A stretch of 40,301 bases of DNA from Candidatus Desulfatifera sulfidica (lineage in GTDB: Bacteria > Desulfobacterota > Desulfobulbia > Desulfobulbales > Desulfocapsaceae). Positions 1 through 40,301 of this stretch are shown in pieces. Location of the stretch: positions 1-40,301 of the forward strand of contig JACNLK010000088.1 in NCBI GenBank assembly GCA_014381505.1, written 5' to 3'. Every line of letters starts with the position of its first letter. Positions within the stretch are counted from its first letter, which is position 1. Made by a program: the position numbers and the translations under genes. The notes beneath the pieces were generated by a model that was not told the DNA's origin, did not search any database, and saw only the letters and a list, made by a program, of their open reading frames with translations.

Positions 1-2
1 TT

Positions 3-1310
3 ACGTGTATTGCTATCTTTGTCGTGGCCTATGCGCTGGTCATGGCGGAAGAGTACCCCCACTTGCGCAAGTCAAAACCGGTCCTGCTGGCCGCTGGTCT
101 GATTTGGGGTATCATCGCCTATGTCTATGCCAGTCATGGATTTACCCATGCCGCCGAAGTGGCGGTACGACATAATATCCTCGAGTATGCCGAGCTCTTT
201 CTCTTCCTCCTCGTGGCCATGACCTATATCAACGCCATGGAGGAAAGGCAGGTCTTTGAGGCCCTGCGCGTGCGTCTGGTCTGCGCCGGTTATTCCTTCC
301 GTAAACTGTTCTGGATCACCGGTGTCCTGTCCTTTTTTATCTCACCGGTGGCCGATAATCTGACCACAGCCCTGCTCATGTGCGCCGTGGTCATGGCCAT
401 TGGCAAGGATAATCGGAAGTTTGTTGGCCTGGCCTGTGTCAATATTGTGGTCGCTGCCAATGCCGGTGGTGCCTTCAGTCCCTTTGGTGACATCACCACC
501 CTCATGGTCTGGCAGAAGGGTGTTGTTGATTTCGCGACCTTCTTTAATCTCTTCATCCCCTCGGCCGTCAACTGGCTGGTTCCGGCCGTTATCATGAGTA
601 TGGCCGTGCCCAAGGTCATGCCTGATACCTGTGAGATCAATGTCAACATGAAGCGCGGTGCTGTTGTGGTCATGTTTCTGTTCCTGATGACCATCGCCAC
701 TGCGGTCAGTTTCCACAACTTTCTCCATCTGCCTCCCATGATGGGGATGATGACTGGTCTGGCCTATCTCAAGATCTATGGTTTTTATCTGAAAAGAACC
801 CATGCAAACGGTCATGGTACGCCCGGATATGATGAGAGTAAGGCTGGTGAGCAGCTGGGTGACACGGTCGCCTTTGATGTCTTTAGAAATATTGCCCGGG
901 CCGAGTGGGACACTCTGATGTTCTTCTACGGCGTCATCCTTTGTGTGGGTGGCCTCGGTTTTATCGGTTATCTGGGGCTGGTCTCAGAGACCATGTATAC
1001 CGGCTGGGGTGCAACGCCTGCCAATATCATGGTCGGGGTCCTTTCGGCCATTGTTGATAACATCCCCGTGATGTTCGCTGTTCTGACCATGATGCCGGAG
1101 ATGTCCGAAGGGCAGTGGCTCTTGGTGACCCTGACTGCCGGAGTTGGTGGCAGCATGCTCTCCATCGGTTCTGCAGCCGGCGTGGCCCTCATGGGTCAGG
1201 CACGTGGCATGTATACTTTTGGTGGTCATCTCAAATGGACACCGGTCATTGCTCTGGGCTATGGCGCCTCGATCTGGGTCCATTTTCTGGTCAACGGTGC
1301 AAGGTTCTGA
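3..1310 (+). CDS. nhaD: NhaD-type Na+/H+ antiporter, 5' truncated by window edge
   Basis: This is a polytopic inner-membrane protein of the ion transporter superfamily, most like NhaD sodium/proton antiporters, which expel Na+ in exchange for protons. The reading frame is open to the window edge. A GTG at 24 is internal, and the residues before it (TCIAIFV) continue a membrane helix, so the true start lies upstream. Visible signatures are the SPVADNLTTALL segment and the NAGGAFSPFGDITTLMVW segment, both with polar residues inside helices as expected for ion binding, plus a late helix with SAIVDNIPVMFA. About 435 residues are present, close to full family length. The gene points towards the signalling cluster, and a 12-bp-stem hairpin follows the stop. 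Family assignment is firm. Transport of Na+ rather than another ion is inferred. Confidence 0.9.
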   Translation, partial: TCIAIFVVAYALVMAEEYPHLRKSKPVLLAAGLIWGIIAYVYASHGFTHAAEVAVRHNILEYAELFLFLLVAMTYINAMEERQVFEALRVRLVCAGYSFRKLFWITGVLSFFISPVADNLTTALLMCAVVMAIGKDNRKFVGLACVNIVVAANAGGAFSPFGDITTLMVWQKGVVDFATFFNLFIPSAVNWLVPAVIMSMAVPKVMPDTCEINVNMKRGAVVVMFLFLMTIATAVSFHNFLHLPPMMGMMTGLAYLKIYGFYLKRTHANGHGTPGYDESKAGEQLGDTVAFDVFRNIARAEWDTLMFFYGVILCVGGLGFIGYLGLVSETMYTGWGATPANIMVGVLSAIVDNIPVMFAVLTMMPEMSEGQWLLVTLTAGVGGSMLSIGSAAGVALMGQARGMYTFGGHLKWTPVIALGYGASIWVHFLVNGARF

Positions 1311-1320
1311 TTTGAAACCT

Positions 1321-1364
1321 GTGGTTTCCGAAGGTGTCTCTGTCTTGATTCCTTCGGAAACCGC
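1321..1364 (+). terminator. Hairpin after nhaD, possible weak terminator
   Basis: GGTTTCCGAAGG (1323-1334) pairs perfectly with CCTTCGGAAACC (1351-1362) across a 16-nt loop and can be extended by two more pairs. No clean U-tract follows, so it may stabilise the nhaD mRNA 3' end rather than act as a strong intrinsic terminator. Confidence 0.45.
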
Positions 1365-1439
1365 GTTGTTGGTTGCTCCATATTATTCGACGGTGTAAAT
1401 CGGTCGGCGTGTTCTTTAACAGTTGAGGTCGGGTAGAGT

Positions 1440-2849
1440 TTGTCAGAGCTGTCATTTTGCACACAATTGACGTTTCAGGAAGTGGTGAATGGTATTCCCC
1501 ACGGAGTAGCTGTGCTGGACACTAAGCTCTGCATCGTAGAGATGAATACCGCCCTGGAGCGTTTGACCGGGTATTCGAGTCTGGATGCCAGCGGGGTGTA
1601 TGGCGATTTTATTTTTCGCAGTAACCTGGGACGTAAGGGAAAACTTTTTCGTGAGGTCCTGGAGAGTGGTGAGCCGGCTGTAACCGAAGGCGATATCCTG
1701 ACAATCCATCACCGTAAAATTCCAATTCAGTTTACCATTTCACCTCTGAGTAATCAGGATCAGAAACGGGTCGGATTATTGGTGGTCATGGAAGACCTCT
1801 CCCTGCAGCAGGCGAGCCAGGAAAATAGGCGTGGTTGCAGAGGGGCAAGTCATATTCTTGGCCACAGCAAGGAGATGCTGAAGGTCTTTGATCTGATGCC
1901 AGTCCTGGCCCAGACGGACGCTTCAGTGTTGATCACCGGTGAGACCGGAACGGGTAAGGATCTGATTGCCGAGTCCATCCATAAGAGCTCCAAGCGGGCC
2001 CGGCATCCCTTTATCAAGGTCAACTGCGGGGCGCTGCCCGAAGCCCTGCTGGAATCTGAGCTTTTTGGTCATGTGCGCGGTGCCTTTACCGGAGCAGTCA
2101 AGGACACTCCGGGAATGTTCCGCATGGCTCAGCACGGGACATTATTCCTCACGGAGATCGGTGATCTGCCCCTGCAGCTGCAAGTGAAATTACTCTCAGT
2201 CCTTGATGATCGGGCCTTCTATCCGGTGGGTGGAACGAAGAAGGTTCATGTGGATGTGCGGGTTATTGTTGCCACTCATCGGGCACTCAGGGCTCAGGTG
2301 GAGGAGGGCTTTTTTCGGGAAGATCTCTTTTATCGCCTGAATGTCCTGCGTCTGCATCTCCCGCCCCTGCGTGAAAGGGCTGGGGATCTTCGCTTGCTGT
2401 TCGATGCTTTTTTGAATGAGCTGAGCGGGCAGTTGAAAAAGGATATTAAAGGGTATCTGCCCTCTGTGCTGGAGCTGCTTCACACTTATGATTTTCCAGG
2501 TAATGTCAGGGAATTGCGTAATATCGCCGAGTACTGTGTCAATATCTGTCAGGGGCAGAAAATAAGTTCGGAATGCCTTCCGGCCTATCTCTTTGATTTA
2601 CCGGGAGAACATCCGTCCACCAATGGAACGGAAGAACGGGTCGTGGTGAATAAGGGGAAAAGATCCATTCCTGAGGCCATGCCTAATCAACCGAAACCCG
2701 CTACTGCAAACGGCTGGCAGGAGATTGAAAAAGAGATGATTCTTGAAGCCATGAAAAAGACGGGTGGTAACCGTTCCCAAGCCTCGAAGCTGTTGGGTTG
2801 GGGAAGGACGACATTATGGCGCAAGCTGACACGTTACGGTTTGTCTTGA
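1440..2849 (+). CDS. PAS-domain sigma-54 interaction transcriptional activator
   Basis: This is a bacterial enhancer-binding protein of 469 residues: a PAS sensor domain (about 10-125), an AAA+ sigma-54 activation domain (about 138-375) and a Fis-type HTH at the C-terminus (about 425-469, ending GGNRSQASKLLGWGRTTLWRKL). Walker A is GETGTGK (167-173). The GAFTGA loop that contacts sigma-54 is intact (214-219), and the arginine-finger region reads REDLFYRLN. Walker B reads FLTEI, so the usual aspartate is Thr238. There is no receiver domain, so input should come through the PAS domain or a partner. The start is a TTG with a weak upstream ribosome site and is uncertain. The NifX-like gene begins about 12 bp after the stop, which suggests co-transcription. 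Target promoters are not evident nearby, except possibly the sigma-54 promoter at 38.27 kb. Confidence 0.93.
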   Translation: MSELSFCTQLTFQEVVNGIPHGVAVLDTKLCIVEMNTALERLTGYSSLDASGVYGDFIFRSNLGRKGKLFREVLESGEPAVTEGDILTIHHRKIPIQFTISPLSNQDQKRVGLLVVMEDLSLQQASQENRRGCRGASHILGHSKEMLKVFDLMPVLAQTDASVLITGETGTGKDLIAESIHKSSKRARHPFIKVNCGALPEALLESELFGHVRGAFTGAVKDTPGMFRMAQHGTLFLTEIGDLPLQLQVKLLSVLDDRAFYPVGGTKKVHVDVRVIVATHRALRAQVEEGFFREDLFYRLNVLRLHLPPLRERAGDLRLLFDAFLNELSGQLKKDIKGYLPSVLELLHTYDFPGNVRELRNIAEYCVNICQGQKISSECLPAYLFDLPGEHPSTNGTEERVVVNKGKRSIPEAMPNQPKPATANGWQEIEKEMILEAMKKTGGNRSQASKLLGWGRTTLWRKLTRYGLS

Positions 2850-2861
2850 GGGATTGTGAGA

Positions 2862-3221
2862 ATGGATGAATCTGCTGGAATGATGAAAATCCTTGTTACC
2901 GTGGAGAACGAGGCTGTGGCTGGTCGTTTTGATATGGTCTCCGAGACGGTCGTGGCCCTCTATAGTCGGGGGGAGTTGCAGGGAAAGCCGAAGATCTTTC
3001 TGGTTTCTCAGCCTTCAGCTGAAGAGCTGTGTCGTTTGATTATGAAAGAAGAGGTTGGGGTGCTGATCTGTGGGGGGATTGAAGAGCGTCATCAGAAATT
3101 TCTGACCTGGAAGGGTGTGCAGGTCCTTGATGCGGTGATTGGCCCCTATGTGCTGGCCATGGAACTGGCTGCCAAAGGAGAACTCGAACCGGGCGTTATT
3201 CTGCCGGGCTCTGTGGCTTAG
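2862..3221 (+). CDS. NifX/NifB-type (dinitrogenase Fe-Mo cofactor-binding fold) small protein
   Basis: This small cytosolic protein of about 119 residues resembles the family that includes NifX, NafY and the C-terminal part of NifB, which binds metal clusters or cofactor precursors. The evidence is the N-terminal MKILVTVENEAVAGRFD strand with the conserved RFD, followed by VGVLICGGI and a GVQVLDAVIGPY segment matching the family's second half. The ATG at 2862 is chosen because GAGGGA (2848-2853) lies 8 bp upstream. A GTG at 2856 and ATGs at 2880 and 2883 are also possible. No nitrogenase gene is nearby. It sits between a sigma-54 activator and a degenerate receiver, so a sensing or adaptor role is as likely as cofactor assembly. 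Confidence 0.75.
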   Translation: MDESAGMMKILVTVENEAVAGRFDMVSETVVALYSRGELQGKPKIFLVSQPSAEELCRLIMKEEVGVLICGGIEERHQKFLTWKGVQVLDAVIGPYVLAMELAAKGELEPGVILPGSVA

Positions 3222-3235
3222 GTGAATGGAGTAGT

Positions 3236-3613
3236 GTGGAAGAGATGAGTCAGGTACGCGTACTCATTGTTGATCCCGATCTGGAGCTGGGAGAGAATCT
3301 TGTCCGTCGCCTCGTGACACGAGGATTTGTGGCCGAGGCCGTGGCCACGGGTCAGGAGGGTTTGGCGGTTGTTTTGAGCGAACCTGTGGATGTTATTCTG
3401 CTGGACCTTCTGATCTCAGATATGGATGCCCTGGATGCCCTGGATCGTCTGAAGGATCACGCGCCTGCCCTGGAGATCATCTGTCTGATTGGTCACAGTG
3501 CCTCTGTGACTGGTATGGAAGCCATTGAACGGGGAGCCTATGACTTTTTGTATAAGCCTCTTGACTTGGGATTGCTTCTGGAAAAAATTACAGCAGCGGT
3601 TGAAGCTCACTGA
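3236..3613 (+). CDS. Stand-alone response-regulator receiver domain, partly degenerate
   Basis: This is a single CheY-like receiver domain of 125 residues with no output domain. The phospho-acceptor Asp57 (VILLDLL) and Lys107 (YKPLD) are present. The acidic pocket reads VDPD instead of the usual DD, and the conserved switch Thr/Ser is Ile85 (CLIGH where the neighbouring receivers have LTGH). Phosphorylation might therefore occur with altered switching. The frame opens with GTG at 3236, but an ATG at 3245 gives the more typical N-terminus MSQVRVLIVD. It lies 14 bp after the NifX-like gene and is probably the last gene of this + strand unit. A strong bidirectional terminator separates it from the opposing minus-strand cluster. 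Confidence 0.85.
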   Translation: MEEMSQVRVLIVDPDLELGENLVRRLVTRGFVAEAVATGQEGLAVVLSEPVDVILLDLLISDMDALDALDRLKDHAPALEIICLIGHSASVTGMEAIERGAYDFLYKPLDLGLLLEKITAAVEAH

Positions 3614-3720
3614 TTTGCAGGGCAGTTGAGAGAGTTCGATAGATCGGTTTTTTCTGCAAGGGGCTTTCTGGAAGATCTGAAAGGATCACTTGCTGCCTCT
3701 CCCTGGATGTTAAAAGGTGG

Positions 3721-3762
3721 AAAATCCCTGCCTCGTACAATACGAGACAGGGATTTTTTTAT
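3721..3762. terminator. Bidirectional intrinsic terminator between convergent receiver genes
   Basis: A 15-bp stem with one mismatch (AAATCCCTGCCTCGT with ACGAGACAGGGATTT) is flanked by A-runs on the left and seven Ts on the right. It therefore works as a Rho-independent terminator for the + strand unit ending at 3613 and, in the other direction, for the minus-strand unit ending at 3789. Confidence 0.9.
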
Positions 3763-3788
3763 CTCTTGTGGGCAGAGAGGAAGTCTGA

Positions 3789-4217
3789 TTACCAGCCTTT
3801 GCCGCCCATGATATCTTTGAGTTTCTTTTCGGTCTCAGCATTGACCAAGACCATTTTCTGGGCGCTGGCCTTCTTGATCTTTTCGGTCAGAGTGTCGATG
3901 TCGGCCGGTTTTTCAAGCAGATCCATGGCTCCAAGTTTCATGGCCTGGATACCTTTTTCTACTGTGGCCTGACCGGTGAGGAGGATGACCTGAAGGTTGG
4001 GATTCTTCTTTTTGATGGCCTCCAAGGCCTCAAGTCCGTTCATGCCCGGCATCTGCAGATCCAGGACAATGGCGTCAAAGGATTGTTCGCCGATCATCTC
4101 CAGGGCGTCTTCGGCTGAGGTCGCGGTTGTGACTCCCATGTCACGGCTGCGCATGCGTTCGGCCAGAGTTTCCACGAAATCTTTTTCATCATCTACAAGC
4201 AGGATTTTTTCAGTCAT
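3789..4217 (-). CDS. Response regulator receiver protein with short C-terminal tail
   Basis: This is a 142-residue single-domain receiver. All catalytic residues are visible: the acidic pair D9/D10, phospho-acceptor D53 (VLDLQMPGMNG), T81 (LLTGQ) and K103 (EKPAD). After the domain there is only a tail of about 25 residues (NAETEKKLKDIMGGKGW) and no DNA-binding output, so it should act through protein contacts or as a phosphorelay intermediate. The N-terminal half (ILLVDDEKDFVETLAERM.SRDMG) is very like the receiver of the kinase-like fusion at 7296-8516, which points to duplication within the cluster. An AAGGAG ribosome site lies 7 bp upstream. It is the last gene of the minus-strand unit, 36 bp after the histidine phosphotransferase-like gene. 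Confidence 0.92.
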   Translation of the reverse strand: MTEKILLVDDEKDFVETLAERMRSRDMGVTTATSAEDALEMIGEQSFDAIVLDLQMPGMNGLEALEAIKKKNPNLQVILLTGQATVEKGIQAMKLGAMDLLEKPADIDTLTEKIKKASAQKMVLVNAETEKKLKDIMGGKGW

Positions 4218-4253
4218 TTGAGTTCTCCTTTTATAGGGTGGTTATTGATCAAG

Positions 4254-4919
4254 TCAGTTGCCGGTAGTTTGCGGCAGGGTAAGCGTCAGTTCGCCAACGG
4301 CTGAAGCTGTTGTTAGGGTACACTGGAGGATCGTCAGCAGGTCTGAGTCCTGCTGGCTGGGGAAAATTGCCGGTTCTTCAATGGGTTGGTCACTCAGGCC
4401 ATTAAAGATGATCAAAGTCTGTTCTCCTTTCGTAACGGCACTCAGGGTAATCTTTTTTTCAGTGCCCACAAAATTCATACTTCGATCCAGGCAGCGCCAA
4501 AGCAGGTTTGCCAGGAGAAAGGGGCGGCTGGTGATCAGCAGAGGTTTGTTCGTCGGAGTTGTCGTCAGGGTGACGACCCGATTGGCGGCAAAACGGGTGG
4601 CCAGTTTGACGACCATGGCCAGGGTCGCATGAAGGTCGACCGTGCTAAGGGGATGGTCAGTGGAGTGGGCAAATCGGTTCATGTTCTTGAGGATCTGGTC
4701 ACCCCGTTTCACCTGCTTGGCGATGTTACCTGAGATCCTGGCCAGCCGCTCCGGGTCAATTTCCATGCCTCGTTCGGCCATGAGACAGAAATCGTTGAGT
4801 AGGCCGGCGTTTTCATTGATAATTGCCAGGACGTTTTTTAGCTCGTGGGAAATGGATGCCGACATCTTTCCCATAAACTGGATGCCCTCTTCTCCCAATG
4901 TCTGCCAGTGATCGGTCAT
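4254..4919 (-). CDS. Histidine-kinase-like protein lacking an ATP-binding site (Spo0B/ChpT-like candidate)
   Basis: This is a cytosolic protein of 221 residues. An H-box helix SASISHELKN with candidate phospho-His25 is followed by a second long helix, as in the dimerising DHp domain of histidine kinases. The remainder (about 95-221) has the spacing of an HATPase fold but lacks the DxGxG and GTGLG boxes. The N-box asparagine position reads NLLWRCLDR, with Arg where Asn is expected. It is therefore either a degenerate kinase or a phosphotransferase like Spo0B or ChpT. The H-box continues NVLAIINENAGL, nearly the same as PLAIINEKAGL in the kinase at 5510-7246. The reading frame is open back to 5009, but the ATG at 4919 is preferred because it follows an AGAGG/G-run ribosome site and because the upstream extension enters a repeat element. 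Confidence 0.7.
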   Translation of the reverse strand: MTDHWQTLGEEGIQFMGKMSASISHELKNVLAIINENAGLLNDFCLMAERGMEIDPERLARISGNIAKQVKRGDQILKNMNRFAHSTDHPLSTVDLHATLAMVVKLATRFAANRVVTLTTTPTNKPLLITSRPFLLANLLWRCLDRSMNFVGTEKKITLSAVTKGEQTLIIFNGLSDQPIEEPAIFPSQQDSDLLTILQCTLTTASAVGELTLTLPQTTGN

Positions 4920-4960
4920 GCCCCCCCCCTCTGGTATCAGTTGCACAAAGTCAGTCTTTA

Positions 4961-5101
4961 GGCTACCTTGAAAAATTGTCTTTTCACCCAAGATCTGCGT
5001 TGCGCTCAAAATTTTATCCTCGGAATATCGACTATATGCCTGCGGTAAAATTTTGAGCGCGCCTTGATCTTGAACGAAAATCCTAATTTTTCGAAGTACC
5101 C
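4961..5101. repeat. Folded interspersed repeat, copy A (MITE/REP-like)
   Basis: This is an approximately 141-bp imperfect palindrome. The ends read GGCTACCTTGAAAAATT and (reverse complement of the other end) GGGTACTTCGAAAAATT. Inside, GCGCTCAAAATTTTA is matched by its exact reverse complement TAAAATTTTGAGCGC. Related copies lie at 20591-20731, 25931-26040 and 32530-32655. It separates the receiver gene at 5144 from the phosphotransferase-like gene at 4254 within an otherwise compact operon. Confidence 0.8.
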
Positions 5102-5143
5102 TTTATTTTGTACATCATTCCATCAGTCTTGGCGATTCTTTTC

Positions 5144-5503
5144 CTAACCTGACAGTGCCTCTTTGATTTTTCCAATCAAAATGTCAATGTTGACCGGTTT
5201 GATTAAATAGCCGACGGTCTTGGCATCGCTGGAGCCGGAGTAAAAATCGTTTGCCGAACCATGGCCGGTCATAAAGATATAGCGTAGTTCGGGTTGAATC
5301 ATCTCCATCTCTGCCTTCACTTCCAGCCCGCTGATCCTGGGCATCTTGACATCCAGGACCGCCAGGTCATAGTTCTGCCTGCCAGCCTTTTCCAGGGCCT
5401 CTTCGCCGCTGCAGGCCCAATCGGCATCAATGCCTCGCATGGAGAGTCTTTCGGCCAGGGTGGAAACAAGTTCCTGCTCATCATCGACCAGTAAAATACG
5501 CAT
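5144..5503 (-). CDS. Response regulator receiver protein (single domain)
   Basis: This is a 119-residue CheY-like receiver without an output domain. Catalytic residues are all present: acidic pair D7/D8, phospho-acceptor D51 (VLDVKMPRISG), T79 (FMTGHG) and K102 (LIKPVN). The start ATG lies 6 bp after the stop of the Cache sensor kinase gene, so the two are almost certainly co-translated partners. An 11-residue stretch between the switch Thr and the Lys (SANDFYSGSSDAKTV) is unlike the other receivers of the cluster and may set partner specificity. Likely role: first phospho-acceptor from the adjacent kinase. Confidence 0.92.
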   Translation of the reverse strand: MRILLVDDEQELVSTLAERLSMRGIDADWACSGEEALEKAGRQNYDLAVLDVKMPRISGLEVKAEMEMIQPELRYIFMTGHGSANDFYSGSSDAKTVGYLIKPVNIDILIGKIKEALSG

Positions 5504-5509
5504 GGTGTT

Positions 5510-7246
5510 TTAATCCTTGTTTTCTTGGGTCAGGGGAAGGTTGATTATGAATTGGGTGCCCACGCCAACTACGCTTTGCACATCCATTGTTCCGCCCAGT
5601 TCCTGGACCAGGCCATAGGTGATGGACAGTCCAAGCCCGGTCCCGCCTTTTTTGGTTTTGGTGGAGAAAAACGGTTCATAGATCCGTTTAAGATCCGCTT
5701 CAGGAATGCCGGAACCGTCATCGGTGACGGTGATAGTGATTTTATTCTGAACGCGTCGACGGACCCGGATATCCAGACTGCCTCCGTCCTGCATGGCCGC
5801 GAAGGCGTTGTTGATCAGGTTGAGGAAGACCTGCTGCATTTTGCCCCGATCCGTTTCAATTTCAGGGATGTTTTCGTCTACCTTGACTGTCACCTGGATG
5901 CTTCGGTATTCTGCCTCTTTGGTGAGAAAGCCAAGCACGTCCTCGATGATTGCCTCGATATTGACTTTAATGATATTGACCTCCAGATGACGGGCAAAGC
6001 CCAGGAGACGTTTGGTAATATTGCCGCAACGCTCCACCGAGGCCAGGATCGAATCAATCTGACTGATGAGTTTGGTGGTTTGATCGGTTTGCTGGCCATA
6101 GGTGAGGATGTCCTTGGTCAGGCCAGCTTTTTCATTGATGATGGCCAGGGGGTTGTTGATCTCATGCGCTACGCCGGCGGCTAGACGGCCGATGGAGGCC
6201 AGGCGGCTGGTATGTTCCACTTCGTGCAGGGTCTGAACACGTTTCTGATCGGCGACAAAAATCTGTGTGACCAGATGGGTGGCAACAAAATAAATGGCCA
6301 GAAGAATACCGATAACGCCGAAGGCGACAAAGGAAATAATGACAATCTGGGTCTTGAGCCAGGGGGCCATGAGGACTGATTTCTGCTCAGTGATCATCAG
6401 AATAAATGGCGTGTCCGGAAGATAGGCGTAACCGATGACATAGCGTTCACCATCCACATCATCCACTTCAAAGACGGCTGTGTGTTCGGAGTATTCCGGA
6501 ATCGGGAGTTTAATGGACTCCAAAGCCAGTCCGTGTGAGCGGGTTGAGGTTTGAAGAATGCCTTGATGATTGATGAGAAAGGCATCCCCGTTGCCGATCA
6601 ACTCGACTTCTGAGATGAGTTGGTTGAAACGTTTGGTGTCGATTGTTGCCCGGAAGATATAAAACGTGTCATTGAGTTTGTATTTGATGGCAATGACCAG
6701 ATGCGGGGTATCACGGAAGCCACGAAAGACCTCGCTGAAATAGAGTCCCTTTTCCATAACTTCGTGGAACCAGGGCTCGTCGACATAATTTTTACCTTGC
6801 AGGTCGTAGGGGCCGTAATACCTGAACTGATCACCGGCGGTGGTGATCAGACCCAGGTCGGTGAAGCCGCCAATAGTGGCATTGAGGTCGGAAAATAAAA
6901 TCTTGAGGTGTTCCGCATCGGTGATTTTTTCAAAGGGGTGATGCTGCACTACAAAATCAAGGGCTAATTTCCGTTTTTCCAGAAAGAAAGAGACCGTACG
7001 CTTGGTGTTGGAGACCAGTCGGGCTGTGCGCAGGTAGATCTCTTTTTCCGTGTCGTGTCGGGTCACCATGTGGTTAAAGATGGCCAAAGAGATCAATGGC
7101 CCCAAGGCCACACAGACCAGAAGCAGGACCCGTCTCTTCCACAAAGAACGAAAGTTAAAGAGACTCTTGAAGGGCCCTGAGTTGCCGGGGCGATAGTCCC
7201 AAAAGATGGGCTTGAATTTCTGAAGAAATTTCATGGGGCTGGCCAC
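5510..7246 (-). CDS. Membrane sensor histidine kinase with periplasmic Cache domain
   Basis: This is a 578-residue inner-membrane kinase. A transmembrane helix at about 39-60 and another at about 299-322 enclose a double-Cache-like sensor region of about 240 residues (YVDEPWFHEVMEKG and VIGYAYLPDTPFILMI are typical of Cache domains). The H-box GRLAAGVAHEINNPLAIINE gives phospho-His361. The N-box NLINNAFAAM and the boxes DDGSGIP, FFSTKTKKGGTGLGLS complete a normal HATPase, so this is the one intact kinase in the cluster. The GTG start at 7246 has AAAGGA about 6 bp upstream; an ATG at 7234 is the alternative. It lies 49 bp after the kinase-like/receiver fusion gene and 6 bp before the receiver gene. 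The ligand is unknown; Cache domains usually bind small extracellular metabolites. Confidence 0.93.
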   Translation of the reverse strand: MASPMKFLQKFKPIFWDYRPGNSGPFKSLFNFRSLWKRRVLLLVCVALGPLISLAIFNHMVTRHDTEKEIYLRTARLVSNTKRTVSFFLEKRKLALDFVVQHHPFEKITDAEHLKILFSDLNATIGGFTDLGLITTAGDQFRYYGPYDLQGKNYVDEPWFHEVMEKGLYFSEVFRGFRDTPHLVIAIKYKLNDTFYIFRATIDTKRFNQLISEVELIGNGDAFLINHQGILQTSTRSHGLALESIKLPIPEYSEHTAVFEVDDVDGERYVIGYAYLPDTPFILMITEQKSVLMAPWLKTQIVIISFVAFGVIGILLAIYFVATHLVTQIFVADQKRVQTLHEVEHTSRLASIGRLAAGVAHEINNPLAIINEKAGLTKDILTYGQQTDQTTKLISQIDSILASVERCGNITKRLLGFARHLEVNIIKVNIEAIIEDVLGFLTKEAEYRSIQVTVKVDENIPEIETDRGKMQQVFLNLINNAFAAMQDGGSLDIRVRRRVQNKITITVTDDGSGIPEADLKRIYEPFFSTKTKKGGTGLGLSITYGLVQELGGTMDVQSVVGVGTQFIINLPLTQENKD

Positions 7247-7295
7247 GTGATGTCCTTTGCTGGTGATCCTTCCGCTGATTGTCGTTCTTACCGTA

Positions 7296-8516
7296 TCATT
7301 GTTGTTTGGCCTCGTGGACCTTGCGATTGGCTTCTTCCAGTATCCGGCTCAGTTTATCGATATCCACCGGTTTGTGCATGTAGGCCATGGCGCCCAGATC
7401 CATGCAGGTCTTGCGATCGGCCTCGGAACCATGTCCGGTGAGAACGATTACCTCAACCTCAGGGTGGCTTGCCTTGACCCGGCGCAGGACCTCAATGCCA
7501 TCAATGCCGGGCATCTTCAGGTCGAGGACGATTACTTCCGGCTGGTCTTCAGCGATCAGTTTCAGGGCCGATTCACCATCTTCGGCTACGGCCGAGCCCA
7601 TGTCCCGGAGGGCCAGCCGTTCGGACAGGGTGTGGACAAACTCCCGTTCATCGTCAACCAGCAGGACCTTCGAGGGGATATCAAAATCAAACTTGCGGTA
7701 GATGTCTGATTTATGGAAACCCTTGCCGATCCGGCACTCCACGGATTGAACTCCGGGGATCTGGGTGGTAATGGCCTGGAGTTCCTCTTTCAGGCGGCTC
7801 AGCATCAGGACATGTTTGTTGATGGTCAGCAGGATATTGCCCTGATTGGCCATGACCTGCACACTGTGCCCTTCACGGGCCAGGCTCACCTCCACCTGGG
7901 CTGACAGGAGGAAGTCCGCGACTCGTCGCTGGCAGCTCTCGGTGGGTTTGAGAATATCCTTACTGAGATATTCTACAATGAGCACGGCAGCCTCCTTGAC
8001 CGTGGTCTTGTTCATGGGGATGACCATGTCATAGAGAGATGGGGACCAGGGGTCTTCCTCGTTGTGCAGGCTGTGAACCCAGCGGGCCCGCTCGCTGTCG
8101 AGTTGATTGATCATTTTGGCGGCCTCTTTTGTTTCCAGTCCCTGCTCTTCGTTGGCGACCTTGAGGCGATAGTCAATGTCGGCCACCAGGCAGACATTGA
8201 GGATGTGAGAGATGTCCCGGGGGACAAGGTGGCCCATATAACCGGAGAAAAGTTGCTTGTGCTCGGAAAGCATATTGGCCATGGCCAGTCTCAGGTAGGC
8301 GGTGGCATGCTCTTTTTCATGGGTAAATTTATTAAAGATCGAGGTCTTGGCTGAGAAGACGGATTCGATCTTGGCGGGATTCATCCCCGAGAGTTTACAG
8401 GCCTCGTTGATCAGGGTGTTGTCGGTGATCAGCTTATAGCCGGTCCGATCCAGAACTTCCTTGACGACAGAACTGCCATGGCAAAAATCGCCGCTGAATA
8501 TGGTGATACAGGACAT
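7296..8516 (-). CDS. Cytidylate-kinase-like domain - BON-like region - receiver domain fusion
   Basis: This 406-residue protein has three parts. Residues 1-185 resemble the cytidylate-kinase-like family: an ITIF strand, then DNTLINEA, and late DSERARWVHSLH..DPWSPSLYDMVIPMN, matching that family's D-x-x-R and W-x-x-x-x-YD pattern. The P-loop is altered, with HGSS where GSGG is usual. Residues 195-265 look like a BON-type domain (VEVSLAREGHSVQVMANQGNILL..IPGVQSVECRIG). Residues 283-400 are a complete receiver with D288/D289, phospho-acceptor D332, T360 and K382. A strong AAGGAG site precedes the ATG. The gene follows the SulP permease by 31 bp and precedes the sensor kinase, so it may couple phosphorelay state to the transporter. 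Nucleotide kinase activity is doubtful given the P-loop. Confidence 0.82.
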   Translation of the reverse strand: MSCITIFSGDFCHGSSVVKEVLDRTGYKLITDNTLINEACKLSGMNPAKIESVFSAKTSIFNKFTHEKEHATAYLRLAMANMLSEHKQLFSGYMGHLVPRDISHILNVCLVADIDYRLKVANEEQGLETKEAAKMINQLDSERARWVHSLHNEEDPWSPSLYDMVIPMNKTTVKEAAVLIVEYLSKDILKPTESCQRRVADFLLSAQVEVSLAREGHSVQVMANQGNILLTINKHVLMLSRLKEELQAITTQIPGVQSVECRIGKGFHKSDIYRKFDFDIPSKVLLVDDEREFVHTLSERLALRDMGSAVAEDGESALKLIAEDQPEVIVLDLKMPGIDGIEVLRRVKASHPEVEVIVLTGHGSEADRKTCMDLGAMAYMHKPVDIDKLSRILEEANRKVHEAKQQ

Positions 8517-8547
8517 GTGATTTCTCCTTTATGGATCGTTTGCTTGC

Positions 8548-10698
8548 TTATTGTGGGCGATACTGGGTCAGGGGACAGTTGTTACACCCCTCCTCGGGCA
8601 GGTCAGTGTTATGGTGGATCCGGTAAATAATATCGTCAACTGCCGTCTTGCTGTCGGGGTAAAAATTATCCTTTTCTATTTTATCATATAGATGTGTACG
8701 GTGCATAACATTTAGAACCGTGTCTTTGACACTGCTGATACCAAAACCGAGTTTGGCAGCCCTCATACGGTCAACCAGCAGGGCCAGAGCTTCTTCGCCG
8801 GAGGCATCCATATCGTTGATACCGCTTGCGTCAAGGAGGATATAACGGAGATCGGGGTTTTCGGTCCGGAATCGGATAACCTGTTCATCGAGGTAACTGG
8901 CGTTGGCAAAAAACAGGGCACCATCAAAGCGAACGACTGCGATGTGGCGACAGCCCTGCAGGTGGTAATGTTCGGCACTCTTGAGAACCATATCTTCGGA
9001 GAGTGAAAGTTTGGCAACGACCGGACGCATGGATTTATAGAGAAAGACAGCCATGGACAGAGCCACGCCGACCATGATGCCTTTATCCAGATGCGGGGCA
9101 TAGGCGAGTGTAACCAGAAAGGTGATGATGGAGATGGCACCGTCATACCATTGAGCCTTCCAGGCATGGACAAAGCCGTGAGTGTTGACCAGGCCGATGA
9201 CCGCCATCATGATGACTGCGGCCAGAACTGCCTGGGGCAGGTGGTAAAGGAGCGGGGTCAAAAAAAGCAGGGTGATGACCACCACGATACTGGTGATGAC
9301 GCTTGAAACTCCGGATATGGCGCCGGCCTGAAGATTGACCGCTGAACGGGAGAAGGAGCCGGAACAGGCATAACTGGAGCCGATGGAGCCCAAAATATTG
9401 GAGAGACCCTGGCCGATCAGTTCCTGGTTGGGATCAAGTTTCTGGCCGGTCTTGGTGGCCATGGCCTTGGCAATGGCAATGGCCTCCATGAAGCCCAGGA
9501 GTGAGATGATGATGGCCGTGGGCAGCAGTTTGAAGAAGGAGTTGAAGGTCAGGTTGGGCATGGCAAATGTGGGTAGACCTTCGGGGATTTTACCGACCAC
9601 GGCCCCACCGCCCATCAGGAGCAGATCGTCGATCTTCAAGGGTGAGTTTCCTACCTTGACGCGCCAGGTGTTGCCGTCGGTGGTGATGCCGGCGGGCAGG
9701 GCGTCATGGCTGTAGAAGGTCAGAGAACCCTTTTCGCCTGCCGCTTCAAATTTGAGGCTCCGTAATTCTTCACGCAGTAGATGACTGTGCTCCTTGGCTG
9801 CATCCATCTGGGCGGTGAGCAGGTTGATCTGGTTTTTCAGTTCAACCAGATGCAGCGATGGGCCATGGCCACCGGTCTCCTCCTTGAGGAGGACGTCGAG
9901 TTCCTTATTGAGTACGGCCCTCTCATCCCCCAGTTTGCTGATCTCGGCAATGGAGTGGTTGAACTCCTCTATACTGTGACTGAGCCCGGGCAGATCGATG
10001 GCGTTGACCGGGACGCGGGCATCGTTGTTGAAACCGGTGTAGTACGAGATCAGGGTGCAGACCGCGACGGCCACCAGGACGTTGGGGATCCGGGGGTTGA
10101 TCTTCTTGAGAGTGACCATGATTGCCACCGCGCCGACGCCAAAGGCCAGGGTCGGCATATGGGTGTAATCCATGGCTGCCTGGGTCACTCGGATCATGGT
10201 GTCATAGTGGTGCGGGGCCTTGTCCACATAGACGCCGAAGAATTTTGAGAACTGGGAGGAGGCAATGATGATCGCTGCGGCATTGGTGAAGCCGTTGACC
10301 ACCGGGTGCGAGAGAAAGTTGACCACCAGACCGAGACGCAGGACACCGAGGGAGAACTGGAAGATACCGACGATCATGGCCAGGAGAATGGAGTAGGCGA
10401 TAAACTCAGGACCACCGGCCGTGGCCAGGGGTTCGAGTGAGGCTGCCGACATCAGTGAGACCACGGCCACCGGGCCGGTGGCCAGCTGTCGGCTGGAGCC
10501 GAAGAGCGAGGCGATCATCGGTGGCAGGAAGGCGGCATAGAGACCGTAATAGGCGGGCAGACCGGCCAGCTGGGCATAGGCCATGGACTGGGGAATCAGG
10601 ACCAGGGCCACGGTCAGGCCGGCAATGGCGTCAGTGCGCAGGGCCGTTCCGTTGTAGTCCTTGAACCAGGCGAGAAAGGGAAAGATTTTCGTGAGCAT
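8548..10698 (-). CDS. SulP-family anion permease with STAS domain and coiled-coil insertion
   Basis: This 716-residue inner-membrane transporter belongs to the SulP (SLC26) family, which moves sulfate, bicarbonate or other anions. The family signature appears early (GLTVALVLIPQSMAYAQLAG, then PAYYGLYAAF). A C-terminal cytosolic STAS domain follows at about 580-700 (VVRFDGALFFANASYL..ILLDASGINDMDASGEEAL). Residues about 235-365, between membrane segments, hold a long polar insertion rich in heptad-like Leu/Glu/Lys (for example LNKELDVLLKEE and LKNQINLLTAQMDAA) that is not typical of SulP proteins. The C-terminus ends with a CxxC (GCNNCPLTQYRPQ). It lies 19 bp after the TetR gene. Substrate cannot be told from sequence; sulfate is plausible in a sulfate reducer. 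Confidence 0.93.
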   Translation of the reverse strand: MLTKIFPFLAWFKDYNGTALRTDAIAGLTVALVLIPQSMAYAQLAGLPAYYGLYAAFLPPMIASLFGSSRQLATGPVAVVSLMSAASLEPLATAGGPEFIAYSILLAMIVGIFQFSLGVLRLGLVVNFLSHPVVNGFTNAAAIIIASSQFSKFFGVYVDKAPHHYDTMIRVTQAAMDYTHMPTLAFGVGAVAIMVTLKKINPRIPNVLVAVAVCTLISYYTGFNNDARVPVNAIDLPGLSHSIEEFNHSIAEISKLGDERAVLNKELDVLLKEETGGHGPSLHLVELKNQINLLTAQMDAAKEHSHLLREELRSLKFEAAGEKGSLTFYSHDALPAGITTDGNTWRVKVGNSPLKIDDLLLMGGGAVVGKIPEGLPTFAMPNLTFNSFFKLLPTAIIISLLGFMEAIAIAKAMATKTGQKLDPNQELIGQGLSNILGSIGSSYACSGSFSRSAVNLQAGAISGVSSVITSIVVVITLLFLTPLLYHLPQAVLAAVIMMAVIGLVNTHGFVHAWKAQWYDGAISIITFLVTLAYAPHLDKGIMVGVALSMAVFLYKSMRPVVAKLSLSEDMVLKSAEHYHLQGCRHIAVVRFDGALFFANASYLDEQVIRFRTENPDLRYILLDASGINDMDASGEEALALLVDRMRAAKLGFGISSVKDTVLNVMHRTHLYDKIEKDNFYPDSKTAVDDIIYRIHHNTDLPEEGCNNCPLTQYRPQ

Positions 10699-10717
10699 TA
10701 TACCACCTTTGTTAAAG

Positions 10718-11308
10718 TTATTTTTTCAGCATCCTGTGGCAGGATGTAATGAGTTCGTTGTAGAGGGGGCCGGTGTGATAGATGTTGTAGGTATTGAGAC
10801 GAACCATCCCGTCCACCAGAGTAAAGATGATCATGGCCATTTTACGGGCCGGTAACTCGTCGATGGAGCCGTCAGCCTGCCCTTGAAGGATGGCCTGCTC
10901 AAAGACCCCGATCAGGGTATTGTAGATCTCTTCCAGGTGATTCCAGCAGGCCGGATTGTCTTCGGCCAGGGTATAGGGAAAGTGGCGATGGAGGAGGAGA
11001 AAACGGTCTTCAAGGCGATTGGCCAGGTAGATGTAGAAAGAAAGGAGGGCTTCGATTTTTTCCAGGCCGCTTTTATAAGTGTCATTCTCTTCAATGATGG
11101 AAAATTCTGAAATGATTTCTTCCTTGAAATGTTCGAGAACCGCAAGAAAGAGCTCTTCCTTGGTCTTGAAATGATAGAAGATGGTGCCATCGGCAACGCC
11201 CGCGGCCTTGGCGATTTCGCCCATGGAGGTCGTCCTGTACCCCTGTATGGAGAAAAGCTGGGTGGCGACCAGAAGGATGGCCTCTTTACGAGTTATTTTT
11301 TTTTCCAT
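10718..11308 (-). CDS. TetR/AcrR-family transcriptional repressor heading the SulP operon
   Basis: This is a 196-residue dimeric DNA-binding repressor. The N-terminal HTH is clear (SMGEIAKAAGVADGTIFYHFKTKEELFLAVLEHF, residues about 28-62), followed by an all-helical ligand-binding domain with no recognisable ligand signature. It is the first gene of the minus-strand unit, 19 bp before the SulP permease. A 40-bp palindrome covers the -10 region of its predicted promoter at 11331-11370, so autorepression is very likely, and through read-through so is control of the permease and the signalling genes behind it. The start ATG has only a weak ribosome site (AGAAAGA about 11 bp upstream), which suggests modest expression. 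Confidence 0.93.
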   Translation of the reverse strand: MEKKITRKEAILLVATQLFSIQGYRTTSMGEIAKAAGVADGTIFYHFKTKEELFLAVLEHFKEEIISEFSIIEENDTYKSGLEKIEALLSFYIYLANRLEDRFLLLHRHFPYTLAEDNPACWNHLEEIYNTLIGVFEQAILQGQADGSIDELPARKMAMIIFTLVDGMVRLNTYNIYHTGPLYNELITSCHRMLKK

Positions 11309-11330
11309 TTTGCGACGTGTCTTTCTGAGT

Positions 11331-11390
11331 AAGTAAAAAACTAACTGAGTGGTCAGTCAGTTTTTTACTTGATGGAGGAATTCGCGTCAA
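11331..11390 (-). promoter_or_regulatory. TetR promoter with 40-bp palindromic operator
   Basis: On the minus strand TTGACG (11385-11390) is separated by exactly 17 bp from TAAAAA (11362-11367), a plausible -35/-10 pair. The segment 11331-11370 is an almost perfect palindrome with core ACTNACTGANNNNTCAGTNAGT and arms of 18 bp carrying a single mismatch. It covers the -10 box and the predicted transcription start. This is the usual form and position of a TetR-family operator. Confidence 0.8.
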
Positions 11391-11454
11391 GGGGAATTAT
11401 GATATAATGTAAAAAAAGGAGGGCGTGCGGGATGTGTTGTTTAAGGGTGAGTCA

Positions 11455-11559
11455 GATGAAGAAAAAAACGGTTGTAGAGAGTCGGGAAAAACTGAAGGCG
11501 GGGGAGGAGCGGCGGGCACCCGCTATCTGAAAGGCACGGGTGGGAAACTTGCTGTTTAG
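11455..11559 (+). CDS. Possible small basic protein (34 codons), divergent from TetR gene
   Basis: A short frame begins with ATG at 11455 (MKKKTVVESREKLKAG) after an AAGGGTGAG ribosome-like site. An alternative ATG at 11431 follows AAGGAGG and gives 42 residues. TATAAT occurs at 11403-11408, and a strong hairpin follows 26 bp after the stop. The product would be very rich in Lys, Arg and Glu. No homolog is recognised and the frame could be chance, so this is a candidate only. Confidence 0.3.
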   Translation, partial: DEEKNGCRESGKTEGGGGAAGTRYLKGTGGKLAV

Positions 11560-11584
11560 AGGATTTTTTAGTGCCGGAGCAGGT

Positions 11585-11626
11585 AAAAGCCCTCGGCCGT
11601 CTTCAGTCGGGCGGCCGAGGGCTTTT
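11585..11626. terminator. Strong hairpin, terminator of the barrel/LolA-like/ABC operon
   Basis: AAAAGCCCTCGGCCG (11585-11599) pairs perfectly with CGGCCGAGGGCTTTT (11612-11626). Read on the minus strand the stem ends in UUUU, placing an intrinsic terminator about 170 bp after the stop of the outer-membrane barrel gene. It could also end a transcript of the small + strand frame. The rest of 11560-11795 shows no gene I can support. Confidence 0.8.
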
Positions 11627-11795
11627 GGATCAGTCGGCCTTGGTTTGTTCGTCACCTTGAGCGACAACGAGGGTTCCCCGGTCATTTTGAGAGCAGCCGC
11701 ACCCATCGGCAGAGATACCGCTGTTTTTTTGCTGTGTTTGAGGATGGGGGCGCAGGTTTTTCTACAGAGTAATGTTTTTATGCCGGGGAGGGGAG

Positions 11796-13112
11796 TTAGA
11801 AGAAATAACGCAGACGCATCTCTGCCTTGTTGTGGAACATCTTGCTGCCAAATTCGCTGAGAGCATCACCTTCGCTCAGGGACAGGCGCAGACGGAGTTC
11901 CCAGTTGGTCCAGCCGGTGTAGGCCACCTCCGGGCTCAGGGACCAGCTCTGATCGTCGAGGTTAACGATTGCGGTCAGGCCGGGTGAGATGTAGAGCAGG
12001 TCAAAGGGTTCCTTCTGGGTCAATTTGGCATAGAGGTAGTTGCGGCCTGGTTGCGGGCGGCCATACCCGCGCTGACTAACCTGTTCGGACAGGCCCAGCA
12101 GAGAGGCATCCCCGGTGTTCAGGAAATCGCTGTAACCCTCCTGGATCAGATCCAGAAACTGGGCCAGTTCCGTTTCCGTGTAGCCGCCGCCGTTATGGTA
12201 GTACTCGATGATTGCGGTGAGGTCACCTTCGGTCAGATAGCGGATGCCCAGTAGAGTTGACAGGGCGGAGCGCTCCCGGCTGGCCAGGGTGTGATCACTC
12301 TGCAGAAAGGATTGTCTCAGTTCGGGGGTATAGGCCAGTTCGCCGTGGATTTCGAAGTTGCTGGCCAGATTACGGGAAAAATCGATTCCGTAGCGGCTGG
12401 AACGGCTCTCTCCTTCAAAGAGCATCAGGTCAATATCCGTGTCGCGGTAGAGGAGATAGAGCATGGCCGCCAGGTTGATGTGATTTTCTTCGCCAAAGTC
12501 TTCATTGACTCCCTGCCAGACCGGCAGGGCCACGGTGGTCAGAGCCAAGGTTCTCAAGGGCCCTGACATGCTCTTGATCAGGTCCAGCTCAGCCGTGATG
12601 TAGCCCTCCAGGGCCTCTTCCGGGTTGTTGGCGTCTTTGGGCCGGTTGATGAACCCAGCCGGGTTCCAGGCATACCCCTTGCCCCATTTGTAGGATTTTT
12701 TGCCTGCGCTGATGCTGGTTGCGGACGAGGGTTTTAACTCCAGAACTGCTTCGTAGAGATCAAGGGTGTCGCTCCAGCTCAGCTGGTCATCCTGGACCGT
12801 GGCCTTGACCACCCAGTTGAAGGTGGTGATGTCACGGTTGTAGCGACCATCCAGCTGCAGAGCCGTACTCAGTCGGTCAAGGTCGGCCCGGGGCTGATCA
12901 TAAAGATTGAGCCTGGCCATGGCCGAGTCCTGGCCAACATCCATATGCTCGATCTGGACCTCGGCAAATCCGCCCCACTCCAGGGCCTTTTTCTCAAAGG
13001 CCGTCATGTCAAAGCTGAACTCATCAGCACCTCTTGTTTTTATGGGATGTCCCAGCAGGAGCAGGGTCAGCAGGGTCGCGGTCAGAGGAAAATTGACATG
13101 GAAAAGGGTCAT
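11796..13112 (-). CDS. Outer-membrane beta-barrel protein of an ABC export operon
   Basis: This is a 438-residue exported protein. The N-terminus MTLFHVNFPLTATLLTLLLLG is a signal peptide with cleavage near residue 28. The rest alternates polar and hydrophobic residues in many short strands (for example WELRLRLSLSEGD and KAEMRLRYFF) and ends in Phe, the usual C-terminal mark recognised by the BAM machinery. I do not recognise the exact family. It starts 5 bp after the stop of the LolA-like gene and is the last gene of a four-gene unit with an FtsX-like permease and its ATPase. A role as outer-membrane receiver or channel for the material moved by the ABC pump is inferred from this context. 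Confidence 0.75.
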   Translation of the reverse strand: MTLFHVNFPLTATLLTLLLLGHPIKTRGADEFSFDMTAFEKKALEWGGFAEVQIEHMDVGQDSAMARLNLYDQPRADLDRLSTALQLDGRYNRDITTFNWVVKATVQDDQLSWSDTLDLYEAVLELKPSSATSISAGKKSYKWGKGYAWNPAGFINRPKDANNPEEALEGYITAELDLIKSMSGPLRTLALTTVALPVWQGVNEDFGEENHINLAAMLYLLYRDTDIDLMLFEGESRSSRYGIDFSRNLASNFEIHGELAYTPELRQSFLQSDHTLASRERSALSTLLGIRYLTEGDLTAIIEYYHNGGGYTETELAQFLDLIQEGYSDFLNTGDASLLGLSEQVSQRGYGRPQPGRNYLYAKLTQKEPFDLLYISPGLTAIVNLDDQSWSLSPEVAYTGWTNWELRLRLSLSEGDALSEFGSKMFHNKAEMRLRYFF

Positions 13113-13117
13113 GGTCT

Positions 13118-13867
13118 TCAGCGCAGCTCCTCAACCTTGGAGAGGTAGTTGAGGGTGAAAACTTCGTCATCCAGTTCTTTTTTGGTCAGTTTGGCCCAGA
13201 GCATCACCGAGGTGTAGCCCTTGTACAGGGGGCTGTCCGTCTCCAGCTGGGCCGGACGGACCATGCCGTCGCCAAAGTCCTGGATCTTTGAGTAGCGCAG
13301 GGTCTTGATCAGCATGCCGCTGGCTGCGAAGCACTCGATGGTGGTGGGCAGCAGGGTCTTTTTGTCGACGGTCATTTTCAGACTGTCATAGGCCACGGAT
13401 GAGGTCCTGGCCTTGAGGGTCAGGAGGTAGCTGTCGTCTTCTTCGCTGATCTCGGTCGCGTCGTACTCAAGGCTGTAGTCCAGACGCAGCAGGTCGGAGT
13501 TGTTGAAGACGCCGCCCACCACCGACTGCAGGCTGGTGATGCGCAGGGGTTTACCCACATTGGGGATGTAGAGCCACATGTTGTCGTCCAGGCGCAGGGT
13601 GGCCCGTCCTTTTTCACTGGCCGGGTCAAGAAACAGGGCGACCATTTTGTTGCTCCCTTTTTTGACCGAGTAGAGGACAAATTCTTTCTTTTTACCGTCG
13701 GGCTCGATGTTGATCAGCTTGCGGTACATTTCATAGGATTCGGGTTGCATGTTCCGGTCCACTTGGCGCAGGATCTCATTGCCATCCAGGGCCAGGGCCG
13801 GAGACTGGCTGAAGAGCAGGGCGCAGCAGGTCGCGAGAACAAGTGAAATGGATCTGTTGATCGTCAT
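13118..13867 (-). CDS. Periplasmic LolA-like outer-membrane lipoprotein-sorting family protein
   Basis: This 249-residue protein has an N-terminal signal peptide (about 1-26, ending SPALALD) and the features of the LolA-like outer membrane lipoprotein-sorting family: EILRQVDRNMQPESYEMYRKL at the start of the mature part, NMWLYIPNVGKPLRITS, then NSDLLRLDYSLEY, and a long half-barrel of strands. Such proteins shuttle a lipid-modified or hydrophobic cargo across the periplasm. GAGGAAA lies 8 bp before the ATG. It sits between the FtsX-like permease and the barrel protein, fitting an inner-to-outer membrane relay. Cargo is unknown. It is not LolA itself, which is shorter and lacks the long middle strand set. 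Confidence 0.85.
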   Translation of the reverse strand: MTINRSISLVLATCCALLFSQSPALALDGNEILRQVDRNMQPESYEMYRKLINIEPDGKKKEFVLYSVKKGSNKMVALFLDPASEKGRATLRLDDNMWLYIPNVGKPLRITSLQSVVGGVFNNSDLLRLDYSLEYDATEISEEDDSYLLTLKARTSSVAYDSLKMTVDKKTLLPTTIECFAASGMLIKTLRYSKIQDFGDGMVRPAQLETDSPLYKGYTSVMLWAKLTKKELDDEVFTLNYLSKVEELR

Positions 13868-13977
13868 GATGTTTTCCTCAATAGGTATAAGTTAGAGCCT
13901 TTGAAAATGTCTGTACCCTGCACTACCTGTGGTTATGTGTCAATCAGGCTCTGTGCGCTTGGAGTTCCGGAGTTCCG

Positions 13978-14060
13978 GGTTTGGCCGGGTCTGACCCTGC
14001 AGACGTCCTCGCTCCCTGCGGTCGCTGCGAATTGTCTGCAGGGTCAGACCCGGCCAAACC
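13978..14060. repeat. Perfect 27-bp inverted repeat with 29-nt loop (REP/MITE-like)
   Basis: The left arm 13978-14004 and right arm 14034-14060 are exact reverse complements of 27 bp, containing the core GGTCTGACCC/GGGTCAGACC and CTGCAG. The loop (14005-14033) contains its own small inverted motifs around CTCCCTGCGGTCGC. It lies between the permease and LolA-like genes of one operon, so it is transcribed and would fold into a very stable hairpin. It could be a mobile palindromic repeat or an mRNA processing or stability element. Confidence 0.75.
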
Positions 14061-14151
14061 GCCATAAGGGTCGACAGGTCGCTGGGAATGGCTTTGTGTG
14101 CTTGTCTGAATCTGGTGTTCCTTCTTGTCTTTCTGTATCTTTTTTCCTTTG

Positions 14152-15396
14152 TCAAACGTGGCGCAGGGCCGTGTTCGGGTCCATCCTTGAGGCCTTCCAG
14201 GCCGGCTGCAGGCTGCCGAGGACGGCAATCCCAATGACGATCAGGGAGATGGTGATCACGTCTGTCGCGCCGATGGTCGGTGAGAGCAGGAGACCCTTCT
14301 GGCGCCCGAAGTCAAAGCTGATCTGGGTGATGTTCATGGTCGCAATGGAGGCCAAGCTGATGGCCACGCCCATGGCCGTGCCCAGAAGGCCCAGGAGCAG
14401 GCCCTCGCTGAGGAACAGGGCCAGAATCTTGCCTGGGGATGTGCCGATGGCGGCAATGGTGCCGATTTCGTTGATCCGTTCATACACGGCCATGATCATG
14501 ACGTTCATGATGCTCACCAGGACAATAGCCACCAGCATGATCTTGATGAAAAAGGTCATCAGATCAATCATCCGGGTGATGTTGAAAAAGGGTGAAATCT
14601 TCTCCCAGGTGTGGATTTCAAAGACCGGCTTGTCCATCTTGTTTTTGAATCCGGCCAGAGCGGTCTCCAGTTGGGTGAAGACGCCCCCCATCAGGCCCAG
14701 ATCGGTGAGGCGGATGGCGATCTCACTGATTTCCTGCTCTTCCATGCGCAGGAGAGAGCGGGCATCGGTCAGGCCCACGTAGCCGTCACGGCCGCCCGGC
14801 CCTGAGATGCCCTCCAGGATGCCGCGAACCGTAAAGGGCTGGCCATTGACTGATCCATCCTTGTTGGTGGCCACCAGGACAATGCTGTCACCGATCTTGA
14901 CCTTCATGCCCTTGGCAATGAGTTCCGGAACCAGGATTTCGCCGGGACCAAGCAGGCCTTCTTTCTCGCCTTCAATAAACCGGTCGCCCAGGAGGGGGAC
15001 GGTCTTCAGTTCCTGGTCAGGGTCAATGGCGTTGAGGCGGATATTAGTGGTTTCGTTGTAATTGGAAAACATGGCCCCGAACTTGATCCGCATGGAATAG
15101 GACTCAACCGCCTCGTGGTTGTCAAGGATCTCCCGGACCTTGTTGAGCTGCTTGTGGGTCAGGTTCATGTTCAACGGCAGGTTGTCCATGGACGAGAGGT
15201 AGCCTTTTTTATGGATCTGCAGATGGCCCAGGGCTGAGTCGGTGATCTGGCCGATCATCATGGCCTTGAATGAACCGGAGACCGAAACAAAGAGGAGAAC
15301 CGCGACCACACCCAGGGTGATCAGGGCCGAGGTCAGCAGGGTCCTTCTGAGATAACGGCGCAGATTGCGGGTCGCCATTTTGATGATGTTGAACAT
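14152..15396 (-). CDS. FtsX/LolE-type ABC transporter permease
   Basis: This is a 414-residue inner-membrane permease of the MacB/LolE (FtsX-fold) type. The N-terminus MFNIIKMATRNLRRYLRRTLLT is the typical basic anchor followed by the first helix (ALITLGVVAVLLFVSVSGSF). A large periplasmic domain of about 200 residues follows, then three C-terminal helices, with MNVMIMAVYERINEIGTIAAIG as the usual coupling motif. The frame is open upstream to 15444, but the ATG at 15396 has AGGAG 7 bp before it and is preferred, giving a 22-bp gap from the ATPase gene. Together with the ATPase it would extract cargo from the inner membrane and pass it to the LolA-like carrier. Confidence 0.9.
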   Translation of the reverse strand: MFNIIKMATRNLRRYLRRTLLTSALITLGVVAVLLFVSVSGSFKAMMIGQITDSALGHLQIHKKGYLSSMDNLPLNMNLTHKQLNKVREILDNHEAVESYSMRIKFGAMFSNYNETTNIRLNAIDPDQELKTVPLLGDRFIEGEKEGLLGPGEILVPELIAKGMKVKIGDSIVLVATNKDGSVNGQPFTVRGILEGISGPGGRDGYVGLTDARSLLRMEEQEISEIAIRLTDLGLMGGVFTQLETALAGFKNKMDKPVFEIHTWEKISPFFNITRMIDLMTFFIKIMLVAIVLVSIMNVMIMAVYERINEIGTIAAIGTSPGKILALFLSEGLLLGLLGTAMGVAISLASIATMNITQISFDFGRQKGLLLSPTIGATDVITISLIVIGIAVLGSLQPAWKASRMDPNTALRHV

Positions 15397-15418
15397 GACT
15401 GTCTCCTGGGAGGCTGTA

Positions 15419-16093
15419 TTAATCTTGGAATTTTCCGTCTTCAAGGGTGTAGATGATCTCAGCGTTTTCGACTACTTTTGGATCATGGGTGGAGAAAACA
15501 AATGAGGTACCGAATTCATCGCGCATCTTCTTCATCAGATCGATGATTTTAAAGGCGGTTGTCCGATCGAGGTTGGCGGTGGGCTCATCAGCCAGGATTA
15601 GTTTGGCCTTGGAGGCGAGTGCCCGAGCCACGGCAACCCGTTGTTTCTGGCCACCGGAAATCTGGCTGGGCAGTTTGTTCTCTTGGCCTTCCATACCTAC
15701 GGCAGTGAGCAGCTCCTGTACACGCTGTTGCCGCTGTTCAGCCGGCCAGTTTTGGACCATGAGCAGGGGGTATTCAATGTTTTCAAAGACCGTCAGTACC
15801 GGGATCAGGTTGAAATCCTGAAAGATGAAGCCGATATGATCGCCCCGGAAGCGTGCCGAGTCCCGGGATGAAATTCGACTGATGTCCTGGCCAGCTACTT
15901 CCAGGGAACCTGTTGTCGGTGGATCAAGGCAGCCGATCATATTGAGCAGGGTGGATTTACCACTACCGGAAGGGCCGACAAAAGAGACAAAGGAGGCGGC
16001 TTCGATGGTGAAATCGACCCCGCGGATCGCCTGGACCTCGATGTCGCCGGAGACATAGGTCTTGCTCAGGTTTTTGGCCACTACTAAAGACAT
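15419..16093 (-). CDS. LolD/MacB-type ABC transporter ATP-binding protein
   Basis: This is a 224-residue ATPase. Walker A GPSGSGKST (40-48), Q-loop FIFQDFNLIP, signature ISGGQKQRVAVARA (from 145), Walker B LILADEPTANLD and switch His in STHD are all intact. The pattern HIGFIFQDFNLIPVLTVFENIEYPL is typical of the LolD/MacB/FtsE subgroup that drives mechanotransmission permeases. The open frame extends to 16168, but the ATG at 16093 follows GGGAG at 6 bp and matches the normal N-terminus of the family. First gene of the four-gene export operon; a promoter is predicted about 65 bp upstream. Confidence 0.92.
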   Translation of the reverse strand: MSLVVAKNLSKTYVSGDIEVQAIRGVDFTIEAASFVSFVGPSGSGKSTLLNMIGCLDPPTTGSLEVAGQDISRISSRDSARFRGDHIGFIFQDFNLIPVLTVFENIEYPLLMVQNWPAEQRQQRVQELLTAVGMEGQENKLPSQISGGQKQRVAVARALASKAKLILADEPTANLDRTTAFKIIDLMKKMRDEFGTSFVFSTHDPKVVENAEIIYTLEDGKFQD

Positions 16094-16158
16094 GGGGTTC
16101 TCCCGGGTGAAGGTTGGGGATATTGAAGGAAAGGACTGTTTGAATAGTCCATTCCTAG

Positions 16159-16186
16159 ATGATAACATTTCTCACCGATAAGTCAA
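16159..16186 (-). promoter_or_regulatory. Predicted sigma-70-type promoter of the LolD-like operon
   Basis: On the minus strand TTGACT (16181-16186) and TATCAT (16159-16164) are separated by 16 bp, located about 65 bp before the start of the ATPase gene. The leader contains a small inverted repeat (GGACT...AGTCC, 16132-16150). Confidence 0.5.
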
Positions 16187-16337
16187 ATGACGTTGCTTGG
16201 TTTGCCGAAATAAAGCAGAAATTATGCCAGAAAGGAAAATTTGACTACGTCTCTTATGGGGCGTGGGTTGGCGGTTGGCGGGGCGGAAGTGCGGGGTGGC
16301 ATCTGGGTCTGGCAGGTGGAGCATTTTTGCACAGCAC

Positions 16338-16376
16338 CACACAGGATCTGGATAAAAAATACCCAGGTCCTGTGTG
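16338..16376 (-). terminator. Hairpin downstream of aconitase gene
   Basis: A 17-bp stem beginning CACACAGG and ending CCTGTGTG, with two wobble pairs and a loop of five As (Us on the minus strand), lies 24 bp after the aconitase stop. No U-tract follows, so it may act with Rho or protect the 3' end. The remaining intergenic stretch 16187-16337 shows no gene. Confidence 0.5.
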
Positions 16377-16399
16377 AATGAGAGAATGTTGGCTGTCAG

Positions 16400-18667
16400 T
16401 TAGCGACGGAGGAAATTGAGGGCGGATCCGGCTTTAAACCAGTCGATTTGTTCCTGGTTCAGAGAGTGTTTGAGAGCAATTCTGTTCTCACTGCCGTCCC
16501 GGTGGTGGAAAATACCGGTCACCTCGCTGCCCGGTGCAAGTTGAGAAAGATTTGTAATGTCAACCAGGTCACCGTCCTGGACCAGATCGTAGTCGGCAGG
16601 GTCAGCAAAGGTGAGAGGAAGCATGCCCTGTTTTTTGAGGTTGGTTTCATGGATACGGGCAAAGCTGCGGGTAATGATGACCCGACCGCCCATGTGTCGC
16701 GGACTCATGGCTGCATGTTCCCGTGACGAACCTTCTCCGTAATTGGAATCACCCACGGCCAGCCAGTTATTGCCATTGGCAAGATAGGCACGGGCAATAT
16801 CGCTGAACCCCGATGTCTCCCCGGTCAACTGATTAACGCCCTGGCCGGTTTCACCGGTGAAGGCATTGGTTGCACCGATAAACATATTGTCGGAGATGTT
16901 GTTCAGGTGCCCGCGGTAGCGCAGCCAGGGGCCAGCGGGTGAAATATGGTCTGTGGTGCATTTGCCCTGGGCCTTCAGGAGGAGACGCAGGCCGATCAGA
17001 TCCTTGCCATCCCACGGCTCAAAGGGTGAGAGCAGGGCCAGGCGTTCAGAATCCGGGGCCACCTGGACCGAAATTGTGCTTCGATTGTCAACCTGCGGCA
17101 GGAGTCCATCATTGTCTCGAATCAGGCCTCCTGGCGGGACTTCAGCTACGTTTTCAGGTGGGGTCAGGAGAAAGGTGGAGCCGTCGCTGCCTTCGATCTC
17201 AGTGGTGTAAGGGTTGATGTTAAAATCACCGAACAGGGCATAGGCCAGGCAGGTTTCCGGGCTGGCAATAAATCCGCAGGTTCCGGTATTGCCATCGTTC
17301 CGTTTGGGGAAGTTGCGGTTGTAGGAGGTGATGATCGAGTTTTTAAAGTCAGGTTCGATATCCTGCCGTTTCCACTGGCCAATACAGGGGCCACAGGCAT
17401 TGGCCAGGACGGTTGCACCGATGGCCTCAAGGCTGGCCAGCTGGCCATCGCGCTCGATTGTGGCGCGCACCTGTTCTGATCCCGGGGTGATGAGCATGGG
17501 AATCTTCAGTTTTGCTCCGTGGGCTGAAAGTTCTTCGGCCATGGCTGCAATCCGCCCCATATCCTCGTAAGAGGAGTTGGTGCAGCTGCCCACCAGGGCG
17601 TAGGTGACGTTTGCAGGAAAGCCGCCGTCCTTGATGTGGGTTTTCATGTCTGTCACGGTTGCGGCACGGTCTGGTGAATGAGGGCCGACCACGTGTGGTT
17701 CCAGGGTGGAGAGGTCAATGTCAATGACCTGCTCATAGTACTTTTCCGGCTGAGCCAGGACTTCCGGGTCTGCGGTCAGCAGGTGGGCATAACGATCGGC
17801 AATGGAGACAGCTTCCTCTCGACCGCAGGCCTTCATGTAGGCGGCCATATGTTTGTCATAGGGAAAGGTCGAGGTGGTGGCTCCGAGTTCGGCACCCATG
17901 TTGCAGATTGTGGCTTTACCCGTACAGGACAGGGTGGCAGCTCCATCACCAAAGTACTCGAATACACGGTTGGTACCGCCAGCTGTGGTCAACATGCCCA
18001 GAACTTTGAGGATCACATCTTTAGGCGCTGCCCAGCCCTGGAGTTTGCCGGTCAGACGAACGCCAACAAATTGAGGATGAAGGACTTCCCAGGGAAGACC
18101 GACCATGACATCCACGGCATCGGCTCCACCCACGCCCGAGGCAAAGGCACCAATACCACCAGCGTTCGGGGTGTGAGAGTCAGTGCCGAGCATCATCAGG
18201 CCCGGGAAACCATATTGTTCCATAACAACTTGATGGATGATACCGGCACCCGGTAGCCAGCAGCCAAAGCCATAACGCTGTGAGGCCGAGGAAAGGAAGT
18301 CGTAGACTTCACGATTTTCCTCCCGAGCCATGCGCAGGTCACGGTCAGCACCCTGCTGGGCCCGAATCAGGTGGTCGCAGTGAACCGTAACCGGCACTGC
18401 AGCTTCGTTTTTTTCGGCGAGCATAAATTGAAGAACGGCCATCTGGGCAGTGGCGTCCTGGAGTGCGATTCGATCCGGCCGGGTTTTGATATAGGACGTT
18501 CCGGCTTCAAGCTCAGTTGTCTCAGGGGCGTCAAGATGGCCGTAAATGATTTTCTCGCCATAGGTCAGGGGGCGGCCCAGGCGTTGACGGATCACGGCCA
18601 GATTGGTCTCCATCTTCTGATAGACGGCTTCGATGAATTCAGGGGTGGAATCAACAGTGTTCTGCAT
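16400..18667 (-). CDS. acnA: Aconitate hydratase (mitochondrial-type aconitase)
   Basis: This 755-residue cytosolic iron-sulfur enzyme interconverts citrate and isocitrate in the TCA cycle. Its length and the arrangement VTVHCDHLI, GTDSHTPNAGGIGAFASGVGGADA and GSCTNSSYEDM follow the mitochondrial-type aconitases rather than the longer bacterial AcnA/IRP type. The three Fe-S cysteines are visible as C362 (GSCTNSS), C425 and C428 (NACGPCIG). The C-terminal swivel domain carries GDSNYGEGSSREHAA with the active-site Ser and Arg. It follows the small gene at 18735 by 67 bp. The symbol is given for function only; paralog naming varies. Confidence 0.96.
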   Translation of the reverse strand: MQNTVDSTPEFIEAVYQKMETNLAVIRQRLGRPLTYGEKIIYGHLDAPETTELEAGTSYIKTRPDRIALQDATAQMAVLQFMLAEKNEAAVPVTVHCDHLIRAQQGADRDLRMAREENREVYDFLSSASQRYGFGCWLPGAGIIHQVVMEQYGFPGLMMLGTDSHTPNAGGIGAFASGVGGADAVDVMVGLPWEVLHPQFVGVRLTGKLQGWAAPKDVILKVLGMLTTAGGTNRVFEYFGDGAATLSCTGKATICNMGAELGATTSTFPYDKHMAAYMKACGREEAVSIADRYAHLLTADPEVLAQPEKYYEQVIDIDLSTLEPHVVGPHSPDRAATVTDMKTHIKDGGFPANVTYALVGSCTNSSYEDMGRIAAMAEELSAHGAKLKIPMLITPGSEQVRATIERDGQLASLEAIGATVLANACGPCIGQWKRQDIEPDFKNSIITSYNRNFPKRNDGNTGTCGFIASPETCLAYALFGDFNINPYTTEIEGSDGSTFLLTPPENVAEVPPGGLIRDNDGLLPQVDNRSTISVQVAPDSERLALLSPFEPWDGKDLIGLRLLLKAQGKCTTDHISPAGPWLRYRGHLNNISDNMFIGATNAFTGETGQGVNQLTGETSGFSDIARAYLANGNNWLAVGDSNYGEGSSREHAAMSPRHMGGRVIITRSFARIHETNLKKQGMLPLTFADPADYDLVQDGDLVDITNLSQLAPGSEVTGIFHHRDGSENRIALKHSLNQEQIDWFKAGSALNFLRR

Positions 18668-18734
18668 GAGGTCTCCTTGCTTCGGGGCAGCCGGGGGGCT
18701 GCTGTTCTCAGGATTTTTGATTTGTTTTGTTCAA

Positions 18735-19076
18735 TCAGGAGCGGATCATCTCTTCCTCGACCATCCGGTCGATGAAATCCAGGACGTATTGGCGCTGAGC
18801 AGCACTGGCATGAGCGATACAGTCGCAGTGAAGGTTTGATTCGCTGCGGACCAGGAGCTCGAAACAGACTGCTTCCTTGCTCACCTCGACGCCGAGATAA
18901 AAGGGGCCGCAATCGTCGTGGCCCTGTTGTTTTTCGCTGTACAGATCTGGTGGAATAACAATCCAGTAAAGTCCGAGCATCGGTCCTGGTTTGAGGCTGC
19001 GTTTGAGGTAGGAGTCGATATTGTCGCGTTCCATGGGAGAGAGGTCGTCGATGACAAATTGGCGCATGATAGTCAT
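18735..19076 (-). CDS. Hypothetical protein, 113 residues
   Basis: I do not recognise a family. The product begins MTIMRQFVIDDLSPMERDNIDSYLKRSL, has a predicted strand-rich middle (GLYWIVIPPDL, FYLGVEVSKEAVCFELLVR) and a C-terminal helix ending YVLDFIDRMVEEEMIRS. Four cysteines (one in DDCGPF, one in EAVCFE, two in HCDC) are notable for so short a protein and could bind metal. No signal peptide or membrane segment. An ATG at 19067 (MRQFVIDD) is an alternative start; neither has a good ribosome site. It lies between phoH and aconitase, on the same strand and 67 bp from the latter. Confidence 0.7.
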   Translation of the reverse strand: MTIMRQFVIDDLSPMERDNIDSYLKRSLKPGPMLGLYWIVIPPDLYSEKQQGHDDCGPFYLGVEVSKEAVCFELLVRSESNLHCDCIAHASAAQRQYVLDFIDRMVEEEMIRS

Positions 19077-19224
19077 TTAAAATGTGGAGGATGAATAGTT
19101 GACAGGGGCACAGGAGGGCAGAAGACGGCATCCCCTCTCTTTGAGTCCTGTCGTATGGGTTTCGATATTATACTCGATTATAAACCATGAACTTCCCAAA
19201 ACAGTCGAAATTCTTGCGACGCCA

Positions 19225-20538
19225 TCAAAGGTAATCGGCGGCGATTCCCGAGAGGGGACTTCGTTCACTTTTTTTCAGGGTGACATGCCCGTAAAGTTCC
19301 TGTCCCTTCAGTCGGTCAACGATATAGCTCAGGCCGTTGGAAGAGGAATCAAGATACGGGTTGTCAATTTGCTCGGGGTCACCGGTGAATATCATTTTGG
19401 TGCCTTCACCAGCCCGGGAGATGATGGTTTTGACTTCGTGTGGGGTCAGGTTCTGGGCCTCGTCAACGATGATGAACTGATCCGGGATGGAACGGCCGCG
19501 GATGTAAGTCAGTGCCTCAAGTTCAATCAGTTCGCTTTTGATCAGTTGATTGACATGTCCCCGCACGCTCCCCTCCTCGGTTTTGTGTCCGTCTTTCATG
19601 AGATATGTGAGGTTGTCAAAGATTGGTTGCATCCAGAGGCTGAGCTTTTCATCTTTAGTGCCGGGAAGATAACCGATGTCTTTGCCCATGGGGATAATCG
19701 GTCGTGAGACCAGGAGTTTCTCGTAGCTATCTTTGTTCAGTACCAGTTCCAGTCCGGCGGCCAGGGCCAGCAGGGTTTTGCCTGTTCCGGCCGTGCCGAT
19801 CAGGGTGACCAGGGCAATGTCTGGATCCAGAAGCAGTTCCAGGGCCATGCGCTGTTCTTTGGAATGAGGTCGAATGTGATAGGCTGTGTCAAAGGCCGTG
19901 TTGAGATGGACCAGAGTGGTGGGACTTATGGCTCTGCCCATGCCCGTGTGTTTGCTGTTCCCTTCGTCTATCAGCAGGATAAATTCGTTGGGCTTGAAAT
20001 TGAAATCATCGTGTGAGAATTGTTTGTCCTTGTGGAAGAGATCGACTGTCTCCGCACTGACTGTTTGCTCGCTCCAGCCGTGATACAGTTCGTCGAAGTT
20101 GGTTTTTTGTTGCTCAAAATCCATGACTGAAATACCCAGGGCGTCACCTTTGAGCCGGGCATTGATATCTTTGGAGACGAAGATGACAGTTTTCTTTTCC
20201 AGGTGCAGGGTGTTGGCTACGGCCAGGATGCCGTTGTCGGCGATGCCCATGTCCATGCAGTTGCCGGGCATGTCTTTTTTCTCGACAATGATCTGCAGGG
20301 TTCCGCCATTCTCCATAAGCACTCCATCTTTGAGGCTGCCCTGACATCGGAGGGTGTCAAGCTGGCGGATGGCATGGCGGGCGTTTCGCCCCAGTTCATC
20401 GTTGTGTCGTTTAAAGCCATCCAGTTCTTCAATCACTGTCATTGGCAGGACGACGATATTGTCGTCGAATGAGGTGAAGGCATCGGCGTTGTGGAGGAGA
20501 ACGTTCGTGTCGAGGACAAAGTATTTGGGATTGCTCAT
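19225..20538 (-). CDS. PIN-domain/PhoH-type ATPase (YlaK-like)
   Basis: This 437-residue cytosolic protein combines an N-terminal PIN ribonuclease domain (about 1-145) with a C-terminal PhoH-like P-loop domain (about 200-437). PIN signatures are YFVLDTNVLLHN (Asp10), a central EELDGFKR and VSKDINARLKGDALGI. The ATPase half has Walker A GTAGTGKT (248-255), PLLVSRPIIPMG-type sequence (LLVSRPIIPMGKDIGYLPG) and Walker B FIIVDEAQNLTP followed by MIFTGDPEQID. PIN-PhoH proteins are thought to be RNA-unwinding nucleases that act in RNA turnover. Both halves look active. It lies downstream of the aminopeptidase gene, separated from it by repeat copy B. Confidence 0.93.
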   Translation of the reverse strand: MSNPKYFVLDTNVLLHNADAFTSFDDNIVVLPMTVIEELDGFKRHNDELGRNARHAIRQLDTLRCQGSLKDGVLMENGGTLQIIVEKKDMPGNCMDMGIADNGILAVANTLHLEKKTVIFVSKDINARLKGDALGISVMDFEQQKTNFDELYHGWSEQTVSAETVDLFHKDKQFSHDDFNFKPNEFILLIDEGNSKHTGMGRAISPTTLVHLNTAFDTAYHIRPHSKEQRMALELLLDPDIALVTLIGTAGTGKTLLALAAGLELVLNKDSYEKLLVSRPIIPMGKDIGYLPGTKDEKLSLWMQPIFDNLTYLMKDGHKTEEGSVRGHVNQLIKSELIELEALTYIRGRSIPDQFIIVDEAQNLTPHEVKTIISRAGEGTKMIFTGDPEQIDNPYLDSSSNGLSYIVDRLKGQELYGHVTLKKSERSPLSGIAADYL

Positions 20539-20590
20539 GGGGTTTTATCCTGTGGTGAATGTTGTCGGCAAAGGAGAGAAATGAATGAGA

Positions 20591-20731
20591 GGGTATTTTG
20601 AAAAATGAGGATTTTCATTCAAGATCAAGGCACTCTTAATATTGCATAGCATACATATGTTTGATATTTCTGGAATAAATTATTGGTTGTAAAGCGGGTT
20701 CTGGATGGAAAGATAAATTTTTCAAGATGAT
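20591..20731. repeat. Folded interspersed repeat, copy B
   Basis: This copy is related to copy A in inverted orientation. It starts GGGTATTTTGAAAAATGAGG, continues ATTTTCATTCAAGATCAAGG as in A, and ends AAATTTTTCAAGATGATC, which pairs with the first end. The middle is more diverged. Its last bases abut the TAG stop of the M24 peptidase gene at 20732-20734. Confidence 0.7.
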
Positions 20732-21832
20732 CTAAAGATCAAGTCCGGTGTGGTCCTGATTGAGGATCTCGCAGCCATCTTCGCTGACCACGACCATATT
20801 TTCCAGACGGACGCCACCCCAGCCCGGGAGATAAATACCCGGTTCCACCGTGATCACCATGCCTGCTTTGAGGTGACTGCGATTGCGGGCGGAGAGGCGT
20901 GGGTCTTCGTGGACAGCCAGGCCCACACCGTGGCCCAGAGCGTGACCGAAGGCATCACCATAGCCGCCATCGGTGATGATTTTTCGAGCAATATGATCCA
21001 CCTTTGCCGCCGGGATGCCGGCCCGGATTTCAGCTTGGGCTGCCAGTTGTGCCTTGCGTACCAGGCGATGAATTTTGAGATATTTGACATCTGTCACACC
21101 CGCGACAAAGGTGCGGGTCATATCAGAGCAGTAGCCATCCAGGATGAGGCCCATGTCAATCATCAGCGGCTGATTGGCCTGGATGGCAGTAACACCGGGA
21201 ACGGCATGGGGCAGGGCGCTGTTTGGGCCACTGGCAACAATAGTCTCGAAGCTCGGACCTTCGGCTCCCTGGGTGCGCATTCTGTTTTCAAGGGCAAGGG
21301 CCACTTCGATTTCGGTCTGTCCTGGCTGTATGGTTTGGTGTACATGCTGGAAGATTTGTTCATTCAGGATGACTGCGGCCCGGATCCTGTCTATTTCATC
21401 TTTGTCTTTGATGAGGCGCAGGGCCTCAATCCAGCCGCTCAATGGTCGCAGGTTGATGGCCAGTTTTTCAGCCATTATTGCGAGTTTCTGAGTGGTGTCG
21501 TGCAGGGTGTAATGGCTCTCAAAGGCCAAGCTGCGGATCCCCAGGTCGGGTAAAAGCTGGTTGAGCAACTTGAGCAGTCCTTTGGGGTAGGGTTCAACCC
21601 GGCAGTCTTTGGCTTCCGCTTCTGCCTGCTGCTGGAAGCGGAAGTCGGTGAGCAGCCAGGGATCCTGCCGTGCGTGGATCAGGAGAAAGCCGGAGCTCTC
21701 GTTGATGGAGTGGTCCGAGGCGCTGTATCCGCAGAGATAGCGCCGGTTTTCCGGTTGGCTGACCAGTAGGGCGTCGATCTGGTTGCGCCGGAGTCGGGCC
21801 TGAATGGCGCGGATGCGTTGCTTGTAATTCAT
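20732..21832 (-). CDS. pepP: M24-family Xaa-Pro aminopeptidase
   Basis: This 366-residue metallopeptidase of the pita-bread fold removes N-terminal residues ahead of proline. An N-terminal creatinase-like domain (about 1-130, DALLVSQPENRRYLCGYSASD) precedes the catalytic domain. All five dinuclear metal ligands are visible: D226 and D237 (MIDMGLILDGYCSDMTRTF), H301 (GHALGHGVGLAVHE), E330 (TVEPGIY) and E344 (RLENMV). Its length matches the short PepQ/YqhT-like group. It starts 23 bp after the Gln/Met-rich unknown gene, suggesting an operon. The symbol is tentative within the PepP/PepQ family. Confidence 0.92.
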   Translation of the reverse strand: MNYKQRIRAIQARLRRNQIDALLVSQPENRRYLCGYSASDHSINESSGFLLIHARQDPWLLTDFRFQQQAEAEAKDCRVEPYPKGLLKLLNQLLPDLGIRSLAFESHYTLHDTTQKLAIMAEKLAINLRPLSGWIEALRLIKDKDEIDRIRAAVILNEQIFQHVHQTIQPGQTEIEVALALENRMRTQGAEGPSFETIVASGPNSALPHAVPGVTAIQANQPLMIDMGLILDGYCSDMTRTFVAGVTDVKYLKIHRLVRKAQLAAQAEIRAGIPAAKVDHIARKIITDGGYGDAFGHALGHGVGLAVHEDPRLSARNRSHLKAGMVITVEPGIYLPGWGGVRLENMVVVSEDGCEILNQDHTGLDL

Positions 21833-21855
21833 GGGGTGCAGGTATCCTGGAGTGC

Positions 21856-22443
21856 TCAGCTGAAGCGCTGATTGAGGATATCTTTGCGCTGATCAAGGGC
21901 CTGGCCGTATTGGCTGTTGAGGCTGTCCAGCATTTTGGCCCATTCGGTCTGGAACTGTGGGTGCAGAGCCGGGTTCATGGCCATTGGTTCGCCAGCCAGT
22001 GCGGTTTGGCCTCCGTTTTTCTGCTCCAGTTGAGTCCGGATTGCGTCTTCCAGTTGTTGTTTCATCTGTGTTTTATGGTCCCCGTACTGCTCAAGGATTT
22101 GCTGCAATTCTCCACAGACGGTAGCCATATCACCCGCGTTCTGTTCCATTGATAATAATCCCTGCATGGCCCGTAAGCTGTTGGCCAGAAGCATTTCATC
22201 GCGGGGCAGGACGATGTTGCGTAGCAGTGTTTGAGCCATGCCACGGCGCATGCCCATCTGGTGGGCCGGATCCTGCTCGCTCAAGGCCTGCCCGAGATCG
22301 TTGATCTCATTATTCATGAACCGGGCGGCCAGGCGCATACCGCTTTCTTCGTGGTTGTCGCTGCCTGGTGTTTCATCGGTGCGTGCCGCAATTCGCGCGG
22401 CACGTTCCATGACCATTTCCATGGTGCTTTTAATTTCTGCCAT
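21856..22443 (-). CDS. Hypothetical Gln/Met-rich helical protein
   Basis: This 195-residue soluble, almost entirely helical protein has no family I can name with certainty. It opens MAEIKSTMEMVMERAARIAART, is rich in Gln, Met, Glu and Ala, and contains a coiled-coil-like stretch (LQQILEQYGDHKTQMKQQLEDAIRTQLEQ, about residues 112-140). The C-terminal part WAKMLDSLNSQYGQALDQRKDIL is also amphipathic. No signal peptide. It is separated by 267 bp from the lipoprotein gene upstream (22444-22710, where I see no gene) and by 23 bp from the aminopeptidase downstream. Confidence 0.75.
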   Translation of the reverse strand: MAEIKSTMEMVMERAARIAARTDETPGSDNHEESGMRLAARFMNNEINDLGQALSEQDPAHQMGMRRGMAQTLLRNIVLPRDEMLLANSLRAMQGLLSMEQNAGDMATVCGELQQILEQYGDHKTQMKQQLEDAIRTQLEQKNGGQTALAGEPMAMNPALHPQFQTEWAKMLDSLNSQYGQALDQRKDILNQRFS

Positions 22444-22710
22444 TGTTTGAAATCCTGATCGTATTGAAAGGGGAAGGGGGCTTGGGTCAGGTTGCTGTTT
22501 CTTTTCAGTAGAAATTACTCCAGCGGACGCGGGAGCGCAAAGATAAATTACAGAAGGGGGGTGGAGGATGTGAAATTCATTTCGCTCGTTTTGTGATGAA
22601 CGTACCCGAAATGAAGAAATGTATGTGCACGTTATGAACCTGGGTCGGCGAGTTTCAGGGCCTGGTAGATGCCGTAGTTGGAGTTATTGTTACGGGCGCA
22701 GGCGCTCCTG

Positions 22711-23202
22711 TTAGCGGTCATCTGCTCGTTCCTGATAGCGACAGGGTGAACCCTCCGGTGAGCGGAAAGATGAAATCTTGAGGGATTGTCCCTCCGGGTC
22801 TCCGGGTTGTTCAACGTGCCAGATTGTGGCGAGAATTTTTTTTGAATACCAGATGCCCACGGCTTGGCCGTCGGGAGCAATGAGCCGACCTCCGCTATAG
22901 GTGCAGGTGAAGGTTTCATGGATCCTGAACCAGAAGAGCCAGTCGCGGAGTTGTGGTTCACTGAGATCAACTGGTGACCAGATCTCGGAATCGAGGCGAT
23001 AGGGGGAGCGGACGCCAATGATGGCATCGGGTTTGACCTCAGATCCCATGGTGTAATAGGCGTGGTCTTCAAGGATTATGGCGGACTCAAAAAGATCACG
23101 GATCGTTTGACTGCTCTCCAGGTGACCTGTGGGAGGGAGACCTGCACAGGCATTCAGGATCAGGGTGAGAGAAAGAGCAGTGAGTAATGGAATTCTGGAC
23201 AT
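22711..23202 (-). CDS. Predicted lipoprotein of unknown function
   Basis: This 163-residue exported protein has a lipoprotein signal peptide: MSRIPLLTALSLTLILNAC ends in the lipobox LNAC with the lipidated Cys at 19. The residue after Cys is Ala, not Asp, so outer-membrane sorting is expected. The mature part has no motif I recognise. It contains YYTMGSEVKPDAIIGVRSPYRL and two further cysteines (TCTYSGG and SPCRYQE) that could form a disulfide. It follows rsmB by 26 bp and is probably co-transcribed with it. Confidence 0.75.
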   Translation of the reverse strand: MSRIPLLTALSLTLILNACAGLPPTGHLESSQTIRDLFESAIILEDHAYYTMGSEVKPDAIIGVRSPYRLDSEIWSPVDLSEPQLRDWLFWFRIHETFTCTYSGGRLIAPDGQAVGIWYSKKILATIWHVEQPGDPEGQSLKISSFRSPEGSPCRYQERADDR

Positions 23203-23228
23203 GTCTGGTCTCTCCGATTCGTTGTTGA

Positions 23229-24623
23229 TCAGTCCGGGTCACGTAACAGGCGGGCAGCGAAGAATCCGTCGATTCCTTGGGCCGGGGTTGGGGCAAAGAA
23301 TGGACCCTGGGTCAGTATCCGGGCTGCCGGGGGGAGCAGGGGAGCGCACTCGCTCAGCCTGAAGTCTGGATGTTCGGTCAGGAAGAGTTCGATGACCTCC
23401 TGATTTTCTTCGGGTTCAAGAGAGCATGTCGCATAGACAATGATACCCCGGGGGTTGAGAATGGTTGCTGCCTGTCTGAGAATATCCAGTTGAATCGACT
23501 GGTAACGTTTGAAATCAGTTTCCAGGCGATTCCAGCGGATGTCTGGGTGACGGCCGGTGACTCCGGTCCCGGAACAGGGGGCATCGATGAGGATACCGTC
23601 GAATGTTTCAGTACAATGTTGAGCGAAGTCCTGGAGGGTACCGGGGTAGGGGGTAATTGATTGGTCCGGGTGCAGACGTTTAAGATTTGTCAGAAATTTT
23701 CCTCGACGTCGAGCTTCAGGTTCAACGGCCTGCAGTTGTGTTGCTGCGGTCGCTTGTGCACTGTTCATTTGCAGACAGGCGCCAAGAAGTTGGCTGGTTT
23801 TGCCGCCCAGTCCGGCGCAGGCATCCAGGTAGCGGCCATCCGGAATGATGGGAGCCAAAAGGCCTGTGGCCAGTTGGGGTGCTTCGCCCTGCACCTGGAA
23901 ATAACCTTCATGAAAGCCGGGCAGGTTTTCGATTCGTCCGTTGAAGTCAGTAAGAATCAGAGCCTCAGGGCTGTGTGTACCATGATGCACAGCGGTCCCT
24001 GCTTTCTGCAGCAGGTCGCGCAACTGATCACGGCTGCAGCGACTGCTGTTCACCTGCAGGACAAGGGGCTGCTGCTGATTGTTGGCCCTGCAGATATCTT
24101 CCATGGTGTGCTGGCCAAAGTGTTGAGACCAGCGCTGCGTGAGCCATGGCGGGTGATTGAGAAAGGGCTGTCCGTGGCTGTCTGCTGCGTCTGGTTGCGG
24201 AAGCTGGCCCTGTTGTCTGGCTGCGTTTCTGAGAATTCCGTTGACCAGGCCCTGGAGTTGTTTGGGAAGTTTGGCTGCCTGTACTGCCTTCACTGCTTCG
24301 TTGACCGCAGCCGAATCGGGTATTCGATCAAGAAACATGATCTGGTAGAGGCCGATCAGCAGGGTATAACGAACAAAGGGCTTGAGTTTGGACAGGGGCT
24401 GGCGGCAGAATTTTTGCAGCAGGGTTTCCAGGTAATCCTGCTGGCGTAACACGCCGTAGGTCATGTTCATGGCCAGCTGGCGGTCGTTGGGAGCCAGGGC
24501 GTGTTGGGCGGCAAGTTCATTGAGTAGAATGGTGACGGGCTCTCGTCGTTGCTGGCGTCTGTGCAGGGTTTCGGCAGCAATGTGACGTGATGAACGTGCT
24601 GTTTTGCGGGGTTGAGTGGGCAA
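23229..24623 (-). CDS. rsmB: 16S rRNA (cytosine-967-C5)-methyltransferase RsmB
   Basis: This 464-residue enzyme methylates C967 of 16S rRNA. An N-terminal NusB-like RNA-binding domain (about 10-140, with RQLAMNMTYGVLRQQDYLETLL) is followed by the Rossmann methyltransferase domain. SAM motif I is DACAGLGGKTSQLL (267-280). The two catalytic cysteines are C350 in APCSGTGVTGRHPDIRW and C400 in TCSLEPEENQEVI. The start is a TTG at 24623 without a convincing ribosome site. Family alignment from memory places the true start within about 15 residues of it. First gene of a minus-strand run that includes the lipoprotein. Confidence 0.95.
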   Translation of the reverse strand: MPTQPRKTARSSRHIAAETLHRRQQRREPVTILLNELAAQHALAPNDRQLAMNMTYGVLRQQDYLETLLQKFCRQPLSKLKPFVRYTLLIGLYQIMFLDRIPDSAAVNEAVKAVQAAKLPKQLQGLVNGILRNAARQQGQLPQPDAADSHGQPFLNHPPWLTQRWSQHFGQHTMEDICRANNQQQPLVLQVNSSRCSRDQLRDLLQKAGTAVHHGTHSPEALILTDFNGRIENLPGFHEGYFQVQGEAPQLATGLLAPIIPDGRYLDACAGLGGKTSQLLGACLQMNSAQATAATQLQAVEPEARRRGKFLTNLKRLHPDQSITPYPGTLQDFAQHCTETFDGILIDAPCSGTGVTGRHPDIRWNRLETDFKRYQSIQLDILRQAATILNPRGIIVYATCSLEPEENQEVIELFLTEHPDFRLSECAPLLPPAARILTQGPFFAPTPAQGIDGFFAARLLRDPD

Positions 24624-24760
24624 GATATTGTCGGGTGATTGTTTTTGAGAGTTTGGGTCGTGTCGTGTTTGAAATTGTCTGAAATTGTTACAGATTTCCT
24701 ATAATAAATGAACGGACACTGTTATTCTATCAAAAAATAATTATGTAATCATTCTTTTTG

Positions 24761-24789
24761 TGGACATTTTCAGGGGTGGTTGCTAATAT
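24761..24789 (+). promoter_or_regulatory. Predicted promoter of aapJ
   Basis: TGGACA (24761-24766) and TAATAT (24784-24789) are separated by 17 bp, close to the sigma-70 consensus, about 65 bp before the aapJ start. The region 24624-24760 upstream is AT-rich and shows no gene. Confidence 0.55.
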
Positions 24790-24854
24790 TTCGCCCTTTG
24801 ATAGTAAGAGATGTTTGTAAATGCTATTCTAAAATTTAATTTGGAGAATCGAGA

Positions 24855-25874
24855 ATGAGAAAAGTAACCTGGTCTCTTGTGGCTGTTGTTCTGACCCTTT
24901 TTATTTCCGCAAGTCTGGCTCAGGCCTCGACGAAGGACGAGGTGCAGAAACGTGGATATGTTCAATGTGGTGTTTCCACCGGCTTACCCGGATTTTCTAA
25001 CCCTGATGAAAAGGGTAACTGGACTGGACTTGATGTTGACGTTTGTCGGGCTGTGGCTGCTGCCACCCTTGGCGATGCCAATAAAGTCAAATTCATTCCC
25101 TTGAATGCCAAGGAGCGTTTCACTGCCCTGCAGTCTGGCGAGATTGACATCCTCTCTCGTAATACCACCTGGACTCTGACCCGTGATTCTTCTCTGGGGC
25201 TAAATTTTGCCCATCCCAACTATTATGACGGCCAGGGGTTCATGGTTTCCAAGCGTCTTGGTGTGAAAAGCGCCCTCGAGCTTGACGGCGCCGTGGTCTG
25301 TATCCAGGCCGGCACCACCACTGAGCTTAATCTGGCTGACTACTTTACCCAGCAAAAGATGGAATACAAACCACTGGTATTCGACACTTCTGACCAGACT
25401 GTTAAAGGTTTTGAGGTTGGCCGTTGCGACGTCCTGACCAGTGATCAGTCTCAGCTCTACAGTTTGCGTATCAAGCTCGAGAAACCCGAAGATGCAGTCG
25501 TTCTGCCCGAAATTATCTCCAAGGAACCTCTGGGGCCTGTTGTCCGTCAGGGTGACGATGCCTGGTTCAATATCGTCAAATGGTCCATGTATGCCATGCT
25601 CAACGCCGAGGAGATGGGAGTGACATCTGCCAATATTGATTCTAAACGAAATGGTACTGATCCCGGCACCCAGCGCCTTTTGGGCGAAGAAGGAATCAAG
25701 GGCAGTGGTCTTGGTCTGAGCGATGACTGGGCTTATAATGTTGTTAAACAGGTCGGTAACTACAGTGAGATGTTTGAGCGTAATGTCGGTATGGACTCGC
25801 CGCTCAAGATTTCCCGTGGTCTGAACGCCCTGTGGAATCAAGGCGGTGTTCAGTACGCCCCGCCCATTCGTTAA
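24855..25874 (+). CDS. aapJ: General L-amino acid ABC transporter, periplasmic binding protein
   Basis: This 339-residue periplasmic protein binds amino acids for the Aap transporter. A signal peptide (about 1-24, ending SLAQA) is followed by a type II binding fold: VQKRGYVQCGVSTGLPGFSNPDEKGNWTGLDVDVCRAVAAA, then ALQSGEIDILSRNTTWTLTRD and VCIQAGTTTELNLADYF. These stretches, the length and the C-terminal GGVQYAPPIR are typical of AapJ/BztA proteins. GGAGA lies 7 bp before the ATG. A strong terminator follows the gene, so higher expression of the binding protein than of the membrane components is expected. Confidence 0.95.
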   Translation: MRKVTWSLVAVVLTLFISASLAQASTKDEVQKRGYVQCGVSTGLPGFSNPDEKGNWTGLDVDVCRAVAAATLGDANKVKFIPLNAKERFTALQSGEIDILSRNTTWTLTRDSSLGLNFAHPNYYDGQGFMVSKRLGVKSALELDGAVVCIQAGTTTELNLADYFTQQKMEYKPLVFDTSDQTVKGFEVGRCDVLTSDQSQLYSLRIKLEKPEDAVVLPEIISKEPLGPVVRQGDDAWFNIVKWSMYAMLNAEEMGVTSANIDSKRNGTDPGTQRLLGEEGIKGSGLGLSDDWAYNVVKQVGNYSEMFERNVGMDSPLKISRGLNALWNQGGVQYAPPIR

Positions 25875-25893
25875 TAGCTTCGTGCAGTAACTC

Positions 25894-25932
25894 AGGGGGC
25901 TCCCGTTTCATACAGGGAGCCCCCCTTTTTTA
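25894..25932 (+). terminator. Intrinsic terminator after aapJ
   Basis: GGGGGCTCCC (25895-25904) pairs with GGGAGCCCCC (25915-25924) and is followed by CTTTTTTT. It lies 20 bp after the aapJ stop and should let only part of transcription read into aapQ. Confidence 0.92.
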
Positions 25933-26040
25933 TTGTCTTTTGAATTATGATGGTGTCGTAACAATTCCGATCTGCCTGCTTGCGGCTCAAGCCTGCTGAA
26001 CATACCCCCCTCGTATGTAATCCTCATTTTCCGAAGTACA
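25931..26040. repeat. Folded interspersed repeat, diverged copy D
   Basis: The right end AATCCTCATTTTCCGAAGTA (26019-26038) matches the ends of copies A and C at nearly every base. The left part carries ATTGTCTTTT and GATCTGCCTGCTTGCGGCTCAA, which resemble the same positions of copy A. The middle is shorter. It directly follows the aapJ terminator. Confidence 0.5.
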
Positions 26041-26191
26041 CCACATCTCGGCAGATAAATTTTTTTACCCAGCCATCCCGGTTATTGTTTTAAGCTGTAG
26101 TAATTCAGCTTGATGTCGGAAATGAACATGACACCGCGCACTGTAGCTACTCTTCAGTAGTGCCCCAGCTGCGCGAAAGAGGTCTGTATGG

Positions 26192-26207
26192 TGTACTGAT
26201 CAGTACA
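26192..26207. promoter_or_regulatory. 16-bp perfect palindrome upstream of aapQ
   Basis: TGTACTGATCAGTACA is a perfect palindrome 62 bp before the aapQ start, in the stretch after the aapJ terminator. Its form and place suggest an operator for a dimeric regulator, but no matching regulator is seen in the window. The rest of 26041-26268 holds no gene. Confidence 0.4.
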
Positions 26208-26268
26208 TGAGCAGGCCGATGACAAAGCAGATGGGGGGCTTTGTAGAGTTACTATAAGCTTATTAATT

Positions 26269-27441
26269 ATGGGACAGACGGAACAAAAACAATCTTGGTG
26301 GAATAACGGTCAGAATCGCGCCCTGGTCTTTCAGGTAGTCTTGACGTTGGCTGTGGTGCTGTTCTTCTGGTACATCATCAATAATACCCTGCTCAATATG
26401 GAGAAACGGGGAATTGCCACCGGGTTTGGCTTTCTCTCTCAGGCCGCAGGTTTTGGCATCATTCAGCACCTGGTGGCCTACGACGAAACATACAGTTTTG
26501 GCCGCACCTTTCTGGTCGGACTGCTCAATACTTTACTGGTCGCTGTGATCGGTATCGTTTTTGCCACTATTATCGGCCTGGTTGTTGGGGTAGCACGTCT
26601 CTCCTCTAACTGGCTGATTTCGACACTGGCTGCGGTCTATATTGAGGTGTTTCGTAATATCCCGTTGCTTCTCCAGATTTTTTTCTGGTACTTTGCCGTC
26701 CTTCGTGGCTTGCCGCTGCCGCGTGGCAGCTGGGAGGTCAACGAATCATTTTTTATGAACATCCGCGGTCTGTACATTCCGCGGCCTATTTTTGAGTCAG
26801 GCTTCTCCTGGGTGATATGGGCGGTCGTGCTTGCTTTTGTCGTGGCCTTTGTGATTCGTCGCTGGGCTCGTCGACGTCAGGCCGAAACAGGCCAGCAGTT
26901 TAACAGCACCCTGGCGGGTTTGGGTGTGATCCTGATATTGCCGTTGACGGTCTTTTTTGCCGTCGGCTCTCCTCTGTCCTGGGAAGTGCCAGTTCTCAAG
27001 GGGTTTAATTTCAAGGGCGGCATGGTGGTGATACCTGAGCTCACCGCCTTGGTTGTGGCTCTGTCCATTTACACCGGGGCCTTTATCGCCGAGATTGTGC
27101 GTTCCGGAATTTTGGCTGTCAGTCATGGTCAGACGGAGGCTGCCCTGTCCCTTGGGCTTCGTCCGCGAAGGGTCTTGAGTCTGGTCGTTATTCCTCAGGC
27201 TCTGCGGGTAATTATCCCCCAGCAGACCAGTCAGTATCTGAACCTGGTCAAAAACTCGTCTCTGGCGACGGCTATCGGCTATCCTGACCTGGTTTCAGTC
27301 TTTGCCGGTACCACTCTCAATCAGACCGGCCAGGCCATGGAGGTCATTGCCATGACCATGGGTGTCTATCTCTTCATCAGCTTGACCATCTCGGCCTTGA
27401 TGAACTGGTATAATAAAAAGAAAATGTTGATTGAACGTTAA
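26269..27441 (+). CDS. aapQ: General L-amino acid ABC transporter permease AapQ
   Basis: This 390-residue inner-membrane permease is the first of the Aap pair. The N-terminus WWNNGQNRALVFQ and early helix VVLTLAVVLFFWYIINNTL match AapQ/BztB. The cytosolic coupling loop is EIVRSGILAVSHGQTEAALSLGLRPRRVLSLVVIPQALR, followed by NLVKNSSLATAIGYPDL. About eight membrane helices are predicted. No ribosome site is visible before the ATG, and the frame has a stop at 26197 with no earlier start, so initiation may be weak. The stop is 2 bp before the aapM start. Confidence 0.95.
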   Translation: MGQTEQKQSWWNNGQNRALVFQVVLTLAVVLFFWYIINNTLLNMEKRGIATGFGFLSQAAGFGIIQHLVAYDETYSFGRTFLVGLLNTLLVAVIGIVFATIIGLVVGVARLSSNWLISTLAAVYIEVFRNIPLLLQIFFWYFAVLRGLPLPRGSWEVNESFFMNIRGLYIPRPIFESGFSWVIWAVVLAFVVAFVIRRWARRRQAETGQQFNSTLAGLGVILILPLTVFFAVGSPLSWEVPVLKGFNFKGGMVVIPELTALVVALSIYTGAFIAEIVRSGILAVSHGQTEAALSLGLRPRRVLSLVVIPQALRVIIPQQTSQYLNLVKNSSLATAIGYPDLVSVFAGTTLNQTGQAMEVIAMTMGVYLFISLTISALMNWYNKKKMLIER

Positions 27442-27443
27442 TT

Positions 27444-28546
27444 ATGACTGTTTATACCAAATCATCTTCGGCTGACCTGTTGCCGCCGGTCAGTTCGGTG
27501 GGCGTTATCGGTTGGGTGCGACAGAATCTTTTTTCTTCGGTCGGCAGTTCCCTGATGTCCCTGTGCGCTCTTTATCTCCTCTATATGACTGTGCCACCGG
27601 CCATTAACTGGGCCTTTATCGATGCCGACTGGTTTGGCATGGATCGGGATGCCTGTACCAGTGGTGGTGCCTGTTGGGTCTTTGTCACCGTGCGAATCAA
27701 TCAGTTCCTGTTTGGTTTTTACCCATCGTCTGAGTACTGGCGGGTGGTTCTGGCGTTTTCCATCGCCGGTATCCTTGTGGCCTGGCTGCTGGTGGACCGG
27801 GCTCCTTATAAGGGGTTTGTCGGTCTGATCACTTTAGTTGTTTATCCCATTGTGGCCTATTTTCTCTTCTATGGTGGTTTGGGACTGGAGGTCGTTGAGA
27901 CCCATAAATGGGGCGGCCTGATGCTGACCTTGATCCTGGCAACTATTGGTATGGTTTGCGCTTTGCCCTTAGGGATCATTCTGGCCCTGGGGCGGCGTTC
28001 TTCCATGCCTATTGCCAAGTCTTTTTCAGTGATTTTTATTGAGTTCTGGCGTGGAGTTCCGCTGATTACAGTTCTGTTCATGTCTTCGGTCATGTTGCCC
28101 ATTTTCATGCCCGAAGAGATGCAGATCGACAAACTGCTGCGGGCCCTGATCGGCATTATCTTTTTTCAGTCCGCCTATATGGCGGAGGTTGTCCGTGGTG
28201 GTCTTCAGGCCATTCCCAAAGCCAGTATGAGGCGGCTGAGGCCCTGGGACTTTCTTACTGGAAGTCGATGATTCTGATTATTCTTCCTCAGGCGCTGAAG
28301 CTGGTTATCCCGGGGATTGTCAATACCTTTATCGCTCTGTTCAAGGATACTACGCTGGTTTTGATTATTGGCCTGTTTGATCTGCTGGCTGTGGTTCAAT
28401 CCGCCTTCGCCGACCCTAAATGGCTTGGTTATTCGGTGGAGGGTTATGTTTTTGTTGCAGGCATCTACTGGGTGTCCTGTTTTGCCATGTCTCAATATTC
28501 ACAGCGTCTTGAGCAGAAGCTGAATACCGGACATGCACGGATGTAA
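27444..28546 (+). pseudogene. aapM: General L-amino acid ABC transporter permease AapM, frameshifted
   Basis: This is the second Aap permease, which should be about 367 residues. The first frame runs from 27444 (MTVYTKSSSADLLPPVSS) through intact helices to the coupling loop AEVVRGGLQAIPK, then turns into ASMRRLRPWDFLTGSR and stops at 28271. From about 28221 a different frame continues the family sequence without a break (QYEAAEALGLSYWKSMILIILPQALKLVIPG) to 28546. Adding one base near CCCAAAGCC at 28216-28223 restores the whole gene, so one G or C appears to be missing. The rest is well conserved, which suggests a recent mutation or a sequence error. A canonical -1 slippery heptamer is not in the right frame, so programmed frameshifting is unlikely. 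Confidence 0.88.
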
Positions 28547-28593
28547 GGGCCTGCTGGGGCCAACTGTCTTGAAATGATTGACCAGGAATAACA

Positions 28594-29358
28594 ATGAATA
28601 ACAGTCAGGAAAAACGTACAGTTTCCAATGAGGTCATGGTTGAGTTGAACGGCGTGCACAAATGGTACGGCGACTTTCATGTTCTCAAGGATATTAATCT
28701 CAAGGTCTATAAGGGTGAGCGGATTATTATCTGCGGCCCGTCCGGCTGTGGAAAATCAACACTTATCCGCTGTATGAACCGGCTCGAAGAGCATCAGCGT
28801 GGCGATATCATTGTCGGTGGCGTGACACTTGACGATGATCTGAAGCATATTGACAAGGTTCGACGCGATATTGGTATGGTCTTTCAGCAGTTCAACCTCT
28901 TTCCCCATCTTACTGTTCTTGAAAACTGCTGTCTGGCTCTGATCTGGGTGCAGAAAAAACCCCGCAAAGAGGCTGAAGCAATTGCCATGCAGTTTCTCGA
29001 ACGAGTGCAGATTGCAGAACAGGCCCTGAAGTATCCGGGCCAGCTTTCAGGGGGGCAGCAGCAGCGTGTGGCCATTGCCCGGAGTCTGTGCATGAATCCG
29101 TCGGTCATGCTCTTTGATGAGCCGACCTCAGCCCTTGATCCTGAGATGATCAAAGAGGTGCTGGACGTTATGGTTGATCTGGCTCGTGAGGGAATGACCA
29201 TGTTGTGCGTGACCCATGAAATGGGTTTTGCCAAGACTGTTGCCAATCGGGTTTTGTTTATGGACGCGGGTGAGATCATAGAGGAAAATGAGCCGAACGA
29301 GTTCTTCGATAACCCGCAGTCAGATCGGACAAAGCTCTTTTTGAGTCAAATTCTGTAG
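28594..29358 (+). CDS. aapP: General L-amino acid ABC transporter ATP-binding protein
   Basis: This 254-residue ATPase powers the Aap transporter. Walker [21 protein letters not shown]-loop [17 protein letters not shown], signature [15 protein letters not shown], Walker [16 protein letters not shown] and the switch His in [13 protein letters not shown] are all intact, matching the polar amino acid subgroup (GlnQ/HisP/AapP). AGGAAT precedes the ATG by about 5 bp. It is 47 bp after aapM and is the last transporter gene. Its good conservation argues that the aapM frameshift is recent or a sequencing artefact. Confidence 0.95.
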
Positions 29359-29429
29359 GGGCTGGACAGGTGATGTGTTTCAGTGATATTCTCAAACTGT
29401 ACTCATTCTTTTGATGAACAGGAGGGGAT

Positions 29430-29837
29430 ATGGCGAAGCGTCTTGTGGTGAAAATTGTTTGCTGTCTGTCGTTGCTGACTGCGTTGAGTATGAATGTCCA
29501 GGCGGCTGAGCCTGTTGAGGAGAAGTCGGATCAGCCTGGAGCCTGGCAGAAGGCCGGGCAGGAAGTAACTGAGGCTGCTCAGGCAGTGGGGAAGGCAGGC
29601 AAGGAGTCTTCAATCACGATCTGGGAGAAGACGAAAGAGGTCAGCTCAGAGACCTGGGATAAAACCAGGGAAGTCGGTGGTGCCGTCAAGGACAGGAGTG
29701 TTGAGGCCGGAAGTGAGGCGGCCGATAAAACCAAAGAAGGTACCGGCAGTCTCTGGCAGCGAACCAAGGATGGTACAGCCAGGCTTTGGCAAAAGACCAA
29801 GGGCAAGATTCATGATCTGACCACTCCAAAGGAATAA
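29430..29837 (+). CDS. Secreted LEA-like protein with 11-residue repeats
   Basis: This is a 135-residue protein with a signal peptide (about 1-25, ending VQA). The mature part is hydrophilic and rich in Lys, Glu, Thr and Gly. Units of the form W-x-K-T-K begin at residues 65 (WEKTK), 76 (WDKTR), 87 (KDRSV, degenerate), 98 (ADKTK), 109 (WQRTK) and 120 (WQKTK), exactly 11 residues apart. This is the period of group-3 LEA and apolipoprotein-like amphipathic helices, which lie on membranes or protect proteins when dry. A good AGGAGGGG ribosome site precedes the ATG. It is a separate unit 71 bp after aapP, closed by a strong terminator. Stress or envelope protection is inferred only from the repeat. 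Confidence 0.85.
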   Translation: MAKRLVVKIVCCLSLLTALSMNVQAAEPVEEKSDQPGAWQKAGQEVTEAAQAVGKAGKESSITIWEKTKEVSSETWDKTREVGGAVKDRSVEAGSEAADKTKEGTGSLWQRTKDGTARLWQKTKGKIHDLTTPKE

Positions 29838-29872
29838 CACGAACGGGTCTCGTCGTCGTGCGCACCGGACTG

Positions 29873-29916
29873 AAAAAGGCCGGAGAGAGCATCTGCTCTT
29901 TCCGGCCTTTTTTTTG
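29873..29916. terminator. Bidirectional intrinsic terminator
   Basis: AAAGGCCGGAGAGAGCA pairs with TGCTCTTTCCGGCCTTT (one mismatch, 2-nt loop), with eight Ts on the right and As on the left. It serves the LEA-like gene on the + strand and the GGGtGRT gene on the minus strand. Confidence 0.92.
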
Positions 29917-29950
29917 TGTGGATTAAAAAATTGGTTCCATCTCTGAAATA

Positions 29951-30946
29951 TCAGCTGGCCTGTTCCAGGGCTACGGCCACGGATACTGTGGCTCCAACCA
30001 TGGGGTTGTTCCCCATACCGATCAATCCCATCATCTCCACATGGGCCGGTACTGATGATGAACCGGCAAACTGGGCGTCGGAGTGCATCCGGCCCATGGT
30101 GTCGGTCATGCCGTAGGAGGCGGGGCCTGCGCCCATGTTGTCCGGGTGGAGAGTTCGACCGGTGCCGCCGCCAGAGGCTACAGAGAAGTAACGCTTGCCC
30201 TGCTGGACGCATTCCTTCTTATAGGTTCCGGCCACCGGGTGCTGGAAGCGCGTGGGGTTCGTGGAGTTGCCGGTGATGGAGACATCGACTCCTTCCAGAT
30301 GGTTAATGGCTACGCCTTCACGCACATCATCAGCTCCGTAGCAGTTGACCTTGCTGCGCTCGCCGTCAGAATAGGCCTTCTTCCTGACCACGGTGAGTTC
30401 GCTGCCGGCGTAGTCAAACTTGGTCTCCACGTGAGTGAAACCGTTGATTCGTGAAATGATATGAGCGGCATCCTTGCCCAGGCCGTTGAGGATAACCCGC
30501 AGCGGTTCTGTGCGGACCCTGTTGGCGGAACGGGCAATGCCGATGGCTCCTTCGGCTGCGGCAAAAGATTCATGCCCTGCGATGAAGGCAAAGCACTTGG
30601 TCTCTTCCCGCAGAAGCATGGAGCCCAGGTTTCCGTGTCCGATACCCACCTGACGATGGTCGGCCACGGAGCCTGGGATACAGAAGGCCTGAAGACCTTC
30701 CCCTAAAGTGACTGCAATATCCACGGCCAGGGTCTGTCCCTTCTTTATGGCGATTGCAGCACCCAGTGTATAGGCCCAGCAGGCGTTTTCAAAACAGATG
30801 GGCTGAACCCCGCGCACGATGGTGTCCACATCGACCCCGTATGCGTCGCATAGATCCTTGGCTTCGGCCAGGTCTTTTATTCCGTATTTTTTCAGCACCG
30901 GCGTGATCTGATCGATCCGTCGCTCGTAGCTCTCAAATAATGCCAT
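29951..30946 (-). CDS. GGGtGRT family protein
   Basis: This 331-residue cytosolic protein belongs to the GGGtGRT family, named for the motif seen here as GGGTGRT (259-265). Other conserved stretches are CIPGSVADHRQVGIGHGNLGSMLL (about 89-112), FIAGHESFAAAEGAIGIARSANRVR and IGMGNNPMVGATVSVAVAL at the C-terminus. The biochemical function of the family is not known to me. It occurs in anaerobes next to a NifU-like protein, exactly as here: the NifU-like gene lies 11 bp upstream, and the GGGAGA ribosome site for this gene overlaps that gene's end. A role linked to iron-sulfur or nucleotide-dependent metabolism is speculative. Confidence 0.93.
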   Translation of the reverse strand: MALFESYERRIDQITPVLKKYGIKDLAEAKDLCDAYGVDVDTIVRGVQPICFENACWAYTLGAAIAIKKGQTLAVDIAVTLGEGLQAFCIPGSVADHRQVGIGHGNLGSMLLREETKCFAFIAGHESFAAAEGAIGIARSANRVRTEPLRVILNGLGKDAAHIISRINGFTHVETKFDYAGSELTVVRKKAYSDGERSKVNCYGADDVREGVAINHLEGVDVSITGNSTNPTRFQHPVAGTYKKECVQQGKRYFSVASGGGTGRTLHPDNMGAGPASYGMTDTMGRMHSDAQFAGSSSVPAHVEMMGLIGMGNNPMVGATVSVAVALEQAS

Positions 30947-30957
30947 GGCGTTTCTCC

Positions 30958-31650
30958 CTATTCCTTGCGCGGATCAATGGTTTTGACAGCATCGGCGAAG
31001 CGGCCATATGTGCCGGTGGCGTTGAGTAGGGCCAGGCCCGGATCGTCGCCTTTTTTGATGGCGTCCATCATCCGTCCCAGATGGACAAAACGGTAACCGA
31101 TGATCTCGTCATCTGCATCCAGGCCCAGTTCCATGATATAGCCCTCGGTTACATCCAGGTAACGCGGGCCCTTGGCCTTCGTGCCGTAAGTGGTACCCAC
31201 CACTGAGCGTAAGCCCTTGCCGAGATCTTCGAGTCCTGCGCCGATGGGTAGGCCACCTTCTGAAAAGGCGGTCTGGCTGCGGCCGTAGACAATCTGGAGG
31301 AAGAGCTCGCGCATGGCGGTGTTGATGGCGTCACAGACCAGATCCGTGTTCATGGCCTCGAGAATGGTTTTGCCGGGCATGATCTCTGCGGCCATGGCCG
31401 CGGAATGGGTCATGCCTGTACAGCCGATGGTCTCGATCAAGGCCTCTTCGATAATCCCGTCTTTGATGTTGAGGGTGAGCTTGCAGGCTCCCTGGTGTGG
31501 CGCGCACCAGCCTACACCGTGGGTCAGTCCGCTGATGTCCTTGACTTCACGGGCCTGGGTCCAGCCGCCCTCCTGCGGGATGGGCGATGGGCCATGATTG
31601 GTCCCTTGGGCCACAGGACACATCTCTTGTACTTCTGAAGAGTATTGCAT
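30958..31650 (-). CDS. NifU-like iron-sulfur cluster scaffold protein paired with GGGtGRT
   Basis: This 230-residue cytosolic protein has a NifU/IscU-like fold. Candidate cluster ligands are C49 (GWCAPHQGAC), C56, C77 (IGCTGMTHSAAMAAEIMPGKTI) and C106 (LVCDAIN). The pattern IGCTGMTHSAAMA..MPGKTI..A corresponds to the second Cys region of IscU-type scaffolds. It is longer than IscU and has an extra C-terminal half with EGYIMELGLDADDEIIGYRFVHLG. The frame is open to 31695, but the ATG at 31650 has AAGGAG 7 bp upstream. It is transcribed together with the GGGtGRT gene. Confidence 0.9.
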   Translation of the reverse strand: MQYSSEVQEMCPVAQGTNHGPSPIPQEGGWTQAREVKDISGLTHGVGWCAPHQGACKLTLNIKDGIIEEALIETIGCTGMTHSAAMAAEIMPGKTILEAMNTDLVCDAINTAMRELFLQIVYGRSQTAFSEGGLPIGAGLEDLGKGLRSVVGTTYGTKAKGPRYLDVTEGYIMELGLDADDEIIGYRFVHLGRMMDAIKKGDDPGLALLNATGTYGRFADAVKTIDPRKE

Positions 31651-31826
31651 GTGCTGCTCCTTGCTGAAAATGAACGGGGAATCTCCCCGAATCAAGATGA
31701 TGGATTTCTATTGTAGAGTGAAATTGATGGGGGAATATAGTTACCACAAAAGAGGGGATGGGAACAGGGAAAAGGGAAAAAAGAACAAATGACGAACAGT
31801 GTTTCTGCTTTTTATTGGTTCAACTG

Positions 31827-32456
31827 CTATTGTTTCTGGCCGGTCAGGAGGAAGATGGGGAACGAGCGGGACTGACCTGCGTCATCTTCTTTGATGATCT
31901 GATAGACCTCTTTGCTTTCGGCTTGCTTCATGCCAAGATCCGTCAGTGTGTGAACCAGTTGCTGGCTGTCAAAGCCGTGATGCTTTACACCCTGGGCCTC
32001 AGAGCTGTGAAATGAACCATCCTCGGCTTCAAGGTCGGCCACGGCCAGCAGACCTCCGGTATTGAGCATCTCAACAAAGCGTTGCAGGACAAGTTTGCTC
32101 TGTTCAATGTGATGCAGGGTCATGGAACAGAAGATCAGATCAAATTGATCAGGGCAGTTCTCCTGGCTGAGGTCAAGGCGTATGGGGGTGACATTATTGA
32201 TCTGTTCGCGTGTGATCTTCTCCTGCAGGGTAGTGAGCATTCCCTCAGAGGTGTCGGCCGCTGTAAGATGTCCCAGGCGGGATGCAAGGGACAGGCCCAC
32301 AAGGCCAGTGCCGCACCCATACTCCAGGGCATTCATCTTCCGGGTCAGGGGGAGTTCGCCGATGGCTTGGCTGATGGCCCGGGCCAGTTTGACCCGTCGT
32401 TGCTTCTTGTCCCAATCCTGGGCCGCCTGATCAAAGTGCTTGGTTTCTGTGCTCAT
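31827..32456 (-). CDS. Class I SAM-dependent methyltransferase
   Basis: This 209-residue cytosolic enzyme has a seven-strand Rossmann methyltransferase fold. Motif I is ALEYGCGTGLVGLSLA (about 43-58), the acidic end of strand 2 is AADTSEGM, and motif IV is FDLIFCSMTLHHIE, the form seen in ubiquinone/menaquinone-like and small-molecule methyltransferases. The C-terminal lid contains DGSFHSSEAQGVKHHGFDSQQL. Substrate unknown. The gene stands alone between the NifU-like gene and repeat copy C, 199 bp downstream of the protease gene. Confidence 0.9.
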   Translation of the reverse strand: MSTETKHFDQAAQDWDKKQRRVKLARAISQAIGELPLTRKMNALEYGCGTGLVGLSLASRLGHLTAADTSEGMLTTLQEKITREQINNVTPIRLDLSQENCPDQFDLIFCSMTLHHIEQSKLVLQRFVEMLNTGGLLAVADLEAEDGSFHSSEAQGVKHHGFDSQQLVHTLTDLGMKQAESKEVYQIIKEDDAGQSRSFPIFLLTGQKQ

Positions 32457-32529
32457 TGTATCTCTGTGCTGCCTTTTTTGAATGTGTAATGTCTATTGCC
32501 GGATGTGTAGCAATATTAAGGGCGGTTGT

Positions 32530-32655
32530 GGAAATTATTTATCTAAAACCAGGATTGCGCTCAAGATTGTATCCTCGGATGATCGACTCTATCCCTGCGG
32601 TAAAATTTTTCGCACGCATCGGTATTGAGCGAAAATCCTCATATTTCAAAGTCCC
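32530..32655. repeat. Folded interspersed repeat, copy C
   Basis: It shares with copy A the core ATCCTCGG.ATCGACT.TA..CCTGCGGTAAAATTTT, the flank ATTGCGCTCAAGATT and the end GAGCGAAAATCCTCATATTTC. The end abuts the TAG stop of the M16 protease gene at 32656-32658. Terminal pairing is weaker than in copy A. Confidence 0.75.
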
Positions 32656-35574
32656 CTACAGTTTACTGATTCTGTCAAACAGGTGGCCGTCGGCCTCGAT
32701 CTTGCTGCGGTTGCCGATGATTGTGCGATGGCCGTGTTTGACCATCTGTTCCAGGGCCGGGGCAAAAGAGCGCAGGTCTGCAGCTGTTGTGTTGATGATC
32801 TCGCTGATCCTCTGTTGTTTGTCGTCGACTGTGATCCCGCTTAAGTACTCGTTGCGGGCCGTGGCTCCGCGCCCGGCTGGTCCTTGGTGCGGGGTGAAGT
32901 TGCCGTAGGTGCCGATGATCAACTGTTCCAGGACCTGGGGCTGGATGTCAAGTTTGGTGACTGCCGCCGGGATGGAGAGATAGCTGTCATAGGTCTTGTT
33001 GACCTGGGGGTCACGGTAGCTGATAAATGCCATGTTGCCGCTGATGTGGCTGAACTGGATGAAGCAGCCGTAGGCCCCGCCCATCTGCCGCACCGTATTC
33101 CAGAGAAAGTCGCGGCTGAGATAGTTTTTCAGGACTTCAAACTGCCCTTTGTAGCCTTTCCCATCTGGAAAGAGATTGCCGGCCAGGACTGCGAAGACCA
33201 CCTCGGCTGAATTGATCAGGGCCTCGTGTGCCACTAGGCCATCGATGCTGATTGTCTGTGGGGTCAGTGCCTTTGTGCCCAGGGCGTCCATGAGGCAGCT
33301 GCCATGTTCTGCAAAGCGGCTGACCTGTTCCTGGTCAGCGGTGATGTTCAGGAGCAGATTGTCACGGTTGAAGATGATCCCGGCCAGTTCCTGGAGGATG
33401 CCCAAGAATTCGTCTTCCCGGCTGGCGTAGTCACGGGAGAGCTCGAGTTCCTTGCGGTAGTTGGTGACCCCTGTTGTCAGTTCATTCAATATCCCGGCCT
33501 GGCTCAGGTGGGCAAAGGCCAGGGCGCTGGCCAGGCTGTAGCCCTCGCTCTGGGCGTTGTGCTCAGACCAGGCGCATTCACGCAGTACGATCTCGCGGAT
33601 GCGGGTACGGTCGTTTATGGCCGGGGCGTTAAAGACCTCGGCCATGAGCTGCAGGGCCTGCTCCTGGTATTCGGGCAGGCATTTCATTTGGAACCAGAGG
33701 ACAGGCCGGGTGGCCTTCGGGTCTCTGGCCTGGGTGTAATTGTTGAGATCATGGGAGAAATCGCCGGTGCAGGTCCCAAGCTCCCGGGCGAACTGGCGAT
33801 AATCTTTGTTCCGGGTGCCGACCTCGGTGATAATGGTGGCAAACAGGTTGACATAGGGCAGGAGGCGAGCCGGAACGGCCGAGATGTCAAAACCCATGCT
33901 CACGTAAGAAATCTGTTTGGTGGGCAGGGCGCTGACCAGAACCTCGGTGTTGAACATGCTGCTCGGAGTCACCGCGTGAAAATCGATCTTGCGTTCCAGG
34001 TCACTGAGTGTGAGGCGGGGGAGCAGAGCCAGGGTCTCGCTGCTGTTGGGGGTCTGCTGTGCGGCCATCATCTCCTGGGTGCGTTGGATCAGGGCTTCTC
34101 GCCCCTGTGTGTCCAGGGCTGCGGCGTGGTCTTGCAGGCGCTTTTCTTCGATAGCCTTGATCTGGGCTCCTTTTGCTGGGTCCGGACTCAGGGTTACCAC
34201 CACAGTGGCTTTATTTTCCAGGAGATAGTCTCGGATCAGGGTCTCGAAATAGCTTTCTTCCAGAGCCTTGCGGCGGATGGACCGGAAGAGTGGCTCCAGG
34301 GTCAGAGACTCAAAGGGGTCAGTGTTGTACTTGAAGGCGGGCATGACCCGGCCGATGAGGTCAAGGCCGCGCTGGGCTCGGCTTGCCTCTTCGCGCAGGG
34401 AGAATTCGAATTTGTTGAGTTCCGAGAGCAGCAGGTCGCGCTCGAGCCCGTTTTCGATCATGCTGGTCAGGGCCTCTTTGTACAGGGCCAGAAACTGGTC
34501 GCGATGTTCGGGCTCGCTCCCCACCAGGTAGGTGATCATGAAGGTCCTGGCGCTGGAGGTGGAGAGGTAGAGGCCGCCAAAATCCTTGCACAGGCCGCTG
34601 GCGATGATGGTGTTTTTGAGTGGCGAGGCATCCGAGTTGAAAAGGATATTGGCGATCACCTGGAAGGCGGCATTTTCTTCATGTCGATCCACGGTGGAGA
34701 CCCGGGAGCCCACGGCCAGGAAGGTTTTTTCTGTCAGATCTGGGGAGTCAACACCATAACGGTCTTCGATGTACTGGAGTTGATGCGTATCCTCTCCCGG
34801 TGTGATCAGGGCGCGCTGGCTGGCCTCTGGGAACTTATTGAGGAAGTTGTTGTGCAGGTGATTCAGCTCATCGGCCAGCTGTGCGTCGCCGTAGAGGAAG
34901 AAGACCGCATTTGAGGGGTGATAATGTTCGGCGTGAAAGGAACAGAAGTCCTCATAGCTCAGGTCCGGGATCCGTTCGGGGTCGCCACCGGACTCATGGG
35001 CATAGGTGGAGCCGGGCATCAGGGCGGCGAAGATATGGTGGAAGAGGAGGCGGGTGGGGTTGGAGAAGGCCCCTTTCATTTCGTTGTAGACCACGCCCTG
35101 GAATTGCAGGGGCGCGTCTGCCTCTTCCTGGTGATAATGCCAGCCCTCCTGTTCAAAGGTTGCGCGGCTGAGCAGGGGGTTGAGGGTGACGTCGCAGTAG
35201 ACGTCCATGATGTTGTAGTATTCCTTCAGATTACGAGTGGCGAAGGGGTAGTATGTGACATCTGATCCAGTCATGGCGTTGAGGAATGTCATCAGACCGC
35301 CTTTGTTGATCTCACCAAAGACATCCTTGACCGGATATTTTTTTGAGCCCATGAGTACGGAGTGTTCGAGGATGTGAGCCACGCCGGTGGAGTCGGTGGG
35401 GACGGTGTGAAAGGCTACGGCAAAGGTCTTGTTGTGGTCCTGGTTCTTGATGGCAACGACCGGACAGCCAATGGCTGTATGCTCCAGAAGCAGGACGTCG
35501 GCGTCGATTTCGGAGATGTATTCCTGGCGCTTGAGGGTGTAGGCCTCGGGGATGATAAACTGTTTTGTTGTCAT
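32656..35574 (-). CDS. M16C-family zinc metalloprotease (PreP-like)
   Basis: This 972-residue protease resembles presequence protease PreP/Cym1, which degrades short unfolded peptides in a closed chamber. The inverted zinc motif HILEH gives H67, E70 and H71, and the third ligand is E165 in GVVYNEMKGAF. Further family stretches are GGLMTFLNAMTGSDVTYYPFATRN and EQEGWHYH. The four M16 repeats fit the length, and the C-terminal half has GGAYGCFIQFSHISGNMAFISYRDP as in PreP. No signal peptide, so it is cytosolic. It begins 3 bp after the dtd stop, so the two are co-transcribed. Confidence 0.95.
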   Translation of the reverse strand: MTTKQFIIPEAYTLKRQEYISEIDADVLLLEHTAIGCPVVAIKNQDHNKTFAVAFHTVPTDSTGVAHILEHSVLMGSKKYPVKDVFGEINKGGLMTFLNAMTGSDVTYYPFATRNLKEYYNIMDVYCDVTLNPLLSRATFEQEGWHYHQEEADAPLQFQGVVYNEMKGAFSNPTRLLFHHIFAALMPGSTYAHESGGDPERIPDLSYEDFCSFHAEHYHPSNAVFFLYGDAQLADELNHLHNNFLNKFPEASQRALITPGEDTHQLQYIEDRYGVDSPDLTEKTFLAVGSRVSTVDRHEENAAFQVIANILFNSDASPLKNTIIASGLCKDFGGLYLSTSSARTFMITYLVGSEPEHRDQFLALYKEALTSMIENGLERDLLLSELNKFEFSLREEASRAQRGLDLIGRVMPAFKYNTDPFESLTLEPLFRSIRRKALEESYFETLIRDYLLENKATVVVTLSPDPAKGAQIKAIEEKRLQDHAAALDTQGREALIQRTQEMMAAQQTPNSSETLALLPRLTLSDLERKIDFHAVTPSSMFNTEVLVSALPTKQISYVSMGFDISAVPARLLPYVNLFATIITEVGTRNKDYRQFARELGTCTGDFSHDLNNYTQARDPKATRPVLWFQMKCLPEYQEQALQLMAEVFNAPAINDRTRIREIVLRECAWSEHNAQSEGYSLASALAFAHLSQAGILNELTTGVTNYRKELELSRDYASREDEFLGILQELAGIIFNRDNLLLNITADQEQVSRFAEHGSCLMDALGTKALTPQTISIDGLVAHEALINSAEVVFAVLAGNLFPDGKGYKGQFEVLKNYLSRDFLWNTVRQMGGAYGCFIQFSHISGNMAFISYRDPQVNKTYDSYLSIPAAVTKLDIQPQVLEQLIIGTYGNFTPHQGPAGRGATARNEYLSGITVDDKQQRISEIINTTAADLRSFAPALEQMVKHGHRTIIGNRSKIEADGHLFDRISKL

Positions 35575-35577
35575 GGG

Positions 35578-36027
35578 TTAGGTGATTTTGGTTGAATCGA
35601 GAATAAGAGTGACAGGCCCATCATTGATGAGCTCCACTTGCATGTGGGTCTGGAATTTTCCGCCGGCAACAGGGATGCCTTGTTGTTGGACGCGGTCGAT
35701 AAACTGGAGATAGAGCTGTTCCGCAAGCTCTGGCGGGGCTGCCTCAGAGAAACCGGGCCGCCTGCCTTTGCGGCAGTCACCGTACAAGGTGAACTGGGAG
35801 ACTATCAGCATGGAGCCGCCAGTGTTGAGCAGGGAGCGGTTCATCCTGCCCTCCTGGTCTTCAAAGATTCTCAGGTTGCAGACCTTGTCCACCAGCCATT
35901 CCATATCCTGTTTCTCGTCGTTTTTATGAATGCCAAGTAGGATCAAGAGGCCGGGGCCGATGCTGTTGATGAGGTTCTGGTCAACGCGGACCGAAGCCTG
36001 GTTGACTCGTTGGATGACTGCTCGCAT
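35578..36027 (-). CDS. dtd: D-aminoacyl-tRNA deacylase
   Basis: This 149-residue cytosolic enzyme removes D-amino acids (and misloaded Gly) from tRNA. It begins MRAVIQRVNQASVRVD. The two catalytic motifs are present: SQFTLYGDCRKGRRPGF (77-93) and NDGPVT (135-140), the latter carrying the cis-Gly-Pro of the active site. The frame is open to 36402 upstream, but that extension has low-complexity shadow sequence. ATG 36027 gives the exact family length and N-terminus. The ribosome site is weak. It starts a two-gene unit with the PreP-like protease. Confidence 0.95.
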   Translation of the reverse strand: MRAVIQRVNQASVRVDQNLINSIGPGLLILLGIHKNDEKQDMEWLVDKVCNLRIFEDQEGRMNRSLLNTGGSMLIVSQFTLYGDCRKGRRPGFSEAAPPELAEQLYLQFIDRVQQQGIPVAGGKFQTHMQVELINDGPVTLILDSTKIT

Positions 36028-36243
36028 ATCTGGATGGTGGAAGTGTTGAGACTGTTCAGCATTCTGTACAGACGAAGGAGTATCATATAAATGAGTAAAG
36101 TAAACTTTTTTTGTATAATCTGCTTGGTTTTTTGGGCCGGGAGTTGCTGCACGGTGGTGCAAGTTCAAAGGTGGCCCGGGAGGTTGTTTGCTGCGTTGGA
36201 CGGGATATATCCAGGTCCTGTTTTTTGTTGTGGTGGTGAGGGG

Positions 36244-36292
36244 ACAAGAAAGGGGTTGCTCCAGTAACGCAGGAACAACCCCTTTCTTGCTT
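36244..36292. terminator. Terminator hairpin after merR-like gene
   Basis: ACAAGAAAGGGGTTGCTCC and GGAACAACCCCTTTCTTGC form a stem of about 18 bp across a 10-nt loop, 23 bp after the stop of the MerR gene on the minus strand. T-rich sequence flanks the stem on the + strand side. The remaining stretch 36028-36243 shows no gene. Confidence 0.7.
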
Positions 36293-36314
36293 TTGCTTGG
36301 TTGGAGCTTGTGGC

Positions 36315-36677
36315 TCAGGCGGCCAGGTTGGATTTGTGTTTGAGGGGGATGACCCGATTGATCTTCTTGGGCACCAGGCCGTTGGACATAAAAGCTGAGC
36401 ATTGTTTACGTTTTTCAAAAGGGCAGTCGGTGATATTCCAGCAGGGGGTGTATTTGAGCAGCTTCTTGATGGCGGCGATGGAAACCCCGTGGCTGTGGAT
36501 CATTTCGCGCAGGCAGCCTACCCATTTCAGGTCGTCCATGGTGAAGTAGCGCCATTGACCTTTTCGTGCCGGGGTGATCAGGCCCTCTTCCTCGTAGATA
36601 CGGAGGGTGCGGGGGTGGATGTCGAGCATCTCGGCGGCAATTCCGATGGTGAAGATGGCTTTGTCGTCTGTATACAT
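36315..36677 (-). CDS. MerR-family regulator with C-terminal cysteine (CW-type) motif
   Basis: This is a 120-residue DNA-binding protein. The N-terminal winged HTH is clear: FTIGIAAEMLDIHPRTLRIYEEEGLITPAR (9-38), close to the HspR-like branch of MerR. The short dimerisation helix ends in LLKYTPCWNITDCPFEKRKQCSAF, giving C79, C85 and C93 in a CW...C...C pattern that resembles two-CW-type metal or cluster sites seen in Desulfobacterota proteins. C55 is a fourth cysteine. A good AAGGAG site lies 8 bp upstream. It is the last gene of the nrfD unit, with a GC-rich hairpin at its leader. It may sense redox, metal or sulfide and regulate this operon; that is inference. Confidence 0.88.
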   Translation of the reverse strand: MYTDDKAIFTIGIAAEMLDIHPRTLRIYEEEGLITPARKGQWRYFTMDDLKWVGCLREMIHSHGVSIAAIKKLLKYTPCWNITDCPFEKRKQCSAFMSNGLVPKKINRVIPLKHKSNLAA

Positions 36678-36697
36678 TTCAGACTCCTTGTTTTTGG

Positions 36698-36720
36698 CCC
36701 GGGCTCGCTGGGAGCCCGGG
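36698..36720 (-). promoter_or_regulatory. Intercistronic GC-rich hairpin between nrfD-like gene and merR-like gene
   Basis: CCCGGGCTC and GAGCCCGGG form a perfect 9-bp stem with a 5-nt loop between the nrfD stop and the MerR ribosome site. No U-tract follows on the minus strand. It may mark processing or reduce translation of the regulator. Confidence 0.5.
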
Positions 36721-36743
36721 TGGTTTGGCTGAGTTGCTGGGGA

Positions 36744-37925
36744 TCAGTGGTGTCCGTTGGTCTCGAAGGCCTTGCCGAAGAAACGCTCGCCCAGGAGGAA
36801 GCCGAGTCCGAGGACTCCGATGCCGCCGAAGACCAGTGAAAATTCTGCGGCTGAAGGCATGTAGGAGAAGTATGTGGGCAGTTCGTCAAAGCCGCGGTAG
36901 ATGGGGACGATCTCGCCTGCGGCAACCATGTTGTAGCGGGAGAAGAACTGACCGACTAAGACCATCAGGGCAGCAGTGGACATGGCCTGGATGGAGTTGA
37001 GTCTGGTGACCATCAGCAGGGCAAAGGGGATGAGCAGTCCGATTGTGATTTCAAAGAGCCAGAAGTTGATGGCCAAAGGGCCGCTGATCAGTGCTTGGGC
37101 AGCGAGAATGGTCTCTTCTGAGCCGACCAGGGCGTTAATATACTTCCAGGCGGTGGCGATGGAGATCAGGAAGAGCATCAGGCCCATGACCTTACCGGCA
37201 GTTTGCATGGCTTCAAAGGTTGTTTTGTTCATCTCGCTGCGTCGGAGCAGTTGGGCATAGTGGGTGAAGATGATGATGGCTGCGGCACCGGAGAGAAAGG
37301 CGCATCCGAGAAAGAAGATGGGAAGCTGTGATCCGTACCAGAAGGGGCGGGCGTTGAGAGATGCAAAGACTGCTCCCAGATTACTGTTGGCAGAGGCTTC
37401 AGCGACGGCACCCATGACACCGAGGATCACTGCGGTGGAGTATTTTTTGGTCAGGATCAGGTAGAATTCAACGAGCATGAAGCCTACGGCCATCCCGTAC
37501 AGAGTCCCCATCCACCAGATATTCGAGGTCAGATTGGGGAAGAAGACGTTTCCTATGGGCATCCGCCAGGGGTTTTCAATTTCGAGGCCGATAACGGTGA
37601 AGGCGCCCATGATTGCGGCGATAGAGAGCCATACCATCCGGTTGCCCAGAGGGGCCAGTTTATTGCCGCCGAAAATGTGACTCATGGCGGCGAGCAGACA
37701 GAGGCCGGTTGATATAATGGCGAAGAAGGCGTACACACCAATGAGCATGCCCCAGGGCATCTCGCGTGTGTTGGCAAATGCATGGTGATGTCCAACTGTC
37801 TGGGCATAAATACCACCGGCGACGCCGATGAGAATAAAGCCGGCCATCAACAGCATGAGCTTGTTGAAGAGAGGTGTGGCAATCCGGAGCTCGGCATTTG
37901 CGGAGAGTGAGAGTTCGTTAGTCAT
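36744..37925 (-). CDS. NrfD/PsrC-family quinone-interacting membrane protein
   Basis: This is a 393-residue integral inner-membrane protein with about ten helices. The start MTNELSLSANAELRIATPLFNKLMLLMAG and the segment MPWGMLIGVYAFFAIISTGLCLLAAMSHIFGG are typical of NrfD/PsrC subunits, which exchange electrons with menaquinone in sulfur-, DMSO- and Hdr-type complexes. Further along are NSNLGAVFASLNARPFWYGSQLPIFF and a late GQFFSRYNMVAAGEIVP. GGAGG lies 5 bp before the ATG at 37925; an upstream TTG at 37937 is less likely. No iron-sulfur or molybdopterin subunit is adjacent, so it works with a partner encoded elsewhere or in a smaller complex with the 79-residue membrane protein encoded 39 bp upstream. 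Confidence 0.93.
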   Translation of the reverse strand: MTNELSLSANAELRIATPLFNKLMLLMAGFILIGVAGGIYAQTVGHHHAFANTREMPWGMLIGVYAFFAIISTGLCLLAAMSHIFGGNKLAPLGNRMVWLSIAAIMGAFTVIGLEIENPWRMPIGNVFFPNLTSNIWWMGTLYGMAVGFMLVEFYLILTKKYSTAVILGVMGAVAEASANSNLGAVFASLNARPFWYGSQLPIFFLGCAFLSGAAAIIIFTHYAQLLRRSEMNKTTFEAMQTAGKVMGLMLFLISIATAWKYINALVGSEETILAAQALISGPLAINFWLFEITIGLLIPFALLMVTRLNSIQAMSTAALMVLVGQFFSRYNMVAAGEIVPIYRGFDELPTYFSYMPSAAEFSLVFGGIGVLGLGFLLGERFFGKAFETNGHH

Positions 37926-37964
37926 GGTGTCCTCCAAGGAAAAGCGGTTCGTTTGATGTGAGTG

Positions 37965-38204
37965 TTATAGAGTATGATTACTTTTTGCTTTCTGGGTGGC
38001 AAGCTCGGGCTCGGGGGCCTCGCCTTGGCTTTGGCGCAAGCTGTAGATTGCGATGATGGCAATAGGGGCGGCGAAAGGTCCGAGGAAAACGAACAGGGTC
38101 AAGGCCAGGATGAACCAAAAACCCTCGCTGATCTGTTTTCCGTGCTGGCTGATAAATTCGCGAATGGTGAGTGTCTGGTTGGAAGCTGTGTTCTGGGTTG
38201 TCAT
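37965..38204 (-). CDS. Small membrane protein of the nrfD operon, 79 residues
   Basis: I do not recognise a family. The protein begins MTTQNTASNQTLTIREFISQHGKQISEG, has one long or two short membrane helices (FWFILALTLFVFLGPFAAPIAIIAIYSL, about 29-56) with a PFAAP break, and ends in a charged tail (GEAPEPELATQKAKSNHTL). The frame is open to 38327, but ATG 38204 has AAGGAG 7 bp upstream. It is the first gene behind the sigma-54 promoter and lies 39 bp before the NrfD-like gene, so it is probably a subunit or assembly partner of that protein. Confidence 0.85.
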   Translation of the reverse strand: MTTQNTASNQTLTIREFISQHGKQISEGFWFILALTLFVFLGPFAAPIAIIAIYSLRQSQGEAPEPELATQKAKSNHTL

Positions 38205-38264
38205 GATGATCTCCTTCTCTGGGCAGGCTGTTGGTGTGCTGCCGATTGTCTTTGCCTTTGTTAT

Positions 38265-38280
38265 AGCAAGGTCTGTGCCA
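38265..38280 (-). promoter_or_regulatory. Sigma-54 (-24/-12) promoter of the nrfD operon
   Basis: On the minus strand the sequence TGGCACAGACCTTGCT fits the RpoN consensus TGGCAC-N5-TTGCW, with the GG and GC elements at the required spacing. Transcription should start near 38254, about 50 bp before the first gene. Initiation at such a promoter needs an enhancer-binding activator. Confidence 0.85.
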
Positions 38281-38395
38281 TTTTGAAGAGATTGGGGTAT
38301 GCGATGGGAGTATTTTGCGCTAACCACTCGAAGTGGTGTTGTAAAATATATTGCAAGAAAGTGTGTTTAAGCTTTGTTGGTAGAAATTCATTACA

Positions 38396-38468
38396 ACAAA
38401 ACTCCCACCAATGACGCATTGTGCGTCATTGGTGGGAGTTTTGTGTGGCGCACAATGCGTCATTGGTG
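38396..38468. promoter_or_regulatory. Twin palindromic activator sites upstream of the sigma-54 promoter
   Basis: Site 1 (38412-38428) is TGACGCATTGTGCGTCA and lies at the centre of a longer perfect palindrome with 23-bp arms (38396-38418 and 38422-38444). Site 2 (38446-38462) is TGGCGCACAATGCGTCA, the same consensus TGNCGCA-N3-TGCGNCA. The direct repeat TGCGTCATTGGTG recurs at 38422 and 38456. Centres are 34 bp apart and about 165 and 200 bp upstream of the predicted start, as expected for an enhancer-binding protein. The rest of 38469-38946 is GT-rich and holds no gene I can support. Confidence 0.7.
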
Positions 38469-38946
38469 CTAATTGGCCGTATTGTCTTGATGTTGTACGG
38501 TTTTTTCTTTGTTGTTGGGCTTGAACTTGCGCTGTGTTTGCGTTACTGGTCGTGGGGTGAGGGTGATTTTGGCTGCGAAAAAAGAGACTGTATCCCTGTT
38601 TTGCTGGGGGTTGGAGCTGATGTGGGCGCATGTCGCGCCTTTTGTTTTTTTTATGGGCTGGCTGTTTGGTCTTGTGCCTGTGTTTTTGTGAAGAGTTCAA
38701 CCGTGTGGCTTTTTGTTAAGCGGCTGATTTTATAATATGATATTGCTTTGCTGTTGGCGGTCGTTTTTGTGATGGGCGTATTTTGCGCATTGCACCTGTG
38801 GTTGGGTTGTCAGTCGTTTTTGTAGAGGGGGTGTGGTTCGTGAATGGCGGTTGATGGTCTGGAGCGGAACGCGTGGGTGTGTGAGGGTGACAAAGAAGGG
38901 TGTTTGGGCGGAAACAGGCGTGTTTTGTGCCAAATTGTACGGCGTC

Positions 38947-39657
38947 TTACAGGTTTTTCAGGTCGAAATCGGGTTGCAGGTCAGCGGCTTCATAGATCAG
39001 GGCCTTGAGCTGGTCTTTGATTTCGTGGCTGGGAGGGATGGGTGAGAGGAGCGGGAGTAATTTGTCAACCGGGTTGGGCGGGGTCAGGTGCATTCGGTCC
39101 TGCATGGCCTCGGTACTACCCTGGTTTGGCGGGGTTGTCATGGCACCACTGGATTCGCCGTCCATATTGCGCAGAAAAAGCATGATGCCGCTGATGTCAT
39201 TTTTACGATAGAAAAGCTCGATCTCCTCTTTGATGGTTTCCTGGTCAGAGGCCAGGGCTGCGAACTGCTCTCGATATTCGTCGATGTGTTCTCCCAGGGA
39301 GTCATAAAAAGACAGGAAGAGGTTGCGCAGGCGCCATTTGCGGGTCAGGCCGGGGAAGTCGAGACCGCTCAGAACCCGTTTGCGGATGGTTGGTGATTGG
39401 TTGATATAGGGGTCGTGGAACAGGGTTTCGTCAAGGCCGGTGAGTTGGAGGAATTGTTGGATCAAGCGTTCATCGTGGAGCAGGACGTAAAGACGGATCA
39501 GCGCGAGGCCGATGGTCTTTTCCAGTTTCAGGGTCTGTTCGATGATGTTCTGTTGGTAGAGGTCTGTGTCTTCTTCGATGATCCGGCGGAAGCCGAAATA
39601 GCGGTCGGCAATTTCTTTTTTTACCTCAAAGGCAAGAAGTTTGTTAAGATCATCCAT
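38947..39657 (-). CDS. Hypothetical protein, 236 residues
   Basis: I do not recognise a family. The protein opens MDDLNKLLAFEVKKEIADRYFGFRRIIEEDTDLYQQNIIEQ and is predicted to be mostly helical, soluble and without a signal peptide. A central region LIRLYVLLHDERLIQQFLQLTGL and LFLSFYDSLGEHIDEYREQFAAL suggests a helical-bundle scaffold. A Pro/Ser/Thr-rich linker (about 170-200, TTPPNQGSTEAMQD and LTPPNPVDKLLP) precedes a short C-terminal helix. It is divergent from dnaG, 197 bp away. No neighbour suggests a function. Confidence 0.75.
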   Translation of the reverse strand: MDDLNKLLAFEVKKEIADRYFGFRRIIEEDTDLYQQNIIEQTLKLEKTIGLALIRLYVLLHDERLIQQFLQLTGLDETLFHDPYINQSPTIRKRVLSGLDFPGLTRKWRLRNLFLSFYDSLGEHIDEYREQFAALASDQETIKEEIELFYRKNDISGIMLFLRNMDGESSGAMTTPPNQGSTEAMQDRMHLTPPNPVDKLLPLLSPIPPSHEIKDQLKALIYEAADLQPDFDLKNL

Positions 39658-39854
39658 GGTCGTGATGGTGAAGCGTAAGTGGTTAATTTAAGCCAAGGTC
39701 GCAGGGGGTGTGCGGGCGATCCTGTAGTCTATTGTCAGTATAGCCTTTTCCGACATGGTATGCATCTTTCTTTGTGATTGTTTGGTCAGTTTGGAAGAAA
39801 TGGAAAGAGTTCAGAGGGGAACTGCGCGGTTGCCTTTCGTTTTGAGGGGGTCAG

Positions 39855-40301
39855 GTGGGACACAGCGATACATTTGAAGAGGTTAAGGATCGGGTCAAGG
39901 ATGCCTCGGACATCGTTCGCATCATTGGCGAGAATGTTGAGTTGAAAAAGGCTGGGGCTCGTTATTTGGGGCTCTGTCCGTTTCATGGTGAAAAGACCCC
40001 ATCGTTTTCGGTACACCCCGGCCAGCAGTTTTTTCATTGTTTTGGCTGTGGTGAGTCGGGTGATGTCTTTTCGTTCATGATGAAGTATCATAGTTTCGAT
40101 TTTCCTGACGCGCTCAAGGAGTTGGCGCGACGATCGCAGATCGAATTGCCCGAGCGCACCTCCTCGCCAGCCCAACAGGAACGTGACCGGCAGCGGCAGG
40201 CCATGTTTGCTGTGAATCTTGAAGCTGCAAACGTCTTTCGCGATTGTCTTTTGAAGTCCCCGGGAGCTGTGCGGGCTCGTCGTTATCTTAAAGAGCGGGG
40301 T
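39855..40301 (+). CDS. dnaG: DNA primase, N-terminal part (cut by window end)
   Basis: DNA primase makes RNA primers at the replication fork. The frame opens with GTG at 39855 (MGHSDTFEEVKDRVKDASDIV) with GAGGGG about 6 bp upstream, and runs to the window end without a stop (149 codons visible). The CHC2 zinc-binding domain is complete: CPFHGEKTPSFSVHPGQQFFHCFGCGESGDVFSFM gives the ligands Cys, His, Cys and Cys. The following helix FPDALKELARRSQIELPE starts the linker to the catalytic TOPRIM domain, which lies outside the window. The upstream 39658-39854 region separates it from the divergent unknown gene. Confidence 0.95.
   Translation, partial: MGHSDTFEEVKDRVKDASDIVRIIGENVELKKAGARYLGLCPFHGEKTPSFSVHPGQQFFHCFGCGESGDVFSFMMKYHSFDFPDALKELARRSQIELPERTSSPAQQERDRQRQAMFAVNLEAANVFRDCLLKSPGAVRARRYLKERG

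Follow-up and report, generated by a model that had tools for sequence, protein, structure and literature searches.

What promoter and what activator govern the NrfD-family membrane protein encoded in the window, that is, the whole stretch of 40,301 nucleotides analysed here from Candidatus Desulfatifera sulfidica (contig JACNLK010000088.1)? The account that we favor, with a probability of roughly 80%, is that a sigma-54 promoter would drive a three-gene operon (a 79-aa TM protein, NrfD and a MerR-type regulator; Table 1) in response to EBP-A, an enhancer-binding protein (EBP) encoded on another contig (C8). It draws on sequence, geometry, conservation, co-occurrence and gene neighbourhood, and binding, transcription, start site, signal and small RNA (sRNA) expression enter it as predictions.

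The membrane protein passes the gathering cutoff of its Pfam family (83.8 bits vs. 25.8) and fails the NCBIfam DsrP equivalog (24.7 bits for a cutoff of 350), and no sequence relative of it was found in the PDB. No Pfam or NCBIfam family was matched by the small TM protein, which is of the GFWF...GPFAAP type, and the MerR/HspR-like gene probably completes the operon as its third gene. Elsewhere in the window, an amino-acid ABC permease gene (27444-28546) appears to be divided between two ORFs that overlap, 27444-28271 and 28268-28546, pointing to a frameshift near 28200.

Table 1. Features of the window and of the putative small RNA loci (window coordinates unless a locus is named).
Feature	Position	Strand	Remarks
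Sigma-54 -24/-12 element TGGCACAGACCTTGCT	38280->38265	minus	Predicted transcription start near 38254
UAS1 TGACGCATTGTGCGTCA	38412-38428		Predicted activator site (17-bp palindrome), 131 bp upstream of the sigma-54 element
UAS2 TGGCGCACAATGCGTCA	38446-38462		Second predicted activator site, 34 bp beyond UAS1
UAS3 GGGCGCATGTCGCGCCT	38624-38640		Weaker distal site (score 15.0), position conserved in relatives
Perfect inverted repeat, 23-bp arms	38396-38418/38422-38444		Surrounds UAS1
79-aa single-TM protein	37965-38204	minus	First operon gene, between promoter and nrfD
NrfD-family membrane protein	36744-37925	minus	PF03916
MerR/HspR-like regulator	36315-36677	minus	After nrfD
PAS-GAFTGA sigma-54 activator	1440-2849	plus	Candidate activator of the original prediction
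Putative sRNA copies	L001:1290-1380 (C60), L006:1290-1380 (C22)	minus	Strong terminator

Conservation lends strong support to the original prediction that twin enhancers and a sigma-54 promoter serve the NrfD operon, and RpoN itself is encoded in the genome (PF04552, 205 bits, C99:24010-24486). The proposed RpoN match is a perfect element (TGGCA-N6-TTGCW, with GG and GC 12 bp apart) that is conserved in orthologs, and the coordinates agree with the two sites having been placed ~165 and ~200 bp upstream of the start, 34 bp apart: their centres fall at about -166 and -200 relative to the predicted +1 (~38254). The sites precede the element by 131 and 165 bp, a conserved arrangement that falls within the usual range of about 100-200 bp for activator sites of sigma-54 promoters. 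UAS3, which was absent from the original prediction, lies 178 bp beyond UAS2. When the window was simulated 300 times with a Markov model, 0.17 sigma-54 elements were expected (1 observed) and 0.04 core sites (2 observed), and the single tandem site pair had no counterpart in any of the 300 simulated windows. A search of the whole 2.08-Mb genome with the 17-bp site, as had been suggested, returned three exact sites, two of them at the window promoter, as well as further regulon members; with one mismatch allowed, 11 places were found vs. 2 for the reversed pattern.

Among NrfD relatives taken from 58 genomes, many orthologous operons display the same elements in the same order, beginning upstream of the genes with TGGCA[CT]-N5-TTGCT. 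The palindromic sites have the consensus GGRCGCA-N3-TGCGYCC. The first is found 118–121 or 128–133 bp from this element in nearly all cases (98 bp in one), the second 31–34 bp beyond the first, and a third, where the usual pattern holds, another 138–194 bp up (mostly 171–180). The two distance classes of the first site differ by about one helical turn, as expected if the loop forms from a single helical face. Reversed control patterns gave zero matches in the 58 genomes and in 194 genomes. A 257-Gb genome scan for a sigma-54 element with a site identified 23 loci, 13 with an orthologous NrfD directly downstream and two (L101 and L104) with an NrfD paralog elsewhere in the locus; titles of these 15 NrfD loci named Desulfobulbaceae, Desulfurivibrionaceae, Desulfofustis, Desulfopila, Desulfoprunum or unnamed Proteobacteria. 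The remaining eight, from unrelated lineages and without NrfD, were read as chance matches. Overall, sequence, order and spacing are kept in more than 20 loci, and the orthologous operons that show them are spread across the taxonomic order.

Several further arrangements were observed in these relatives. The sister species carries the NrfD operon in two tandem copies, each copy having a separate sigma-54 element and separate sites (L066, on C150), and a full-score activator site upstream of a histidine kinase gene, with no strict sigma-54 element between the two (L126:181-197). A second operon, with MerR and an NrfD that is ~42% identical, occurs in the same clusters of some relatives (e.g., L063:10476, L100, L136:3489), also with activator sites and mostly without a recognisable strict sigma-54 element. 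In L068, L064, L054, L067, L140 and L031, an IHF-like motif of the WATCAANNNNTTR type precedes the sigma-54 element by 39–40 bp (with 0 mismatches in the first three); the window copy has 3 mismatches, and we do not claim an IHF site there.

Outside the window, pattern searches of this genome, which may miss degenerate members, found sites paired with a perfect sigma-54 element, oriented and spaced as in the window, on contigs C8, C60 and C22, so that the regulon as derived here comprises the window operon, a paralogous operon (C8) and two copies of a putative sRNA of ~75 nt (C60 and C22). The C8 operon encodes a small TM protein and an NrfD (76% identical) behind two sites 33 bp apart. Immediately upstream of it, as in most relatives, are genes for an FeS protein (DsrO/NrfC-like) and a hexaheme c7-type cytochrome, both of which are missing from the window operon. 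On C60 and C22, two copies of a ~600-bp region carry TGGCACTACAATTGCT, followed by ~75 nt that close with a strong hairpin and a T-run (-24.3 kcal/mol, z ~ -4); the next annotatable genes encode a PAS histidine kinase and a response-regulator EBP on C60, and ftsH on C22. This organization suggests a duplicated small RNA driven by sigma-54. In the sister species, where each copy sits at a contig end that leaves the promoter out of view, the terminator part of both copies precedes the same two genes (histidine kinase and ftsH), and in the hairpin stem both sides have changed, from C-G to T-A. The putative sRNA was found only in this genus, and at the C60 and C22 loci no Rfam family scored above gathering, with only unrelated miRNA models below threshold. 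One-mismatch sites on C21, C36, C67, C70, C72 and C94 were set aside for want of a good sigma-54 element at a suitable distance.

Which protein, then, would bind these sites? EBP-A is a sigma-54 activator with four PAS domains, a GAFTDA motif and an AAA sigma-54 domain (PF00158), encoded on C8 beside the paralogous operon and divergent from the FeS gene, an orientation also seen in the sister species. The copy in this genome is cut by the contig end within the AAA lid, before the HTH; the ortholog in G027 includes GAFTDA, PF00158 and HTH_8 (a Fis-type HTH), and the HTH end reads [GQ]ISKDTLRRK in the copies read. Across relatives, the EBP-A gene is found near the FeS-cytochrome-NrfD cluster (G013, G026, G027, G032, G038, G044), on the same stretch within ~10 kb of it (G011, G050, G051, G056, G107, G155) or elsewhere in the genome (G006, G012, G017). 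In the 30 genomes whose NrfD ortholog could be assessed, with classes compiled by hand, EBP-A was present in 16 of the 17 with sites vs. 3 of the 13 without (Fisher p = 9e-5, rising to 5e-4 when the fragmentary G003 is entered as a genome that has sites and no EBP-A; since the genomes are related and not phylogenetically independent, these values overstate independence). G036 and G003 have sites and no EBP-A was found in them, possibly through fragmentation: in the exception, G036, the contig that carries the histidine kinase-response regulator (HK-RR) pair begins within the HK gene, and EBP-A would be the next gene expected on that side. Conversely, in G038, G051 and G056 both EBP-A and the sigma-54 element are present with no strong sites at this operon, though G038 and G051 do have sites, near a second operon with NrfD or at another place in the locus. 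Because it is encoded beside the C8 operon, lies near the cluster in many relatives and co-occurs with the sites, EBP-A is the better candidate, and is probably the activator in place of the PAS protein at 1440-2849.

Two other activators have to be weighed against EBP-A. That the promoter and enhancers are real and answer instead to the response-regulator EBP of the C60 HK-RR pair is unlikely: its genes lie just downstream of an sRNA copy with a site, an activator site precedes the HK gene in the sister species, and the pair is divergent from EBP-A in G017, G020, G025, G026 and G027, but this EBP shows no association with sites (p = 1), being strongly present in site-less genomes (G005, G007, G021, G023, G033, G034) and not found in site-bearing G013 and G050. 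We consider it quite improbable that the activator is the PAS protein put forward in the original prediction, which shares the contig with the operon and has an intact GAFTGA motif and HTH. Its gene is 36 kb from the operon and its presence does not track the sites (Fisher p = 1), with no ortholog at threshold in six site-bearing genomes (G011, G017, G020, G025, G036, G050) and orthologs in four site-less ones (G005, G007, G023, G034).

The palindromes could also be read as something other than sigma-54 enhancers, either as sites of a repressor or another regulator or, for UAS1, mainly as a bidirectional terminator hairpin. UAS1 does lie inside a perfect palindrome with 23-bp arms, as originally described (38396-38444), and these 49 nt, in A-tract/T-tract form, would be very stable if folded (predicted -40.2 kcal/mol); moreover, a MerR gene is part of the operon. 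Yet only the 15-17-bp core is conserved, the longest palindrome arm in other genomes being 12 bp, so that the extended hairpin occurs in this genome alone, whereas the core sites stand at fixed distances from the sigma-54 element, in two phased classes, and accompany the EBP gene, which leaves this reading hardly credible. As for the long palindrome itself, it could be a bidirectional terminator or a product of template switching between the near-identical flanks of the sites. Chance resemblance to sigma-54 and enhancer motifs, finally, we regard as already refuted, since single sigma-54-like elements do arise by chance (as the simulations indicate) but not with a sequence and spacing conserved in this many loci against zero control matches.

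With EBP-A retained as the likely activator, a comparison of gene orders points to how this control may have arisen. Five genomes without EBP-A (G049, G005, G023, G055, G043) have the order FeS-cytochrome-NrfD with a short gap, and neither sites nor a small-TM gene was detected in the cluster. In EBP-A genomes, several hundred bp with the sites and the sigma-54 promoter, and usually also the small-TM gene, separate cytochrome and NrfD. From this contrast, NrfD seems to have acquired a switch of its own, and we infer this direction of change.

The following sequence of events can thus be proposed. EBP-A would bind the strong tandem palindromes UAS1 and UAS2, helped by the weaker distal UAS3, and a signal reaching its PAS domains would lead it to assemble into an active oligomer. 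DNA looping would then bring EBP-A to the sigma-54 holoenzyme at 38265-38280, and ATP-driven open-complex formation would start transcription near 38254, the outcome being a conditional supply of an NrfD-type quinone-interacting subunit with its small TM partner. In this genome EBP-A would also drive the C8 operon and the two short-RNA copies. By analogy with the Qrc and Dsr complexes, the module may carry out electron transfer between the menaquinone pool and cytochromes of the periplasm. It is tempting to generalize this to one dedicated PAS activator with a lineage-wide regulon, in which NrfD is separately switched behind the FeS-cytochrome genes and to which this genus adds a duplicated sigma-54-driven sRNA, a proposal that we rate somewhat below even odds; if true, one signal would govern both respiratory rewiring and post-transcriptional control.

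We conclude that this is a real and new regulon, well conserved in a group of sulfate reducers and their kin, with its activator reassigned from the protein first proposed; no published account of it was found in a literature search that reached few subscription papers. It provides a specific activator candidate, a motif and a small regulon for an NrfD-type respiratory module of Desulfobulbales, and the activator's signal, once known, would tell when these bacteria need the NrfD electron route.

Among known systems, the gene products resemble a QrcABCD/DsrMKJOP-like set, with a hexaheme cytochrome (QrcA-like, 25.2 bits), an FeS protein (DsrO-like, 169 bits) and an NrfD-family subunit, although all three miss the curated cutoffs (180, 200 and 350 for QrcA, DsrO and DsrP). 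Membership in QrcABCD proper fails in NCBIfam for QrcA (cutoff as above) and QrcC (111.7 bits for 400), and none of the cluster genes was noted as being of the QrcB type. Short RNAs behind a sigma-54 promoter are familiar from GlmY/GlmZ of enterobacteria. The putative sRNA, present here in two copies, is like these in being short, with a sigma-54 promoter and an intrinsic terminator, and differs from them in its restriction to this genus and in the absence of an Rfam match above gathering score; it is likewise comparable to the EBP-driven ncRNAs of Desulfovibrio vulgaris (PMC4641369).

In gene content, the closest likeness noted within Desulfobulbales is the TMH1-DsrOhPh-tetrahaem locus of cable bacteria, proposed to transfer electrons from quinone to periplasm (PMC13047784), which also brings together a single-TM protein, an FeS protein, an NrfD-family protein and a multiheme cytochrome. 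The cytochrome has six CxxCH motifs here and four there, and TMH1, called unique to cable bacteria (PMC13047784), is likened to our small TM protein by type (single TM); neither promoter nor regulator of that locus is covered in PMC13047784. For regulation, the counterpart is DVU3142-ohcBAC of D. vulgaris, in which a single-component EBP sits beside a multiheme cytochrome/FeS/membrane-protein operon with a sigma-54 promoter and EBP sites, in a species where EBP regulons mostly span one to four operons (Kazakov et al., 2015; PMC4641369). OhcC is described as a haem-b membrane protein and not an NrfD, and D. vulgaris belongs to the order Desulfovibrionales (PMC4641369); in layout, as distinct from binding motifs, the regulatory logic of the regulon described here equals that of DVU3142-ohc.
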